Origin: Oxalobacteraceae bacterium
Lineage (GTDB): Bacteria; Pseudomonadota; Gammaproteobacteria; Burkholderiales; Burkholderiaceae_D
Direction of reading: 5' to 3'
NCBI GenBank assembly: GCA_021768485.1
Contig: JAIZVZ010000001.1
Span: 62,001 to 126,000 of the forward strand
DNA: 64,000 bases
Shown here: positions 1 to 64,000 of the stretch, in pieces
How the letters are laid out: each line of letters begins with the position of its first letter
Numbering within the stretch: position 1 is the first letter of the stretch
Notes under the pieces: model-generated
Databases searched by the model: none
What the model was told of the DNA's origin: nothing
The model's input: the letters and a program-made list of their open reading frames with translations, nothing else
Position numbers and translations under genes: made by a program

Positions 1-293
1 TGCGCCCACAAAACGACCAGCAGGGCGACACCGTCGCGCGCCAGGCCGAAGTTATTGTTTTGCCACACCTCGCGCGCGCCGAAAATCTTCGGCTCGACCA
101 CGCGCGTCAGCGCGACGGTGACAAAATCGGCATACACGTTGTCGACCAGCTTCATGCCGCAGCTCGTCAGGCGGGCATCGACATCGGCCCGAAACAGGTC
201 GTCCGACAGCACGCGGCGCACCAGCTTGTCGTCGCGCCGCAGCGTCTGGTGCGTCAACAGCCTGGCAATCAGGATTTGGGCATCGTCATTCAT
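1..293 (-). CDS. Possible MukE/MksE/JetB-like condensin subunit (partial, runs off left edge)
   Basis: The first 97 residues are visible; the gene starts with ATG at 293 and leaves the window. The protein starts MNDDAQILIARLLTHQ, is mostly helical and charged, and shows no membrane segment or signal peptide. It starts 1 bp after the stop codon of the upstream gene on the same strand, so the two are almost certainly co-transcribed. A winged-helix protein followed directly by a small helical protein fits the kleisin-KITE order of MukF-MukE, MksF-MksE and Wadjet JetA-JetB. An SMC ATPase would then be expected next, outside the window. The family call rests on context and fold impression, not on a diagnostic motif; it could be an unrelated conserved pair. 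Confidence 0.4.
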   Translation of the reverse strand, partial: MNDDAQILIARLLTHQTLRRDDKLVRRVLSDDLFRADVDARLTSCGMKLVDNVYADFVTVALTRVVEPKIFGAREVWQNNNFGLARDGVALLVVLWA

Positions 294-1619
294 TTATTTC
301 GGCTCCGCAGGGGCATCGATGCTCAGGGTGGCTTGCGACAGCGCCACCACCGCCGGGTCGTCGATCGCGACCAGGGCATCGTAAGGGATAAAGTTCAAAG
401 GCATGCCGGCCAGTCTGGCGCTGGCGCCGGTCGAGGCCGCCACGCTGGCGTCGCCCAGTAATGGCAACAGCGAGGCGCGATACGAGGCCACCGCAAAACT
501 GGCCGGCAGCAGGCTGTGCTGCACCGGCACCGGCGCGGCATTCTGCGCGCCCTCGGGTGCGCGGCCCGCCAGCTGGCTCAGGCTATCGAGCCAGGCCTCG
601 AGTTCGAGCATGGCCGGCGCCGCCTCGCTGTGCGCCAGCGGGGCGTCCTCGCCGGCCGGCAGGCCAAGCAGGCCGGCATCGGCGTGGCGATCCGACAGCA
701 ATTCGGTTTCGGCGACATCGATCATTTCGGCCGGCGTGATAAACAGCGGCATCACCGGCTGTTCGAGCGCGCCGTGCGCGAGCGAGGCCAGGTTATCGTG
801 ACGCAACAGCCAGCGCTTGATATCGGTAGTCGACAAACCCGACTGCCCGAGATGCACGCGCTGGCGCTCAATCTGGTTCAAGGCCCGCGAAAACATGCCC
901 TGCATGTTGAGCAAGGTACTCTGGGCGCGGCCGATCGCTTGCGCGGCGCGGTGGATGGCGGCGTCGGCCTCGGGATCGGCGGTGATGGCGGCGATGATTT
1001 GCGAGCCTTTTTCGACCCAGTCGCAGGCGGTATTCCATTTGGCCTGGGCGCTGCGCAGGCGGAATTCGGAACCGGACGCGATCGCATCGCGAAATTCTTC
1101 GGTCAGGTCGACCAGGCGCCCCAGCAAATGCTGCAATTGCTCAGGCGAAATCGCGCCCATGGCCTGCGAGCCGGCCACTTGCGACATCAAAAAGCCCATT
1201 TCGCTATCGTCGCTGCTCTGGCCCATATGCAGCAGGCTGTCGATGGCGGCGAGCACATTGCGCGCCATCGGCGTGACGCGATACAGGCCGCGCTGCGCTT
1301 CCCAGGCCAGCAAATGGTGCGAGCGCAGCCGGCCGAGTACGGTTTCGAGGCTGTCGGGCAGCAGATAAGCGAGCTTTTGATTGATGTCGGCGCGCGTGAA
1401 GGCGACCGCCTCGCTGTCGGCGGCCAGTTCGCGCAAAACCAGCAGACGCACCAGCACGCCATCGGGGCCGCCATGGAACAGGGCGGTGAACGCCTGCAGC
1501 AGCGGCTGCGCGCGCTTGAGGTGAAACACCTGTTCGATTTCGTCGAAGGCGACCGAGGGCTGAAAATGGGCCTGCAGGGAATCGGGATGGCTGGATTCGG
1601 AAGAGCTGCTCGCTGTCAT
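294..1619 (-). CDS. Possible MukF/MksF/JetA-like kleisin of a condensin complex
   Basis: A protein of about 441 residues. The ATG at 1619 (MTASSSSESS) is preferred to a TTG start four codons upstream. Roughly residues 20-130 look like a winged-helix region, including a stretch around LPDSLETVLGRLRSHHLLAW. A long helical middle part rich in Gln and Leu follows, then a proline- and alanine-rich tail. No signal peptide or membrane segment is visible. This layout resembles bacterial kleisins, which bridge the two heads of an SMC dimer. The downstream neighbour at 1-293 would be the MukE-type partner. Mks and Wadjet complexes act in chromosome organisation or in plasmid restriction; which role applies here cannot be told from these two genes. 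Gene presence is certain, function is inference. Confidence 0.45.
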   Translation of the reverse strand: MTASSSSESSHPDSLQAHFQPSVAFDEIEQVFHLKRAQPLLQAFTALFHGGPDGVLVRLLVLRELAADSEAVAFTRADINQKLAYLLPDSLETVLGRLRSHHLLAWEAQRGLYRVTPMARNVLAAIDSLLHMGQSSDDSEMGFLMSQVAGSQAMGAISPEQLQHLLGRLVDLTEEFRDAIASGSEFRLRSAQAKWNTACDWVEKGSQIIAAITADPEADAAIHRAAQAIGRAQSTLLNMQGMFSRALNQIERQRVHLGQSGLSTTDIKRWLLRHDNLASLAHGALEQPVMPLFITPAEMIDVAETELLSDRHADAGLLGLPAGEDAPLAHSEAAPAMLELEAWLDSLSQLAGRAPEGAQNAAPVPVQHSLLPASFAVASYRASLLPLLGDASVAASTGASARLAGMPLNFIPYDALVAIDDPAVVALSQATLSIDAPAEPK

Positions 1620-1936
1620 GGATGTCCACAAAAATGACGATTACACCGCCCGATGCAAGGGTGGCGCCGCAGTATACCAGTTAAGCACCTGTTTCAGTAG
1701 AGCAAGACGCAGCCCGGGCCATGCCGGTGCCCGCCGCTACCCGCGCCAGGGCGGCACGCCGCGGGCCGTTTTCAGGGTAAAAAATCGGACCAGGCGGCAG
1801 CGGCCGGCTGGAACGTTGCCGGAATATCACGGTCAAAGCGAGGTCACCGACAGGTGATGCGGCCAAGCGCGAGGTATCAAGCTATCGATCCGTCACACGC
1901 CATCCCCCCTCTCCCCCACACACCAAAGGAACGACC
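1620..1936. other. Intergenic region between divergent genes
   Basis: About 317 bp separating a minus-strand operon from the small plus-strand gene at 1937. It must hold both promoters. I see no convincing -35/-10 pair, no RNA gene and no conserved ORF. A ribosome-binding site AAAGGA lies 6-11 bp before the ATG at 1937. Confidence 0.5.
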
Positions 1937-2158
1937 ATGAGCGCAAATTCGAAAAGCGGCGGCAAAAGCGACGACAAAAAATCGGGCAGCCAGGGCGGCT
2001 CCCAGCAGCAACATGTCGACGCCGGCCGCCAAAGCCATAAAAACGATGGCGGCAGCAAGCAATCGGGCACACCAGGCTCCGGTTCGGGCACCCGCAGCGG
2101 CAAGCAATCGGGCAGCAATACCGAATCGGGTTCGCGCAGTGGCAGCAAAAAAACCTAG
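1937..2158 (+). CDS. Small Gly/Ser/Lys-rich disordered protein
   Basis: A 73-residue hydrophilic protein, nearly all Gly, Ser, Lys, Gln, Asp and Thr. It has repeated short patterns such as SGKQSGS and SGSRSGS and no hydrophobic core. An AAAGGA ribosome-binding site precedes the ATG and a strong hairpin terminator follows at 2201-2239, so it looks like a genuine monocistronic gene. The composition recalls small stress-related hydrophilic proteins, but no named family motif is present. It is predicted to be intrinsically disordered and soluble. Function unknown. Confidence 0.6.
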   Translation: MSANSKSGGKSDDKKSGSQGGSQQQHVDAGRQSHKNDGGSKQSGTPGSGSGTRSGKQSGSNTESGSRSGSKKT

Positions 2159-2200
2159 GCCGCCGGCTGCGCGACCGGCTGCAAACAAGGCGGCCGCTAC

Positions 2201-2239
2201 AAAAAAAGCTTGTCGAAACAGGTTCGGCAAGCTTTTTTT
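2201..2239. terminator. Bidirectional rho-independent terminator
   Basis: An A-run plus GCTTG at the left arm pairs with CAAGC plus a T-run at the right arm, around a short loop. There are seven A before and seven T after, so it can work in both directions. It serves the small gene at 1937 (+) and the convergent gene ending at 2281 (-). Confidence 0.85.
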
Positions 2240-2280
2240 ACATCGGCGGCACGGCAGTCGCGGCGCCTGCCGGCATGCGC

Positions 2281-3039
2281 TTATTTGCGCTGGAATCCCT
2301 GCACCAGGCGATTGACGCCGGTATCGAAGTGGCGCCACTGGGCCATATAACTTTTTGCATAGGCATATTTGACGCTAATGGCCTGATCGGCATAGCGCGC
2401 ATCGAACACTTCGCAGACGGGCTGGGCGACTGTTTCGCTGGACTGGCAATGGAAAAGCAAAATGCCGCCGGCGTCGCGGCTGCCGACATAGGTTTCTCCC
2501 CAGAATTTGTCGCGATACGCCTGCAAGCCAAAACGGTCCAGTTCAGGCGCACGCGTGAGGCCATCGCGCAGCCAGTACTTCGGATCGCGCCGGACCCCGG
2601 CCTCGAACTGCGCCACGGTGGCCGGCAAGACCTTCGGCGCCTGGGTCTTGACGAGGTCGGACGGCGGCGGCGGCGCATTGAAGTCGAGCCAGAGATTGAG
2701 CGAACTGACATCGTTGTCGGCCAAAGCGCCCGGCATCGGTTTGAAATCGCTGCCGGCCGCCGCCAGGGCCAGCTGGCCGCCATAACTGCGGCTGGCCGGA
2801 TCCCAGTGGCCCAGCCGCGACAGATAGGCCGACGGGATCAGCAAGCGGCGCGCGCCGAGCGTGACCGGCACCAGCAAGTTCATTTGCTTGATGGTGACGC
2901 CGTTATTGCGATCCGTGTATTTCGACAAGCCATAGGGCATGACGAAATAGCGGTCGGTGATCGCGCCTTTGAAGACAAAAGCGCCGAGCGTCACCCAGCA
3001 AACGAATACGACTAGAAATATGGCGAGTTTCTTAAACAT
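2281..3039 (-). CDS. Uncharacterised membrane-anchored protein
   Basis: About 252 residues from the ATG at 3039 (MFKKLAIF), chosen because GGAATCA sits just upstream; an in-frame start 18 codons earlier would put a non-signal stretch before the membrane segment. Residues 3-22 form one hydrophobic segment with a basic N-terminus, so the rest is probably periplasmic. The body carries a PPPPS turn and two Cys (C-Q-S-S and P-V-C-E) near the C-terminus. No known catalytic motif was recognised. It is a single gene between a terminator and the DUF3108 pair. Function unknown. Confidence 0.6.
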   Translation of the reverse strand: MFKKLAIFLVVFVCWVTLGAFVFKGAITDRYFVMPYGLSKYTDRNNGVTIKQMNLLVPVTLGARRLLIPSAYLSRLGHWDPASRSYGGQLALAAAGSDFKPMPGALADNDVSSLNLWLDFNAPPPPSDLVKTQAPKVLPATVAQFEAGVRRDPKYWLRDGLTRAPELDRFGLQAYRDKFWGETYVGSRDAGGILLFHCQSSETVAQPVCEVFDARYADQAISVKYAYAKSYMAQWRHFDTGVNRLVQGFQRK

Positions 3040-3182
3040 TGATTCCAACATGGGGTCGATAGCACGTCCGGGAACAAGTCCCACGCGCCGCATTTTGCCT
3101 CAAATTTATGCGTTTACCGCCATTTTTCGGCTTTGAGGGGCGTTTTTTGGCCATTTATGGCCGTTCAGCGCGATGTCCGGCC

Positions 3183-3959
3183 TTATTTATGGCTGATTTT
3201 TTCAAGCGTCTGCTCGATCACATCGCCGTTCTTGTCGGTAAAGCGCAGCCGGACCGGATACCATTCCAGGCTCGGGGCCAGCCAGATATCGAGCCGCTGT
3301 TCTTCCGAATCGGGCGGCGGCGCCTTGATCAGGTGTAGCGCCTGCTGCGGACCGAGCGGCGTTTGAATCGTCTCATGTTTGGCAACCGAGAAAATCCAGC
3401 TCTCGGCATCGCGGCGGCCGGCAACAAAATACGTCAGTTGCGCGCCCTCCGCCAATTTGTCGGGCGCCGCCCGCGCCTGCGACAGCAACTGCCACAACAC
3501 GCTGCTGCGGTCCTGTTCGCCGCCCTTGATCGGATAGGTTTCGGCCGATTCGCTAAAGCTGATCGTCTTGCTGTCGCGCTTGAAAAGCGTCGTGGTGGGC
3601 GCTTTGCGCATGCGTTTTTCTTGCATCTGGACCGGTGCCAGGCCATAGGCATCGATGGCGCCCTCGCTTTTCGACTCGACGATTTTACCGAACAAACTGG
3701 CCTGGGTTTCCGAGGCGATGACATAGTGCTTGTCCTGCCATTGCCAGCTCATCTGCGATTGCCCGCTCAGCGTCAGGCCGCGCAGCGTCGCCTTGACCGC
3801 ATAAGTCAGCTCGGCCGGCGGCGGCAGGGAAAAACGGCGTTTGACGGCAAGGTGTTCGCTGGCGTCGGCGGCCCGCGAGGCGCTGGCGATGGCGCCGCAC
3901 GCCGCAAATAGTGCAACAGAAAATACAAGGCGGCGCGCGCCGGTCAGGGAAAATGTCAT
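3183..3959 (-). CDS. DUF3108 domain-containing periplasmic protein (copy A)
   Basis: A 258-residue protein with a Sec signal peptide (residues 1-30, ending near ASASRAA). The mature part matches the DUF3108 pattern: a beta-rich domain with LTYAVKATLRGLTLSG near the start and the closing motif DIWLAPSLEWYPVRLRF. Proteins of this family are periplasmic or outer-membrane associated and of unknown biochemical role. The gene lies 8 bp downstream of a second DUF3108 gene on the same strand, so the two form an operon of diverged paralogues. Confidence 0.75.
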   Translation of the reverse strand: MTFSLTGARRLVFSVALFAACGAIASASRAADASEHLAVKRRFSLPPPAELTYAVKATLRGLTLSGQSQMSWQWQDKHYVIASETQASLFGKIVESKSEGAIDAYGLAPVQMQEKRMRKAPTTTLFKRDSKTISFSESAETYPIKGGEQDRSSVLWQLLSQARAAPDKLAEGAQLTYFVAGRRDAESWIFSVAKHETIQTPLGPQQALHLIKAPPPDSEEQRLDIWLAPSLEWYPVRLRFTDKNGDVIEQTLEKISHK

Positions 3960-3967
3960 GAGTCGTT

Positions 3968-5122
3968 TTATTTCGAACTGGAGGTAGCGGTTAAAATGGT
4001 TGTCACGGTCTGGGTGGTCACGGCGCCATTGGCTTCGGTGTTCCGTATTTGCACAGGGTACCAGCCCAGCGCAGGCGCGAACCAGAAATCGATTTGCGAG
4101 GAATAGCTGCCGGGGCGCGGCGGACGGCTGACATGCCAGGTGCGCAAGGTGCCGAGCTTGGTCTCGATATTTTCGAAGCCGACGCTGAAAAACGCAAACA
4201 CGGTCGCTTCGCGTTCCTCGCCGATCTGAATTTCAAAAGGCTTGTTATCCTTCAATTGACTGGCGTCGGCACGCCCGATGCCTGCCAGCTGCATCACCAC
4301 GGTTGCCGTGTCCTGGGCGCCGGGGGCCAGCGGATAAGACTTCGATGACGCCGAAAAGGTGATGGTCGGCGTCTCGCCACGGTTGAAATGGGTGGCTGTC
4401 TGGCTGCGCCCGCGCCGCCGTTCGGCCTTGCTCACCGGTTCGATGCCGGCATTGCCGAGCATCCCGTCGCTCTGGATATCGATCAAATTCAAGGTTGTAA
4501 ACAGCAAATCGAGCCCGGCTTCAATTTGCAGGCGGTAATGACCGGCGCCGGCAGTCCAGATGATGCGGCCGACACCATAGCTTGGATTGGCATTTGCCTG
4601 CTTGCGCACCACCTGCATGGCCATCTCGGCCGAGGGCGGAACGTCGACCTTGTAGCCGGGCCGCGCTGGCGGCGCCGGCAAAACCGGAGCCGCCGACGCT
4701 GGCGGCGTATCGGGAATTACCGGCTGCTGATCGGCGGCGGCGGAAACCGGGGCGCTGGCCGCCATCGCCGCAGGCGAGGTATCGGGCAATATCGCAGGCA
4801 GGGAATCAGGGAGGGGAGCGATTTGCCCTTCGGCCGGCGGCGCGCTCGGTGCCGCGGCGCGCGGCGTGACGGACGGCTTGTTGCTCGGCTTGACGGCAGG
4901 CCTGGCGGGCGGCTTGGCCTGCGCTTTCGGCACCGGCAACTGCGCGAGCGGTGGCGGCGGCGCCTGCAGCTGCGCTTGCACGACCTGCTCGTGCACCACC
5001 GCGCTGGCCGGCACGGCCAGGCGACCGCCCGCCCAGTCGATCACCACGATATGCAGCAACACTGTGAGCAACATCAAGCCCAGCGCGCGTTTATGGTCAT
5101 TCAAAAAAGAAGCAAGCGTCAT
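3968..5122 (-). CDS. DUF3108 domain-containing protein with proline-rich linker (copy B)
   Basis: A 384-residue protein. Residues 15-35 form a membrane segment (LGLMLLTVLLHIVVIDW) after a short basic N-terminus. A Pro/Ala-rich linker of about 130 residues follows, and then a DUF3108 domain that ends with the same kind of motif as its neighbour (DFWFAPALGWYPVQIR). The layout, an inner-membrane anchor with a long Pro-Ala spacer and a periplasmic domain, resembles TonB-like spacers, but no TonB C-terminal motif is present. It is the first gene of a two-gene operon. Confidence 0.75.
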   Translation of the reverse strand: MTLASFLNDHKRALGLMLLTVLLHIVVIDWAGGRLAVPASAVVHEQVVQAQLQAPPPPLAQLPVPKAQAKPPARPAVKPSNKPSVTPRAAAPSAPPAEGQIAPLPDSLPAILPDTSPAAMAASAPVSAAADQQPVIPDTPPASAAPVLPAPPARPGYKVDVPPSAEMAMQVVRKQANANPSYGVGRIIWTAGAGHYRLQIEAGLDLLFTTLNLIDIQSDGMLGNAGIEPVSKAERRRGRSQTATHFNRGETPTITFSASSKSYPLAPGAQDTATVVMQLAGIGRADASQLKDNKPFEIQIGEEREATVFAFFSVGFENIETKLGTLRTWHVSRPPRPGSYSSQIDFWFAPALGWYPVQIRNTEANGAVTTQTVTTILTATSSSK

Positions 5123-5303
5123 GGCGTAAGTGTACCGCGTCTAAGACAGGGTGCGCGCGGCAAACGCGGACGGCGCCGGCGGCTTTTTTTTGAATGCCGG
5201 CAAAATGGCGGTTCGCCTGCGATTTTCGTGAAAATAGCGAACAAAATCGGCGATCGCCACAAGAATCTGCTACGCTTAAAGTTCCCGATAATAGGAGACC
5301 ACG

Positions 5304-6116
5304 ATGAGCAATCCGCAAATGCCGGGTGTCGGCGTGATGACCGATACCCTCGAATTCGTCAAAAATCTTTGGGGCAGCATGAGCGTACCGGGCATGGGTC
5401 TTCCCGGCATGGTGGTGCCGACCATGTCGGTGCAAGACCTCGATAAAAAAATCAGCGACCTGAAAGCGGTCGAAGCGTGGCTCAATTTGAATGTCAGCAT
5501 GCTGCACGGCTCGATTCAAGCCCTCGAAGTACAGCGGGCGACCATTTCGACGCTGCAATCGATGGGCTCGGCCATGGCGGCGGCGCTCAAGCACCCCGAC
5601 GACAGGAATGCGGCCTCGCTGCTGGAATCGGTGCCCTATGCCTCGGCCTTCTTTGCCGGCACCCAGGCCGCACAAAATAAAGAGGCCGGCCCGCAGGCGG
5701 CCACGCAATCTGCCACTCAATCTGCCACTCAATCTGCCACGTCGGCGGCCGCGCAGGCGCCGACAGCCGACAGCGCGGCCGCCAAGCCGGCCGCCTGGAG
5801 CGGCGACTTCGCCGCCCAGGCCGGCAATCCGACGCTGTGGTGGAATATATTGCAAGACCAGTTCAAACAAGCGGTCGGGACCGCGATCGGCGGCGACAGC
5901 AAGGCCAAACCGGCGACCGCGGCCGGCCCCAGGAGCGGTAGCGCCCCCGGCGCGGCCACCGCCGCGAACAAGGCCGCGGCGCCAGCCGAACCGGCCGCCA
6001 AACCGGCCGCCAGCAGCGGCAAACCGGCGCGCCCCAAAGCGGTCGCGGCCAAACCGAAAGAGGGGCTCAAGACAGGCGGCGCCGCCCCCGCGCCCAAGAG
6101 CAAGGACAAAACCTGA
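5304..6116 (+). CDS. phaM: PhaM-like polyhydroxyalkanoate granule-associated protein
   Basis: A 270-residue protein with AGGAGA eight bases before the ATG. The N-terminal third (about residues 40-90) carries the PhaM-family stretch around LDKKISDLKAVEAWLNLNVS and LEVQRATI. The remainder is an Ala/Pro/Lys-rich tail, histone H1-like, ending in KPKEG and KSKDKT. In the Ralstonia prototype, PhaM activates PHA synthase and ties granules to the nucleoid through such a basic tail. The tail begins with a 12-bp tandem repeat coding for SATQ. The gene stands alone; a PHB depolymerase gene lies 12 kb away. Family assignment comes from motif recall. Confidence 0.7.
   Translation: MSNPQMPGVGVMTDTLEFVKNLWGSMSVPGMGLPGMVVPTMSVQDLDKKISDLKAVEAWLNLNVSMLHGSIQALEVQRATISTLQSMGSAMAAALKHPDDRNAASLLESVPYASAFFAGTQAAQNKEAGPQAATQSATQSATQSATSAAAQAPTADSAAAKPAAWSGDFAAQAGNPTLWWNILQDQFKQAVGTAIGGDSKAKPATAAGPRSGSAPGAATAANKAAAPAEPAAKPAASSGKPARPKAVAAKPKEGLKTGGAAPAPKSKDKT
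5706..5741 (+). repeat. 12-bp tandem repeat inside phaM, three copies
   Basis: Unit CAATCTGCCACT, two exact copies and a third with one change. It encodes repeated SATQ tetrapeptides in the linker and preserves the reading frame. Confidence 0.9.
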
Positions 6117-6191
6117 GGCGTGGCGATCGCGCCCGGGGTCGGGCCGGGCAGCGCTCACCCGCGCTCACCCGCGCTCGGCCAGCCGCAGCAG

Positions 6192-7112
6192 TCAGGCCGG
6201 GCTGGCCGGCGCCCCGATAAATTTTCCAGCCCGAAAATCGTCGAAGGCCTGGGCCAGCTGCTGCTCGGTATTCATCACGAACGGCCCGTATTGGGCAATG
6301 GCTTCGTTGAGCGGCAAGCCGGCAATCAGCAAGACCTTGGCCGGGCCGTCGGCCTCGATCACGACACCGTCGCTATCGGCCTCATTGGCCAGGATGGCCA
6401 TGCTTTTCTCGGCCACCGCCTGGCCGCCGATGCGCACGCTGCCCCGGTAGACGTAGACAAAGGCATTGGCAAGCGGCGCCAGGGCCTGGCGGAACTGGCT
6501 TGTCTGCGAAAAATGCAGGTCCAGATACAGCGGTTGCGTGGTCGGCCGCTGCATCGCACCGTCGACACCATGGCTGCGACCGGCAATCACATGCAGCGTC
6601 ACGCCGTCGGCATTGCGCGCCCGCGGAATCTCGGCCGCCGGAATATCGCGGTACCACGGCGCGCACATCTTGTCGCGCGCGGCCAGATTGAGCCACAACT
6701 GAAAGCCTTCCATGCGGCCGTCTTCCTGTTCCGGCAACTCGGAATGGACGATGCCGCGTCCGGCCATCATCCACTGGACGCCGCCGTTTTGCAGCAAGCC
6801 CTCGTGGCCGGCGCTGTCGCGGTGCCGCAGGCGCCCGTCGATCATATAGGTAACGGTTTCGAAGCCGCGGTGCGGATGATCGGGAAAGCCGCCGATATAA
6901 TCGTCGGGATTGTCGGTGCCGAAGGCGTCAAGCATCAAAAACGGATCGAGCCGGCGTTGCAGTGATGACGTCAGCACACGCGTGAGCTTGACGCCGTCGC
7001 CATCCGAGGTGGCAATGCCGGCCACCAGCCGCTCGACGGTGCGCGATCGGCTCACGACCTCATTGACGACCTCATTGACGACCTCATTGACTATCTCATT
7101 GGCTGCATTCAT
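6192..7112 (-). CDS. Pirin family protein (cupin)
   Basis: A 306-residue pirin. The metal-binding cupin motif is intact, with HPHRGFETVTY in the N-terminal domain and a later HSE (GIVHSELPE) that completes the His/His/His/Glu iron site. The C-terminal pirin domain follows and ends in DDFRAGKFIG. Pirins are cytosolic iron cupins, some with quercetinase activity and some regulatory. The unusual part is the first 20 residues, where NEVV repeats encoded by a 12-bp tandem repeat precede the conserved start near RSRTVERLV. The extension could be non-conserved, and a later start would remove it. Confidence 0.85.
   Translation of the reverse strand: MNAANEIVNEVVNEVVNEVVSRSRTVERLVAGIATSDGDGVKLTRVLTSSLQRRLDPFLMLDAFGTDNPDDYIGGFPDHPHRGFETVTYMIDGRLRHRDSAGHEGLLQNGGVQWMMAGRGIVHSELPEQEDGRMEGFQLWLNLAARDKMCAPWYRDIPAAEIPRARNADGVTLHVIAGRSHGVDGAMQRPTTQPLYLDLHFSQTSQFRQALAPLANAFVYVYRGSVRIGGQAVAEKSMAILANEADSDGVVIEADGPAKVLLIAGLPLNEAIAQYGPFVMNTEQQLAQAFDDFRAGKFIGAPASPA
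7054..7101 (-). repeat. 12-bp tandem repeat at the pirin N-terminus
   Basis: Three exact copies of ACGACCTCATTG (plus-strand reading) at 7054-7089 and a fourth degenerate copy to 7101. Read on the coding strand they give (NEVV)n near the start codon. Frame-preserving copy-number change would lengthen or shorten this extension. Confidence 0.9.
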
Positions 7113-7229
7113 GGCACGCTCCGCTCAGTTCGCTGAATTTTCATTCTAGTGCGTTGCGCGGCGCGCCGAAAGCCCGTGAAATGGATAACATCTTTCCAGT
7201 AGTGGAACAATGCCGACGAGCGCAGCGCG

Positions 7230-9062
7230 CTACGACCGGCCCCACATCGACTTGCCCTGAGGCGCTACGCGCGCCGCGCGGCCGGCCGCCGCATCGTCGC
7301 CGAAACGCCCGGCCTTGCCCTTGGCCGGCTTGTCTGCCGGAACAGGCGCGTCCTCGGCGGCCACGGCCTCGGCCGGCGCATCGGCGGCCTCGGCTTCTTC
7401 CTCCGGCACCGGCTCCAGCGCCTGCAAGCTCTCCATCAGTTGCGCAAAGCGCTGCTGACCGGGGGCGATGCGGTCGACCGTCAGCAAGACTTCCCTGGCC
7501 TCGTCAGCCAGCTCGGGGCGATAGCCGTCCTGCTCCATGGTCGAGATGATGATCTGGGCAAAATTGAACAAAATGCGCTGATTGGTCGGCAGCTTGGCGC
7601 GCGCAACGCGCATCCACTCGATCGCTTCCTTCAGTTTGCCGCTCTTCCACAAGGACACGCCGCGGTTCATCAGATCGGCCGCTTCCTTGCGCGATTGGGC
7701 GATCAGGTCGATCCCCTCTTCGGTCATCTTGGCCTTGTCGAAGATCTGCTGCGCTTCGTTCAGCAAGATCACGTTGTCGTGATTATTGCGCACCACTTCG
7801 CAAATGAGTTTTTCGGGCGCTTCCTTGACGCCGACCGCAAACAGCAGGCGCGCCATATCGAGGCAGGTGGTCGGATCGGGGCGCGCGAAGGTCGCCTCGA
7901 GCATTTCGCTCAGTTCATCGCCGGCCTTGCGCGCTTTGCGGAAATCGCCGCTTTCGTGATACACGAGTCCTTCCGTGATTTTGGTACGCACCCGCAGCGT
8001 TTCATCGCTAAATTCCTTTTGCACCGATACCAGCAATTGCAGCGCTTCCTTGATCTCGTTTTTCTGGCCGCAAATGCGGGCCAGGCCGAAATAGGCGTCG
8101 GGCGTCTTGAGCGCCGAATGTTCGCCGACCTGCAGGCACTTGCGAAACGCCTTTTCGGCCACCTGCACATTGCCGAGCTTGAACGAGAGTTCACCGAGAT
8201 TGCGCTGACGCGCAATCGAATTGGGCGACAGCTTGGCCACCCGCTCGAGGGTCTTGGCCGCCTCTTCCATCAAGCCCATTTGCTGGTAGGTCGCGGCCAG
8301 GCTGTCGTAGGCGTCGATATAGTTGCGATTGTCGGCAATTACTTCGAGAAACATCTGGCGCGCCGAATCGTACAGGCCTTCCTTGAACAGGATTTTCGCC
8401 AGACCGGTCTTGGCCCAGCTGAAATCGCGGATTTTCAAGACCTCTTCATAGGTCTCGCGCGCCAGGGCCATCTCGCCGCTCTTGAGCAGCAAGGTCGCCT
8501 TCATGCGCAGCAAATCGACTTCGTGCAATTTATTGGTGATGATCTGGATGTCGCACAATTTCGCCGCCCGCAAATAATCCTTTTCCAGATAAGCCTGTTC
8601 GATCGGCTTGAAAATCTGTTTGCGGGCCCAGGCCCGGTTCAGGCGGGTGACCAGCATCTGCTCGGTAATCGGCTTGATGACATAGGCATCGGGCTGGTGC
8701 TCGGCCGCGCCCATGACCGATTCGACACTTTTTTCGGCCGAAATCATCATCCAGATACAGGTCGGCAAGACCAGATTGCGCACCTGTACCTCTTCGAGCA
8801 CTTGCTGGCCGTTCTTGCCTTCGCCGATGTTGTAATCGCATAGCACGACATCGTAACGATTGCGCGCCAACAAGGCCATCGCCTCGCCGCCGCTATCGGC
8901 CTGATCGATGTGCCGGGCGCCGATATTGCGCAAACTCTCGCGCAGCAACACCCGCATGCCGGCGAAATCGTCGATCAGCAGATAGCGCTTGTCTTTCCAG
9001 ATCGGCGCATCGGTCTCGCCGGCCGCCTGTGGCAGGCTTGGATGGGAATCGCTGTTGTCCAT
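7230..9062 (-). CDS. Response regulator with receiver domain and TPR output region
   Basis: A 610-residue cytosolic protein. Residues 25-145 form a receiver domain with the acidic pair D31-D32, phospho-acceptor D76 in DVVLCDYNIG and the conserved Lys in YVIKPI. There is no DNA-binding domain. Residues from about 160 to 540 are a series of TPR-like helical hairpins (for example around SFKLGNVQVAEKAFRKC), a protein-protein interaction scaffold. The C-terminal 60 residues are Ala/Glu/Pro-rich. The gene lies 15 bp downstream of a histidine kinase gene on the same strand, its probable cognate kinase. The output is therefore likely interaction with a partner rather than transcription. Confidence 0.8.
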   Translation of the reverse strand: MDNSDSHPSLPQAAGETDAPIWKDKRYLLIDDFAGMRVLLRESLRNIGARHIDQADSGGEAMALLARNRYDVVLCDYNIGEGKNGQQVLEEVQVRNLVLPTCIWMMISAEKSVESVMGAAEHQPDAYVIKPITEQMLVTRLNRAWARKQIFKPIEQAYLEKDYLRAAKLCDIQIITNKLHEVDLLRMKATLLLKSGEMALARETYEEVLKIRDFSWAKTGLAKILFKEGLYDSARQMFLEVIADNRNYIDAYDSLAATYQQMGLMEEAAKTLERVAKLSPNSIARQRNLGELSFKLGNVQVAEKAFRKCLQVGEHSALKTPDAYFGLARICGQKNEIKEALQLLVSVQKEFSDETLRVRTKITEGLVYHESGDFRKARKAGDELSEMLEATFARPDPTTCLDMARLLFAVGVKEAPEKLICEVVRNNHDNVILLNEAQQIFDKAKMTEEGIDLIAQSRKEAADLMNRGVSLWKSGKLKEAIEWMRVARAKLPTNQRILFNFAQIIISTMEQDGYRPELADEAREVLLTVDRIAPGQQRFAQLMESLQALEPVPEEEAEAADAPAEAVAAEDAPVPADKPAKGKAGRFGDDAAAGRAARVAPQGKSMWGRS

Positions 9063-9077
9063 GCTGAATCCGGCTCC

Positions 9078-9782
9078 TTAGGGCAAACGCAAGATAAAAC
9101 AACCGCCGCCGCCGCTGCCGTTTTCGAGTGCAATACTACCGAGCACGCCGCGATGTTTATGCATTTTTGCAACTTCGGCAGAAAAATACAATCCGAGCGC
9201 GGTACTGCTGGAAGAAAAATTGACGCCGCCACGCTGCGCCCCGGCTGCGCTGACACCGGCCTGCAACATCTCGGCCGGGTAGCCGCGGCCATTGTCTTCG
9301 ACGCGAATTTCCAACATGCCATCACACTCGGCAATACGCAAGCAGATCTTGTCTTGCGTGTAGTGAAAGGCATTATTGACCGCATGGCCGACCACGCCCA
9401 AAATCAAATCTTCATCGTAAATCCAGATCAATTCGGGATCGCACACGATGTCGAGCGTAATGTCTTTACTGTCGAGCAAAATCCGGCTTTGTCCGGCGAC
9501 TTGCTCGGCCAGCTCGGCCAGGCGCTGCGTCTGCGGATCGAAAGGATAGCCGGGTTTGCCCACTTCCTTGTACAGCGCCAGCAACTGGATCAGATTATTG
9601 TTCAGGCGCCGCGTTTCATACAGCATTTGCGCCATCGCGCGATAGCCGGCGGCGCTCTTGTCGTTGGCATCGGCCAGCAAGCCTTCGAGCGTGCTGCCCA
9701 TGACGCTGACCGAATTTTTCATGTCGTGCGCCGTCGAGGCCAAAAACAAAAACAGGTCGGGCTGCTCTTGATCGTCATTCAT
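9078..9782 (-). CDS. Sensorless soluble histidine kinase
   Basis: A 234-residue protein made only of a kinase core. The H-box is near the N-terminus (STAHDMKNS, H19). An N-box (VVGHAVNNAFHY), a G1 box (DNGRGYP) and a G2-like stretch (STALGLYFSAEVAKMHKH) follow. There is no membrane segment and no PAS or GAF sensor, so it must take its signal from a partner or act in the cytosol. It is the first gene of a two-gene operon with the receiver-TPR regulator. All catalytic motifs look intact. Confidence 0.8.
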   Translation of the reverse strand: MNDDQEQPDLFLFLASTAHDMKNSVSVMGSTLEGLLADANDKSAAGYRAMAQMLYETRRLNNNLIQLLALYKEVGKPGYPFDPQTQRLAELAEQVAGQSRILLDSKDITLDIVCDPELIWIYDEDLILGVVGHAVNNAFHYTQDKICLRIAECDGMLEIRVEDNGRGYPAEMLQAGVSAAGAQRGGVNFSSSSTALGLYFSAEVAKMHKHRGVLGSIALENGSGGGGCFILRLP

Positions 9783-10084
9783 TCATCACGCTCCATCCTC
9801 TGCAAAAGCGGTTCCGGTACGCCCCCACGATATCGCCGCCGCTCGGCCTGGCGGCATTGTTCGGGCGCATGGACGAGGCGGCTCCCACGCCGTCCTGGTG
9901 GCACGATATGACACAATATGGCGCAATATTTCCTGATGCCAATTTTAACAAACAATCGCGCCAGCGCAGCGCGTCATTGCGCAAGTGCACCCAAAGTTGC
10001 GGCCGCCACACCCGCTTCTGGCAGCCCGCGCAACACATTGCACCAATGAAATGGTCTATTCGTCAATATCGGCCGCCGGCGCCC
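9783..10084. other. Intergenic region upstream of the kinase operon
   Basis: About 300 bp between the kinase start (-) and the 3' end of tag (-). It should hold the kinase promoter. A short minus-strand reading frame here has no family features and I do not call it. The part around 9905-9955 is AT-richer than its surroundings and is the likely promoter site, but I cannot name a confident -35/-10 pair. Confidence 0.4.
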
Positions 10085-10657
10085 TCATCCAGGCTGCCGC
10101 TGCCGGCAAAAACAAGCGCTGTCGTGGTCGTCGACCATGCCGATCGCCTGCATATAGGCATAGATGATGGTCGAGCCGACGAACTTGAAACCGCGCTGTT
10201 TCAAATCCTTGGAAATGCGGTCCGATAAGGCCGTCTTGGCCGGACGCGGCGAATCGGGCGTCCACTGATTGACGATCGGCTGGCCGTCGACGAAAGCCCA
10301 CAGATACGGATCGAGTCCGCCGAGCTGCTGGCACAGGCGCAAATAGGCCTGGGCATTGCCGATGGTCGCGGCCACCTTCAGGCGGTTGCGCACGATGCCG
10401 GGGTTGGCCAGCAACTGGGCCACCTTGGCGCTATCGTAGACGGCAATTTTCGCCGCATCCCAATCGTCGAAGGCGGCGCGGTAACTGTGCCGTTTGTTGA
10501 GCACGGTCTCCCAGCTCAAACCGGCCTGGGCCCCTTCCAGATTGAGCATCTCGAACAGCTGTCTTTCATCGTGGCAGGGCACGCCCCATTCCTGATCGTG
10601 ATAGGCGAGATAGAGCGGATTGAGCGGATTGGCCCAGCGGCAGCGGACGACGCTCAT
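10085..10657 (-). CDS. tag: DNA-3-methyladenine glycosylase I
   Basis: A 190-residue protein from the ATG at 10657 (MSVVRCRW), the conserved start; upstream in-frame codons lie inside rsmI. It removes 3-methyladenine from alkylated DNA in base excision repair. Zinc-site residues of the family are visible: Cys6, His20 (YHDQEWG) and a C-terminal His/Cys pair (DDHDSACFC). Conserved stretches LSWETVLNKR and FVGSTIIYAYMQAIGMVDDH are present. Its ATG overlaps the rsmI stop codon in an ATGA arrangement, so the two are translationally coupled. Confidence 0.92.
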   Translation of the reverse strand: MSVVRCRWANPLNPLYLAYHDQEWGVPCHDERQLFEMLNLEGAQAGLSWETVLNKRHSYRAAFDDWDAAKIAVYDSAKVAQLLANPGIVRNRLKVAATIGNAQAYLRLCQQLGGLDPYLWAFVDGQPIVNQWTPDSPRPAKTALSDRISKDLKQRGFKFVGSTIIYAYMQAIGMVDDHDSACFCRQRQPG

Positions 10658-11556
10658 GCTATGGACTGCATGTTTTTCAGTTCCAGGGCACGCTCGTAGA
10701 GCGCGTTCTTTTTTTGTCCGAGAATCTGCGCGGCCAGTGCGGCGGCCTGCTTGAGCGGGCATTCGGCCAATAAAATCTGCAGCACGCGGTCCGCTTCAAG
10801 CTGGTCCTGCCCGGCCGCCGCCGGCGCGCCTTCGAGCAAGACCACGAATTCGCCTTTTTCGCGATGCGCATCGCTGGCCAACCAGGCCTGGGCCTCGGAC
10901 AGCCGGCAGCGGTGCACCTGCTCGAACAATTTGGTCAGCTCGCGCGCAAAGACGATCTGGCGCTGCGGCTCGAACGCGGCCGCCAGCGCCTCGACGCAAT
11001 CGGCAATGCGGTGCGGCGCTTCATAAAACACCAGCGTCGCCGCCAGCGTGCGCAAGGGCTGCAGGCGGGCTTCGCGCTGTTTGCCTTTGGCCGGCAAGAA
11101 ACCGACGAAATAAAACTCGTCGCTGAGCAGGCCCGAAGCCGACAGCGCGGCAATCGCCGCCGACGGCCCCGGCAGCGGCATCACGCGCAAACCGGCCGCG
11201 CGCACCGCATCGACGATGCGGGCGCCGGGATCGGAGACCGCCGGCGTACCGGCATCGGACACCAGGGCGATGCGGGCACCGGCCTGCAAGCGGGCAATCA
11301 ATTTATCGGCCACTTCACGCTCGTTGTGTTGATGAGCCGCAATGAGGGGCTTGACCACGCCATAGCGGCTCAATAATTGGCCGGTATTGCGGGTATCCTC
11401 GCAGGCGACGGCATCGACCAGATTGAGCACGTGCAAAGCGCGCACGGTGATATCGCAAACATTGCCGATCGGCGTGGCGATCACATATAGTGTCGATACG
11501 GGATACCCCTGGAGCGCTGCTTCGCCAAAAATCGTCGCAGCTGAAGATTGTGTCAT
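10654..11556 (-). CDS. rsmI: 16S rRNA (cytidine(1402)-2'-O)-methyltransferase
   Basis: A 300-residue protein from the ATG at 11556 (MTQSSAATIF); another ATG at 11571 would add five residues and neither has a clear ribosome-binding site. It methylates the ribose of C1402 in 16S rRNA. SAM-dependent tetrapyrrole-methylase-type motifs are present: LYVIATPIGN, the region ACEDTRNTGQLLS, LVSDAGTPAVSDPG and the PGPSAAIAALSASGL motif. Its start lies back to back with lpoA on the other strand, a gene pair conserved in many Proteobacteria. Confidence 0.93.
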   Translation of the reverse strand: MTQSSAATIFGEAALQGYPVSTLYVIATPIGNVCDITVRALHVLNLVDAVACEDTRNTGQLLSRYGVVKPLIAAHQHNEREVADKLIARLQAGARIALVSDAGTPAVSDPGARIVDAVRAAGLRVMPLPGPSAAIAALSASGLLSDEFYFVGFLPAKGKQREARLQPLRTLAATLVFYEAPHRIADCVEALAAAFEPQRQIVFARELTKLFEQVHRCRLSEAQAWLASDAHREKGEFVVLLEGAPAAAGQDQLEADRVLQILLAECPLKQAAALAAQILGQKKNALYERALELKNMQSIA

Positions 11557-11582
11557 AGCGGGTAAGGTCATAGGAGCATACG

Positions 11583-12847
11583 ATGCGTTGTCGATCTGTT
11601 GGTTGGTGGATGGTTGGGTACATGGCTGCGGCGCTGCTGCTGGCCGGCGCCGGCGGTTGCAGTACCGGCAGCGCGCCGCCAGCCGGGCTGGCCCGTGGCG
11701 CAGCGCCGCCGCCCGCCGCCACGCCAGCGCCGGCACCGCAGGCCATTTTACCCTCAAGCGCGCCCGAAACGCCGCCGCTCGTGCAAAATCGCCCTCAGCC
11801 AACGGCGCCCGCCGCCCGCATGACCCTGTTGCTGCCGCTCGGCTCGGCCACCTTGGGCGGCGCGGCCCGCGCCATCCGCGACGGCTTCATGGCCGGCTTT
11901 GCGCACGAACCGGAAGCGGTCGCCGTTTCCATCCGCGATACCGGCGAGCGTCCCGAGGATGCCGTCGCCTATTACCAGCAAGCGCTGGCCGCCAGCGACA
12001 TCGTGATCGGGCCGCTGCAGCGCCAGGCGGTGGCGGCCATCGTGCGCAGCGGTCATGTCGACAAACCGACGCTGGCCCTGAACCTGCCCGAAGGCGCCAA
12101 TGGCGAGCCAAGCGAAGAAGCCTTGCCGGCCAATATGCTGAGCATGGGCTTGTCGGTCGAAGAAGAGGCGCGGCAGGTCGCGCGCTGGGCCAGCAGCGAC
12201 TATCCGAACGGCACCGCCTACGCCGTCTACGGCCAGACCAGCTGGCAACGGCGCGCCGCCCGCGCCTTTGCCGCGCAACGCCTCAGCCTGGGCTTGCCGA
12301 CCAAGCTGGCCGAGGTCTCGAGCACCTCGGGCGATGCCCGCATCGGCGACCTCGTCAAATTGCAGATGCGCCTGCAGGCCGAGGCGCCGGCCGCGGCGCC
12401 GCTGCTATTTGTGGCGCTCGACTTCGACAGCGCGCGCGAAGTGCTGGCCGGCCTCGGGCAGACCGTGCCGGCCTATGGCATCTCGCAGCTCAATCCCAAC
12501 GTCGCCGGCAGCGCGCCCGAGCCGGCGCCCGAGATGAACGGCGTACGCCTGCTCGACATCCCGTGGCAGGTGCAAACCGGCCAGGGCGCCCTGCTGGCCT
12601 ATCCGCGTCCGCTGCCGGCCGGCGAAGGCAAGCCCGATCCGGATCTGGCGCGCCTGTACGCGCTGGGGGTCGACGGCTACCGCGTCGCCCGCGCCATCGC
12701 CCTTAAAAAAGAGACGGTGTTCATGCTCGACGGCCTGAGCGGAAAATTGTCGCTGCGCCTCGAGCCGGGGCCCGGCGGCTTTCACTTCGAGCGCCTCGAA
12801 GTGCCGGTCATCTATCGCGACGGCCTGATCCAGCCGCTGCCGGCGCC

Positions 12848-12851
<4 letters not shown>
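11583..12851 (+). CDS. lpoA: Penicillin-binding protein activator, LppC/LpoA family lipoprotein
   Basis: A 422-residue protein. The N-terminus is a short lipoprotein signal peptide (hydrophobic 14-24, with AGGC and Cys26 as probable lipid site). A Pro/Ala linker follows and then a periplasmic-binding-protein-like fold (from about residue 75: MTLLLPLGSATLGGAARAIRDGF). LpoA activates the peptidoglycan synthase PBP1a from the outer membrane. The AGGAG ribosome-binding site sits at 11573-11577, inside the small gap to rsmI. It leads the plus-strand cluster lpoA-yraN-SIS-BON; its stop overlaps the yraN start (ATGA). Confidence 0.88.
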
Positions 12852-14553
<1,702 letters not shown>

Positions 14554-14576
14554 GAGGCGCTCCGGCAGGTTCCCGC

Positions 14577-14615
14577 AAAAGCCGTTATGCTTGCCGCATG
14601 ACGGCTTTTTTTATA
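14577..14615 (+). terminator. Rho-independent terminator of the lpoA-BON operon
   Basis: Left arm AAAAGCCGTTATGC and right arm GCATGACGGCTTTT pair with one mismatch around a short TTGCC-type loop, followed by a T-run. It lies 24 bp after the BON gene stop. Confidence 0.88.
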
Positions 14616-14623
14616 TTTTTATC

Positions 14624-15232
14624 ATGATCGGAATCCCGATGACTGGCATCGCTCTCAATGGCAGCGCCGCCCGCGGCCTGGTTGGCCTGGTTGGCCGGAT
14701 TGGCGGCAGCGGCTTTATCGTGCTGGGCGCCGGCCTCGTCCTGAGCCTCGTCCTGAGCCTCAGTGCGGCGCCGATTTTTGCCGCAAATGCAGCAAATACG
14801 GAAACGACCTCAGCAGCAGTGACAAGCACAGTGACTAACGTAGCGACAAGCGCAGCGGCAAGCGAAAGCGCGCTCGAACCGATCAAGGTCGTCTATCACA
14901 TCGCCGACGGCAATGACCAGGCGCGGCGGGCACTGGCCAATATCGCCAACCACTTGCGGGCCGAACCGACGACCAGAATCGTCGTCGTCGCCCTCGGTAA
15001 CGGCATCGAATTCATGTTGAGCGGAACCGTCGACCGCTACGGCCGGCCGTTCGAACCGGAGGTGCTGGCGCTGGCCGCGCAGGGCGTGCAATTCCGGGTC
15101 TGCCGCAATTCGATGCTGGCCCACGACGTCGCCGCCTCGCGCCTGCTGGCGCCGGCGGTCGTGGTGCCGGCCGGCGTCGCCGAGATCGCGCGCCTGCAGG
15201 CGCGCGAAGGCTACGTCTACCTGCGCCCTTAA
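14624..15232 (+). CDS. Exported DsrE-family protein
   Basis: About 202 residues from the ATG at 14624 (MIGIPMTG); ATG 14639 is an alternative, and a more upstream TTG start lies within the terminator. A long hydrophobic N-terminus (LGAGLVLSLVLSLSAAPIFAANA) is a Sec signal peptide. The mature part has the DsrE-like fold: IKVVYHIADGNDQARRALANI, IVVVALGNGIEFML and QGVQFRVCRNSM with a single Cys. Periplasmic DsrE-like proteins are linked to sulfur or thiol chemistry, but the substrate is unknown. Both the signal peptide and the following linker are built from short tandem repeats. The next gene (TlpA-like) starts 12 bp downstream, probably in the same operon. Confidence 0.75.
   Translation: MIGIPMTGIALNGSAARGLVGLVGRIGGSGFIVLGAGLVLSLVLSLSAAPIFAANAANTETTSAAVTSTVTNVATSAAASESALEPIKVVYHIADGNDQARRALANIANHLRAEPTTRIVVVALGNGIEFMLSGTVDRYGRPFEPEVLALAAQGVQFRVCRNSMLAHDVAASRLLAPAVVVPAGVAEIARLQAREGYVYLRP
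14733..14863 (+). repeat. Two 12-bp tandem arrays in the DsrE-like gene
   Basis: Two exact copies of GCCTCGTCCTGA at 14733-14756 encode LVLS-type repeats in the signal peptide. Four degenerate 12-bp units at 14816-14863 (GCAGTGACAAGC and variants) encode AVTST/VTNVATSAA-type linker repeats. Both keep the frame. Confidence 0.85.
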
Positions 15233-15243
15233 GCAGGCCGCAG

Positions 15244-15810
15244 GTGGCAAATACACCGACCACATCCGCGGCTGCCGCTACCGGGCCATCACCGACGCCT
15301 GCGCGGCGACTCTTGGCCCGCCCGCTGCCGGTGCTACTGCTGTCCCTGCTGCTCGGCGTGCTGGCCGCCAGCCTGTGGCAATGGCAACGCCCGCAGGCGG
15401 CGCCCGCGGTCACGTTTGTCAGCCTGAGCGGCGAAAAAATCGCGTTGCAAGACTTGCGCGGCAAGGTCGTGATGGTGCATTTCTGGGCCACTTCGTGCGC
15501 CATCTGCGTCAGGGAAATGCCGGCCATGGTCGCCAGCTACAACAAATACCACAGCCGCGGCCTGGCCTTCATCGCCGTCGCCATGGCCTACGACCCGCCC
15601 AACTATGTGCTCGATTATGCGCAAAGCCGGCGGCTGCCGTTCCCGGTGGCGCTCGACGTCAACGGCATGCTGGCGCGGGCCTTCGGCGACGTCGCGCAGA
15701 CGCCGACCACCTTCGTCATCGGCAAGGATGGCAAGATCGTGCAACGCTACCTCGGCCAGCCCGATTTCGCGCAGCTGCAGCGCGTGCTCGAAAACGCGCT
15801 GGCGCCATGA
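15244..15810 (+). CDS. TlpA-family thiol:disulfide oxidoreductase
   Basis: A 188-residue protein starting with GTG at 15244. A membrane anchor lies at about residues 28-46 (LPVLLLSLLLGVLAASLW), with the rest in the periplasm. The thioredoxin fold contains an active-site motif CAIC in FWATSCAICVREMP and the cis-Pro region TPTTFVIGKDG. Such proteins reduce disulfides in the periplasm, for example in cytochrome c maturation or for a dedicated partner. The preceding DsrE-like periplasmic gene, 12 bp upstream, is a candidate partner. The CAIC dipeptide is less common than CxPC, which affects redox potential. Confidence 0.82.
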   Translation: MANTPTTSAAAATGPSPTPARRLLARPLPVLLLSLLLGVLAASLWQWQRPQAAPAVTFVSLSGEKIALQDLRGKVVMVHFWATSCAICVREMPAMVASYNKYHSRGLAFIAVAMAYDPPNYVLDYAQSRRLPFPVALDVNGMLARAFGDVAQTPTTFVIGKDGKIVQRYLGQPDFAQLQRVLENALAP

Positions 15811-15835
15811 AGGCAAGGCGCTGACGACCAGCTGC

Positions 15836-17632
15836 TCAGTGCAAGACGGTCGCGCTGCGCATCACCGGATACAATTGATAACGTTCATCCCAGGAGCTGT
15901 GGCGACGCGCGAAAAACAGCAGGCGCGCGGCAGGATCGGCCGCAAACGCCGGCTCGTCGGCCAATTTTTTCGTAAACTGCGCCGCCAGCGCCGGATCGGC
16001 CGCCAGCTGTTCGCGCGCCACGTCTTCGGCCACATAGTCTTCCATGTATTCCTTGCGTTCGAAGGCATTGTTGAATTCGCCCCAGGCCAGCAGCGAATCG
16101 GGCGCCTGCGGTTCGAGCAACTGCATCAGCAAGCGCGCCTTGGCTTGCGCAATCGGCACAAACAGGGCGCCGGCGCCAATCGCCCGCCGCTCGGGCCGCC
16201 AGGCGCCGCTCACGTTAAGCATCTGATGGCTCTCGACCGATTGCGCCTCGAAAGCGGCGTGCTCGGCCCGGAAAGTCTCGAGCGCGGCGCTGTCTTGCGC
16301 CGTTTTCAAGACCGTATAGCTAATGCCGTGCAAGGCCAGCTTGGGCGCCACCAGAGCCGCATAAGCGGCCGGCACCACATAGCCGCCAAGCGGCGCGCGC
16401 ACGGCGCCATCGATGACGATTTCATCGCGCAATGGCAAATTCCATACTTGCGGCGCGCTTTCATCGTAATGCGTCATCAAGGCGCCCGAAATGACCGACA
16501 TCGTGCGCGTATAGCGATAACCGCGGAAAGCGATGGTGCGCACCTTGTCGGTGGTCTTGTAACTCAGCGGCACGCTGCTGCCGGCCAGCTGCGCCGAGCG
16601 CAGATCGGCCTCGTGCGCGAGGCGCTGCCATTCCTGTCCATGCAGGGCCATTTGCGACAGCAGCGAGACAATCGTATTGCGCGTGATGCGCACGCGGGTC
16701 GGATAATCTTTCCAGGAATGGGTTTCAACCAGCATGGCGAAGCGGTTACGCAGCTGGAAGTAACCATGCGAAAATCGCGGCGGCGCCACGCCGTCGGCAA
16801 AGCCGGAAGCCGGATCGTCGTCGACCACGAACGAGGCATAAAAACCGAGCGGCAGCGAGCCGCTGGCCGTCAGATCGCCCAGCACGGCCTGCTGCCAGAG
16901 CTTGCCGGCCTGTTGCATCTGGGCGTCGCCGGCATGCAGCGGTTCGACCTGAATCGAGATATCGTGTTCGAACTTGGCGCCGTCGGTAACGTGCAAATCG
17001 ACTTCGGCCAGCGGATCCCAACGGTTGATCAGCCTTAACATCGCCTGCATTTCAGGGGCGTCGGCCTTCACATAATCGCGGTTCAGATTGAAATTCTGGG
17101 CCGTGGTACGCCAGCCCATCTGTTGCGGGCCGCGCTGGTTCGGCCGGTTCCAGCTGCCGAAGCGCTCGTGGCCGTCGACATTAAAGACGGGCACGAACAG
17201 CAAGACTTGCTTGTCGAGCGCAGCGGGCGCGGCGCGGTTTTCAAGCACTTCGCGCAGCGCCAGAAAGCCGGCGTCCTTGCCATCGATTTCGCCGGCATGA
17301 ATGCCGCCCTGGATCAACATGACCGGCAATTTTTTCTGCCGCGCCTGTTCCGGCGTGAAGGCGCCGCTGCGCGTGACCACCAGCGCCTTCATCGGCCGCC
17401 CTTCGGGCGTGGTGCCAAATTCGATGCAGCGCACGGCCGCCGGATAGGCTTTCTCGAAAGCGGCGCATAGCGCAATGACTTCGTCGTAACGGCCGGTCGC
17501 TTGAAAGCCGGAACGTTCGGACAGCGTACGCAAGGCGCTGCCGGCAGCCGCCGGCGCTGCCGCGGCCACCGGCAAAGAAACAGCAAGGGCGGCGCACAGC
17601 GCGCCGGCGGGAGTCAGGATGGAACGGATCAT
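15836..17632 (-). CDS. M14 family zinc carboxypeptidase, exported
   Basis: A 598-residue protein with a Sec signal peptide (residues 1-26). The M14 zinc site is visible as H112-x-x-E115 (GIHAGEIDGK) with the third ligand H214 (EVDLHVTDG). The likely catalytic Glu is E303 in VETHSWKDY. The catalytic domain spans about residues 45-320; the C-terminal 270 residues are a beta-rich region of unknown role. It should hydrolyse C-terminal residues from peptides outside the cytoplasm. It is convergent with the TlpA-like gene and stands alone. Confidence 0.87.
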   Translation of the reverse strand: MIRSILTPAGALCAALAVSLPVAAAAPAAAGSALRTLSERSGFQATGRYDEVIALCAAFEKAYPAAVRCIEFGTTPEGRPMKALVVTRSGAFTPEQARQKKLPVMLIQGGIHAGEIDGKDAGFLALREVLENRAAPAALDKQVLLFVPVFNVDGHERFGSWNRPNQRGPQQMGWRTTAQNFNLNRDYVKADAPEMQAMLRLINRWDPLAEVDLHVTDGAKFEHDISIQVEPLHAGDAQMQQAGKLWQQAVLGDLTASGSLPLGFYASFVVDDDPASGFADGVAPPRFSHGYFQLRNRFAMLVETHSWKDYPTRVRITRNTIVSLLSQMALHGQEWQRLAHEADLRSAQLAGSSVPLSYKTTDKVRTIAFRGYRYTRTMSVISGALMTHYDESAPQVWNLPLRDEIVIDGAVRAPLGGYVVPAAYAALVAPKLALHGISYTVLKTAQDSAALETFRAEHAAFEAQSVESHQMLNVSGAWRPERRAIGAGALFVPIAQAKARLLMQLLEPQAPDSLLAWGEFNNAFERKEYMEDYVAEDVAREQLAADPALAAQFTKKLADEPAFAADPAARLLFFARRHSSWDERYQLYPVMRSATVLH

Positions 17633-17747
17633 GGTAAAGAAACCTCAGGGATAAAGAAATCAATCGACAGCATGCTAGCTTGAATAATTTTCACGACAGA
17701 TGAAGCCATGGAGCGCGGCAGCGGTATTTGCCGACAGAGGCGCAACG

Positions 17748-17773
17748 CAAAAAAAAGCTGCGCTCAGCGCAGC
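17748..17773 (-). terminator. Rho-independent terminator of the glutathione peroxidase gene
   Basis: A short GCTGCGC/GCGCAGC hairpin at 17757-17773 is followed on the minus strand by a run of eight U residues. It lies 12 bp after the stop codon. Confidence 0.85.
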
Positions 17774-17785
17774 CCGTCCAGCCCC

Positions 17786-18391
17786 TTATTTTGCGGCCGG
17801 CATCGCCAGCGCGCTCTCGATATCGGCGACCAGTTTCTTGTCGTCGGGCGTGATCTTGCTCGGATAATTATGGATGACCTTGCCGTTACGGTCGAGCAGA
17901 TATTTGTGAAAATTCCATTTCGGCGCAGCGCCCGTCAGCCTGGCCAGTTCGGCATGCAGCGCATTCGGGGCGGCGCCGCTGACCGACGACTTGGCGAACA
18001 TCGGGAATTTGACGCCATAGGTATTGAAACAGAAATCGGCAATTTCCTTGCTGCTGCCCGGCTCTTGCTTGCCGAAGTCATTCGATGGAAAACCGAGCAC
18101 GACCAGTCCCTGCGGGCCGTATTTCGCATACAACGCTTCGAGCCCCTGATACTGGCTGGTGTAGCCGCAATAGCTGGCCGTGTTGACCACCAGGACAACC
18201 TTGCCCGCATATTGGCACAGGTTTTGCGGCACATCGTCTTGCAAGCGCTTGAAGCTTTGATTCAATAAAGCCGGACAGTTGTCGGCCGCCAGCGCCGGCA
18301 CCGTGACCGATAGCGAGGCCAATAGCGAGGTAAACAACGGGGCCAACAGCGAGGCCGGCCGCAGGCCCAGAACAGATCCGATCTTGCGCAT
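17786..18391 (-). CDS. Glutathione peroxidase family protein, exported
   Basis: About 201 residues from the ATG at 18391 (MRKIGSVLG), which has GGAGTT just upstream; the longer reading frame would add a non-signal stretch. A signal peptide (residues 1-36, ending VPALAAD) directs it to the periplasm. The peroxidase active site is present with Cys75 in NTASYCGYTSQY, the GFPSNDFGKQEPG Gln motif and the WNFHKYLLD Trp motif. It reduces peroxides with thioredoxin or glutathione as donor. The signal peptide is built from 12-bp repeats. Confidence 0.9.
   Translation of the reverse strand: MRKIGSVLGLRPASLLAPLFTSLLASLSVTVPALAADNCPALLNQSFKRLQDDVPQNLCQYAGKVVLVVNTASYCGYTSQYQGLEALYAKYGPQGLVVLGFPSNDFGKQEPGSSKEIADFCFNTYGVKFPMFAKSSVSGAAPNALHAELARLTGAAPKWNFHKYLLDRNGKVIHNYPSKITPDDKKLVADIESALAMPAAK
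18309..18356 (-). repeat. Four degenerate 12-bp units in the peroxidase signal peptide
   Basis: Units GATAGCGAGGCC, AATAGCGAGGTA, AACAACGGGGCC and AACAGCGAGGCC in perfect 12-bp phase. On the coding strand they give tetrapeptide repeats of the type ASLL/APLF/TSLL/ASLS inside the hydrophobic core. Confidence 0.85.
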
Positions 18392-18419
18392 GGTAACTCC
18401 AGAATGTGGGTTATACAGA

Positions 18420-18445
18420 TTGCTGATGCCGGTTGCTGATGCCGG
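18420..18445. repeat. 13-bp tandem duplication upstream of the peroxidase
   Basis: Two exact adjacent copies of TTGCTGATGCCGG in the 5' leader of the glutathione peroxidase gene. Confidence 0.85.
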
Positions 18446-18587
18446 CGACAAAACGACCGTCGATTGAAAAGCCGTGTCTTATTTTAAGTCAAATTGCATT
18501 CGGATATTTACTTGCTCTTTCTGCCTGTGCACAAGCAATATACACCGCAATCTTGAGCCAGCCCAAACATGGGCGCCACGAACAGCG

Positions 18588-19808
18588 ATGAAGCCGCCGA
18601 TTTCCCTTATCCTGATTACTCCGACAGTGATGGTGAGCGCGATGACAGCACAAGGCGAAACAAACCGGGCAGACGGCCGCCGGCGGCCATGGCGGCCATG
18701 GCTGCGTTACTGGCAAGGCCGGCTGCAAAGCCGCGTCGCCATCTGCGTCCGCGCCTTATTGGCCGGCCTGGCGGCAGGCGCCGCGCTGGCCGCGGCCGCC
18801 ACCCCGCCGCTGCGCGCCTACCACGCCGATCTGTCGCAGACTTCGGTCTCGGGCCTGTCGTCGGGCGCGTTCATGGCCGGCCAGTTCGGCGTGGCCTATT
18901 CGAGTATCGTGGTCGGCACCGGCGTGGTGGCCGGCGGGCCGTATTTTTGCTCCGGCTATCAGGGCACGGTGCGGTCCTATGCCTATCTGAGCAATGCCAT
19001 GAGCATTTGCATGAATCCGGCGGCGTCCGGCGTGGCGCCGCCCGACGCCGGTGCGCTGTGGGACGAAGCGAAAATCCTGGCCACGGTCGGCGCCATCGAC
19101 AATCTGGCCGGCGTGCGGCGCCAGCATATCTATCTGTTCAGCGGCACGCAAGACCATACCGTGACCCAGGCCGTGGTCGACCAGACGCTGCGCTTTTATC
19201 AGTTGGCGGGGGTGCCGGCCGCGCAGATCGAGTATGTCAACAATGTCGCCGCCGGCCACGGCATGGTGGTCGACGACAACAGCCATGCGGCCGTGGCGTG
19301 CGACGTCACCGCCCCGCCCTATCTCAACGATTGCCACTTCAGCCAGGCCCATCAATTGCTGCGCCATCTGTATGCCGACCAGGTGCCGCCGCTGGCACCG
19401 CCGGCGACCACCCTGAGCAGCACCGTCAAGGCGTTCGACCAGACCGAATTCAGCCCTTATCTGCTCAGCGGGCTGGCCGATGTCGGCTATGTGTATGTGC
19501 CCAAAAATTGCGAGCTGACGCGTTGCAAAGTGCATGTCGTCTTTCACGGCTGTAAGCAAGATGCGCAAACCGTCGGCGCCACATTTTACGACGGCGCCGA
19601 ATATAACGGCACGGCCGACAGCAACAATCTGATCGTGCTGTATCCGCAAGTGCATGCCAGTTACTGGCTGCCCTACAATCCGCAGGGCTGCTGGGATTTC
19701 TGGGGATACAGCAGCTTCAATCCATTCAATCCCGATTTCTATTCGAAAAACGCGCCGCAACTGGCCAGCATACGCGCCATGCTGGCGCGGCTGGCGGCGC
19801 CGCGCTGA
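18588..19808 (+). CDS. Extracellular or periplasmic poly(3-hydroxybutyrate) depolymerase
   Basis: About 406 residues from the ATG at 18588, or 388 from the ATG at 18642 (MTAQGETN). The hydrophobic stretch VRALLAGLAAGAALAAA looks like a signal peptide after a long basic N-region. The alpha/beta-hydrolase nucleophile motif is GLSSGAFM. An Asp in FSGTQDHTV and a His in NVAAGHGM are plausible triad members. The C-terminal motif CWDFWGYSS and HVVFHGCKQD are typical of PHB depolymerases. It should hydrolyse PHB to oligomers or monomers. The exact start and therefore export is uncertain. The gene stands alone. Confidence 0.8.
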   Translation: MKPPISLILITPTVMVSAMTAQGETNRADGRRRPWRPWLRYWQGRLQSRVAICVRALLAGLAAGAALAAAATPPLRAYHADLSQTSVSGLSSGAFMAGQFGVAYSSIVVGTGVVAGGPYFCSGYQGTVRSYAYLSNAMSICMNPAASGVAPPDAGALWDEAKILATVGAIDNLAGVRRQHIYLFSGTQDHTVTQAVVDQTLRFYQLAGVPAAQIEYVNNVAAGHGMVVDDNSHAAVACDVTAPPYLNDCHFSQAHQLLRHLYADQVPPLAPPATTLSSTVKAFDQTEFSPYLLSGLADVGYVYVPKNCELTRCKVHVVFHGCKQDAQTVGATFYDGAEYNGTADSNNLIVLYPQVHASYWLPYNPQGCWDFWGYSSFNPFNPDFYSKNAPQLASIRAMLARLAAPR

Positions 19809-19840
19809 AACCGGGCCGGCGCCAGCGCGCCGGTGGAGGA

Positions 19841-21295
19841 TTAAATGCCGCCCATGCAGATATATTTGATGACCAGATAGTCGTCGATGCCGTACTTCGA
19901 GCCTTCACGGCCGAGCCCCGATTGCTTGACGCCGCCAAACGGCGCCACTTCGGTCGAAATCATGCCGGTGTTGACGCCGACCATGCCGCTCTCGAGGCCT
20001 TCGGCAACGCGCCAGATGCGGCCGATGTCGCGCGAATAAAAATAGCTGGCCAAGCCGAATTCGGTATTGTTGGCCAGCGCCAGCGCTTCCTCATCGGTGG
20101 CAAAGCGAAACAGCGGCGCCAGCGGGCCGAAAGTCTCTTCGGTAGCCACGCGCATGGCCGAAGTCACGCCGGTCAGCACGGTCGGCTCGAAAAAGCCGTG
20201 GCCGAGCCGGTGGCGCCTGCCGCCCGTGCGGACCACGGCGCCCTTGGCCAGCGCATCGGCGATATGCTGTTCGACTTTTTGCACGGCCTTGTCGTCGATC
20301 AGCGGCCCTTGCGTGACGCCGCTCTGGAAGCCATCGCCGACCACCAGTGCCTCGACGGCCGTCGCCAGCTTGGCGGCGAAGGCGTCGTAGACGCCATCCT
20401 GCACATAGATGCGGTTGGCGCACACGCACGTCTGGCCCGAGTTGCGGTATTTCGAGGCCAGCGCGCCGGCCACGGCGGCATCGAGATCGGCATCGTCGAA
20501 GACGATGAATGGCGCATTGCCGCCCAGTTCCAGCGAGAGTTTCTTGATGGTCGGCGCGCATTGCGCCATCAGCAGCCGGCCGACTTCGGTCGAGCCGGTA
20601 AAGCTCAGTTTGCGCACGAGCCGGTTGCCGCTCATTTCGGCGCCGATCTGGCCCGAGTCGCCGGTGACGACGTTAAATACGCCGGCCGGCACGCCAGCCC
20701 GTTCGGCCAGCACCGCCAGCGCCAGCGCCGAGTACGGCGTCAGGCCGGCCGGCTTCAAGAGCACCGGGCAGCCGGCCGCGAGCGCCGGCGCCACCTTGCG
20801 CGCAATCATCGACGATGGAAAATTCCACGGCGTGATCGCCGCGCAGACGCCGATCGGCTCGCGCGTGACGAGCAAACGGCGGTCGGGCCACGGCGAAGCC
20901 AGCGTGTCGCCGGCGATGCGCTTTGCCTCTTCGGCAAACCATTCGAAAAATGCCGCCGTCGAGCCGACTTCGCCTAGCGCTTCAGCCAAGGGCTTGCCTT
21001 GCTCGGCTGTCATGATGGCGGCCAGGTCGTCGAGATTAGCCAGGATTAATTCATACCAGCGCCGCAAGACGGCGCTGCGCGCCTTCGGCGATTGCGCGCG
21101 CCACAAGGGAAATGCGGCGTGGGCGGCGGCAATCGCGCGCGCCGTCTCTTGCGTGCCCATCTTTGGCACGCTGCCGAGATCGCCGCCGTTGGCCGGATTA
21201 CGTACGGCAAAGCTGGCGCCGCTGTCGGCGGCGCACCAGGCGCCATCGATATAGGCGGCGTGCCGCATCAGACTTGCATCTTTTAATTGCAACAT
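19841..21295 (-). CDS. gabD: NAD(P)-dependent succinate-semialdehyde dehydrogenase
   Basis: A 484-residue aldehyde dehydrogenase. The catalytic Cys is in SGQTCVCANR and the general base Glu in LELGGNAPF; the NAD-binding TPWNFPSSMIARK motif is intact. The best match from memory is GabD, which oxidises succinate semialdehyde to succinate in GABA and related degradation. The closely similar glutarate-semialdehyde dehydrogenases cannot be excluded. No GABA transaminase gene lies beside it. The next downstream gene is on the other strand. Confidence 0.82.
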   Translation of the reverse strand: MLQLKDASLMRHAAYIDGAWCAADSGASFAVRNPANGGDLGSVPKMGTQETARAIAAAHAAFPLWRAQSPKARSAVLRRWYELILANLDDLAAIMTAEQGKPLAEALGEVGSTAAFFEWFAEEAKRIAGDTLASPWPDRRLLVTREPIGVCAAITPWNFPSSMIARKVAPALAAGCPVLLKPAGLTPYSALALAVLAERAGVPAGVFNVVTGDSGQIGAEMSGNRLVRKLSFTGSTEVGRLLMAQCAPTIKKLSLELGGNAPFIVFDDADLDAAVAGALASKYRNSGQTCVCANRIYVQDGVYDAFAAKLATAVEALVVGDGFQSGVTQGPLIDDKAVQKVEQHIADALAKGAVVRTGGRRHRLGHGFFEPTVLTGVTSAMRVATEETFGPLAPLFRFATDEEALALANNTEFGLASYFYSRDIGRIWRVAEGLESGMVGVNTGMISTEVAPFGGVKQSGLGREGSKYGIDDYLVIKYICMGGI

Positions 21296-21353
21296 GGTGC
21301 TACTCCCTTCAATCGGGGCGCCGGGCGCCTCAAGACAGATTGGTGCGACCCCG

Positions 21354-22187
21354 TCAGCTGATCTTCAGCTTCGCGTATTCGGGGTGTTGCGGATACGCCA
21401 GCTTCAAGCCTTGCAGCGTTTCCAGCAAAATGGTCGAGACCGCCAGATTGCGGTGTGTCTTCGAATCGGACGGCACCACATACCAGGGCGCGTCATTCGT
21501 ATCGGTTTCGCGGATGACTTGCTGATATTGGGCTTGATACTGGTCCCATAATTTGCGCTGCTCGACATCGCCGGCATTGAACTTCCACTGTTTGTCGGCT
21601 TCATCGAGGCGCTCTTGCAGGCGGATGCGCTGCTGGTCTTTGGAGATATGCAAAAAGACCTTGACGATGATGGTGCCGGTCTCGACCAGCATGCGTTCAA
21701 AATCGCGAATCTGGGCAAAGCGGCGTTTGCACTCCTTGTCGTCGATCCACTCATTGACGCGGGTAATCAAGACGTCTTCATAGTGGCTGCGGTTGAACAC
21801 CACGATTTCACCGAGCACCGGCACCTGGCTGTGCACGCGCCACAGATAGTCGTGCGCCAGCTCGTCGACACTCGGGGTCTTGAAGCCGCAGGCGCGCAAG
21901 CCCATCGGATTGACCATGCTGAACAGGCTGCTGATCGTGCGGTCCTTGCCGGCCGTGTCCATGCCCTGCAAGACCAGCAAGAACTTGCGCTTGTGCTCGG
22001 CATAAAACATCGTCTGCAGGGCCGCGATCTCGGCGCCGATCTCTATCGTGCGCTGTTTGTCGGCCGCCTTGCTGGCCGCGGTACTGCCGCTGGCCAGCGG
22101 TGTCGTGCGCGCGCTGTCATCGCTGATTTTTTGCTTGGGATTGGCCCGAAACAGCTCGCAGGCCTTGAGGCTTTTTTCGCTCAACAC
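21354..22187 (-). CDS. ppk2: PPK2-family polyphosphate kinase
   Basis: A 277-residue cytosolic protein. The Walker A motif GMDTAGKDRT, the lid region with IDDKECKRRF, and the Walker B-like FNRSHYEDVL are those of PPK2. It transfers phosphate between polyphosphate and nucleotides. The class (ADP- or AMP-specific) cannot be settled by eye; the length and single domain fit class I or III. GAGAG lies a few bases before the start. A 12-bp array fills the region upstream of the start codon. Confidence 0.88.
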   Translation of the reverse strand: MLSEKSLKACELFRANPKQKISDDSARTTPLASGSTAASKAADKQRTIEIGAEIAALQTMFYAEHKRKFLLVLQGMDTAGKDRTISSLFSMVNPMGLRACGFKTPSVDELAHDYLWRVHSQVPVLGEIVVFNRSHYEDVLITRVNEWIDDKECKRRFAQIRDFERMLVETGTIIVKVFLHISKDQQRIRLQERLDEADKQWKFNAGDVEQRKLWDQYQAQYQQVIRETDTNDAPWYVVPSDSKTHRNLAVSTILLETLQGLKLAYPQHPEYAKLKIS

Positions 22188-22200
22188 ACTCTCCTGTTCA

Positions 22201-22284
22201 TGTTATCCCGACGATTATCCTCGCATTTAGGCCAACAACTAAGTTAACAATCATTGCGGCAATTATCCCAACAATTATCCCAAC
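22201..22284. repeat. Seven-unit degenerate 12-bp tandem array
   Basis: The sequence can be divided into seven consecutive 12-bp units from 22201 to 22284. The last two are identical (AATTATCCCAAC) and the others are diverged (TGTTATCCCGAC, GATTATCCTCGC, ATTTAGGCCAAC and so on). The array lies between the start of ppk2 and the 3' end of the CoA-binding gene, whose stop codon is inside the array. Confidence 0.85.
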
Positions 22285-22703
22285 AACATCGCGTGCTCGA
22301 CTTTCGTGCAGCGGTCCATCACCACATCGAGGCCGGCGTGCTGGGCCAGCGCCTGCGCTTCGTCGTTGACGATGCCAGACTGCAGCCACAGGCAGCGGGC
22401 GCCGATGGCGATCGCCTCGTGCGCAATCGGCATGATGTCTTCGGCGCGGCGGAAGCAGTCGACGATATCGATCGTCACACCGTCGGCTTCCATGGCCGCG
22501 GCCGCTTCTTGCAAAGTGGCATACACGGCTTCGCCGAGGATCTGCGTGCCCGCATATTGCGGATTGACCGGCACGATGCGATAACCGTGCGCTTGCAGAT
22601 ATTGCGCAACGCGCAGGCTGGCGCGCTCCTGTTTGGGCGAGAGCCCGACGACGGCAATCGTTTTGCTCGTTTCAAGCAAGACTTGAATTTGGGCGGGGTT
22701 CAT
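22275..22703 (-). CDS. CoA-binding domain protein (YccU family)
   Basis: About 142 residues from the ATG at 22703 (MNPAQIQVLL); seven codons upstream is another possible start. A Rossmann-like CoA-binding fold is visible: TIAVVGLSPKQERASLRVAQYL, the VPVNPQYAG loop and IVDCFRRAEDI. Proteins of this family bind CoA or acyl-CoA; their role is not established. The stop codon lies in a 12-bp tandem array, so copy-number change there could alter the C-terminus. Confidence 0.85.
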   Translation of the reverse strand: MNPAQIQVLLETSKTIAVVGLSPKQERASLRVAQYLQAHGYRIVPVNPQYAGTQILGEAVYATLQEAAAAMEADGVTIDIVDCFRRAEDIMPIAHEAIAIGARCLWLQSGIVNDEAQALAQHAGLDVVMDRCTKVEHAMLLG

Positions 22704-22744
22704 GGCGCTTCTCCGTGAAAGCAAATGAATGGCTGAAAAATGCG

Positions 22745-22770
22745 AAAAAAAAGGCAGCGAAAACGCTGCC
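22745..22770 (-). terminator. Rho-independent terminator of the ATP synthase operon
   Basis: A GGCAGCG / CGCTGCC hairpin with an AAAA loop at 22753-22770 is followed on the minus strand by a U-run. It lies 25 bp beyond the atpC stop. Confidence 0.9.
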
Positions 22771-22794
22771 TTTCATTGTACTGCTGCTGCCGGA

Positions 22795-23217
22795 TTAACG
22801 TTTTTGACGCAATTTCGCGATGGCCGCCAGTTGCGCGATCGCCACCGACAACTCCGCCTGTGCTTTGGCATAGTCGATTTTCGAGTCGCGGTTGACCAGG
22901 GCATCTTGCGCGGCCTGCTTGGCTGCGTTGGCCTTGGCTTCGTCGAGATCGGCGCCGCGGATGGCGGTATCGGCCAAGACGGTGACGCAGTCGGGCTGCA
23001 CTTCGAGAATGCCGCCGGCAACGAAAACGAATTCATCTTCAGCCTGGCCAGGCACGCGGATCCGCACCGAGCCCGGCTTGATGCGGGTAATCAAAGGCGT
23101 ATGCTTGGCCAAAATACCGAGCTCGCCCGATTCGCCCGGTAACGAGACATATTCCGCTTCGCCGGAAAAAATCATTGCTTCCGCGGAAACCACGTTAACG
23201 TGAAAAGTGTTTGCCAT
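22795..23217 (-). CDS. atpC: ATP synthase F1 subunit epsilon
   Basis: 140 residues from the ATG at 23217 ([11 protein letters not shown]). The N-terminal beta-sandwich ([34 protein letters not shown]) and the C-terminal helix pair ([18 protein letters not shown]) are complete. Epsilon couples and inhibits the rotary motor by binding the gamma shaft. It is the last gene of the nine-gene operon and is followed by a terminator. Confidence 0.97.
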
Positions 23218-23319
23218 TTCTTGTCCTATGCGGTGAGAACCAGCGCCGCTCGCGCGGCGCCGGCTCTGCCGAGAAGACAACCGTCGTGCCAACCGGGCCA
23301 GGCGGCCCGGCCGTCACAA

Positions 23320-24753
<1,434 letters not shown>

Positions 24754-24762
24754 TTAATTCGT

Positions 24763-25644
24763 TTATACGGCCGCCGCACCGGCGACGATTTCCGAAAGTT
24801 CTTTGGTAATCGCCGCTTGCCGCGTCTTGTTATAAATGAGCTTCAATTCGCCGATCACATTTCCTGCGTTGTCGCTGGCCGACTTCATCGCCACCATGCG
24901 CGCCGATTGTTCCGACGCCAGATTTTCAGCCACGGCTTGATAAATCAGCGCTTCGACATAACGCACCAGCAATTCATCAATCACGGTTTGCGCCTGCGGT
25001 TCGTAGATGTAATCCCAGGAGTGATTACCCTTGTCGCCCTGCAGTTTTGCCGCCGGCAATGGCAGCAATTGCTCCATCGTCGACTCTTGCTTCATCGTAT
25101 TGATAAACTTGGTGTAGCACACATAGACTTCATCGAGCGTGCCTTCCAGGTAGGCATCGAGGATCACCTTGACCGGACCGATCAGCTTGTCCAGATGCGG
25201 GGTGTCGCCGATTTGAATCACATGCGAGACCACGCTGGCGCCGACCCGATTCAAGAAACCCAAACCCTTGTTACCGATTGCCACCGCATCGATGCGCTTG
25301 CCTTGCGATTCCAGTTCGCGCATCCGGTTCGTTACCATACGCAAGACGTTGGTATTCAGACCGCCGCACAAACCCTTGTCGGTGGTGACGATGATGAAGC
25401 CCACCTTGTTGGCCGCGCCCTTGGCATTCCGGGCTTGCGCCAAAAACGGATGCGTGTACTCGGGATTGGCCGCTGCCAGATTCGCGGCGATATTGCGTAT
25501 CATGTCACTGTAGGGACGGGCGGCGCGCATCCGGTCCTGCGCCTTGCGCATTTTGGATGCGGCGACCATTTCCATCGCCTTGGTGATCTTCTTCGTATTT
25601 TCTACGCTCTTGATCTTGCCACGTATCTCTTTGCCGACTGCCAT
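24763..25644 (-). CDS. atpG: ATP synthase F1 subunit gamma
   Basis: 293 residues forming the central rotor shaft. The N-terminal motif [33 protein letters not shown] and the C-terminal [27 protein letters not shown] helices, both split across the coiled-coil, are the family hallmarks. It lies between atpA and atpD in the standard order. Confidence 0.98.
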
Positions 25645-25725
25645 GAGTCCTTACTCCTTTTCAAACAACCTGTGGAACGGCGTCCCCAGGACGCCATCCC
25701 CGGCTGGTCCTATTTCTTATTCCTA

Positions 25726-27267
25726 TTAATAGGCGCCGGATTTTTTGAAATCGGCCAAGGCGGCGCTCAGTACAGCTTCACCATCCTTGTCGAGCTGACG
25801 GGACTCTTCGATCTTGGCCAGCAAAGCCGCTTGCTTGTCTTTCATGTACGCATGCGCACCGGCTTCGAATGCCAACACTTTCTTGACTTCGACGTCATCG
25901 AGGAAACCCTTGTTGACGGCAAACAGCGACACCGCCATCAGCGAGATCGACAGCGGCGCGTATTGCGCCTGCTTCAGCAATTCGGTCACGCGGGCACCGC
26001 GGTCGAGCTGCTTGCGGGTCGACTCGTCGAGGTCCGAAGCGAACTGCGCAAACGCGGCCAATTCACGGTACTGCGCCAAGTCGGTACGGATACCGCCGGA
26101 CAGGCCCTTGATGACTTTGGTCTGGGCCGCGCCACCGACGCGCGAGACCGAAATACCGGCGTTAATCGCAGGACGGATACCGGAGTTAAACAGCGCCGTT
26201 TCCAGGAAGATTTGACCGTCGGTAATCGAAATCACATTGGTCGGCACGAAGGCAGAGACGTCGCCCGCTTGCGTTTCAATGATAGGCAGAGCGGTCAGGG
26301 AACCGGTCTTGCCCTTGACGGCGCCGTTGGTGAATTTTTCAACGTATTCCGGATTGACGCGTGCAGCGCGTTCCAAGAGACGCGAGTGCAAATAGAACAC
26401 GTCGCCAGGATAGGCTTCGCGGCCTGGTGGGCGGCGCAGCAACAGCGAAATTTGACGATAGGCAACCGCTTGCTTGGACAGATCATCATAGACGATCAGC
26501 GCATCTTCACCGCGGTCGCGGAAGTATTCGCCCATCGTGCAACCGGAGTAAGCCGAGATGTATTGCATCGCGGCCGATTCAGCGGCCGAGGCAGCGACAA
26601 CGATCGTGTATTCCATCGCGCCATGCTGTTCGAGCGAGCGCACGATGTTTTTGATCGACGACGCCTTTTGGCCGATCGCGACATAAATACACTTCATGCC
26701 CTGGCCTTTTTGATTGATGATGGCATCAATCGCAACGGCCGTCTTACCGGTTTGACGGTCGCCAATGATCAGTTCGCGTTGACCGCGACCGACCGGCACC
26801 ATCGCATCGATCGACTTCAAGCCGGTTTGCATTGGCTCGGACACCGATTGACGGGCAATCACGCCAGGCGCGATCTTTTCGATCGGCATGCTCAGCTTGG
26901 TCGCCACCGGACCCTTGCCGTCGATTGGCTGGCCGAGCGCATTGACCACGCGGCCGAGCAGCTCAGGACCGACCGGCACTTCCAGAATGCGGCCCGTGCA
27001 TTTGACGGTATCGCCTTCGGAAATGTGTTCGTATTCGCCGAGAATGACGGAACCGACCGAGTCGCGTTCCAGATTCATCGCCAGGCCGAAGGTATTACCA
27101 GGAAATTCCAACATTTCGCCCTGCATCACATCGGACAGGCCGTGGATGCGGCAAATGCCGTCGGCAACGGAAATAACCGTGCCTTGATTGCGGATTTCAG
27201 CGCTATCGCCAAGGCCTTGGATCCGGCTCTTGATCAGTTCGCTGATTTCAGATGAGTTCAGTTGCAT
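25726..27267 (-). CDS. atpA: ATP synthase F1 subunit alpha
   Basis: 513 residues. The P-loop [13 protein letters not shown] and the alpha signature region [20 protein letters not shown] are present. It provides the non-catalytic nucleotide sites and part of the catalytic interface. The reading frame antisense to this gene is also long and open, an effect of codon bias and not a second gene. Confidence 0.98.
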
Positions 27268-27386
27268 ACCAAATACTCCTAATGTGTCGGGTGCGCCGTC
27301 CGGCTCCTAGCCGAACGGCGCACCGCAGTGCCAACAATTTTTCCGCGACGGCTTGCGCCGCCGGAGCGACGAGCGCGAGCCCGCGA

Positions 27387-27932
27387 TTATGACGTCAACG
27401 CTTGCTGCATCTGTTGCAGCTTGGCGCGCACCGAGGTGTCGAGCACTTCGTCACCAACTTCGACGCGCACGCCGCCGATCAGTGCAGGATCGATACTGAC
27501 CAAGGGCTTGAGCTTTCGGCCGAATTTCTTTTCCAGCGCCGCCACCAGTTCACCCACTTGGGCGCTCGACAGCTCGAAAGCACTGGTAATGGCGGCATCA
27601 GCGGCACCAAACTGTGCATTTTTCAGCACGGTAAATTGCGCGGCGATTTCCGGCAGCAACACAACCCGGCCATTTTCGACCAACATCGTGATGAAGTTAT
27701 CGGCTTCGTTATTGCGCGGCGACTGCAACAGGGCAGTCAAGGTCTCGGCAATAACAGCGGCCGGCACATTCGGATTGCGCGCCAGGGCCAGGACCTCGGG
27801 CTGCTCGGCCAGATAAGCCAATTCAGCCAGCAAGGCCGACCAGGCCGCCAGAGTCATCGGCGCTTGATCAGCTTTGGCAACGCGAAACAGCGCTTCGGCG
27901 TAGGGACGGGCGACGGTTGCAAGTTCAGCCAT
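27387..27932 (-). CDS. atpH: ATP synthase F1 subunit delta
   Basis: 181 residues, connecting F1 to the b-subunit stator. The conserved ends [16 protein letters not shown] and [27 protein letters not shown] are clear. It starts 2 bp after the atpF stop, so the two are translationally linked. Confidence 0.97.
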
Positions 27933-27934
27933 GA

Positions 27935-28405
27935 TTAAAGCTCGGTCTCAAGTTGTTTCAACAGATCGGCATGCACCGACACGTTGACTTCACGCTTCAA
28001 GATTTGCTCCGCACCCTTGACTGCCAGCGTTGCAACTTGCGCGCGCAATTCTTCGCGTGCTTTCGTCACTTGCTGCACAGCTTCAGCCTTGGCTTGCTCG
28101 ATGATGCGGGCCGCTTCAGCTTGGGCATTTTGCTTGATCTCTTCAGCCAACAGATGGGCACGCTTTTCAGCGTCGCCAATGCGCTTTTGACCTTCATCGC
28201 GGGCACCGGCCAATTCAGCCTGCGCCCGTTTTTCGGCCAAAGCCATCGCCGCCTTGCCTTGATCGGCCGCAGCCAGACCATCGGAGATTTTCTTGATCCG
28301 CTCGTCGAGGGCATTGGTCACCGTCGGCCAGATATACTTCGCAACGAAGCCAGCCAGGATGAACAGCACCACGAACTGGACGAACATTGTTGAATTTAAA
28401 TTCAC
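27935..28405 (-). CDS. atpF: ATP synthase Fo subunit b
   Basis: 156 residues. One N-terminal membrane segment ([20 protein letters not shown]) is followed by a long charged coiled-coil ([19 protein letters not shown] type). It forms the peripheral stator stalk. Confidence 0.97.
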
Positions 28406-28476
28406 AGCTATTTCCTTCTCAAAAATGACACAAACCGGAGCGCGCCAAACGCGACCCGGCTATTGAGAATCGGTGA

Positions 28477-28728
<252 letters not shown>

Positions 28729-28842
28729 TTAAGTAAAAGGTAAAAAATAAGAAACAAAGATAAATACAATTACTACGGGATTACATTCGGTTGCGGCCAG
28801 CGTGCGATCCGTATGGCAATCGCGCCCCAGCCCCGCCGTATT

Positions 28843-29727
28843 TTAATGCGCGTCGTGAGCTTGACCGAGATACACCAGTGTCAACATCATGAAAATAAAC
28901 GCTTGCAACACCACGATCAAGAGATGGAAAATCGCCCAGATCGACCCTGCCAGCACTTGCAAGCCAGCCAGCAGAACACTTTGCGTAGTCAGGCCGATCC
29001 AGGTAGCACCGAGCAAGGCAATCAACAAGAACACGAGTTCGCCGGCAAACATATTGCCGTACAACCGCATCGACAGCGAAACGGTTCTTGCCGCAAATTC
29101 AACGATATTCATGGCCAGATTCGGCAACCACAGCAAAGGGTTGGAACCGAACGGGGCGCAGAACAAATGATGGATGAAGCCGCCCAAGCCCTTGACCTTG
29201 ATGTTGTAATAGAACATCAAGGTCAGCACGACCAGACCGATACCGAAGGTGCCGTTCAAATCGGCAGTCGGGACGGCGCGGTGAAACAATTCATGGCCCT
29301 CGGCCGTATGCAGGCCGAGCAAGCGGAAAATCTGGGAAAACAAATCGACCGGCAAGAAGTCCATCGAATTCATCAACACAATCCAGACGAAAATCGTCAG
29401 CGCCAGCGGGCCGACGAACGAGCGGTCGCCATGCACGATCAGTTTCGATTGGTTGTCGACCATTTCAATGACCACTTCAACCGCGGCCTGAAAGCGCGTC
29501 GGCACGCCGGCCGTGGCGCGGCGTGCGCCGAGCCACAAGACGAAGCAGCCAACCATGCCCAACACGACCGACCAGAAAATGGTATCGTAGTTGAGGATGT
29601 GCATGTCAATGATTGAGGTTTGCGTGGCCGACCGGAAATGTCCGAGATGGTGAATGATGTAGCCCGCCGCTGTCAGGCCATGTTCGCCCGCCGCGTGTAC
29701 TGCCTCCGCCGCAATTTCAGTTGCCAT
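28843..29727 (-). CDS. atpB: ATP synthase Fo subunit a
   Basis: 294 residues with about five or six membrane helices. The half-channel Arg is in AARTVSLSMRLYGNMFAGE. It conducts protons between the membrane faces to the c-ring. It starts 2 bp after the atpI stop. Confidence 0.97.
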   Translation of the reverse strand: MATEIAAEAVHAAGEHGLTAAGYIIHHLGHFRSATQTSIIDMHILNYDTIFWSVVLGMVGCFVLWLGARRATAGVPTRFQAAVEVVIEMVDNQSKLIVHGDRSFVGPLALTIFVWIVLMNSMDFLPVDLFSQIFRLLGLHTAEGHELFHRAVPTADLNGTFGIGLVVLTLMFYYNIKVKGLGGFIHHLFCAPFGSNPLLWLPNLAMNIVEFAARTVSLSMRLYGNMFAGELVFLLIALLGATWIGLTTQSVLLAGLQVLAGSIWAIFHLLIVVLQAFIFMMLTLVYLGQAHDAH

Positions 29728-29729
29728 GA

Positions 29730-30068
29730 TTAACGCCTAAACAATAAGATAAGATAACTTTTCAGTGCCACGACGACGCCGGCAAGCAATGCCAGCCAAT
29801 TCAAATCGTGGTACAACCAAGCGGTCGCAGTCAATAATGCAACCGTCAATGCAACCTTGATAAACTCGCCAATAAAAAATGTCGCCACGCTGCCACCGTA
29901 GCCGCGCAGCGCATTGATATACAAGCGCAATGCAAATAATGCATTCGGCACGGCACAGCACAAGCCACCCAAGAGAGTCGAGAACAACGCGGCCTGACCG
30001 GCCAGGAGTCCTGCGATAACGCTAGCAACCAGCGTTGCCGTAAATTGCAACAGGACTAGGCGGCGCAT
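29730..30068 (-). CDS. atpI: ATP synthase subunit I
   Basis: 112 residues from the ATG at 30068 (MRRLVLLQF). Four membrane helices with a conserved NALFALRLY loop are seen. AtpI is a small accessory factor that helps assemble the c-ring. The frame extends upstream of 30068 but the extra part lies in the leader between promoter and start codon. First gene of the operon. Confidence 0.85.
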   Translation of the reverse strand: MRRLVLLQFTATLVASVIAGLLAGQAALFSTLLGGLCCAVPNALFALRLYINALRGYGGSVATFFIGEFIKVALTVALLTATAWLYHDLNWLALLAGVVVALKSYLILLFRR

Positions 30069-30141
30069 CGTTTTCCCTATCGCACAGCGATCGCGAATTA
30101 TCGGATCGTGCGGTGAATGTACATTTTTTCTAAGCCACAGG

Positions 30142-30171
30142 ATTATAAGGGTTATTGCTGACAAACGTCAA
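30142..30171 (-). promoter_or_regulatory. Sigma70 promoter of the ATP synthase operon
   Basis: On the minus strand TTGACG (30166-30171) and TATAAT (30142-30147) are separated by 18 bp. The -10 is a perfect consensus match and the -35 has five of six matches. The expected start near 30134 gives a leader of about 65 nt before atpI. Confidence 0.85.
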
Positions 30172-30275
30172 ACCATTGAAGCCATCGCACGCCAAAAATG
30201 CCCTATAAAAGAGACACTTACGCACCAGAAATTGCCCTCTGTTTCGGCGATATGCACCACATCGGCGCACCCCTC

Positions 30276-30289
30276 TTGACCGCAGTCAA
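30276..30289. promoter_or_regulatory. FNR/ANR-type palindrome upstream of the atp operon
   Basis: TTGAC-CGCA-GTCAA is a perfect dyad that fits the FNR/ANR half-site spacing (TTGAT/TTGAC with four central bases). It lies about 120 bp upstream of the atp -10, between atpI and mipA, and could regulate the atp operon. Only the sequence pattern supports it. Confidence 0.4.
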
Positions 30290-30297
30290 GAATTTGA

Positions 30298-31149
30298 TTA
30301 TTTGCCGGCCAATTCGGCCCGCGCGAAGGTCCACGCCAAGGCCAAGCCAAACGATGTGCCGCTGTTTTTTTTAAACAAAGGACTGTTGCGATTGGCGGCG
30401 CCGCGGTAATTGTCATAACGGGCAAAAGCGTACAGACGCCAGTCCCGATTCAAATCGCGGCCGGCCAGCAGGCTCAGGCGGGTGAGCAGCAAGCCTTGTT
30501 TGGCTTCATATGCAGGGCGTTCGGCCGTCGCATAAGGCGGCGCAACCGTATAAAAATACTGTTGCAGGTGGTCGTTGCCGAACACGGAACTGAGCGAAAC
30601 GCTGCCGCCCCAGCCGCGATACAACTCGCGCGCTTCATAGACGAGGCGCGGCTCGAACGTGATGCCTTGCGTGCGCACGCCGGCGTGCGCCTCGATCACT
30701 GCGCGCAGCGGCAACTCGAGCTTGAGCTGCGAACCCGGCGACGGTCGCGCCAGGCCGATTTTCAGGCGCGGCCCGAATTCGACCAGCGTGCCGAGATCGG
30801 GCATGCCGCGCCGCGCCGCGACCTGGTCCGAGCGGGCCGGCAGCGAAGCGGCAAAACCGAGATCGAGTTCGATCGCCTCCGAGTGAAACAGGCGCGCACC
30901 GATGCCGCTGGCGTCCGCGCGCAGCACCTCGCCGCGATAAATCAGATACGGCAAGGCCAGCGCGCGCGTGCTGCGCTCGTCGGCCGCAGGATAGGCTGGC
31001 GTCGAGAGAAGGCCGCCGATGGCACCCACTTCCCACAACGGCAGTTGTTCGGCCGTGGTTTGTTCGGCCGTGGTTTGCTGGGCCAGCGCGCCGGCCACCG
31101 GCCAGCAAGCGGCTGCAAACGCAGCGAGCAGGCGCAGGCGATATGTCAT
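30298..31149 (-). CDS. MipA/OmpV family outer-membrane protein
   Basis: About 283 residues from the ATG at 31149 (MTYRLRLLAAF). A signal peptide (residues 1-23, ending GALA) precedes a beta-rich barrel with alternating hydrophobic strands, such as LALPYLIYRGEVL and YAFARYDNYRGAANRNSPL; the last strand ends near AWTF. MipA was found as a scaffold between a lytic transglycosylase and PBP1b in E. coli, but the family is broader. A 15-bp duplication codes for TTAEQTTAEQ just after the signal peptide. Confidence 0.85.
   Translation of the reverse strand: MTYRLRLLAAFAAACWPVAGALAQQTTAEQTTAEQLPLWEVGAIGGLLSTPAYPAADERSTRALALPYLIYRGEVLRADASGIGARLFHSEAIELDLGFAASLPARSDQVAARRGMPDLGTLVEFGPRLKIGLARPSPGSQLKLELPLRAVIEAHAGVRTQGITFEPRLVYEARELYRGWGGSVSLSSVFGNDHLQQYFYTVAPPYATAERPAYEAKQGLLLTRLSLLAGRDLNRDWRLYAFARYDNYRGAANRNSPLFKKNSGTSFGLALAWTFARAELAGK
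31046..31075 (-). repeat. 15-bp tandem duplication in mipA
   Basis: Two exact copies of TGTTCGGCCGTGGTT, giving the repeated pentapeptide TTAEQ at the mature N-terminus. Confidence 0.9.
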
Positions 31150-31157
31150 CGCCAACC

Positions 31158-32744
31158 CTAGACGGCGGCGCTGCCGCGGTAGTGGTCCACTTCGCGGTAG
31201 CTGCGTGCATACAGCGCAAATGCCAATGCCGCCAGCAAGGCAAACACGGCAAAGAAAAACATCTGGAACGCCGTCACGCTCAGGCTCAGCGTGGCAATGT
31301 GCGCCGTGAGCGCCGGGCTTTTCACGCTGACATTGGCCAGCAAGACCCACAGATTGCCGACCGTGACCGACAAATTGAAAAAACTCATGATCGTGCCCTT
31401 CATGGCGGCCGGCGCCTGACTGTAGGCAAACTCGAGACCGGTCGCCGACACCAGCACTTCGCCCATCGTCAAAAGCATGTACGGCAAAATTTGCCAGGCC
31501 AGCGACAGCGGCCTGCCGCCATCGAGCAGCAATTGTATGGCGCCGACCACGATCCAGGCCAGTCCGGCCAGCGCAATGCCGGCGCCCATGCGGCGCAGCG
31601 CCGTAATCTTCAAGCCGAGGCGCGTCAACAGCGGGAACAGCAAAAGGTTATTAAACGGAATGAGCAGCATGACCAGCAAAGGGTTGAGCGCCTGCATTTG
31701 GGTCGGCTCGAACCACGATGGCGGCAGCATCTGATTGCCCTGCAATACCCAGGTCGACGCCTTCTGATCGAACAGCGACCAAAATGGCGTCGTCAGCGCA
31801 AACACGACGAGGATACGCAGCACGGCGCGCGCCCCTTCGACCGCTTCCGGCGGATGCACACCGTCGGCGCGCGCCATCTGCAGCCAGGCGCCGGCGCCAC
31901 CGAAACCGAGCACGAGCACGAGCGCCAGACACAATCCGGCCACCACGCCGAGCGCCGGAATGGCTGCCAGCGCGCCGAGCGCGAGCAGCACGCCAAACAG
32001 TGCCAGCAATGTGCCCGCCTGCGCGCACTCCCGCAACGGGCACAGCAGGGCCGTGCGCACAACGGCCAGAAAGCCGTGCGGATCGGCCGCGGCCGGCGCC
32101 ACATGGACGTAACGGCGCCGCCCGAGCCAGAACACCAGCGTGGCGATCCCCATCAGCACGCCGGGGATGCCGAAGGCGACGCCGGCGCCATAGCGCTTCA
32201 AGAAAATCGGCATCAGCAGCGAGGCGAAAAACGAACCGAAATTGATAATCCAGTAAAACGCATCGAACACGAGCTTGGCCCAATGCTTATTGCTCTGATC
32301 GAACTGGTCGCCGACAAACGAAGCCACCAGCGGCTTGATGCCGCCCGAGCCGAGCGCGATCAGGAACAGCCCTGTATAAAATCCATTGCGCTGGTTCTCG
32401 AACAGCGCGAGCATCGCATGGCCGGCGCAGTATATGACGCTAAACCATAGCACCGTATTGTATTTGCCGAAAAAGCGGTCGGCCAGCCAGCCGCCGAGCA
32501 GCGGGAAAAAATACACGCCGATCACAAAGGTATGGAACACTTCCTTCGAGGCGCCGGCGCGCAGCGGCTCGGGAATCGAGAGCAGCAGGCTGCCCATCAA
32601 AAACACGGTCAGGATGTTGCGCATGCCGTAAAAGCTGAAACGCTCGCAGCCTTCGTTGGCAATGATGAAGGGGATCTGGCGCGGCAGGCGGCCTGCCGAG
32701 GCGGCCGGCAAAGCCGGCGCAGCAGCGGTATCGGTCGGGTTCAA
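31158..32744 (-). CDS. POT-family proton-coupled peptide transporter
   Basis: 528 residues with about 14 hydrophobic helices. The POT signature ExxERFxxY is present (NEGCERFSFYGMRN), as is the loop GGWLADRFFGKYNT. It imports di- and tripeptides with protons; homologues include DtpA and DtpT. It ends 8 bp before the mipA start and begins 42 bp from the parB stop, so these genes may be co-transcribed. Confidence 0.9.
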   Translation of the reverse strand: MNPTDTAAAPALPAASAGRLPRQIPFIIANEGCERFSFYGMRNILTVFLMGSLLLSIPEPLRAGASKEVFHTFVIGVYFFPLLGGWLADRFFGKYNTVLWFSVIYCAGHAMLALFENQRNGFYTGLFLIALGSGGIKPLVASFVGDQFDQSNKHWAKLVFDAFYWIINFGSFFASLLMPIFLKRYGAGVAFGIPGVLMGIATLVFWLGRRRYVHVAPAAADPHGFLAVVRTALLCPLRECAQAGTLLALFGVLLALGALAAIPALGVVAGLCLALVLVLGFGGAGAWLQMARADGVHPPEAVEGARAVLRILVVFALTTPFWSLFDQKASTWVLQGNQMLPPSWFEPTQMQALNPLLVMLLIPFNNLLLFPLLTRLGLKITALRRMGAGIALAGLAWIVVGAIQLLLDGGRPLSLAWQILPYMLLTMGEVLVSATGLEFAYSQAPAAMKGTIMSFFNLSVTVGNLWVLLANVSVKSPALTAHIATLSLSVTAFQMFFFAVFALLAALAFALYARSYREVDHYRGSAAV

Positions 32745-32786
32745 AGCAGGCAGGCTCTCAGGCGAGATTGATAAAACGCCGGACGA

Positions 32787-33692
32787 TCAGGCGCGCAAAC
32801 GCGCGATCAAACCGTCGAGCACATCGAGGTCGGCAAAGTCGATCACCATCTGGCCGCGTCCCTTGCTGCCCATCTTGAACACCACCGAGGTCGCCAGAAC
32901 GTCGGACAACTCTTCCTCGAGACGCGCGATGTCGCCCGATTTTTCCTTGCCGGCCGGCCGCGCGGCGCCGTTCGAGGACAGTGCCGCGGTCGTGCGCGCG
33001 GTCAGTTTTTCGGTCTCGCGCACCGACATGCGCTTGGCCACGACTTGATTGGCCAGGTTGATCTGGGTGGCGGCATCGACCGCCAGCAGCGCGCGCGCAT
33101 GGCCCATGTCGATATCGCCGGCCATCAGCATGGTTTGCACCGGCTTGGCCAGATTGAGCAGGCGCAGCAGGTTCGAGACCGCGCTGCGCGAACGGCCGAC
33201 AGCGCCGGCCGCCTGTTCGTGGGTAAACGAAAAATCGGTGATCAGGCGGTGGATGCCCTGCGCTTCTTCAAGCGGATTCAAGTCTTCGCGCTGGATATTT
33301 TCGATCAGCGCCATGGCGGCGGCGGCTTCGTCGTCGACGTCCTTGACCAGCACCGGAATCTGCTCCAGGCCGGCGATCTGGGCCGCGCGGAAACGCCGCT
33401 CGCCGGCGATGATTTCGTAGCGCGTCTCGATATTGCCGGCGCCTTGATACTGGCCGACAGGACGTACCAGGATCGGCTGCATGATGCCTTGCGCCTTGAT
33501 CGAGGCCGCCAGTTCATTCAAAGCGCCTTCATCCATGCGCGTGCGCGGCTGATATTTACCGGCCTGCAGCTGCGCAATCGCCAATACGTTCGGCGCCCCC
33601 GGCAGCGCCAGCGTGCTGTCGGAAAAATCGATGGCGCCGCCCAACAGGGCGTCCAGGCCGCGCCCGAGGCCTTTGGATTTTTTAGTAACCAT
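32787..33692 (-). CDS. parB: Chromosome-partitioning protein ParB
   Basis: About 301 residues from the ATG at 33692 (MVTKKSKGLGRGLDALLG). The N-terminal GLGRGLDALL motif, CTPase box GERRFRAAQIAG and the HTH (SFTHEQAAGAVGRSRSAVSNLLRLL) are present. ParB binds parS, spreads as a CTP-loaded clamp and recruits ParA and SMC. Two perfect parS sites lie at 37940 and 37979. It is downstream of parA in the usual order. Confidence 0.95.
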   Translation of the reverse strand: MVTKKSKGLGRGLDALLGGAIDFSDSTLALPGAPNVLAIAQLQAGKYQPRTRMDEGALNELAASIKAQGIMQPILVRPVGQYQGAGNIETRYEIIAGERRFRAAQIAGLEQIPVLVKDVDDEAAAAMALIENIQREDLNPLEEAQGIHRLITDFSFTHEQAAGAVGRSRSAVSNLLRLLNLAKPVQTMLMAGDIDMGHARALLAVDAATQINLANQVVAKRMSVRETEKLTARTTAALSSNGAARPAGKEKSGDIARLEEELSDVLATSVVFKMGSKGRGQMVIDFADLDVLDGLIARLRA

Positions 33693-33753
33693 AATGCTCT
33701 TTCTGTGTACGTCAACCGCGCTCATGTCGCGGCATGGATTGTCCGGGTCCGGC

Positions 33754-34524
33754 CTACATGGCCGAGATGCGTTCGACCATTTCGGCGCCGAACGCAATAT
33801 ACGCTTGCGCGCCCTTGGATGCGGCGTCGAAATTGACGCCCGGCATGCCGTAGGATGGCGCTTCGGCCAGCCGCACATTACGCGGAATAATGGTCTTGAA
33901 GACCTTGTCGCCGAAATGCTGCTCGAGCTGGGCCGACACTTGCTGCGACAAGGTCATGCGCGGATCGAACATCACGCGCAGCAAACCGATGATCTTCAAA
34001 TCCTGGTTCAGGTTGGCATGCACTTTCTTGATCGTGTTGACCAGATCCGACAAGCCTTCGAGTGCATAGTATTCGCACTGCATCGGGATGATGACGCCGT
34101 GCGCGGCGCACAAGCCGTTCAAGGTCAGCATCGAGAGGGCCGGCGGACAGTCGATCAAGATGAAATCGTACTGCTCGTCGACCAGCGCCAGCGCATCCTT
34201 GAGGCGCCGCTCGCGCCGCTCGAGGTCGACCATCTCGACTTCGGCGCCGGCCAGCTCGCGATTGGACGGCAAGACATCGAACTGCCCTGCTTGCGATGTC
34301 TGGCGCGCCGTGACGACGTCCGACATGCCGACCAACACTTCATAGGTCGAGGCCGTCAGCTCGGCCTTGTTGATGCCGGCGCCCATGGTGGCATTGCCTT
34401 GCGGGTCGAGGTCGACCAGCAAGACGCGCTGTTTGAGAATGGCCAGGCCGGCGGCCAGGTTGACGGTAGTGGTGGTCTTGCCAACGCCGCCTTTTTGATT
34501 GGCGACACAAAATATTTTTGCCAT
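33754..34524 (-). CDS. parA: Chromosome-partitioning ATPase ParA (Soj)
   Basis: 256 residues. The deviant Walker A motif KGGVGKTTT begins at residue 11, and DFILIDCPPALS gives the Walker B part. It segregates origin regions with ParB. The gene is between parB and a LysE-type gene. Confidence 0.96.
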   Translation of the reverse strand: MAKIFCVANQKGGVGKTTTTVNLAAGLAILKQRVLLVDLDPQGNATMGAGINKAELTASTYEVLVGMSDVVTARQTSQAGQFDVLPSNRELAGAEVEMVDLERRERRLKDALALVDEQYDFILIDCPPALSMLTLNGLCAAHGVIIPMQCEYYALEGLSDLVNTIKKVHANLNQDLKIIGLLRVMFDPRMTLSQQVSAQLEQHFGDKVFKTIIPRNVRLAEAPSYGMPGVNFDAASKGAQAYIAFGAEMVERISAM

Positions 34525-34540
34525 TATTTTTCTTTTTCGA

Positions 34541-35191
34541 TCACGACGCGGTCGTTAATTTCACCCCAAAACCGATCAGGAACACCCCGGCGGCACGTTG
34601 CAGCAACTGGCCCAGACGGCCATTGCGCTTGAAGCGCCGGGCCAGCTGGTGGACGGCCAGCACACAAGAACAGCAAAACAACAAAGTCAGCGCACTCACC
34701 GTCAGCGCCATCAACAACAAGGTGGCCGCACCGTGATGCCGGGCGCGGTCGATAAACAAGGGAAAGAACGCCATGTAAAACACGATCGCCTTCGGGTTCA
34801 TCAAGGTGACCAGGAACAGGCGCGTGAACGGCCTTGCCAGCAGCCCCGGCCGCGCCACTTCCTCAGCAGATGCGGCCGAAGCGCTAGCCGATGCGGGCCC
34901 GCGCCGGGTCCGCAGCAAGCCAATGCCGAGGTAAATCAGATAGGCCGCGCCGCCATACTGGATCGCCTTGAAAACGGTGGGATTGGCTTGCAGCAGCGCC
35001 GCCACGCCAAGCGCGGCCAGCAGCATGTGAACCCAGTCGCCGCACACCACGCCGGCCGTCGCCAGCACGCCGGCGCGGCGCCCCTGATTGCCGGTGGCCG
35101 CCAGAATGCCGAGCAAGCCGGGACCGGGAATGGCTAAAAAGACCAGGACGGCCAGGACGAAACTTGGGTAATTGCTAACTCCAAAAAACAT
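34541..35191 (-). CDS. LysE/RhtB-family amino acid exporter
   Basis: 216 residues with about six membrane helices. The N-terminal motif FLAIPGPGLLGILAATGNQGRRAG and LMNPKAIVFYMAFFP are typical of LysE/RhtB exporters. It sits between rsmG and parA, a position not usual for these two partners, and is probably co-transcribed with them. Confidence 0.88.
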   Translation of the reverse strand: MFFGVSNYPSFVLAVLVFLAIPGPGLLGILAATGNQGRRAGVLATAGVVCGDWVHMLLAALGVAALLQANPTVFKAIQYGGAAYLIYLGIGLLRTRRGPASASASAASAEEVARPGLLARPFTRLFLVTLMNPKAIVFYMAFFPLFIDRARHHGAATLLLMALTVSALTLLFCCSCVLAVHQLARRFKRNGRLGQLLQRAAGVFLIGFGVKLTTAS

Positions 35192-35215
35192 GGATTGCCT
35201 CCTCGCGTTGCGCCA

Positions 35216-35896
35216 TCACGCCGGCTTCGATTCTTGTATAAATATCAAGTGTCGTTCGGCATCCATGCCCGGCACCTGCAGGCGCCGCACTTCGGCGATG
35301 CGCCAGGCAGCCGGCAGACGCTCTTGCTCGTCGCGCGGCGCCACCCCTTTCAGGGCAATGAAACGGCCATGGTCTGCCAGCAAATGCCCGGACCAGTTGA
35401 CGAAATCGGAAAGGTCGGCAAACGCGCGCGACGTGATGACATCGAATTTGCTCGCCACTTGCAGTTGTTCAACACGCATCGTATGCACGCTGACATTCGC
35501 CAGGCCCAGCTCGGCCTTCACCTGGGTCAGAAATGCCGTTTTTTTATGCACCGTGTCGATCAGTGCCACCTGCATGGCGGGATAGGCAATCGCCAGCACC
35601 AGGCCCGGCAAACCGCCGCCGGCGCCGACATCGAGCACGCGCTGCGCACCGGCAAACGCCGGCACGGCAGCCAGGCAATCGAGCAAATGCTGGACCACCA
35701 TGGCGTGCGGATCGCGCACCGCCGTCAGATTATAGACGCCATTCCATTTCACCAGGAGTGCCAGATAGGCCAATAATTGCTGGTGCTGGGCTGCCGACAA
35801 GTCCAGGCCCAGCGCCCGCGTGCCGTCGGCTAACACGCCTGAAAGCGTCGGCAGCGAAGCGGCCAGCGCGCCTTGAGCAGCCTTGGGATGACTCAT
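35216..35896 (-). CDS. rsmG: 16S rRNA (guanine(527)-N7)-methyltransferase
   Basis: 226 residues with the SAM-binding motif [18 protein letters not shown] and the conserved YNLTAVRDP start region. It methylates G527 of 16S rRNA, and loss gives streptomycin tolerance in some bacteria. Its start overlaps the mnmG stop by 4 bp (ATGA). Confidence 0.95.
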
Positions 35897-37839
35897 TGCC
35901 CGCCCTCCCCCGGTTTTTGCTTGGCACCCGGATTGGCAAAGCCGCTCACGCCGCGCTTTTTCAAGTGCACCAGCAGCAGCGAGATGGCGGCCGGCGTGAT
36001 GCCGGAAATGCGCGAAGCCTGGCCCAGCGTGGCCGGGCGCTGACGGTCGAGCTTTTGCCGCACTTCGACCGACAGCGCCTCGATGGTCAGATAGTCGAAA
36101 CTGGGCGGCAGCACCAGATTTTCAAAGTATTCGTGGCGCTCGACTTCCTTGGCCTGGCGCTCGATATAGCCGGCGTACTTGAGCTGGATTTCGACTTGCT
36201 CTTTGACGGCAGCATCGGCCACCGGCGTGCCGCCGAGCGCTTCGCCGTGCAGCCCGCTCAAACTCATCAGGGTGTCGTATTCGATATCGGGGCGCGCCAG
36301 CAAATCGGCCAGCGCATATTCGCGTTCGATCGGTTTGCCGATCACGCGCTCGGCCTCGGCCGCGGCCAGCATGCGCGGATTGATCCACGTGGAACGTAGC
36401 CGTTCGAGCTCGCGTGCAATCGCTTCTTGCTTGATCGAATACGCGGCCCACTGCGCTTCGCCGATACAACCGAGCTGGCGGCCGATTTCGGTCAGGCGCA
36501 AATCAGCATTGTCTTCGCGCAAGCTCAAGCGGTATTCGGCACGGCTGGTAAACATGCGATACGGCTCGAGCACCCCTTGCGTGACGAGGTCGTCGACCAG
36601 CACGCCCAGATAGGCTTGCGAACGCGATGGAATCCAGGCGTCCCTGCCCTGCGTCAACAGCGCCGCATTCAAGCCGGCCAGCATGCCTTGCGCGGCCGCT
36701 TCTTCGTAACCGGTGGTGCCGTTGATCTGACCGGCAAAAAACAGGCCGGCGATCTGCCGCGTCTCGAGCGAGGCCTTCAAGCCGCGCGGGTCGAAATAAT
36801 CATATTCGATCGCATAGCCGGGGCGCAAAATATGCGCATGCTCCATGCCGACCATCGATTGCACCAAGGCCAGCTGGACATCGAATGGCAAACTCGTCGA
36901 AATGCCATTCGGATAATATTCATTGGTCGTCAAGCCTTCCGGTTCGAGAAAGATTTGATGCGCGCTCTTGCCGGCGAAGCGATGAATCTTGTCTTCGATC
37001 GACGGACAATAGCGCGGACCGACGCCTTCGATCACGCCCGTATACATCGGACTGCGGTCGAGGCCGGCGCGAATCAGGTCGTGCGTATGCTCGTTGGTAT
37101 GGGTTACCCAGCATGGCATTTGCTGCGGATGCATGGCACTCGTGCCCATGACCGAAAACACGGGAATCGGATCGGTGTCGCCGCCCTGCGCCGTCATCTT
37201 GGAAAAATCGATCGTGCGGCCATCGATGCGCGGCGGCGTCCCCGTCTTCAGGCGCCCTTGCGGCAAATGCATCTCTTTCAGGCGTGCCGACAGCGACACG
37301 GCCGGCGGATCGCCGGCACGGCCGGCCGGATAATTATTCAGGCCGACATGAATCTTGCCATCTAAAAATGTACCGGCCGTCAAGACCACGGCCCGCGCGC
37401 GAAACTGCAAACCGATTTGCGTCACGGCGCCGACCACGCGTTCGCCTTCGAGCATCAAATCGTCGACAGCTTGTTGAAACAACCACAGATTCGGCTGGTT
37501 TTCGAGCCGCGAGCGGATCGCTTGCTTATACAAAATGCGATCGGCCTGGGCCCGCGTGGCACGCACGGCCGGCCCTTTCGACGAATTCAAGATCCGGAAT
37601 TGAATGCCTGCCTCATCCGTTGCAATCGCCATCGCGCCGCCCATGGCATCGACTTCGCGCACCAGATGCCCCTTGCCGATGCCGCCGATGGACGGGTTGC
37701 ACGACATCTGGCCCAGGGTTTCGATGTTATGTGAAAGCAATAAAGTCTTTTGACCCATGCGTGCCGACGCCAGTGCGGCTTCGGTACCGGCATGGCCACC
37801 GCCAACAACGATGACGTCAAACTCGGAAGGGAATAACAT
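35893..37839 (-). CDS. mnmG: tRNA uridine 5-carboxymethylaminomethyl modification enzyme MnmG
   Basis: 648 residues, the usual length. The FAD-binding motif [18 protein letters not shown] lies at the N-terminus, and motifs [23 protein letters not shown] and [11 protein letters not shown] follow. With MnmE it modifies wobble U34 of several tRNAs. It leads the gid-par operon; a TATAAT box and two parS sites lie upstream. Confidence 0.97.
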
Positions 37840-37871
37840 AGTGTGCTTACAGGACAGAGAACAGAGGGCAG

Positions 37872-37877
37872 ATTATA
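37872..37877 (-). promoter_or_regulatory. Probable -10 box of the mnmG promoter
   Basis: A perfect TATAAT on the minus strand, 33 bp upstream of the mnmG start. No good -35 hexamer is seen at 16-18 bp, so it may depend on an activator or a weak -35. Confidence 0.45.
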
Positions 37878-37939
37878 AAGTCTTTTTGCGGCGCCGGATT
37901 GTTTATCACTGTATTTTGACGTGCCGCAAGCGACAAATT

Positions 37940-37955
37940 TGTTCCACGTGAAACA
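37940..37955. promoter_or_regulatory. parS site 1
   Basis: TGTTCCACGTGAAACA matches the widespread bacterial parS consensus TGTTNCACGTGAAACA exactly. It lies about 100 bp upstream of the mnmG start codon. Confidence 0.95.
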
Positions 37956-37978
37956 AACAAGGCTATCGCCGCAGTCAT

Positions 37979-37994
37979 TGTTTCACGTGAAACA
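37979..37994. promoter_or_regulatory. parS site 2
   Basis: TGTTTCACGTGAAACA is a perfect 16-bp palindromic parS, 39 bp from the first. The pair is in the gap between mnmG and the TSUP gene and binds ParB. Confidence 0.96.
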
Positions 37995-38021
37995 GCGCCT
38001 TGCGCCATCGCTAGTCCATGC

Positions 38022-38786
38022 CTACATGGTCAGCGCGCTATACCCGGTCTTGATGATCAAGACCGATACCACACATAAAAACAATTTACGGACGACAGCA
38101 CTGCCATGCCGAATCGCCAGCCGGGTCCCGATCAAGGCGCCCGCAATCTGGCACCCAGCCATCATCAAGCCGACCGTCCACAACAAATGATCGCTATATG
38201 CAAACCAGATCAGGGCGGCGATATTGGTCGCCAGATTGACCACTTTGGCGCCGGCCGACGCCCCGAGAAAATCGAAGCCGAAGACCCGTATAAACAAAAA
38301 CAATAAAAAACTGCCGGTGCCGGGGCCGAACAAGCCATCATAAAGACCGATCCCGGCCCCGAGCAGCACAGCCAAGAACTGCTCTTTGCGGCCGCCGTGA
38401 CGCGGCGCGTGCACGGCGCCGAAGTCTTTTTTGGCAAACGTATAGACGGCCACCGCCAACAAGACAAAAGGCAAGGCTTTTCGAATCACATCGCCCGGCA
38501 CCTTGGTCACGGCATAGGCCCCGACAAGCGATAGACAAAAGGCGGCGATGGCCGCCGGCAGCACGGCGCTCCAGGCCAACGGCACGCGGCGCCCATAATG
38601 CATGGCGGCAGCACTGGTGCCAAAGCAACTGGCCAGCTTGTTGGTTCCCAAAATTGTTGCCGGCAACACCGACGGCAGGGCCGCAAACATCATCGGCAAT
38701 TGAATCAAGCCTCCGCCGCCGACCATGGCATCGACCAATCCGGCAAAAAATGCCGCCCCCAACAACATCATCATATCAATCGTCAT
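38022..38786 (-). CDS. TSUP-family (TauE/SafE) sulfite/sulfonate-type permease
   Basis: About 254 residues from the ATG at 38786 (MTIDMMMLLG); a GTG at 38798 is an alternative. It has seven to eight hydrophobic helices and the family motifs GLVDAMVGGGGLIQLP and GLYDGLFGPGTGSF. Family members export or import sulfite, sulfoacetate and other small anions. The substrate cannot be told. It stands alone between parS and the alcohol dehydrogenase. Confidence 0.88.
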   Translation of the reverse strand: MTIDMMMLLGAAFFAGLVDAMVGGGGLIQLPMMFAALPSVLPATILGTNKLASCFGTSAAAMHYGRRVPLAWSAVLPAAIAAFCLSLVGAYAVTKVPGDVIRKALPFVLLAVAVYTFAKKDFGAVHAPRHGGRKEQFLAVLLGAGIGLYDGLFGPGTGSFLLFLFIRVFGFDFLGASAGAKVVNLATNIAALIWFAYSDHLLWTVGLMMAGCQIAGALIGTRLAIRHGSAVVRKLFLCVVSVLIIKTGYSALTM

Positions 38787-38999
38787 AGACGGCGCCACCG
38801 CAAGACCATACTGGAAAACAGCAGCATACTAATAAAAGTCGGCCGCATGTCATATCCAGGCAGAATTAATTGAAAAATAAACAGAATAGCGACGCGGCAA
38901 CGCCGGTGCCGGCCGCGCTGTCCGTGCCACGCTTTTATACCGGCAAGCTGTCAGCGAGCGAACTGATGCAATTCCGATCCACCATGACGAGAGGCCCGC

Positions 39000-40163
39000 A
39001 TGTCCGCCTGCACACCATTTAGCTTTAGCACCGTGGCCCACATCATTTGCGCCGCCGGCGCCAGCCGCGAGCTCGGCCGCCTTTTACGCCAGCGCTACCG
39101 CGCCATCACGCGCGTCTTGCTGGTCAGCGATGCCGCATTTTTAAGCACCGGCCTGGCCGATGCGGCCCTGGCCGATTTACGGGCGCACGAGTTTATTGTC
39201 GATATCTTTGACGGGGTCGTTGCCGATCCGCCCGATACGGTCGTCTTGCAAGCGCATGCCTTGGCCCGGCAGCAAAAAAGCGAACTAATCATCGGCTTTG
39301 GGGGCGGCAGTTCGATGGATGTCGCCAAACTGGTGGCCGCGCTGGCCAGCGGCCAGGCGCTGGCCGCCATGTACGGGATCGACCAGTTGAGCGGCGCGCG
39401 CTTGCCGCTGGTGCAGATTCCGACCACGGCCGGCACCGGTTCGGAAGCGACCGCCATCGCCATTGTCACCACGGGCAGCGACCGCAAGATGGCCGTGGTG
39501 GCACCGCAACTGTATGCCGACCTCGCCATTCTCGATGCCGGATTGACGCTCGATTTGCCGCCTTTGATCACGGCGGCGACCGCGATCGACGCCATGGTGC
39601 ATGCGATCGAAGCCTATACCACGCGCCTGCGCAAAAACCCGCTGTCGGACATGCTGGCCTGCCGCGCGCTAAGTTTGCTGAGCGCGCATTTTCGTACGGC
39701 GTGCAGCCCGCAGCGCACGCTCGATACACGGCAAAACATGGCGCTCGGCGCCCTGCTCGCCGGTCAGGCCTTTGCCAATGCGCCATGCGCCGCCGTGCAT
39801 GCGCTGGCCTATCCGATCGGCGCCCTGTTCCATGTCGCCCATGGCATTTCGAATGCCGTGGTCTTGCCGCACGTACTGCGCTTTAACAGCAGCCACGCCG
39901 CGCCGCTGTATGCCGAACTGGCCGCCATCGTCGCCCCTGGCGCCGGCGGCAGCGCGCTCGCGCGCAGCGAAGCGTTAATTGGTGCGATGCAACAAATGAT
40001 TGCCGATGCCGGCTTGCCGACGCGCTTGCGCGAGCTAAACATCGCTCGCGACGATATCGAGCGCCTGGCCACCGACGCCATGCAGCAAACACGCTTACTG
40101 GGAAACAACCCGCGCCCTCTTGCGCACGGCGATGCCGTGGCAATTTACAGCGCAGCATGGTGA
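39000..40163 (+). CDS. Iron-containing alcohol dehydrogenase
   Basis: 387 residues. NAD-binding GFGGGSSMDVAKLVA and the metal-binding motif DAMVHAIEAY with later HALAYPIGALFHVAHG are intact. The GAGAGG ribosome-binding site precedes the ATG. It belongs to the Fe-ADH group III family, whose members oxidise or reduce short alcohols, lactaldehyde or maleylacetate. The substrate is not clear. Transcribed away from TSUP. Confidence 0.88.
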   Translation: MSACTPFSFSTVAHIICAAGASRELGRLLRQRYRAITRVLLVSDAAFLSTGLADAALADLRAHEFIVDIFDGVVADPPDTVVLQAHALARQQKSELIIGFGGGSSMDVAKLVAALASGQALAAMYGIDQLSGARLPLVQIPTTAGTGSEATAIAIVTTGSDRKMAVVAPQLYADLAILDAGLTLDLPPLITAATAIDAMVHAIEAYTTRLRKNPLSDMLACRALSLLSAHFRTACSPQRTLDTRQNMALGALLAGQAFANAPCAAVHALAYPIGALFHVAHGISNAVVLPHVLRFNSSHAAPLYAELAAIVAPGAGGSALARSEALIGAMQQMIADAGLPTRLRELNIARDDIERLATDAMQQTRLLGNNPRPLAHGDAVAIYSAAW

Positions 40164-40186
40164 CTCGATGCGGTATGCCCGCCATG

Positions 40187-40234
40187 GAGCAGGTCATGGC
40201 GCAAGTCATAGTGCAGGTAATGACGCAAATCATG
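40187..40234. repeat. Four degenerate 12-bp units downstream of the alcohol dehydrogenase
   Basis: GAGCAGGTCATG, GCGCAAGTCATA, GTGCAGGTAATG and ACGCAAATCATG follow each other in exact 12-bp phase in the gap between two convergent genes. Confidence 0.85.
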
Positions 40235-40262
40235 GCGTCCCCCGCAGGGCAAACCGCCGCCG

Positions 40263-41315
40263 CTATAGCACCGCCTTGACGGTCTTGCCGCTATTGGGCG
40301 CAACTGGCGCAGCTGGCGTCTTGGCCGGCCGGCGCACGGGCAGGCGCGCCAGGCATTCGCCAACAATGCCGCGCCGAAACAAGAGCACGCAAACGATGAA
40401 AATCAAGCCCGTCACGATGCCGACCGCTTCGCCAATCGTGCGAAACCATTCGATATGCGTGACCGTGGCCAGCCAGGCGCCGATATCGCCCAACTTGTCT
40501 TCGAGCGCAACGATAATGACGGCACCGACGATGGGGCCGAACAGCGTGCCAAGGCCGCCAACAAGCGTCATCAAGACCACCAGGCCCGACATCGACCAGT
40601 GGACATCGGTCAGCGTCTCCGCGCCAAAGACGAGCGTCTTGGCGGCGCCGGCAAGACCGGCAATGGCTGCCGAAAGCACGAAGGCCAGCAATTTGTAGCG
40701 GTCGATATCGTAGCCGAGCGAGACGGCCCGCGGCGGATTTTCCTTGATCGCTTTTAATACCTGACCGAACGGCGAATGCACGGTACGCCAGATCAGGAAA
40801 AAGCCGGCGATGGCGAGCGCCAGCACCACGTAATACAGGATTTTGTCGTCGCCAAGATTGAGCAGGCCGAGCAAGCGCCCGCGCGGCACGCCTTGCAAAC
40901 CATCTTCGCCACCGGCAAACGGCGCCTGCAAAAACAGGAAATAAATCATTTGCGCCAGCGCCAGCGTGATCATCGTGAAATAAATGCCGTGGCGCCGGAT
41001 CGCCAGCGCCCCCATCACCAGGCCGATCAAGGCAGCGCTGGCCGTGCCGACCAGCAAGCCCAACTCCATCGGCCACCCGAGGCTGCGCCAGACATAGCCG
41101 GCCACATAGCCGGCACCGCCGAAAAAGGCCGCATGACCGAAGGACAGCAAGCCCGTATACCCGATCAATAAATTAAAGGCACAGGCAAACAAGGCAAAAC
41201 ACAAGACCTTCATCAAAAACACGGGATAGACGACAAAAGGCGCGGCCAGCATCAGCAAAAAAAACACGGTATAGCCGAAGCGCTTGTCGATATTGGGTCG
41301 TTTCGTATTGATCAT
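40263..41315 (-). CDS. livM: Branched-chain amino acid-type ABC transporter permease (LivM)
   Basis: 350 residues with eight or nine membrane helices and the LivM loop motif SPFGQVLKAIKENPPRAVSLGYD. It is the second permease of the Liv operon, 12 bp downstream of livH. With LivH it forms the membrane channel. Substrate may be amino acids or other compounds of the HAAT family. Confidence 0.9.
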   Translation of the reverse strand: MINTKRPNIDKRFGYTVFFLLMLAAPFVVYPVFLMKVLCFALFACAFNLLIGYTGLLSFGHAAFFGGAGYVAGYVWRSLGWPMELGLLVGTASAALIGLVMGALAIRRHGIYFTMITLALAQMIYFLFLQAPFAGGEDGLQGVPRGRLLGLLNLGDDKILYYVVLALAIAGFFLIWRTVHSPFGQVLKAIKENPPRAVSLGYDIDRYKLLAFVLSAAIAGLAGAAKTLVFGAETLTDVHWSMSGLVVLMTLVGGLGTLFGPIVGAVIIVALEDKLGDIGAWLATVTHIEWFRTIGEAVGIVTGLIFIVCVLLFRRGIVGECLARLPVRRPAKTPAAPVAPNSGKTVKAVL

Positions 41316-41327
41316 CGCAGGCTCCGC

Positions 41328-42212
41328 TCAATTTTCCTTGCCAAACAAACCGGCCGGCCGCAGCAACAGCACAATGACCATGACCACAAACACCACGGTC
41401 GCCGAAGCCTCTGGATAAAACACACGCGTCATGCCCTCGATCACGCCGAGCCCGACGCCGGTCAGAATGGCGCCGAGAATCGAGCCCATGCCACCGATGA
41501 CGACAACGGCGAACACGACGATAATGAGGTTCGAGCCCATCAGCGGCGAGACCTGGATGATGGGCGCCGCCAGCACCCCTGCAAAGCCCGCCAAAGCCGC
41601 GCCAAAGCCAAAGGTTGCCGTCACCATCAGCGGCACATTGATGCCGAAGGCTTCGACCAGTTTCGGGTTTTCGGTGCCGGCGCGCAGATAGGAGCCGATC
41701 TTGGTCTTTTCAATGATGAACCAGGTCGAAAAACATACGGCCATCGACACCACCACGACCCAGGCCCGGTAATTGGGCAAGGTCATGAAACCGATATCGG
41801 TCGAGCCGGCCAGCAAATCGGGAGTCGAATACGGCTGGCCCGAGACGCCGAAAATCGACCGAAATACACCTTCCAGCATCAGCGTGATGCCAAACGTGAG
41901 CAGCAAGCCATACAGATGATCGAGCTTGTAGAGCCAGCGCAACATCGTCCTTTCAATCACGATCCCGAACACGCCGACGGCCAGCGGCGCCAGAACCAGC
42001 ATTTGCCAATAATTGAGATTGAAATAAGACAGCCCCATCCATGCCAAAAATGCCCCCATCATGTATAGCGCGCCATGCGAAAAATTGATTACATTGAGTA
42101 AGCCGAAAATGATCGCCAGTCCCAGCGACAGCATTGCGTAAAACGAGCCATTGACCAGGCCCAGCAATAGCTGGCTCATCATGGCTTGCAGGGGAACGCC
42201 AAAAATGTCCAT
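41328..42212 (-). CDS. livH: Branched-chain amino acid-type ABC transporter permease (LivH)
   Basis: 294 residues, about eight membrane helices. The permease motif GTENPKLVEAFGINV is present. It forms the channel together with LivM and lies between the binding protein gene and livM. Confidence 0.9.
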   Translation of the reverse strand: MDIFGVPLQAMMSQLLLGLVNGSFYAMLSLGLAIIFGLLNVINFSHGALYMMGAFLAWMGLSYFNLNYWQMLVLAPLAVGVFGIVIERTMLRWLYKLDHLYGLLLTFGITLMLEGVFRSIFGVSGQPYSTPDLLAGSTDIGFMTLPNYRAWVVVVSMAVCFSTWFIIEKTKIGSYLRAGTENPKLVEAFGINVPLMVTATFGFGAALAGFAGVLAAPIIQVSPLMGSNLIIVVFAVVVIGGMGSILGAILTGVGLGVIEGMTRVFYPEASATVVFVVMVIVLLLRPAGLFGKEN

Positions 42213-42307
42213 GAAAGCCAGTCCTCAAAAATCGCGGCAAAAATTTCGCCGGAAAAAATCAGAAAAAATGCCTGTCGAGCGCCGGGCCGGCGTCCATCAC
42301 CGCCTGC

Positions 42308-43513
42308 TCACTTCCAAAAACTGCATTTCGATTCAGCCTTGGTCATATAGGCCTGGGCGCCGGGGATGGTGGCAACGATTTTGTAGTAATCCCACGGATA
42401 TTTCGATTCCGCCGGCTTTTTCACTTCCATCAAATACATATCGTGGACCATGCGGCCATCGGGACGGATGACGCCATTTTTCGTGAAAAAATCGTTGATC
42501 GGCGTTTTTTTCAAATACACCATGACTTTATCGGCATCATCAGTGCCGAGCGCCTTTACCGCCAACAGGTATTGCATGGCCGCCGAATAGTCGGCCGCCT
42601 GCAGCATCGATGGCTCTTTCTTCATTTTTGCAAAATAGCGTTTTGCCCAGGCCCGGCTGTCCGCACTCATGTCCCAGTACCAGCCATCGGTCAGATACAT
42701 GCCTTGCGTTAAATTCAAGCCGAGCGAATGGACGTCATTGATAAACATGAGCAAACCCGCCATCCGCATGCTTTTGGTCACGCCGAATTCATTGGCGGCC
42801 TTGATCGCATTAATCGTGTCGCCACCGGCATTGGCCAGCCCCAAAATCTGCGCTTTCGACGCTTGCGCCTGCAACAGGAACGAGGAAAAATCGGAGGCAT
42901 TCAGAGGATGTTTGACGCTGCCCAGCACTTTTCCGCCATTGGCTTTGATAACGTCGGCAGTATCTTTTTCAAGCGAGGCCCCAAACGCATAATCGGCCGT
43001 CAAGAAATACCAGCTCTTGCCGCCCTGCTTCAAGATCGCGCCGCCGGTGCCGCGCCCAAGCGCCACCGTGTCGTAAGCATAGTGCACGGTATAAGGCGAA
43101 CATTTTTCATTGGTCAGTTGCGAGGAACCGGCGCCAATCGAGATAAACACTTTTTTCTTTTCAGCAGCAACGCCAGCCATGGCCAGATTGGCGCCTGAAT
43201 TGGTGCCGCCGATTAACAAATCAAGGCCTTGCTGATCAAACCATTCGCGCGCCTTGCTGGCGGCAATATCGGCCTTGTTTTGATGGTCGGCAAAAATGAA
43301 TTCGACTTTTTTGCCGTTGACCGCCCCGCCGATATCGGCAATGGCCATCTTGATCGCTTCCACCCCGCCCTGGCCATCGACATCGGCATACACGGCCGAC
43401 ATATCGGTGAGAAAACCGATCTTGACGACATTGCCGGAAATTTGGGCCGACGCCGGACCGGCCAAAAGACTGCCGACAGTACAGGCGGCAAATGCAAGCG
43501 CTTTACATTTCAT
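42308..43513 (-). CDS. ABC transporter substrate-binding protein, LivK-like
   Basis: About 401 residues from the ATG at 43513 (MKCKALAFAA), because AGGAA lies 7 bases before it; the ATG two codons upstream is too close. A signal peptide ends near PASAQ. The body is a type I periplasmic binding fold (VVKIGFLTDMSAVYADVDGQGG, LLIGGTNSGANLAMAGVAAE). It captures the substrate for LivFGHM. The absence of a standard leucine-binding signature leaves the ligand open; aromatic or other compounds are possible. Confidence 0.88.
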   Translation of the reverse strand: MKCKALAFAACTVGSLLAGPASAQISGNVVKIGFLTDMSAVYADVDGQGGVEAIKMAIADIGGAVNGKKVEFIFADHQNKADIAASKAREWFDQQGLDLLIGGTNSGANLAMAGVAAEKKKVFISIGAGSSQLTNEKCSPYTVHYAYDTVALGRGTGGAILKQGGKSWYFLTADYAFGASLEKDTADVIKANGGKVLGSVKHPLNASDFSSFLLQAQASKAQILGLANAGGDTINAIKAANEFGVTKSMRMAGLLMFINDVHSLGLNLTQGMYLTDGWYWDMSADSRAWAKRYFAKMKKEPSMLQAADYSAAMQYLLAVKALGTDDADKVMVYLKKTPINDFFTKNGVIRPDGRMVHDMYLMEVKKPAESKYPWDYYKIVATIPGAQAYMTKAESKCSFWK

Positions 43514-43581
43514 CGTCATTTCCTTTGTATTGGTGGGAATGCATTGGAAAAATTCAGCCCGGCGACCGGCCGCTACCGCCT

Positions 43582-44289
43582 CTATACGCCCAACAGCTCG
43601 GTCAATACCGGCATGTTGGCCTCGCGTTCAGATGCCGCAAAACTCAGTACGATTTGCCCATGTTCCATCACATAAAAGCGGTCCGCCAGCGGCGCCGCGA
43701 AACGGAAATTCTGTTCCACCATTACGATGGTGTAACCCTTGGCCTTGAGCATGGTAATCATGCGTGCCAATGTTTGAACGATAACAGGCGCCAAGCCTTC
43801 GGATATTTCATCGAGCAATAACAAACGGGCCCCCGTGCGCAAAATACGGGCCACCGCCAGCATTTGCTGTTCGCCGCCCGACAGTCGCGTTCCCTGGCTA
43901 TATTTACGTTCTTCAAGATTAGGAAACATGTCGTAAATTTCAGCAATCGACATGCCCTCGCCATGACGAGAGAGCAAGGGCGGTAAAGTCAGATTTTCTT
44001 GCGTCGATAGCGAGGCAAAGATACCGCGTTCTTCAGGGCAATATCCAAGACCGAGATGGGCGACTCTATGCGTCGGCAAATGAATCGCTTCGACACCATG
44101 AATCTTGATCGAGCCCTTGCGCATTCCCGTCAAACCCATGATGGCGCGCAAAGTCGTGGTCCGCCCTGCTCCATTGCGTCCAAGCAGCGTCACGACTTCG
44201 CCGCTTTGTACCGATAAATTTACGTCATGCAAAATATGCGATTCGCCATACCAAGCTTGAAGTCCGGAAATATCTAGCGCACTGGCCAT
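43582..44289 (-). CDS. livF: ABC transporter ATP-binding protein (LivF)
   Basis: 235 residues from the ATG at 44289, overlapping the livG stop by one base. The signature LSGGEQQ and Walker B LLLDEISEG are intact. The Walker A motif reads GRNGAGRTT, with Arg43 in place of the usual Lys. In the context of an intact operon it is probably functional with altered nucleotide handling, or it relies on LivG. Confidence 0.88.
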   Translation of the reverse strand: MASALDISGLQAWYGESHILHDVNLSVQSGEVVTLLGRNGAGRTTTLRAIMGLTGMRKGSIKIHGVEAIHLPTHRVAHLGLGYCPEERGIFASLSTQENLTLPPLLSRHGEGMSIAEIYDMFPNLEERKYSQGTRLSGGEQQMLAVARILRTGARLLLLDEISEGLAPVIVQTLARMITMLKAKGYTIVMVEQNFRFAAPLADRFYVMEHGQIVLSFAASEREANMPVLTELLGV

Positions 44290-45059
44290 CAATGTACTCC
44301 TTCGAGTTCCTGATTGACCGTGCCCATATAGGCTTGCATGACTTGTTCATTGCGCGAGACTTCGGCATAACTGCCCTCGGCCAGCATGCTGCCGCGCTGT
44401 AAGACTGAAATACGGTCGCAAATACCGGAGACGACATGCATATTATGTTCAACCATCAAAATGGTACGACCGCGCGAGACTTTCTTGATCAATTGCGTTA
44501 CCCGATGCACATCTTCATGCCCCATGCCTTGCGTCGGTTCATCGAGCAACATCATTTCCGGTTCCATCGCCAGCGTGGTCGCAATCTCGAGCGCGCGTTT
44601 GCGTCCATAAGGCAAGTCAACCGTCATGCTGTCGGCAAATTCAGCGAGATCGACTTCTTCGAGCAAGGCCATGGCGCGCGCATCCAGGCATGCCAGGCTG
44701 GCATCGCTCTTCCAGAAAAAAAAAGACGTGCCGAGTGTGCGCTGCAAACCGATACGGACGTTTTCCAATACCGTCATATGCGGAAATACGGCGGAAATCT
44801 GGAATGAGCGAATAATGCCCTGGCGTGCAATCTGCGCCGGCCGCGCGGCCGTGATATCGCGATGATTAAACAAAATCTGACCGGCAGTGGGAATGAGAAA
44901 CTTGGTCAGCAAATTAAAGCACGTCGTCTTGCCGGCGCCGTTAGGACCGATCAAGGCGTGGATGTGGCCACGTTCGACTTTCAGATTGACGTCGCTGACG
45001 GCCGTAAAACCGGCGAACTGCTTGGTCAGGCCGCGCGTTTCCAAGATGATGTCTTGCAT
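44289..45059 (-). CDS. livG: ABC transporter ATP-binding protein (LivG)
   Basis: 256 residues from the second of two adjacent ATGs (45059), which is better spaced from AGGAG; the first ATG at 45062 is possible. Walker A GPNGAGKTTCFN, and Walker B LLDEPTQGM are intact; the ABC signature is degenerate (LPYGRKRALEIA), as in LivG. First gene of the livGF-SBP-livHM operon. Confidence 0.9.
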   Translation of the reverse strand: MQDIILETRGLTKQFAGFTAVSDVNLKVERGHIHALIGPNGAGKTTCFNLLTKFLIPTAGQILFNHRDITAARPAQIARQGIIRSFQISAVFPHMTVLENVRIGLQRTLGTSFFFWKSDASLACLDARAMALLEEVDLAEFADSMTVDLPYGRKRALEIATTLAMEPEMMLLDEPTQGMGHEDVHRVTQLIKKVSRGRTILMVEHNMHVVSGICDRISVLQRGSMLAEGSYAEVSRNEQVMQAYMGTVNQELEGVH

Positions 45060-45125
45060 CATGTCTCCTGTAACGTAGCTGCTTATATTTTGCTATTTAT
45101 TTTTATAGCTTGTATCGCTATTGGC

Positions 45126-45140
45126 GATGGCAATGCCATC
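45126..45140. repeat. Short inverted repeat in the livG leader
   Basis: GATGGC-AAT-GCCATC, six-base arms with a three-base spacer, in the 146-bp gap between the GMC gene and livG. It may be a regulator site; nothing more supports it. Confidence 0.35.
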
Positions 45141-45205
45141 TTACGCGCGAAGAAATCGCCATACAACACAGTATGAATATACGAAGCGCAATGGCTTACT
45201 AAAAA

Positions 45206-46852
45206 TCAAATTTTAGCTATTTTCCAATCCTCGGCCATCATCAAAGCCGCTTTTTCGGCAATCATGATGGTCGGCGAGTTGGTATTGCCAGAGGTAATGT
45301 TGGGCATGATGGAGGCATCGGCCACACGCAAACCGGTCACGCCGCGCACGCGCAAACGGCTGTCTACCACGGCCATCGCATCGTCGCCGGCCCCCATCTT
45401 GCACGTGCCCACCGGATGAAAAATCGTGGTTCCTATCATGCCGGCGGCCTCGATCAACTGGGCCTCGTTTTGATAGTGCAGCCCCGGTTTCAATTCTTCG
45501 GGTTGATAACGCTGCAAAGCCGGTGCGCCGACAATACGCCGCGTTAATGCGATCGCATCGATGGCCACTTTTTTGTCGGCCTCGGTACTTAAATAATTAG
45601 GCATGATGCGCGGCGCGGCCTCGCTGTCATTGCTCACCGCATGCACCGAGCCACGCGAACTGGGCCTCAGATTGCATACGCTGGCGGTAAAGGCCGGAAA
45701 TTGATGCAAAGCCTCGCCAAATTTTTCCAATGATAAAGGTTGTATATGATATTGAAGATTTGGCCTGGCCTGCGCCGGATCCGAGCGTGTAAACGCCCCC
45801 AGTTGCGACGGCGCCATCGACATCGGCCCACTTTGAAATGCCGCATATTGCAAGGCAATTTTAAATTTGCCAAACCAGCTTTGCGTCATCATATTCAGGG
45901 TCTTGACGTGCTTGACAGCAAAAACCATGCGCATTTGCAAATGATCCTGCAAATTTTCACCAACGCCAGGCAATTCGAGCACAGGCGTGATATGCGCCTG
46001 CCGCAGGGTGGCTGCCGCACCGATGCCAGACACTTCAAGCAAGTGCGGCGAGCCGATGGCGCCGGCCGTCAAAATTGTTTCACGGGCACAATCGGCTTTC
46101 CAGCGCTTGCCGCCACCGCTAAATTCAACTCCCGTACAGCGTAGCGCATTGCTGCCGTTTGTCTCGGGAACCAGGACCAGGCGCGTGACGTGACAACCGG
46201 TCATGATTTCCAAATTGCCGCGCTGGGCTGCCGGCTTTAAAAAAGCCTTGGCACTGTTCCAGCGGATACCGCGCTTTTGATTGACATCGAAATACGCGCA
46301 GCCTTCATTGTCGCCTCGGTTGAAATCATCGGTCGGCGCAATCCCTGTTTGCGCGGCAGCGTCACGAAAAGCGTCGAGTATTTCCCACGACAGGCGTTGC
46401 GGTTCGACGCGCCATTCACCTTTTGCGCCATGAAATGGCGATTCGCCTTGATGGTGGTTTTCGCTTTTTTTAAACAAGGGCAAAACCTGGTCCCAACGCC
46501 ACGATGAATCGTCCGTCAATGCCGCCCAATAATCGTAATCGGACGCCTGACCACGCATATAAATCATGCCGTTGATCGAAGAACTGCCGCCCAGTACTTT
46601 GCCACGAGGATACAAAAGCGTACGGCCCTGCAAACCGGCTTCGGCTTCGGTGCGATAACGCCAATCGGTGCGTGGATTATCGATGCAATGCAAATAACCG
46701 ACGGGAATATGAATCCAGATGTAATCATCGCGTCCGCCCGCTTCCAGCAATAACACCGACACCTTGCGCTCACGCGTCAAGCGATTGGCCAGGACGCAGC
46801 CGGCGCTGCCGCCGCCAACAATGATGTAATCATATTTGCCGACATATTCCAT
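45206..46852 (-). CDS. GMC-family oxidoreductase (choline dehydrogenase-like)
   Basis: 548 residues from the ATG at 46852 ([10 protein letters not shown]); a longer frame to 46987 is inside the AT-rich origin block and is not plausible. The FAD motif [15 protein letters not shown], the GMC signature region [20 protein letters not shown] and the C-terminal HPVGTCKMG with catalytic His are present. It oxidises an alcohol with FAD; choline is one option but many substrates occur in this family. It lies upstream of the liv operon in the same direction. Confidence 0.9.
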
Positions 46853-47080
46853 GAGACAGCTCCCGTTTTTGCAGCGCGTTTTTTGTAGCGACAGCGCACT
46901 GTAAGGCAATCTGAACAAGATGCAAAGGCATAAGCCTGTGGATATGTTGTGCAGGCTTTGTGGGTAAAGACAGGTAAACCAGGACAACTTTTTTTATCCC
47001 AAATCTATCCTGCTGTCATACAGTGTTTACATGCCGTTTATACTTTTTCCAAATGCTTGATTTATCAGAAATTTATCTAC

Positions 47081-47089
47081 TTATCCACA
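47081..47089 (+). promoter_or_regulatory. DnaA box, copy A
   Basis: TTATCCACA, perfect consensus, upstream of a triplet tract and AT-rich sequence. Confidence 0.88.
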
Positions 47090-47106
47090 GAATTGGCAAA
47101 GCCTAA

Positions 47107-47118
47107 CTATTACTACTA
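47107..47118 (-). promoter_or_regulatory. DnaA-trio-like triplets, copy A
   Basis: CTA-TTA-CTA-CTA on the plus strand, complement of 3'-GAT-AAT-GAT-GAT-5'. It lies 17 nt after the DnaA box and directly before ATATATATA-type AT-rich sequence, the order seen in the B. subtilis unwinding system. Confidence 0.55.
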
Positions 47119-47250
47119 AACATATATATAAACAATTAAACAAAAACAAAAAAAAAAATTTTTATTTTTTTTAAAAATCTTTTTTCAAAAAAATTCAAAA
47201 TCTGAAAAAAACAAAAAACGTATTTTGCAAAACATCTCTGTGAATAAAGC

Positions 47251-47259
47251 TGTGGATAA
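47251..47259 (-). promoter_or_regulatory. DnaA box, inverted, copy B
   Basis: TGTGGATAA is the perfect inverse of TTATCCACA. A near match, TGTGAATAA, lies at 47239. Confidence 0.85.
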
Positions 47260-47395
47260 GCATTGAACAATATGCGGACAAGTCGACTTATCATTTCTCC
47301 GGTTTTTTTTATTCACTATCGATCCTCGTGTCATACCGCAGTTACACAGGCTTTATGAAAAATCCAAGTCGCTGATTTATATAAAAAATAAGGAC

Positions 47396-47404
47396 TTATC
47401 CACA
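47396..47404 (+). promoter_or_regulatory. DnaA box, copy B
   Basis: TTATCCACA, perfect consensus, 315 bp from the equivalent box in copy A. Confidence 0.88.
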
Positions 47405-47417
47405 ATAAATGCGACGT

Positions 47418-47432
47418 TTACTACTATTACTA
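47418..47432 (-). promoter_or_regulatory. DnaA-trio-like triplets, copy B
   Basis: TTA-CTA-CTA-TTA-CTA on the plus strand, 13 nt after the DnaA box and followed by T/A-rich sequence. Five triplets, one more than copy A. Confidence 0.6.
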
Positions 47433-47689
47433 TTTTTATATATACCTATTTAAATTAAAACAAAGAACGACACGTCGAACGCAAATCGACAAATCTGGAC
47501 TGCATCAAAAACGCATAAAAAATGTCCGCATTAACATTGAACAATCGTTTTTTTACACAAAATATACGGTTAAAAAATCGTATTCCTGGTCTGTGCAAAA
47601 GTCCTCTTATTATTAAATTTAGCGTCTATAAAGAATAATATCGGCGTATTTAGACGACGTTCGTGAAAAATACTAAAGTAAAATAAAGC

Positions 47690-47733
47690 CGAAAATAAAA
47701 AAAGCCCCGCTTCTGCAATGCAGCGCGGGGCTT
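47690..47733 (-). terminator. Rho-independent terminator of putA, at the edge of oriC
   Basis: An AAAGCCCCGC / GCGGGGCTTT stem with a loop of about 12 nt at 47701-47733. On the minus strand it is followed by a long U-rich run. It stops putA transcription before it enters the origin block. Confidence 0.88.
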
Positions 47734-47815
47734 TGTCTCGTACGGAAAAACTGTCTGGCAGTTAGTTAATTTATGCCGAGGATAAAAGCAATTTTATTGG
47801 GGATAAGATTCAAGC

Positions 47816-50800
47816 TCACTCGATTTCCAGCGTCATCAAACTGGCATTTCCGCCCGCTGCAGTCGTGTTAATGCACAGCGCACGCTCGGCCACCAGACGC
47901 CACAGCGCAATCGCTTCCATCGCTTTGGTCAAAATCACGCCAACCACGGCGCCTTCACGCTGTGCCAAGGCGACTTGCCATTGCAATGCCGATTCCCGAT
48001 CGAGCAAGGCCATCGCCATCGGGCTGTCCTTGACTTCTTCAACAATATCGATCGCTGCCATGACGATGTTCGGCAAGGCGGGCGGTAAGAGTGCGGCGCC
48101 GGCCTTGCTTAACACGATACGATTACCGCTTGCTAATACCGCGGCAATTTGATTGAGTAACGATGGCGTATCGCTGGCGGCGCAAAAAATCGTGCCGCGC
48201 GCGGCAAAGGCCAGGCTATTGTTTTCCCCGGTAGGGCCAGGCAGCATGATAGAGGTCCCTGACAGGCTGCAACGTGCATAGTGCGTACAAAGGCGCTCGA
48301 GCTCCCTGTGTGCGCCCTGGGCCCAGGTTTGCAGCGCAATAAGGGCAGGCGTTGCACGTGCATCGATGACGTCCTCGGCCTCGACGCTTGCTTGCTGTAA
48401 GCGATGCAGATATAAAGGGCCGCCGGCTTTAGGGCCGGTTCCCGAATTGCCTTCGCCGCCAAATGGCTGAACGCCGACCACCGCACCGACGATATTGCGA
48501 TTGACGTAAATATTACCGACGTGAGCCTTGCCGGTAATAAAATCGACTGTTTCATCAATGCGTGTGTGAATACCGAGAGTCAAACCATAACCGCTGGCAT
48601 TGATGGTCTCGACTACTTGCGGCAATTGATCGCGCCGGTAACGAATCACATGCAAGACTGGGCCAAATATTTCTTGCGTTAATTGCGACAGCGATTTGAT
48701 TTCAATAATCGTCGGCGCCACAAAGGTGCCGAATGCAACAGCAGGATCGGTCTCTGGCAACGCCAGGCTGAAGACATTGGCGCCGCCGGCCTGGAAGGCG
48801 CCGATATGGGCTTGCAAGACTTGTTGCGCTTCACTATCGATGACAGGGCCGATATCGGTGGCCAGACGATCAGGATTACCGATTTTTAATTCCTGCATCG
48901 CCCCCTTGAGCATGGTGATGACTTTATCGGCAATTTCTTGTTGCACGTACAAAACACGCAAGGCTGAACAACGCTGGCCCGCACTATCGAACGCCGACAT
49001 CAACACGTCTTGCACCACTTGCTCGGGCAAGGCCGAGGAATCGACGATCATGGCATTTTGGCCGCCCGTTTCCGCAATTAGCGGCAAATCGAGTCCACCT
49101 TCGTCGACGGCGCGCTGGGCCAGCGTGCGATTGATCGATTGCGCCACGGCACTCGAACCGGTAAAGATGACACCTTTGACACGGCTGTCATGGGTCAAGG
49201 CGGCACCGACGACTTCTCCACTGCCTGGCAATAGTAGCAAGGCCTGCTCAGGAATGCCGGCTTGATGCATCAGTTGCACAGCGCGCGCGGCAATCAAGGG
49301 GGTTTGTTCAGCCGGCTTGGCCAGCACCACATTGCCGGCAGCGAGAGCGGCAGCGACTTGTCCGGTAAAAATAGCCAATGGAAAATTCCACGGACTGATA
49401 CAGGCCAGCGGTCCTAAAGGCTTGCCATCGGCCAAGGGCGCTGCCGACAAGGGATCGATTTGCATGCTGTAATAACGCAAGAAATCGACGGCTTCGCGGA
49501 TTTCGGCAATCGCGTTTGGAATCGATTTGCCTGCTTCGCGAATGGCCAGTGCCATCAACTCCAGACGGTGTAATTCAAACAGATCGGCAGCCCGGTACAG
49601 TATGGCGGCGCGCTCGGCGCGCGTGGTCGTTTTCCATGTCTCGAAATAGGTCGATGCCGCCGCCAGCGCGGCATCGACTTCTTCGCGATCGGCGTCGCTG
49701 ACATGACCGACGATATCGCGACGGTCAGCCGGATTACAGATGGCTTGATAGAGTTTGCCAGCATCGGTCTTGCCAGCATTGCTCTTGCCATTGTCTTGCA
49801 CCTGACGCAGCGACGGCCGTGCCTGCCAGTTGGCTTGATTGAAATGCTTCAATGCACTGCTTAATTTATGCAATTGCGATTCGTCGCTGAGATCGAGTCC
49901 GCTGGAATTTTTTCGCGTACTGCCAAACATCTGTGAAGGTAAAGCGATATACGGATGTGGCATGCCGGCCAATAGTGTCGCTTGCGCAACGGGATCGGCG
50001 ACCAGCGTGGCAATCTCGATTTTTTCATCGACAATTTGATTGACGAATGACGAGTTGGCGCCATTTTCGAGCAAACGCCGCACCAGATAAGGCAACAAGG
50101 TTTCATGCGAACCGACCGGCGCATAGATGCGGCAAGGCCGGTTCAAATTATCGGCGCCGACGACTTGATCGTACAGCGTTTCGCCCATGCCGTGCAGGCA
50201 TTGAAATTCATAATGCGTAATGCCTTTTTTCTTGGCCCAGGTATAAATGGTCGACAGCGTGTGGGCATTATGTGTCGCAAATTGTGGATACAAGACATCA
50301 TTGACTGCCAGCAGTTTCCCTGCGCATGTCAGATAAGACAGGTCGGTATAGACTTTGCGCGTATAAACAGGATATTCGGGCATGCCATCGACTTGGGCGC
50401 GCTTGATTTCGCTATCCCAATAAGCGCCCTTGACCAGCCGGACCATGAATTTGCGGCCGCTGCGGCGCGCCAGATCGGCCAGAAAATCGATCACAAAAGG
50501 ACAGCGCTTTTGATAGGCCTGGACCACGAAACCGATGCCATCGAAGCCGCTCAGCTGTTCGTCGAAAGCCAGTGCTTCCATCAAGTCCAGCGACAGTTCG
50601 AGACGATCGGTTTCTTCGGCATCGATATTGATACCGATGTCATAATTTTTTGCGAGCACAATCAAATTGCGCAAACGCGGCAGCAGTTGTTGCATGACGC
50701 GGCCATGCTGGGCCCGGCTGTAGCGCGGATGCAGTGCCGACAACTTGACTGAAATACCGGGACCGGTATGAATGCCGCGCCCTTTGGAGGCCGCGCCAAT

Positions 50801-51541
50801 GGCATGAATGGCGGCTTCATAAGCGGCGCAATAACGGCTGGCGTCGTCTTCGGTCATCGCCGCTTCGCCCAGCATGTCATAGGAATAGCGATAACCGCGC
50901 GCCTCTTTTGCAATACTGTTTTGCAATGCCTGGCCAATCGTCTGACCGGTGACGAATTGATTGCCAAGCATGCGCATGGCCAGGTCGACGCCTTTACGGA
51001 TTAACGGTTCGCCGCCTTTGGCAATCAATTTCGACAAGGCCGTGCCGAGCCCGCGCTCGCTGTGCACATCGACCAGTTTTCCGGTAATTAATAAACCCCA
51101 GGTAGTGGCATTGACGAAAAGCGATGGCGATTCGCCGAGATGGCGATGCCAATCGCCTTTGCTGATTTTATCGGCAATTAAACGGTCGGCAGTCTTGTTA
51201 TCGGGAATGCGCAGCAGTGCTTCAGCCAGGCACATCAAAGCCACGCCCTCTTCTGACGACAATGCAAATTCTTGCATCAACGCATCTACTCCCGACGCCT
51301 TGCTGCGCTTGGCGCGCACCGCGCTGACCAATCGTGTGGCCAATGCCTGGCTGTCAGCGCTGTCGCTGGTCTGTACCTGCTTTAATAAATTTTGTACGGC
51401 AAGTACTTCATCTTGCCGGTATGCCGCCGTAATGGCAGCGCGTAAAGCGCTTGGTGTTGCTAATACTTCTGCTTCAAAAGCAGAAAAAGGAAGTGAGAGA
51501 GGAGAATTGTCGTTGTGGGTTGGCGCAGCGATAGTAGGCAT
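47816..51541 (-). CDS. putA: Bifunctional proline dehydrogenase / L-glutamate gamma-semialdehyde dehydrogenase
   Basis: 1241 residues. It oxidises proline to glutamate in two steps with substrate channelling. The proline dehydrogenase barrel is at about residues 200-500 (KLSALHPRYS, MVRLVKGAYWDSEIKRAQ). The dehydrogenase domain from about 600 has FPLAIFTGQVAAALAAGN, the AETGGQNAMIV Glu motif and the catalytic Cys in SAGQRCSALRV. The C-terminal region from about 1050 matches the PutA tail. No ribbon-helix-helix DNA-binding domain is present at the N-terminus, so unlike E. coli PutA it cannot repress its own gene. A divergent Lrp-type gene lies 208 bp away. Confidence 0.95.
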   Translation of the reverse strand: MPTIAAPTHNDNSPLSLPFSAFEAEVLATPSALRAAITAAYRQDEVLAVQNLLKQVQTSDSADSQALATRLVSAVRAKRSKASGVDALMQEFALSSEEGVALMCLAEALLRIPDNKTADRLIADKISKGDWHRHLGESPSLFVNATTWGLLITGKLVDVHSERGLGTALSKLIAKGGEPLIRKGVDLAMRMLGNQFVTGQTIGQALQNSIAKEARGYRYSYDMLGEAAMTEDDASRYCAAYEAAIHAIGAASKGRGIHTGPGISVKLSALHPRYSRAQHGRVMQQLLPRLRNLIVLAKNYDIGINIDAEETDRLELSLDLMEALAFDEQLSGFDGIGFVVQAYQKRCPFVIDFLADLARRSGRKFMVRLVKGAYWDSEIKRAQVDGMPEYPVYTRKVYTDLSYLTCAGKLLAVNDVLYPQFATHNAHTLSTIYTWAKKKGITHYEFQCLHGMGETLYDQVVGADNLNRPCRIYAPVGSHETLLPYLVRRLLENGANSSFVNQIVDEKIEIATLVADPVAQATLLAGMPHPYIALPSQMFGSTRKNSSGLDLSDESQLHKLSSALKHFNQANWQARPSLRQVQDNGKSNAGKTDAGKLYQAICNPADRRDIVGHVSDADREEVDAALAAASTYFETWKTTTRAERAAILYRAADLFELHRLELMALAIREAGKSIPNAIAEIREAVDFLRYYSMQIDPLSAAPLADGKPLGPLACISPWNFPLAIFTGQVAAALAAGNVVLAKPAEQTPLIAARAVQLMHQAGIPEQALLLLPGSGEVVGAALTHDSRVKGVIFTGSSAVAQSINRTLAQRAVDEGGLDLPLIAETGGQNAMIVDSSALPEQVVQDVLMSAFDSAGQRCSALRVLYVQQEIADKVITMLKGAMQELKIGNPDRLATDIGPVIDSEAQQVLQAHIGAFQAGGANVFSLALPETDPAVAFGTFVAPTIIEIKSLSQLTQEIFGPVLHVIRYRRDQLPQVVETINASGYGLTLGIHTRIDETVDFITGKAHVGNIYVNRNIVGAVVGVQPFGGEGNSGTGPKAGGPLYLHRLQQASVEAEDVIDARATPALIALQTWAQGAHRELERLCTHYARCSLSGTSIMLPGPTGENNSLAFAARGTIFCAASDTPSLLNQIAAVLASGNRIVLSKAGAALLPPALPNIVMAAIDIVEEVKDSPMAMALLDRESALQWQVALAQREGAVVGVILTKAMEAIALWRLVAERALCINTTAAGGNASLMTLEIE

Positions 51542-51672
51542 CGGACACTTTTCATTATCAATACAAAAGAGGAAAAAAGACGGCGTGGTAAGGCTAAAAC
51601 CAGAATAAATACGCGAAGATAGCGATATTTTGCCGATCGTTCGATTGTAGTGGGGAATTCGATGGATTTATT

Positions 51673-51701
51673 TTGGTAATAAGCTCCACTTCCAATACAA
51701 T
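51673..51701 (+). promoter_or_regulatory. Probable sigma70 promoter of the Lrp-family gene
   Basis: TTGGTA (51673-51678) and TACAAT (51696-51701) with a 17-bp spacer. The distance to the ATG at 51750 is about 50 bp. Confidence 0.55.
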
Positions 51702-51749
51702 GTTTTTAATGAGACAATTTATACAGAATAATATTGTGTGGAGAAGACA

Positions 51750-52208
51750 ATGCTCGATAAAATTAGTAAAAAAATATTAATGGAATTGCAGTGTGACGGC
51801 CGCATCAGTAATGTCGACTTGGCCGGACGCGTCAATTTGTCGCCTGCCGCATGTCTCGAGCGTGTGCGAAAATTACACGAAACCGGTTATATTCTCGCCT
51901 ATACGGCACAATTAAATCCCCATTTACTCGACGTCGCCCTGCTTGTCTTTATCGAAGTGGTGCTCGACCGGACTTCGCCCGAAGTCTTTGAAGAATTCAA
52001 ACATAATATCGAAAACATTCCCGAAGTACTCGAGTGCCATATGGTTGCCGGTGGTTTTGATTATCTCGTCAAAGCCCGTGTCAAGGATATGAATGCTTAT
52101 CGTGAATTTTTAGGTAAAACCTTGCTGCAGCTAAAAGGCGTGCGCGGTACGCACACGTATGCAGTGATGGAAGAAGTCAAAAACACGACCAAATTGCCAA
52201 TTCACTAA
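51750..52208 (+). CDS. Lrp/AsnC-family transcriptional regulator, probable putA regulator
   Basis: 152 residues from the ATG at 51750 (MLDKISKKI), because GGAGAAG just upstream is a good ribosome-binding site; a GTG at 51738 lies in that site. The N-terminal HTH (ISNVDLAGRVNLSPAACLERVRKL) and C-terminal ligand-binding RAM domain are complete. Lrp-type regulators (PutR, BkdR) often lie divergent to a catabolic gene that they activate in response to an amino acid. By position, this one should control putA. Confidence 0.88.
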   Translation: MLDKISKKILMELQCDGRISNVDLAGRVNLSPAACLERVRKLHETGYILAYTAQLNPHLLDVALLVFIEVVLDRTSPEVFEEFKHNIENIPEVLECHMVAGGFDYLVKARVKDMNAYREFLGKTLLQLKGVRGTHTYAVMEEVKNTTKLPIH

Positions 52209-52261
52209 ACATATTGCCTTTGCGCCGGCGTCGGTTTTTTGCTCGATGACTTAAATAACTG

Positions 52262-53215
52262 TTAAGTGGTCGGCTTGCCGACCCCGCGTAAAGTGCCGCC
52301 GTTAATGGTTTCGAGTGTCTTGCGCAGCCAGCGGTGGGCGGAACTGCGGGCGTCGCGTTCATGCCACAACATGTCGAGATCGACCGCCGGCAAGCGAAAC
52401 GGCAATTCCTTGGTGACCAGCGACTGGGCGATACCGGTCGAACCGATCAAATGGCGCGGCAATACCGTGATGAGGTCGGAATTGGCAACGACACAACCAC
52501 CGGTAAAAAATTGATTGACGGTAATAACGATCCGTCGTTCACGGCCTAACTGGGTCAATGCTTCATCGACCAGCCCGTGCGCACGACCGGACATGCTGAC
52601 CAATAAATGATTGGCAGAGCAATAATTATCCAAGGTTAATTCTTGATTGGCCAAGGGATGGTCATGGCGCATGACGCATACATAACGGCCCGAATACATC
52701 CGTTCGTGCCGGATCGGCGAACCTGGTTCGCTCGACAATTGGGCGACCACGCCCGGAAAAAAACCGATGGCCAGGTCAATATCGCCGCGCACCAGCATGG
52801 GCCGCGGTTCGCGGCTCGGCAAAGGCATCATCCGCACATTCAGGCCCGGCGCATCGCGTTCGATCGAGCGGATCAGGGGCGGCAGCCAAAACGCGGCAGT
52901 GGCATCGGCCATGGCCATGCGAAAAGTCGTTTTTGCTTTGGATACATCAAAATGGTCGGGCGCGACCGCCGTTTCAAGATCGGCCAGCGAACGCCTGACG
53001 GTTGGCCACAAGGCTTCGGCGCGCGGCGTCGGTTTGACGCCATAAGCGGTGCGGATCAATAACTCATCGCCAAGACTTTCACGCAAACGCTTGATCGCAT
53101 TCGAGACGGCCGGTTGCGTCATGGCCAGAGCGTCGGCGGCACGCGTCAAATTCTGTTCGGTCATCACGGCGTCAAAAACGCGCAATAAATTCAAGTCCAG
53201 CGTGAGAAAGCTCAT
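52262..53215 (-). CDS. LysR-family transcriptional regulator
   Basis: 317 residues. The HTH (LNLLRVFDAVMTEQNLTRAADALAMTQPAVSNAIKRLRESLGD, split) is at the N-terminus and a periplasmic-binding-like effector domain follows. Its N-terminus (TLDLNLLRVFDAV) is of the NodD/LinR-like LTTR type. No clear target gene is adjacent: the neighbours are Lrp (convergent) and a small membrane protein (divergent). Confidence 0.9.
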   Translation of the reverse strand: MSFLTLDLNLLRVFDAVMTEQNLTRAADALAMTQPAVSNAIKRLRESLGDELLIRTAYGVKPTPRAEALWPTVRRSLADLETAVAPDHFDVSKAKTTFRMAMADATAAFWLPPLIRSIERDAPGLNVRMMPLPSREPRPMLVRGDIDLAIGFFPGVVAQLSSEPGSPIRHERMYSGRYVCVMRHDHPLANQELTLDNYCSANHLLVSMSGRAHGLVDEALTQLGRERRIVITVNQFFTGGCVVANSDLITVLPRHLIGSTGIAQSLVTKELPFRLPAVDLDMLWHERDARSSAHRWLRKTLETINGGTLRGVGKPTT

Positions 53216-53426
53216 AGGCGTGCAGTCCGAAATGGGTCAGCGGGTAGCGTTCATCGGCTGCCGGAAAGCATTACCCTGTAGGCAACGTAAAGCCGGCTTG
53301 ATATTCACAGTCCATATAATCAATATACTAAATCAAAATTAGATTTATATGTGCCCAAGAACTATATTCTATTCAAACGCAAACAAATTTAACGAATGAT
53401 TCATCAATTTTGATCAGGAATCCAAC

Positions 53427-53696
53427 ATGTCTACTTTTGCCAATTTCTCGATTCTTTTCGATATCTTCGCCATCTTGCTGATGGCAGTAGGCGCAGTCGC
53501 GATTTTATTTTCCATGTTCCAGCCTTTGTTAAAAGGTGCCATGCGGGCGACGATGTTGTTTGCTCAAAAGAAAACAAGTCCGGAACAAGTGCGTCAAATG
53601 CATGATGCAAAAATGTTACGTCAAATGGCCGATTCGGTCGACAAGCTCGAACCCGGCTTTGCCGCCGAATTACGCGCCATCGCCGCCCGCAATTAA
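53427..53696 (+). CDS. Small inner-membrane protein of unknown function
   Basis: 89 residues. One hydrophobic segment, about residues 6-32 (FSILFDIFAILLMAVGAVAILFSMFQ), is followed by a short amphipathic and charged tail (SPEQVRQMHDAKMLRQMADSVDKLEP). No named family was recognised. It is followed by a bidirectional terminator, which supports an independent gene. Confidence 0.7.
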   Translation: MSTFANFSILFDIFAILLMAVGAVAILFSMFQPLLKGAMRATMLFAQKKTSPEQVRQMHDAKMLRQMADSVDKLEPGFAAELRAIAARN

Positions 53697-53775
53697 ATCT
53701 TACGTTTGATCGCAGAATAAACAATAACAATAACAATATAAACGGGCATAAAAAAAGACCCGATTCACTTGCAGC

Positions 53776-53816
53776 AAAAAAAGCCCCGCATGGACCGGTC
53801 CGTGCGGGGCTTTTTC
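53776..53816. terminator. Bidirectional rho-independent terminator
   Basis: AAAAAGCCCCGCAtGGACC and the complementary right arm form a stem of about 18 bp with A- and T-runs on both sides. It serves the small gene (+) and the convergent chalcone isomerase-like gene (-). Confidence 0.9.
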
Positions 53817-53858
53817 TTTGTCGAACAATAACGCTTATTGCCGACTTATCTTATCGCT

Positions 53859-54476
53859 TTATCGTTTTTCACCTAACAGTTGCAGCCTGAGATTGCTATC
53901 GGCCGGTTTGTCGCCGAGCCAGATTTTCAATATGGCATTGTTAAATTTGATATCGCTAATGCCGGCACCGAGACGCTTGCCGTTCAATTGGGCGACCGTG
54001 CCTTCATTGGGCACCCAGTCGAGCAATAAGGTATCGCCTTTTTTGACGCTGCCGCTTGCCGCCAATATCTTTTCAAGTTGAGCAATTTGCAATTCGAGGC
54101 GGGCCAGCTCGTTCTTGTCGGTATTGTGTTGCAATCCATTCATTAATGCTTCCGACAATTGTTCGGCACTCAAGTCGCGCAGCATCACCAGTTTGATGCG
54201 GCGCGGGCCGGACAGCGTCAAAATGTCATTGAGAGCGGCTTTTTTTTCACTCAGATAAAGCGCGGCCACATACACTTTAAAAAAGATTTTGGTGCGGATG
54301 CCGGCGCCGTTGAGCTTGAGCGTCGTGCCCGACACCTGCGTGCTGTCGTCAAGCGTGACACCGCCGATATCGACGGCGGCCAATGCCGGACCGCATACCA
54401 GGGCGAAAACGCAGCAGCATTGCGCCATCCAGCGCGATGGCGGGCGCATCGGAAATAAACGTATTTTTGATGTCAT
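53859..54476 (-). CDS. Chalcone isomerase-like periplasmic protein
   Basis: 205 residues with a signal peptide (about residues 1-33, ending GPALAA). The mature part has the chalcone-isomerase-like fold: DDSTQVSGTTLKLNGAGIRTKIFFKVYVAALYLSEKK, split across its start, and LVMLRDLSAEQLSEALMNGL. Bacterial members are not known to act on flavonoids; the role is unknown. Confidence 0.85.
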   Translation of the reverse strand: MTSKIRLFPMRPPSRWMAQCCCVFALVCGPALAAVDIGGVTLDDSTQVSGTTLKLNGAGIRTKIFFKVYVAALYLSEKKAALNDILTLSGPRRIKLVMLRDLSAEQLSEALMNGLQHNTDKNELARLELQIAQLEKILAASGSVKKGDTLLLDWVPNEGTVAQLNGKRLGAGISDIKFNNAILKIWLGDKPADSNLRLQLLGEKR

Positions 54477-54694
54477 TTTGTCTCCAGATATTATTTAAAA
54501 AATAACTGTTCAAGGATAACGCAGTCATCCCTGAAATTGCAGAAATTCGCGCATATAAGTTCGCAAGCAATTGCTTGTTTGATTTTTATCAATGCAGCAA
54601 TTGGTGGCGAGGTGATTACTGATTACAAGCGAGTGCAACTGGTTGCAATATATCGTGACTGCCTCGCCGGCCGGTGAAGCATTGCTTCAGATAA
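54477..54694. other. AT-rich intergenic region
   Basis: About 218 bp between two minus-strand genes. It includes an AT-rich stretch near 54490-54600 with no clear promoter pair and no ORF with support. Confidence 0.4.
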
Positions 54695-56581
54695 TCATTC
54701 TGTGCCGGTGTTTGTTATGCTGGCAGCCAATTTTTCTTTGACTGCCAGCAAAGCGGGCGGCACACGCGGCGCCAGTTGCGCGAACCAGGCCTTGTGCAAG
54801 TCGAGCTCGGCTTGCCAGGCGCGGCGATCGACGGCCATCAAGGCTGAAAATTGGGCCCGGCTGCATGGCAAACCATCCCAATTGAGGTCTTCGTGGCGCG
54901 GCGCGATGCCGATCCCGTTGTCGCGGCCGCCTGCACTGCCGTTGAGGCGGCCGACGATCCAGTGCAGGATGCGCATGTTTTCGCCAAAACCGGGCCAGAG
55001 GAAGTGGCCCTTGTCATCGGTGCGGAACCAGTTGACGCAATAAATCTTCGGCAAAGGGGCTTGAGCATTTTCGAGCGCCGCGCCGAGCGCCAGCCAGTGC
55101 GCAAAATAGTCGCCCATGTGGTAGCCGATAAAGGGCAGCATGGCAAACGGATCGCGGCGCACGAGGCCGGTCTGGCCGGCGGCGGCGGCCGTGGTTTCCG
55201 AGCCCATGGTGGCGGCCAGGTAGACGCCTTCGGTCCAGTTGCGCGCTTCGCTGACCAGCGGAATGGTGGCAGAGCGGCGGCCGCCGAAAATGAAGGCTGA
55301 AATCGGCACCCCGGCCGGCTCGTCCCAAAGCGGATCGAGCACCGGATTGTGGCTGGCGGCGACCGTGAAGCGCGCATTCGGATGGGCTGCCGGACGGCCG
55401 CAACCGGGCTGCCAGTCGCGTCCTTGCCAGTCGATCAAATGCGCAGGTGGCGCCGACAGTCCTTCCCACCAGACGTCGCCGTCGTCGGTCAAGGCGACAT
55501 TGGTAAAGATGACATCGCGGCCAAGCGCGGCCATGCAGTTGAAATTGCTTTGTTCATTGGTACCGGGCGCGACCCCAAAATAGCCGGCTTCGGGATTGAT
55601 CGCGTACAGCCGGCCGTCGCGGCCCGGCTTGATCCAGGCGATATCGTCGCCGACCGTGCTGATGCGCCAGCCGTGAAAAGCCGGCGGCGGGATCAGCATG
55701 GCGAAATTGGTCTTGCCGCAGGCAGAAGGAAAGGCGGCGGCGACATAATGCTTGGCGCCGGGCCGGCCATCGACATCGGGCGCCTGCACGCCCATGATCA
55801 GCATATGCTCGGCCAGCCAGCCGCGGCCATCGATGGCGCTGGCCTGGTGCCCGAGATGCGAGGCGAGGCGCAGGGCCAGGCATTTTTTCCCGAGCAAGGC
55901 GTTGCCGCCATAGCCGGAACCGAAAGACCAGATCTCGCATGTCTGCGGAAAATGGACGATGTATTTGGTGCTGTTGCAGGGCCAGGCGACGTCGGCCTGG
56001 CCGGCCGCCAGCGGCGCGCCGACCGAGTGCACGCAGGGGATGAACAGGCCGTCGCTGCCGAGTTCCTCGAACACGGCGCGGCCCATGCGCGTCATGCTGT
56101 GCATATTGGCGGCGACATAGGGCGAGTCGGACAGCTCGATGCCGATGCGGGCGAGGTCCGAGCCGAGCGGACCCATCGAAAACGCCATCACGTACATGGT
56201 GCGCCCGCGCATGCAGCCGTCAAACAGCGGCTGCAAGGTGGCGCGCATGAGGTCGGGCGCCATCCAGTTATTGGTCGGACCGGCATCGCCCTGCTGTTCG
56301 CTGCAGATGAAGGTCCGTTCTTCGAGGCGCGCCACATCGCCGGGATCGGAGCGCGCCAGATAGGAATGCGGGCGCAGCGCGGCGTTGAGGGCGATGAGGG
56401 TGCCGGTTTCGAGCATCGTGCGGCACCAGCGACGATATTGTTCAGGCGAGCCGTCGCACCATTCAATGCGTTCGGGGCGCGTGAGGGCGGCGATGGCGCT
56501 TATCCACGCGATGGCTTTTTGATGGGTGACGTAGGCCGGGGCGGCGAGCGCCGCTGCTGCTTCCTGCTTCTGTTGGCTCAT
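54695..56581 (-). CDS. pckG: Phosphoenolpyruvate carboxykinase (GTP)
   Basis: 628 residues from the ATG at 56581 ([10 protein letters not shown]), with TTGGAGA a few bases upstream; the longer frame has no conserved sequence. The kinase-1a motif PSACGKTN lies at residues 285-292 with the hyper-reactive Cys288 and Lys290. Metal- and GTP-binding regions such as [22 protein letters not shown] and [14 protein letters not shown] (split) are present. It converts oxaloacetate to PEP, the first step in gluconeogenesis. Confidence 0.95.
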
Positions 56582-56967
56582 GATGTCTCCAAGACAAAGA
56601 AAGAATCGGTCCAGGCACGCCGGCACCGCGCCCGACCGCGAGGCGGGCGTCCAGGGCGTCCAATGAGTGCGTGTAATGAGCGCGTGCAACACGCGTGCGA
56701 AAAAGAATGGAATAATGGCTGCGCAGCCAGATGGTGCAGCGCAAGGCAATCGTGGCAAGCGTGCGCCAGGCATGCGGTGCGGCGATCAGATTTCGAGGCA
56801 ATAGTCATGCTTGCTCCCGGTGCCGGGGCGGCAAAATCCGAACAGGGACGGCGATTGTACACCCGCCCGTCTGCCTTTGCTGCCTGCGCTGTCAAACCAG
56901 AATATGGTCACGGTCGGCGACACTATTTCCGTATTTAACTGTTCCCTTATTAGCTATCACGACCCCC
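56582..56967. other. Intergenic region between divergent pckG and the hydroxyacid dehydrogenase gene
   Basis: About 386 bp with promoters for both genes expected. A 13-bp tandem duplication with one change (AATGAGTGCGTGT, AATGAGCGCGTGC) lies at 56662-56687. No RNA gene or conserved ORF is seen. Confidence 0.45.
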
Positions 56968-57960
56968 ATGAAAATTGCCATACTCGACGATTACCAGGAT
57001 GCAGTGCGCACGCTCGACTGCTTTTCCCTGTTGGCCGGGCACGAGGTCAAGGTCTTCCAGCATTCGGTACGCGGCATCGGGCAGCTGGCGATTCGCCTGG
57101 CGCCGTTCGAGGCGCTGGTCTTGATCCGCGAGCGCACGGCGCTGCCGGCGGCCTTGCTGGCCAGGCTGCCGAATTTGCGCATCATTGCCCAGACCGGAAA
57201 AATCGGCGCCCACCTCGATCTCGATGCGGCCACCGGGGCCGGCATCGCGGTGGCCGAGGGGACCGGCGACCCGACGTCGACCGCAGAACTTGCCTGGGCC
57301 CTGATCCTGGCCGCGCAGCGCAAGATTGTGCCGTATGCCCGCAATCTGAAAGAGGGCCTGTGGCAGGTCGCCTCGACCGCGCCGCAGTTTAACGGCCTGG
57401 GCACGGGCCTGAAAGGCCGCATGCTAGGCATCTGGGGGTATGGCCGCATCGGCCGTCTGGTGGCTGCGTACGCGCGCGCGTTCGGCATGACGGTGCTGGT
57501 GTGGGGCAGCCAGGCCAGCCGCTCTGCGGCGCAGGCCGACGGTTTTCAGGCGGCGTCCTCGCAACACGAATTTTTCGAGCAGGCCGATATCGTCACGCTG
57601 CATTTGCGGCTGACGGCGGCCACTGCCGCCATCGTCGGCGCGGCCGACCTGGCGCGCATGAAGCCGGATGCCCTGCTGGTCAATACCAGCCGCGCCGAAT
57701 TGATTGCCGACGGCGCGCTTGAGGCGGCGCTGACGGCGGGCCGGCCGGGGGCGGCGGCGCTGGACGTGTTTCGCGGCGAACCGCTGGCCGCCGACAGCGC
57801 CTTGCTGAAGATGCCGATGGTGCTGGCCACGCCGCATCTCGGCTATGTCGAGCGCGATAGCTATGAAACGTATTTTCGTTCGGCCTTCGATAATCTGCTG
57901 CGTTTTGCGCGCGGCGAGCCGGCCAATATCGTCAATCCCGATTATCTGCAGAACGGCTGA
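56968..57960 (+). CDS. D-2-hydroxyacid dehydrogenase family protein
   Basis: 330 residues from the ATG at 56968 (MKIAILDDYQD). The NAD Rossmann motif GIWGYGRIG is at about residue 155, followed by NTSRAELI with the catalytic Arg and the E...H pair (DVFRGEPL, ATPHLGYV). It belongs to the SerA/GyaR-like family and could act on phosphoglycerate, glyoxylate or another 2-oxoacid. The substrate cannot be told. Transcription is divergent from pckG. Confidence 0.85.
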   Translation: MKIAILDDYQDAVRTLDCFSLLAGHEVKVFQHSVRGIGQLAIRLAPFEALVLIRERTALPAALLARLPNLRIIAQTGKIGAHLDLDAATGAGIAVAEGTGDPTSTAELAWALILAAQRKIVPYARNLKEGLWQVASTAPQFNGLGTGLKGRMLGIWGYGRIGRLVAAYARAFGMTVLVWGSQASRSAAQADGFQAASSQHEFFEQADIVTLHLRLTAATAAIVGAADLARMKPDALLVNTSRAELIADGALEAALTAGRPGAAALDVFRGEPLAADSALLKMPMVLATPHLGYVERDSYETYFRSAFDNLLRFARGEPANIVNPDYLQNG

Positions 57961-57962
57961 AG

Positions 57963-58062
57963 GATGGCCGATTGCCGATTGTTGATTGTCGATTGCGCCC
58001 GAGATGGCTTTGCCGACGGTGCCGGTAACGGTGCCGAAAATGGCAAAAAGCGGGCAAAAAGC
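57963..58062. repeat. 7-bp and 12-bp degenerate tandem arrays
   Basis: 57963-57997: five units GATGGCC, GATTGCC, GATTGTT, GATTGTC and GATTGCG in 7-bp phase. 58015-58062: four 12-bp units (GACGGTGCCGGT, AACGGTGCCGAA, AATGGCAAAAAG, CGGGCAAAAAGC). Both lie in the gap between two convergent genes. Confidence 0.8.
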
Positions 58063-58082
58063 CTTCAGGGCTTGCCGCTTCG

Positions 58083-58117
58083 CCCGCAGTCCACCAGTTG
58101 CGGCAGTGGACTGCGGG
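58083..58117. terminator. Perfect 12-bp inverted repeat
   Basis: CCCGCAGTCCAC (58083-58094) pairs with GTGGACTGCGGG (58106-58117) around an 11-nt loop. There is no strong T-run, so it may be a weak terminator for either convergent gene, or a protein site. Confidence 0.5.
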
Positions 58118-58174
58118 TGGCGGTCTTTCAGATAAAAACCGCCTCGGGCATGACAGTCTGAACTGTCTGCAAAC

Positions 58175-59875
58175 TTAGTTCGCCGCTTTCATCATCGCAT
58201 CGCGCGCGGCCTTGAATTCGGCGTTGGCACGCCATTGCGGATAGCTGTTGCCCTGCGCGATATCGTAGCCGATATCGAACAGGATGCGGATATCGTCGAC
58301 CGCGCCGTTCAAATCCCAGTCGGCCCGCACGATGTCGCTGACCTTGTGATAGTCGTGGCCGGTGTACTCGTCGGCCTTTTGCATGCCGTAGCCGGCCGGC
58401 TTGCCGATGAACTGGGTGCCGCCGCCGAGATAGACGCCGGGCACGCCGACTTTGGCCAGTTCGAACTGGTCGGCGCGATAAAACGAACCGGCCTCCTGGC
58501 GCGCATCGTCAACCGCAGTGCGGCCGTGGGCTTTGGCGTATTTGCGCACCAGGTCGTCGGTGCTCGATTTGCCGGAACCGGTGATCGAGACGTCGCTGGT
58601 GCGGCCCCAGGTATTGATGCCGTCGATATTGATGTTGACCAGTGTGCGTTTCAAAGGATAGAGCGGATGCGTGGCGTAATACTGGGCGCCCAGCAAGCCG
58701 CGTTCTTCCGCCGTGGTGGCGACGAAGACGATGGTGCGCTTGGGCGCGACCGGCAGCGATTTGAAGGCCTTGGCCAATTCCAGCAAGGCGCCGACACCGG
58801 AGGCATTGTCGCGCGCGCCGTGGAAGATCTGATTGGTGCGCGGGCCCGGCAGGCTGGTATCGATGCCGAAGTGATCCCAGTGGGCGCTGATGACGATGTA
58901 TTCGTTTTTCAAGACCGGATCGCTGCCTTCGATCTTGCCGACGACATTATTCGAGGCGATTTCTTGCCGTTTGCTTTCCAGCGCAAAATTGGCGGTCGTG
59001 CCCAGGCTGATCGGCTTGAAGTTCGGCGACAGCGCCGCCTGCTTGAGCTGCTCGTAATCGTGGCCGCTGGCGCGCAGCATCTCTTTGGCGCGGTCCAGTT
59101 GCATCCAGCTTGGCACGGCCGGATAGTTGCTCGGATCGCCATCGGTCTTGACCGTGAAGTTTTCGCGCGACCAGCTGTTGCGGATCACTTCATAAGGATA
59201 AGACGCCGGTTTGGTTTCGTGGATGATGATGGCGGCGGCGGCGCCGAGTTTGGCCGCGATTTCATACTTATAGGTCCAGCGCCCGTAATAGGTCATGGCT
59301 TTGCCGCCGAACATGTTCGGATCGAGTTTGCTCGGGTCTTTCGGGTCGACAACCGGCGGATCGTTGATCAGCATGACCAGCGTCTTGCCTTTCATATCCA
59401 TGCCCTTGTAATCGTCCCAGTGGTATTCGGGGGCGATCACGCCATAGCCGACAAACACCATGTCGGAATTGAGTTTCAAGCTGGTCTGGGCGCGCGGCGA
59501 CCAGGCCACGAAATCGTCGGGAAATTTCAGCGTTGTGTTCTTGCCGGCGATCGAATAAGACAGTTGCGGCGCCGACAAGGTGCTCACCAGAGGCACTTTT
59601 TGGAAATAGGTGCCGTCCGGATTGCCGGGCGCCAGGCCTAGCGTGGCAAACTGCGCAGCGATATAGGCGATCGTGGTCGCTTCGCCCTTGGTGCCCGGCG
59701 AGCGGCCTTCGAACTCGTCCGAGGCCAGCGTCGTGATCGTACCGAGCAGGCTGCTGGTATTAATCGTGTTTTCGGCCTGGCTCACGACATCGGTCTTGAC
59801 TGTCGCCGTGCCGGCGCAGGCGGCGCCGCTGGCGATCGCCATTGCCGTGATTGCAGGCAATAAAATCTTGTTCAT
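58175..59875 (-). CDS. M28-family metallopeptidase, exported
   Basis: 566 residues with a signal peptide (residues 1-21; the ASGAAC stretch is a poor lipobox). A PA-like insert lies at about 140-260. The M28 zinc site is visible: His in VISAHWDHFGID, Asp in RDNASGVGAL and the Glu pair in TTAEERGLLGAQYY. It is probably an aminopeptidase of the extracytoplasmic space. Stands alone. Confidence 0.88.
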   Translation of the reverse strand: MNKILLPAITAMAIASGAACAGTATVKTDVVSQAENTINTSSLLGTITTLASDEFEGRSPGTKGEATTIAYIAAQFATLGLAPGNPDGTYFQKVPLVSTLSAPQLSYSIAGKNTTLKFPDDFVAWSPRAQTSLKLNSDMVFVGYGVIAPEYHWDDYKGMDMKGKTLVMLINDPPVVDPKDPSKLDPNMFGGKAMTYYGRWTYKYEIAAKLGAAAAIIIHETKPASYPYEVIRNSWSRENFTVKTDGDPSNYPAVPSWMQLDRAKEMLRASGHDYEQLKQAALSPNFKPISLGTTANFALESKRQEIASNNVVGKIEGSDPVLKNEYIVISAHWDHFGIDTSLPGPRTNQIFHGARDNASGVGALLELAKAFKSLPVAPKRTIVFVATTAEERGLLGAQYYATHPLYPLKRTLVNINIDGINTWGRTSDVSITGSGKSSTDDLVRKYAKAHGRTAVDDARQEAGSFYRADQFELAKVGVPGVYLGGGTQFIGKPAGYGMQKADEYTGHDYHKVSDIVRADWDLNGAVDDIRILFDIGYDIAQGNSYPQWRANAEFKAARDAMMKAAN

Positions 59876-59983
59876 ACACCCCCCACATTGTTGTCAGATA
59901 GGTATTTTGACACACACGCGGCGGCCATTGCCGAAATTGGCGTTCAGCCGGTGAAGGCGGTTTTTTTGGCGAGGGGGGAAATA

Positions 59984-60733
59984 TTACGGTGTGCCGGCGA
60001 AATTGGGCGCGGCCTGCGGCAATGCCTGCGTTGTATGGCGGTTGCCGGTCCACAAGCCGGCCCAGCCGGGCGGCCAGCCCAGTGGCGCGCCGTCATACGG
60101 CTGCACGCCGCCGCGCACGGCCACGACCGGCACCGGTTGCACCACGCCGTCGGCGCTGGTGCTCATGTTCAGGCTATACATATAGTCGGGCAGCAAGGCA
60201 TCGCACATGCCGGCGAACCAGGCGCTGTGAGCTTCGTCCTCGCCCAATGCCTGGGCCAGGCCCTGCGGATCGAATTTGGCCAGCGCATGCACGAGCTCGT
60301 CGGTGCTCGCGCCCGGCGCATCGCCCCAGCCCATGACGGGATTGAAATTGTATTCGGCACCCGAACCGTACCAGCCCTCGCGCCAGGGCCGTTGCATCCA
60401 GTTGCGCTGGCCGGCAAACAGATGCCAGCGCCAGTGCACGCCCGACTGCTTGGGCCAGGAATACAGATACAGTTTTTGATAACCGGCCTCGTGCAATTGG
60501 CGCACCATGGCCATCAGGCGCGCGTGCGGCATGCGCGCCGGCGGTGCGCGGCGAAACAGGATCGCCTCGCCATCGGCATGTTGCACCTGGTCGGTCGACA
60601 GGTTCAAGTCCAGCGTGCGGCCCTCGTCGCCGAAGCGGGCCGTGATCCAGCCGGTCAGCAAATTGATGGTCGTGACGACGCCGTAACCGCGATAGCGGTG
60701 AAAAATGACGGTGCCGGGCGCAAGTGGTTTCAT
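59984..60733 (-). CDS. Uncharacterised Trp-rich protein with an N-terminal SH3-like domain
   Basis: 249 residues from the ATG at 60733 (MKPLAPGTVIFHRYRGYG). The first 60 residues (HRYRGYGVVTTINLLTGW, then ARFGDEGRTLDLNL) look like a small beta-barrel of the CarD/Tudor type. The middle part is rich in Trp and aromatics (WPKQSGVHWRWHLFAGQRNW). The C-terminus has Pro- and Gly-rich sequence. No signal peptide or membrane segment was seen. I recognise no family; function unknown. Confidence 0.6.
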   Translation of the reverse strand: MKPLAPGTVIFHRYRGYGVVTTINLLTGWITARFGDEGRTLDLNLSTDQVQHADGEAILFRRAPPARMPHARLMAMVRQLHEAGYQKLYLYSWPKQSGVHWRWHLFAGQRNWMQRPWREGWYGSGAEYNFNPVMGWGDAPGASTDELVHALAKFDPQGLAQALGEDEAHSAWFAGMCDALLPDYMYSLNMSTSADGVVQPVPVVAVRGGVQPYDGAPLGWPPGWAGLWTGNRHTTQALPQAAPNFAGTP

Positions 60734-60827
60734 GAGGCAGGCGGACAGATCGGGCCGATAAAAGTGACAGTGTACCGGATCGCGCACGGCTATAATAAGT
60801 CCTTGACCGATTTTTTATCTTTGCACC

Positions 60828-61316
60828 ATGACATTACGCATTCTTGCCACCGGCGGCACCTTCGACAAACATTACAATGAAATCAAAGGCGAGCTCGGTT
60901 TTGGCAACAGTCATCTCCGAGACGTCATTGCCCGCACGCGGATGACGATTCCGGTTGCGCTGCAATTGCTGGAATTGAAAGATTCGCTCGACATGGGCGA
61001 GGCCGACCGCCAGCAGGTCCGGGCTGCCTGCGCCGCCTCGGCCGAGACGGCCATCGTCATCATCCACGGCACCGATACTATGCGCGAGACGGCCGAAGTG
61101 CTCGGCGCGGCGCAGCTGGCCAAGTGCATCGTGCTGACCGGCGCCATGATTCCCTATGAAATTGCCGGCTCCGACGCCTTGTTCAATTTCGGTTTTGCCT
61201 GCGCGGCCGCGCAAATTCTGGCGCCGGGCGTGTATGTGGCGATGAATGGCCAGGTTTTTGCCTGGGACAATGTGCAAAAAAATCGCGCGGCCGGCGTTTT
61301 CCAGGCGCCCGCCTGA
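60828..61316 (+). CDS. Half-length asparaginase-domain protein
   Basis: 162 residues. It equals only the N-terminal domain of L-asparaginase (normally about 330). The catalytic Thr11 in TGGTFDKHY, Thr82-Asp83 in HGTDTM and Lys151 near the C-terminus are all present. The C-terminal domain that completes the dimer interface is absent, and the frame ends by a normal stop. Short asparaginase-domain proteins occur widely in Proteobacteria, so it is probably not a fragment. Substrate not known. Confidence 0.8.
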   Translation: MTLRILATGGTFDKHYNEIKGELGFGNSHLRDVIARTRMTIPVALQLLELKDSLDMGEADRQQVRAACAASAETAIVIIHGTDTMRETAEVLGAAQLAKCIVLTGAMIPYEIAGSDALFNFGFACAAAQILAPGVYVAMNGQVFAWDNVQKNRAAGVFQAPA

Positions 61317-61326
61317 GTTCGCCAGC

Positions 61327-61989
61327 ATGCTTTTTCATACCTGGATCACCTTCGTGCTGGCAGCCTGCATCATCGCCATCTCGCCCGGCTCGGGGGCGGT
61401 GTTGTCGATGTCGCACGGCCTGGCCTATGGCGTGCGTAAAACCAGCGCCACCATTTGCGGTCTGCAGCTCGGTTTGCTGCTGGTGCTGGCCATTGCCGGC
61501 GCCGGCGTCGGCTCGCTGCTGCTGGCCTCGGAAGTGGCGTTCAGCATTGTCAAGGTGATCGGTGCGCTATACCTGATCTATCTGGGCTGGAGCCAGTGGC
61601 GCTCGCGCGTGGCGGTCGACGCCGGTGCCGGCATTGTGTTGCGCGAGGTCGGCGAATCGGCCAAGCCGCAGCCGCCCTCGCTGCGCAAGCGCATGCTGAC
61701 CGGGTTCTTGACCAATGCGACCAACCCCAAGGGCATCATCTTCATGGTCGCGGTCTTACCGCAATTTATTTCGCGCCAGGCGCCGCTGCTGCCGCAGTTG
61801 CTGATTTTGGCGGTCACCATGAGTACCATCGATATGCTCGTCATGCACGGTTATGCGCTGGCGTCGTCATCGATGCAGCGCTTTTTTCGCGATGCCCGCG
61901 CCCGCAAAAGGCAAAACCGCTTTTTCGGCGGTCTGCTGATGGCGGTCGGCGCTGCCCTGTTTTTCGTCAAGCGCAGCAGCCAAAGTTGA
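61327..61989 (+). CDS. LysE/RhtB-family exporter
   Basis: 220 residues from the ATG at 61327 (MLFHTWITF). About six membrane helices and the motifs ISPGSGAVLSMSHGLAYG and NATNPKGIIFMVAVLPQF fit the RhtB/LysE family. It starts 10 bp after the asparaginase-domain gene and is probably co-transcribed, suggesting amino acid or homoserine-lactone-type handling; that is inference. Confidence 0.88.
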   Translation: MLFHTWITFVLAACIIAISPGSGAVLSMSHGLAYGVRKTSATICGLQLGLLLVLAIAGAGVGSLLLASEVAFSIVKVIGALYLIYLGWSQWRSRVAVDAGAGIVLREVGESAKPQPPSLRKRMLTGFLTNATNPKGIIFMVAVLPQFISRQAPLLPQLLILAVTMSTIDMLVMHGYALASSSMQRFFRDARARKRQNRFFGGLLMAVGAALFFVKRSSQS

Positions 61990-61996
61990 GGCGTCG

Positions 61997-62124
61997 GAGT
62001 TGACGTGCCGGACTTGAAGTGCCGGAGTCGAAGGGGCAGAGTCGAAGGGGCAGAGTCGAAGGGGCAGAGTCGAAGGGGCGGCCTTGATTCAGCCTTGATT
62101 CAGCGTTGATGCCGGCTTGATGTC
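61997..62124. repeat. 14-bp and 11-bp tandem arrays, back to back
   Basis: 61997-62080: six 14-bp units, the last four being GAGTCGAAGGGGCA with one change in the final copy. 62081-62124: four 11-bp units, the first two exact GCCTTGATTCA. Together they fill most of the gap between lysE and the next gene. Confidence 0.9.
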
Positions 62125-62150
62125 TGAGCGATGACGATTCGAGGCCGCTT

Positions 62151-62477
62151 TCAGCTGTAGCGCGAGCCCGGCCTGGGCAGCGGTTGATAGTGCGCCAGCG
62201 CGCTGTGGATGCGCACGACGGCGGCGATCAGCTGGCCGACCATGGCATCGTCGAGCGCGCCGATGCTTGTTTCGAGCGCGTTGCGGTCAATCGGGCCGAG
62301 GCCGCACAGCAGCGCCACGCTGATCAGCTCGAAGTCGCCCTGGCTTTCGGCCGGCAATTCCTTTTTGCGCAAATTGACCAGTGTCGGACCGCAGGCGCGG
62401 CGCAGGCGCTCGCGCTGGGTCCCGGGACCAGCCAGAATTTGCAGGGCCATTTCGAATTCACGCCATGCTTGCGACAT
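62151..62477 (-). CDS. Conserved-looking small protein of unknown function
   Basis: 108 residues from the ATG at 62477 (MSQAWREFEMAL). The protein is helical and cytosolic, with basic QRERLRRACGPTLVNLRKKELP and the hydrophobic stretch LISVALLCGLGPIDRNALE. No motif recognised. The gene stands alone and is convergent with lysE. Confidence 0.55.
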   Translation of the reverse strand: MSQAWREFEMALQILAGPGTQRERLRRACGPTLVNLRKKELPAESQGDFELISVALLCGLGPIDRNALETSIGALDDAMVGQLIAAVVRIHSALAHYQPLPRPGSRYS

Positions 62478-62803
62478 GATTCTTCCCTTTTTCATGCATG
62501 GAAAAGGTATCTTACAAAAATTGTCCGGCATATAGTCCGCGAAGATGGACGCCGGTGATCCAAGTCAAATCGACGATGTAAAATCGCGACAGCTTGTGGC
62601 AGGCGCCGGAAAGTGCAAAGATAAGCATCTTTTATGCAGTGCGCTGGCGTTCGTGCACTTGCGCGGTGCGCCGCGCGCGGCAACCGACGCCACATTTCTA
62701 TATACTAGCTGGCCGCTGCCGATTAATTGCCGGCGGTTGTTTGGGCGCTTGTGCCGTACTGGTGCACGGGCGCCGCATTTTGATTTCATTTACGATTGTG
62801 ACC
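62478..62803. other. Intergenic region upstream of folE
   Basis: About 326 bp between the 108-residue gene (-) and folE (+). No clear promoter pair or RNA gene could be named. Confidence 0.4.
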
Positions 62804-63370
62804 ATGGCCGAACACGAATTTTCCGAAAACGACTGGCGCCGCTTGCTGGCGTCTCTGGGTGAAGACCCCGACCGTCCCGGTCTGGCCGAGACCCCGCAGC
62901 GCGTTGCCAAGGCCTGGAAGCACTGGACCTCGGGTTATGCGCAAGACCCGCACGAACTGCTCAAGGCATTTGAAGACGGCGCCGAAGAATACAATGAGCT
63001 GATTGTGGTGCGCGGCATCCCCGTGTATAGCCACTGCGAACATCATCTGGCGCCGTTTTTCGGCAAAGCGACCATCGGCTATCTGCCCAACGGCAAAATC
63101 GTCGGCCTGTCGAAGTTGACGCGGCTGGTCGACTGTTTCGCCAAGCGCCTGCAGGTGCAGGAAAGGATGACGATACAGATCGCCAATGCCTTGATGGAGG
63201 TGCTCGAACCGAAGGCGGTCGGCGTGGTCGTGCGCTGTCGTCACATGTGCATGGAAAGCCGCGGCATCCGCACGCCCGGCGAAGAAACGATTACCTCGGC
63301 CATGCTCGGCGAACTGCAACCGAATCTGGCGCTGCGCACCGAATTTCTGGCCCTGGCGCGCGAGTCCTGA
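62804..63370 (+). CDS. folE: GTP cyclohydrolase I
   Basis: 188 residues from the ATG at 62804 (MAEHEFSEND). The zinc ligands Cys78 and His81 (YSHCEHHLAPF) and Cys149 (RCRHMCMESRG) are intact. It makes dihydroneopterin triphosphate, the first step in folate and pterin synthesis. A longer frame exists upstream but is not conserved. Confidence 0.95.
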   Translation: MAEHEFSENDWRRLLASLGEDPDRPGLAETPQRVAKAWKHWTSGYAQDPHELLKAFEDGAEEYNELIVVRGIPVYSHCEHHLAPFFGKATIGYLPNGKIVGLSKLTRLVDCFAKRLQVQERMTIQIANALMEVLEPKAVGVVVRCRHMCMESRGIRTPGEETITSAMLGELQPNLALRTEFLALARES

Positions 63371-63396
63371 GCGGCGCGGCCGGGCCGCTGGCCGGG

Positions 63397-63435
63397 CGTG
63401 CTCAATCAGCGTGCTCAATCAGCGTGCTCAATCCG
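63397..63435. repeat. 13-bp tandem repeat, three copies
   Basis: CGTGCTCAATCAG in two exact copies and a third with one change, between folE and the next gene. Confidence 0.9.
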
Positions 63436-63485
63436 CGCGGCTGGTCAGCTTGCTTAGTTATTAATAACAAAAACAGGATGTTCGC

Positions 63486-64000
63486 ATGTCTACATTGTCT
63501 CGCAGCCTGATCGGCTGTCTCATTGCCGGTGCCTGCCTGGCCTTGGCCGGCGCTCCGGTCCTGGCGGCCCCGGCCCCGGCCGTACAGCATGCCGAGGGCA
63601 TCAATTGGCAGGCCGGCGACGTCGATGCCGCATTCGCCCTGGCCAGGAGCAGCAACAAGCCTTTGTTCCTGTATTGGGGCGCAGCCTGGTGCCCGCCCTG
63701 CAATCAGGTCAAGGCCACCATCTTCAAGCGTCAGGATTTCATCGAACGCTCGCGCTTTTTCATCGCGGTCTATATCGATGGCGACGCTCCGGGCGCGCAA
63801 AAACTCGGGGCCCGCTTCAAGGTGCGCGGCTATCCGACCATGATCTTGTTTAAGCCCGACGGCAGCGAAATCACGCGCCTTCCCGGCGAAGTCGATAGCG
63901 AGCGCTATCTGCAAGTGCTGGCCCTGGGCATGAATGCGAGTGACTCGATGCAGCACAGGCTGGCTGCGGCGCTGGCCGCAGACAGTCCGATCGGCGCCGA
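63486..64000 (+). CDS. Exported thioredoxin-fold protein (partial, runs off right edge)
   Basis: At least 171 residues from the ATG at 63486 (MSTLSRSLIGC). A signal peptide ends near PVLAAP. The thioredoxin-7-like domain has active-site Cys in GAAWCPPCNQVK and the cis-Pro region RGYPTMILFKPDG. The CPPC motif points to periplasmic thiol chemistry. The frame is open at position 64000, so the C-terminal part is not visible. Confidence 0.82.
   Translation, partial: MSTLSRSLIGCLIAGACLALAGAPVLAAPAPAVQHAEGINWQAGDVDAAFALARSSNKPLFLYWGAAWCPPCNQVKATIFKRQDFIERSRFFIAVYIDGDAPGAQKLGARFKVRGYPTMILFKPDGSEITRLPGEVDSERYLQVLALGMNASDSMQHRLAAALAADSPIGA

Follow-up and report, generated by a model that had tools for sequence, protein, structure and literature searches.

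The chromosome origin of replication (oriC) of the Oxalobacteraceae genome studied here very probably lies at 46.9–47.5 kb of the window, the stretch of 64,000 nucleotides that was analysed. We consider it highly likely that this oriC consists of two direct, diverged but complete initiation modules 315 bp apart, which descend from a dnaA-dnaN origin that was relocated and duplicated, with each module probably self-sufficient. Repeated complete origin modules whose number and orientation differ between the members of a bacterial family are new, and among the matches listed no account of them in Oxalobacteraceae was found in the open literature.

The contig of 161,504 bp that holds the window carries four perfect TTATCCACA DnaA boxes. 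Three of these are at the module locus, accompanied by further boxes with one mismatch, and the fourth is beside dnaA, approximately 46 kb away. The cumulative GC-skew minimum of the contig falls near window position 48,058, beside the module locus, and the least stable separate 60-mers of the 64-kb window (ranks 1 and 2) start at 47,122 and 47,404, one in each copy. A first-pass annotation of this DNA had proposed a candidate oriC here, and the three perfect boxes, the least stable 60-mers and a skew minimum close to 47 kb rather than far from it all support the proposal. The window genome is in 241 contigs and its own skew comes from one of them; two complete relatives were sampled in addition. 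In the first (G138), dnaA is at 1 kb and the modules are at 355–356 kb, that is, 353 kb apart; the skew is negative in 10 of 12 stretches before the modules, positive in seven of eight after them, and negative in four of the five stretches between dnaA and the modules. In the second (G001), the modules are at 5.417–5.418 Mb (C1:5417456-5418040), and dnaA, located at the record start, follows 719 kb later; the skew is negative in seven of eight stretches before the modules and positive in 11 of 12 after. The skew switch coincides with the modules, not with dnaA, in both sampled complete relatives.

An origin at dnaA was rejected, as one perfect box is present there and the skew of the two relatives passes dnaA without a switch. 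A phage or plasmid origin was likewise rejected, since the locus is flanked by a GMC oxidoreductase and putA and lies next to the skew minimum. Approximately 9 kb from the origin are two parS-like sites (37,940–37,994), of which the one at 37,940 has one mismatch and the one at 37,979 is perfect and counts in favour of an origin here.

Copy A occupies approximately 46,921–47,205 of the forward strand, with an aligned unit of about 230 bp at 46,921–47,151, and copy B approximately 47,236–47,466 of the same strand. In copy A, an inverted upstream DnaA box with one mismatch (ATATCCACA, 46,937–46,945, reverse strand) is followed by a second inverted, DnaA-like box, also with one mismatch (TTACCCACA, 46,959–46,967, reverse strand), at a conserved position with the consensus TTGTGGAnAA. 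On the forward strand there follow a T-run (46,989–46,995) that starts the conserved TTTTTATCCA element, TGTCATAC at the conserved ATACA element (47,014–47,021), the main DnaA box TTATCCACA (47,081–47,089) and, 17 nt past this box, a DnaA-trio-like array (CTATTACTACTA, 47,107–47,118). The adjoining AT-rich tract (47,119–47,205), presumed to be the unwinding element, contains the least stable 60-mer of the window (from 47,122). An extra inverted DnaA box with one mismatch is found 5' of copy B (TTATTCACA, 47,239–47,247, reverse strand). Copy B itself has a perfect inverted upstream box (TTATCCACA, 47,251–47,259, reverse strand) and, on the forward strand, a T-run (47,303–47,310), TGTCATAC (47,329–47,336), the main box TTATCCACA (47,396–47,404) and a DnaA-trio-like array 13 nt past it (TTACTACTATTACTA, 47,418–47,432). 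Its AT-rich tract (47,404–47,463) is the second least stable 60-mer. The inverted box, T-run, direct box, triplets and AT-rich tract ascribed to each copy by the first-pass annotation were thus all located. It gave 46,930–47,480 as the extent of the whole; the unit is larger than the landmarks it named.

These landmarks recur as had been described, at 314–315 bp and, for one of them, 308 bp: TGTGGATA at 46,937 and 47,251 (offset 314), TGTCATAC at 47,014 and 47,329 (315), TTATCCACA at 47,081 and 47,396 (315), and TTACTACTA at 47,110 and 47,418 (308). When 46,925–47,165 was compared without gaps at 350 offsets, the top two were 315 (42.7% identity) and 314 (40.7%), against a mean of 28.6% (sd 3.0%). 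Gapped local alignment of copy A with copy B scored 57.5, a value reached by none of 1000 dinucleotide shuffles (mean 20.5, sd 3.5, maximum 36), so that self-similarity stands far above a shuffled background. The interior from the T-run to just 5' of the main box (46,989–47,078 versus 47,301–47,393), a comparison free of the main box, the upstream boxes, the triplets and the AT tract, still scored 28.5. None of 2000 shuffles attained this score (mean 11.0, sd 2.1, maximum 22), and 155 real AT-rich windows scored at most 16.5. The repetition covers sequence beyond the boxes alone, in agreement with the original suggestion that a whole initiation unit had been duplicated. Copy A is also matched by a profile (46,991–47,134) and by a whole-genome model (C1:108929-109149, E 6e-35), as is copy B (47,306–47,446; C1:109238-109463, E 8.3e-35); both the profile and the model were trained with the two window copies, and independent support comes from the alignment of A with B and from BLAST in relatives.

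The likeness of the two copies could in principle reflect convergence on a common grammar of boxes, T-runs and AT tracts in AT-rich DNA, with no duplication. DnaA origins in general do share boxes and AT tracts, and a sequence model built from 66 modules (R1) matches weakly across the phylum: outside the family it found no match in 131 of 399 genomes of the order, and in the rest of the phylum it gave weak matches in 17 of 59 genomes (best E 4.3e-15). Such matches outside the family are weak and non-specific and may in part represent shared DnaA-box grammar. We nevertheless regard convergence as extremely improbable, given that the interior free of boxes, triplets and AT tract exceeds all 2000 shuffles and all 155 real AT-rich windows, and that inverted copies in genus g22 (Herminiimonas type) are 93–100% identical at five loci, which requires copying. 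Duplication is therefore the reading adopted below.

A BLAST search with the 621-bp region, which is independent of any trained model, gave matches in 114 of 195 family genomes, and in many of these a single locus was matched two or three times. An iterated profile then identified 148 modules in 71 of 79 loci, the set being composed of the window, 18 putA regions and 60 loci hand-chosen around BLAST matches to cover genera. Nine of the 71 loci have a single module, 37 have two direct modules, 10 have two inverted modules and 15 have three direct modules, shares that reflect the hand choice of loci from the 114 matching genomes. The eight loci where the profile detected no module are all putA regions, three of them from genomes with a module elsewhere (G001, G021 and G023). 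Spacing from start to start ranges from 315 bp, the smallest and that of the window, to approximately 3.6 kb. Model R1, which its 66 training modules and their source genomes match by construction, found a match in 374 of the 392 family genomes and in 42 of the 44 genera; no R1 match was obtained in the other 18 family genomes, seven of which are at least 90% complete. By hand count 55 of the 374 have one match and 319 two or more, where five candidates were scored per genome and counted regardless of co-location. A 17-letter trio motif was present in records of Collimonas, Herbaspirillum, Herminiimonas, Undibacterium, Massilia and Glaciimonas (80 of 107 stretches listed), genera that we take to be Oxalobacteraceae, in keeping with the family assumed in the first-pass annotation, and among the matches listed many of these named records have two matches per stretch. 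The motif occurs in unrelated genera as well, as expected by chance in so large a collection.

Several loci have features of their own. At L144:2657-5377, an open frame of 906 amino acids lies between two direct modules; from motifs in its translation, our reading is that it encodes a signalling protein of the GGDEF/EAL type. At L117, two divergent modules flank a frame of 544 amino acids and a frame that appears LysR-like in translation. In G004, a partial second module (L368:1338-1418, model positions 2–72) adjoins a full one and is possibly a decaying copy.

The 5' part of the module consensus comprises the inverted box CTGTGGATAA, a GGATATCC stretch, the second inverted box-like element TTGTGGAnAA and a T-run with TTTTTATCCA; the 3' part continues with ATACA, TTAT-type words, TTGATT, the main box CTTATCCACAGAAAA, CGTTAACTATTACTACTATT and TATATATA. 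Across the profiled loci, 135 of 148 modules have a perfect main box. In 142 of the 148 this box is preceded, at a distance of 156–160 bp, by an inverted box with no more than one mismatch, which is perfect in 122; the search was confined to 149–160 bp. Conservation extends to both ends of the repeated loci. Among the 62 first and 62 last copies, the main box is perfect in 55 and 57, respectively; 60 at either position have two or more triplets, 55 first and 48 last copies have three or more, and a TATATA or GTATAC tract is present in 49 first and all 62 last copies. The possibility that one copy is a relic was rejected, since both positions mostly retain their boxes, triplets and AT tracts.

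Modules fall into two spacer types. The long type (GTTAAC) accounts for 98 modules, with 17–21 nt from box to first triplet in 91 of them, and the short type (GTTTAC) for 42, with 13–14 nt in 40; eight are untyped, among them window copy A (spacer 17). Nineteen of the 22 fully typed direct loci that contain both types have the long type first and the short type last, and three are arranged otherwise (two long-short-long, one short-long-long); the 22 loci are phylogenetically related, and the order is described as a pattern. Four further loci, which include the window and an inverted locus, have an untyped first copy and the short type at the end.

This order would suit a specialisation in which replication starts at one copy, while the other serves as a regulatory site that binds DnaA for titration or timing and has been retained because of its boxes rather than as an unwinding element. 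The datA locus is a site of this kind. The copies in the window are indeed unequal: B combines a perfect upstream box with a 13-nt spacer, and A has a longer AT tract. Copy A could be weaker or regulatory, given its imperfect upstream box and 17-nt spacer. However, trio arrays and TATATA/GTATAC tracts, which titration would not need, are kept at both positions, and the loci that display the spacer order are not phylogenetically independent. A purely regulatory role for one copy is, on balance, rather unlikely, and two origin modules remain the preferred description.

We also considered a division of labour for bidirectional replication, with each module loading one of two helicases. Two copies are the commonest state (47 of 71 profiled loci), and in g22 six of seven profiled pairs are inverted. 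On the other hand, 37 of the 47 pairs are direct, which would place both modules in action on the same strand, and 15 loci have three copies and nine have one. Such a partition is accordingly improbable.

The position of the module relative to dnaA was followed in genomes where both could be located. Of 21 such family genomes, hand-picked and weighted to single or weak matches, eight have one weaker module 1.0–1.3 kb downstream of where the DnaA domain starts (genera g45, g20, g52, g8, g50, g9, g11 and g59; the match in G007 is partial, E 7e-4), seven have the module approximately 14–63 kb from dnaA on the same contig, and six have it on another contig. In five of the eight adjacent cases (L362–L366), the module lies within or borders on the gap that separates the dnaA frame from the next long frame, presumably dnaN. 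Among 18 complete genomes of other families, hand-picked to include outgroups with a match near the record start, the module directly follows dnaA in 11 (4/4 in f31, 4/4 in f25, 1/1 in f14 and 2/3 in f20), and the best match is elsewhere in seven (one f20, two f5, two f49, one f27 and one f51). One of the 11 (G689, f20, L353:1562-2049) has two module-like matches approximately 316 bp apart in the dnaA-dnaN gap, with clear boxes in the first only, and G603 has a further match across the record start; a single copy is therefore not universal even in other families. One module right after dnaA is probably the ancestral state, although the seven genomes with best matches elsewhere and the pair in G689 blur this picture.

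Complete family genomes with strong modules have them at distances from dnaA of approximately 6 kb (G255) to 719 kb (G001, the largest). Three genomes (G016, G020 and G023) have one strong module away from dnaA, which indicates that relocation and duplication are separable events. The simplest order is a dnaA-adjacent origin, then relocation, then duplication: a single dnaA-dnaN origin would have moved away from dnaA in the lineage of the window, by 46 kb as now seen, and would subsequently have been duplicated.

The age of the duplication appears to differ between lineages. The two window copies are 73.7% identical, close to the median of 74.9% for modules of different genera (300 random pairs), and a divergence of this size fits an old duplication. 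In a tree of 82 modules (at most two loci per genus), copies group by position in g6 and g56 and cluster within the genus in g13, g46 and g49; window copies A and B fall apart without strong support, and the deep nodes are weakly supported. Five of the 10 inverted pairs, all in g22 (L108, L109, L110, L111 and L113, with copies 0.76–1.2 kb apart), are 93–100% identical, a sign that these copies were homogenised or duplicated recently. The mixed signals suggest that the duplication is old in some lineages and that the copies were homogenised, or arose recently, in others. The claim of an old duplication in the window thus fits the divergence of A from B, and is left less certain by a tree poorly supported at depth. 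Outside the family, two f49 loci each carry a direct pair of box-plus-trio units, separated by 611 bp in L355 and by 428 bp in L358, and module doubling may have occurred more than once in evolution.

From this anatomy we infer how a module would operate. DnaA would occupy both the inverted upstream boxes and the main box, which lie approximately 157 bp, or close to 15 helical turns, apart; the main box would guide a DnaA filament onto the DnaA-trio strand, and the trio-bound DnaA would melt the adjoining AT-rich tract for helicase loading. The near-constancy of the distance suggests that the upstream inverted box and the main box come face to face within one nucleoprotein complex. Most copies stay intact even as their number, spacing and orientation change between genomes, an indication that modules act on their own, and each is most likely a self-sufficient unit that opens DNA itself. 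An extra module might make initiation more efficient or more robust. Tentatively, and as a possibility only, the family origin could be viewed as a set of interchangeable, self-sufficient modules, every one capable of unwinding DNA and initiating replication, with number (one to three), spacing (0.3–3.6 kb) and relative orientation all free to evolve; one origin would then provide two or three alternative start sites with specialised long- and short-spacer types.

Bacterial origins are usually treated as one unit with one unwinding site, and this family repeats the complete unit. Its natural examples with one, two and three copies, direct and inverted, amount to a ready-made experiment on the minimal origin unit. 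They bear on whether orientation matters for the loading of two helicases, on how initiation is held to once per cycle with several units, and on the departure of origins from dnaA, and they allow the purpose of a second starter to be asked. They are also relevant to origin predictors that retain one best unwinding site per chromosome.

Among known systems, the module most resembles the basal origin unwinding system (BUS) model, in which a DnaA box guides DnaA onto trios and neighbouring DNA is opened (PMC8287927, PMC6669920). In the BUS, the DnaA box, spacer, CTA/TTA triplets (trios on the other strand) and AT-rich tract have the same order and orientation as here. The rule given in PMC8287927 asks for a DnaA box with up to two mismatches and three or more trios within 16 bp of it. 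Copy B falls within this rule (perfect box, spacer 13, five triplets), while copy A has a perfect box and four triplets with a spacer of 17, one over the limit, and 91 of 98 long-type modules (17–21 nt) exceed it. A longer spacer is allowed by the published program where a second weak box lies between, and a single final candidate is returned in more than 99% of genomes, so that repeats would not have shown (PMC8287927). In contrast to the BUS as described there, family origins mostly have two or three complete copies, and most of these have an inverted box approximately 157 bp upstream. Ori-Finder 2022 labels all possible trios within a predicted origin (PMC10225481), and the report on the Herminiimonas arsenitoxidans genome matches skew transitions to oriC and terminus (PMC5670224).

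In the dnaA-dnaN origins of other families of the order Burkholderiales (for example L360 and L361), this module lies within or beside the gap that follows dnaA, whereas the window has a doubled origin at a distance of 46 kb from dnaA. Bipartite origins, such as those of Helicobacter pylori (PMC8235120) and Bacillus subtilis (named in PMC4403523), likewise have more than one cluster of DnaA boxes per origin. In H. pylori two box clusters accompany one unwinding element (PMC8235120), whereas in the window boxes and unwinding tract are repeated together, and two clusters sharing one unwinding element are not what is found, each copy having its own AT-rich tract and triplet array. Multiple origin-like regions per chromosome have been proposed earlier, among them double origins of individual strains. 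The putative double origins listed in DoriC, for example those of Acidaminococcus fermentans and M. bovis BCG, share with the window the presence of more than one such region on a chromosome (PMC4403523). The DoriC cases concern individual strains in which dnaA or a larger segment is duplicated or the origins lie at a great distance from each other, whereas the arrangement described here is a compact module repeated within 0.3–3.6 kb across a family.
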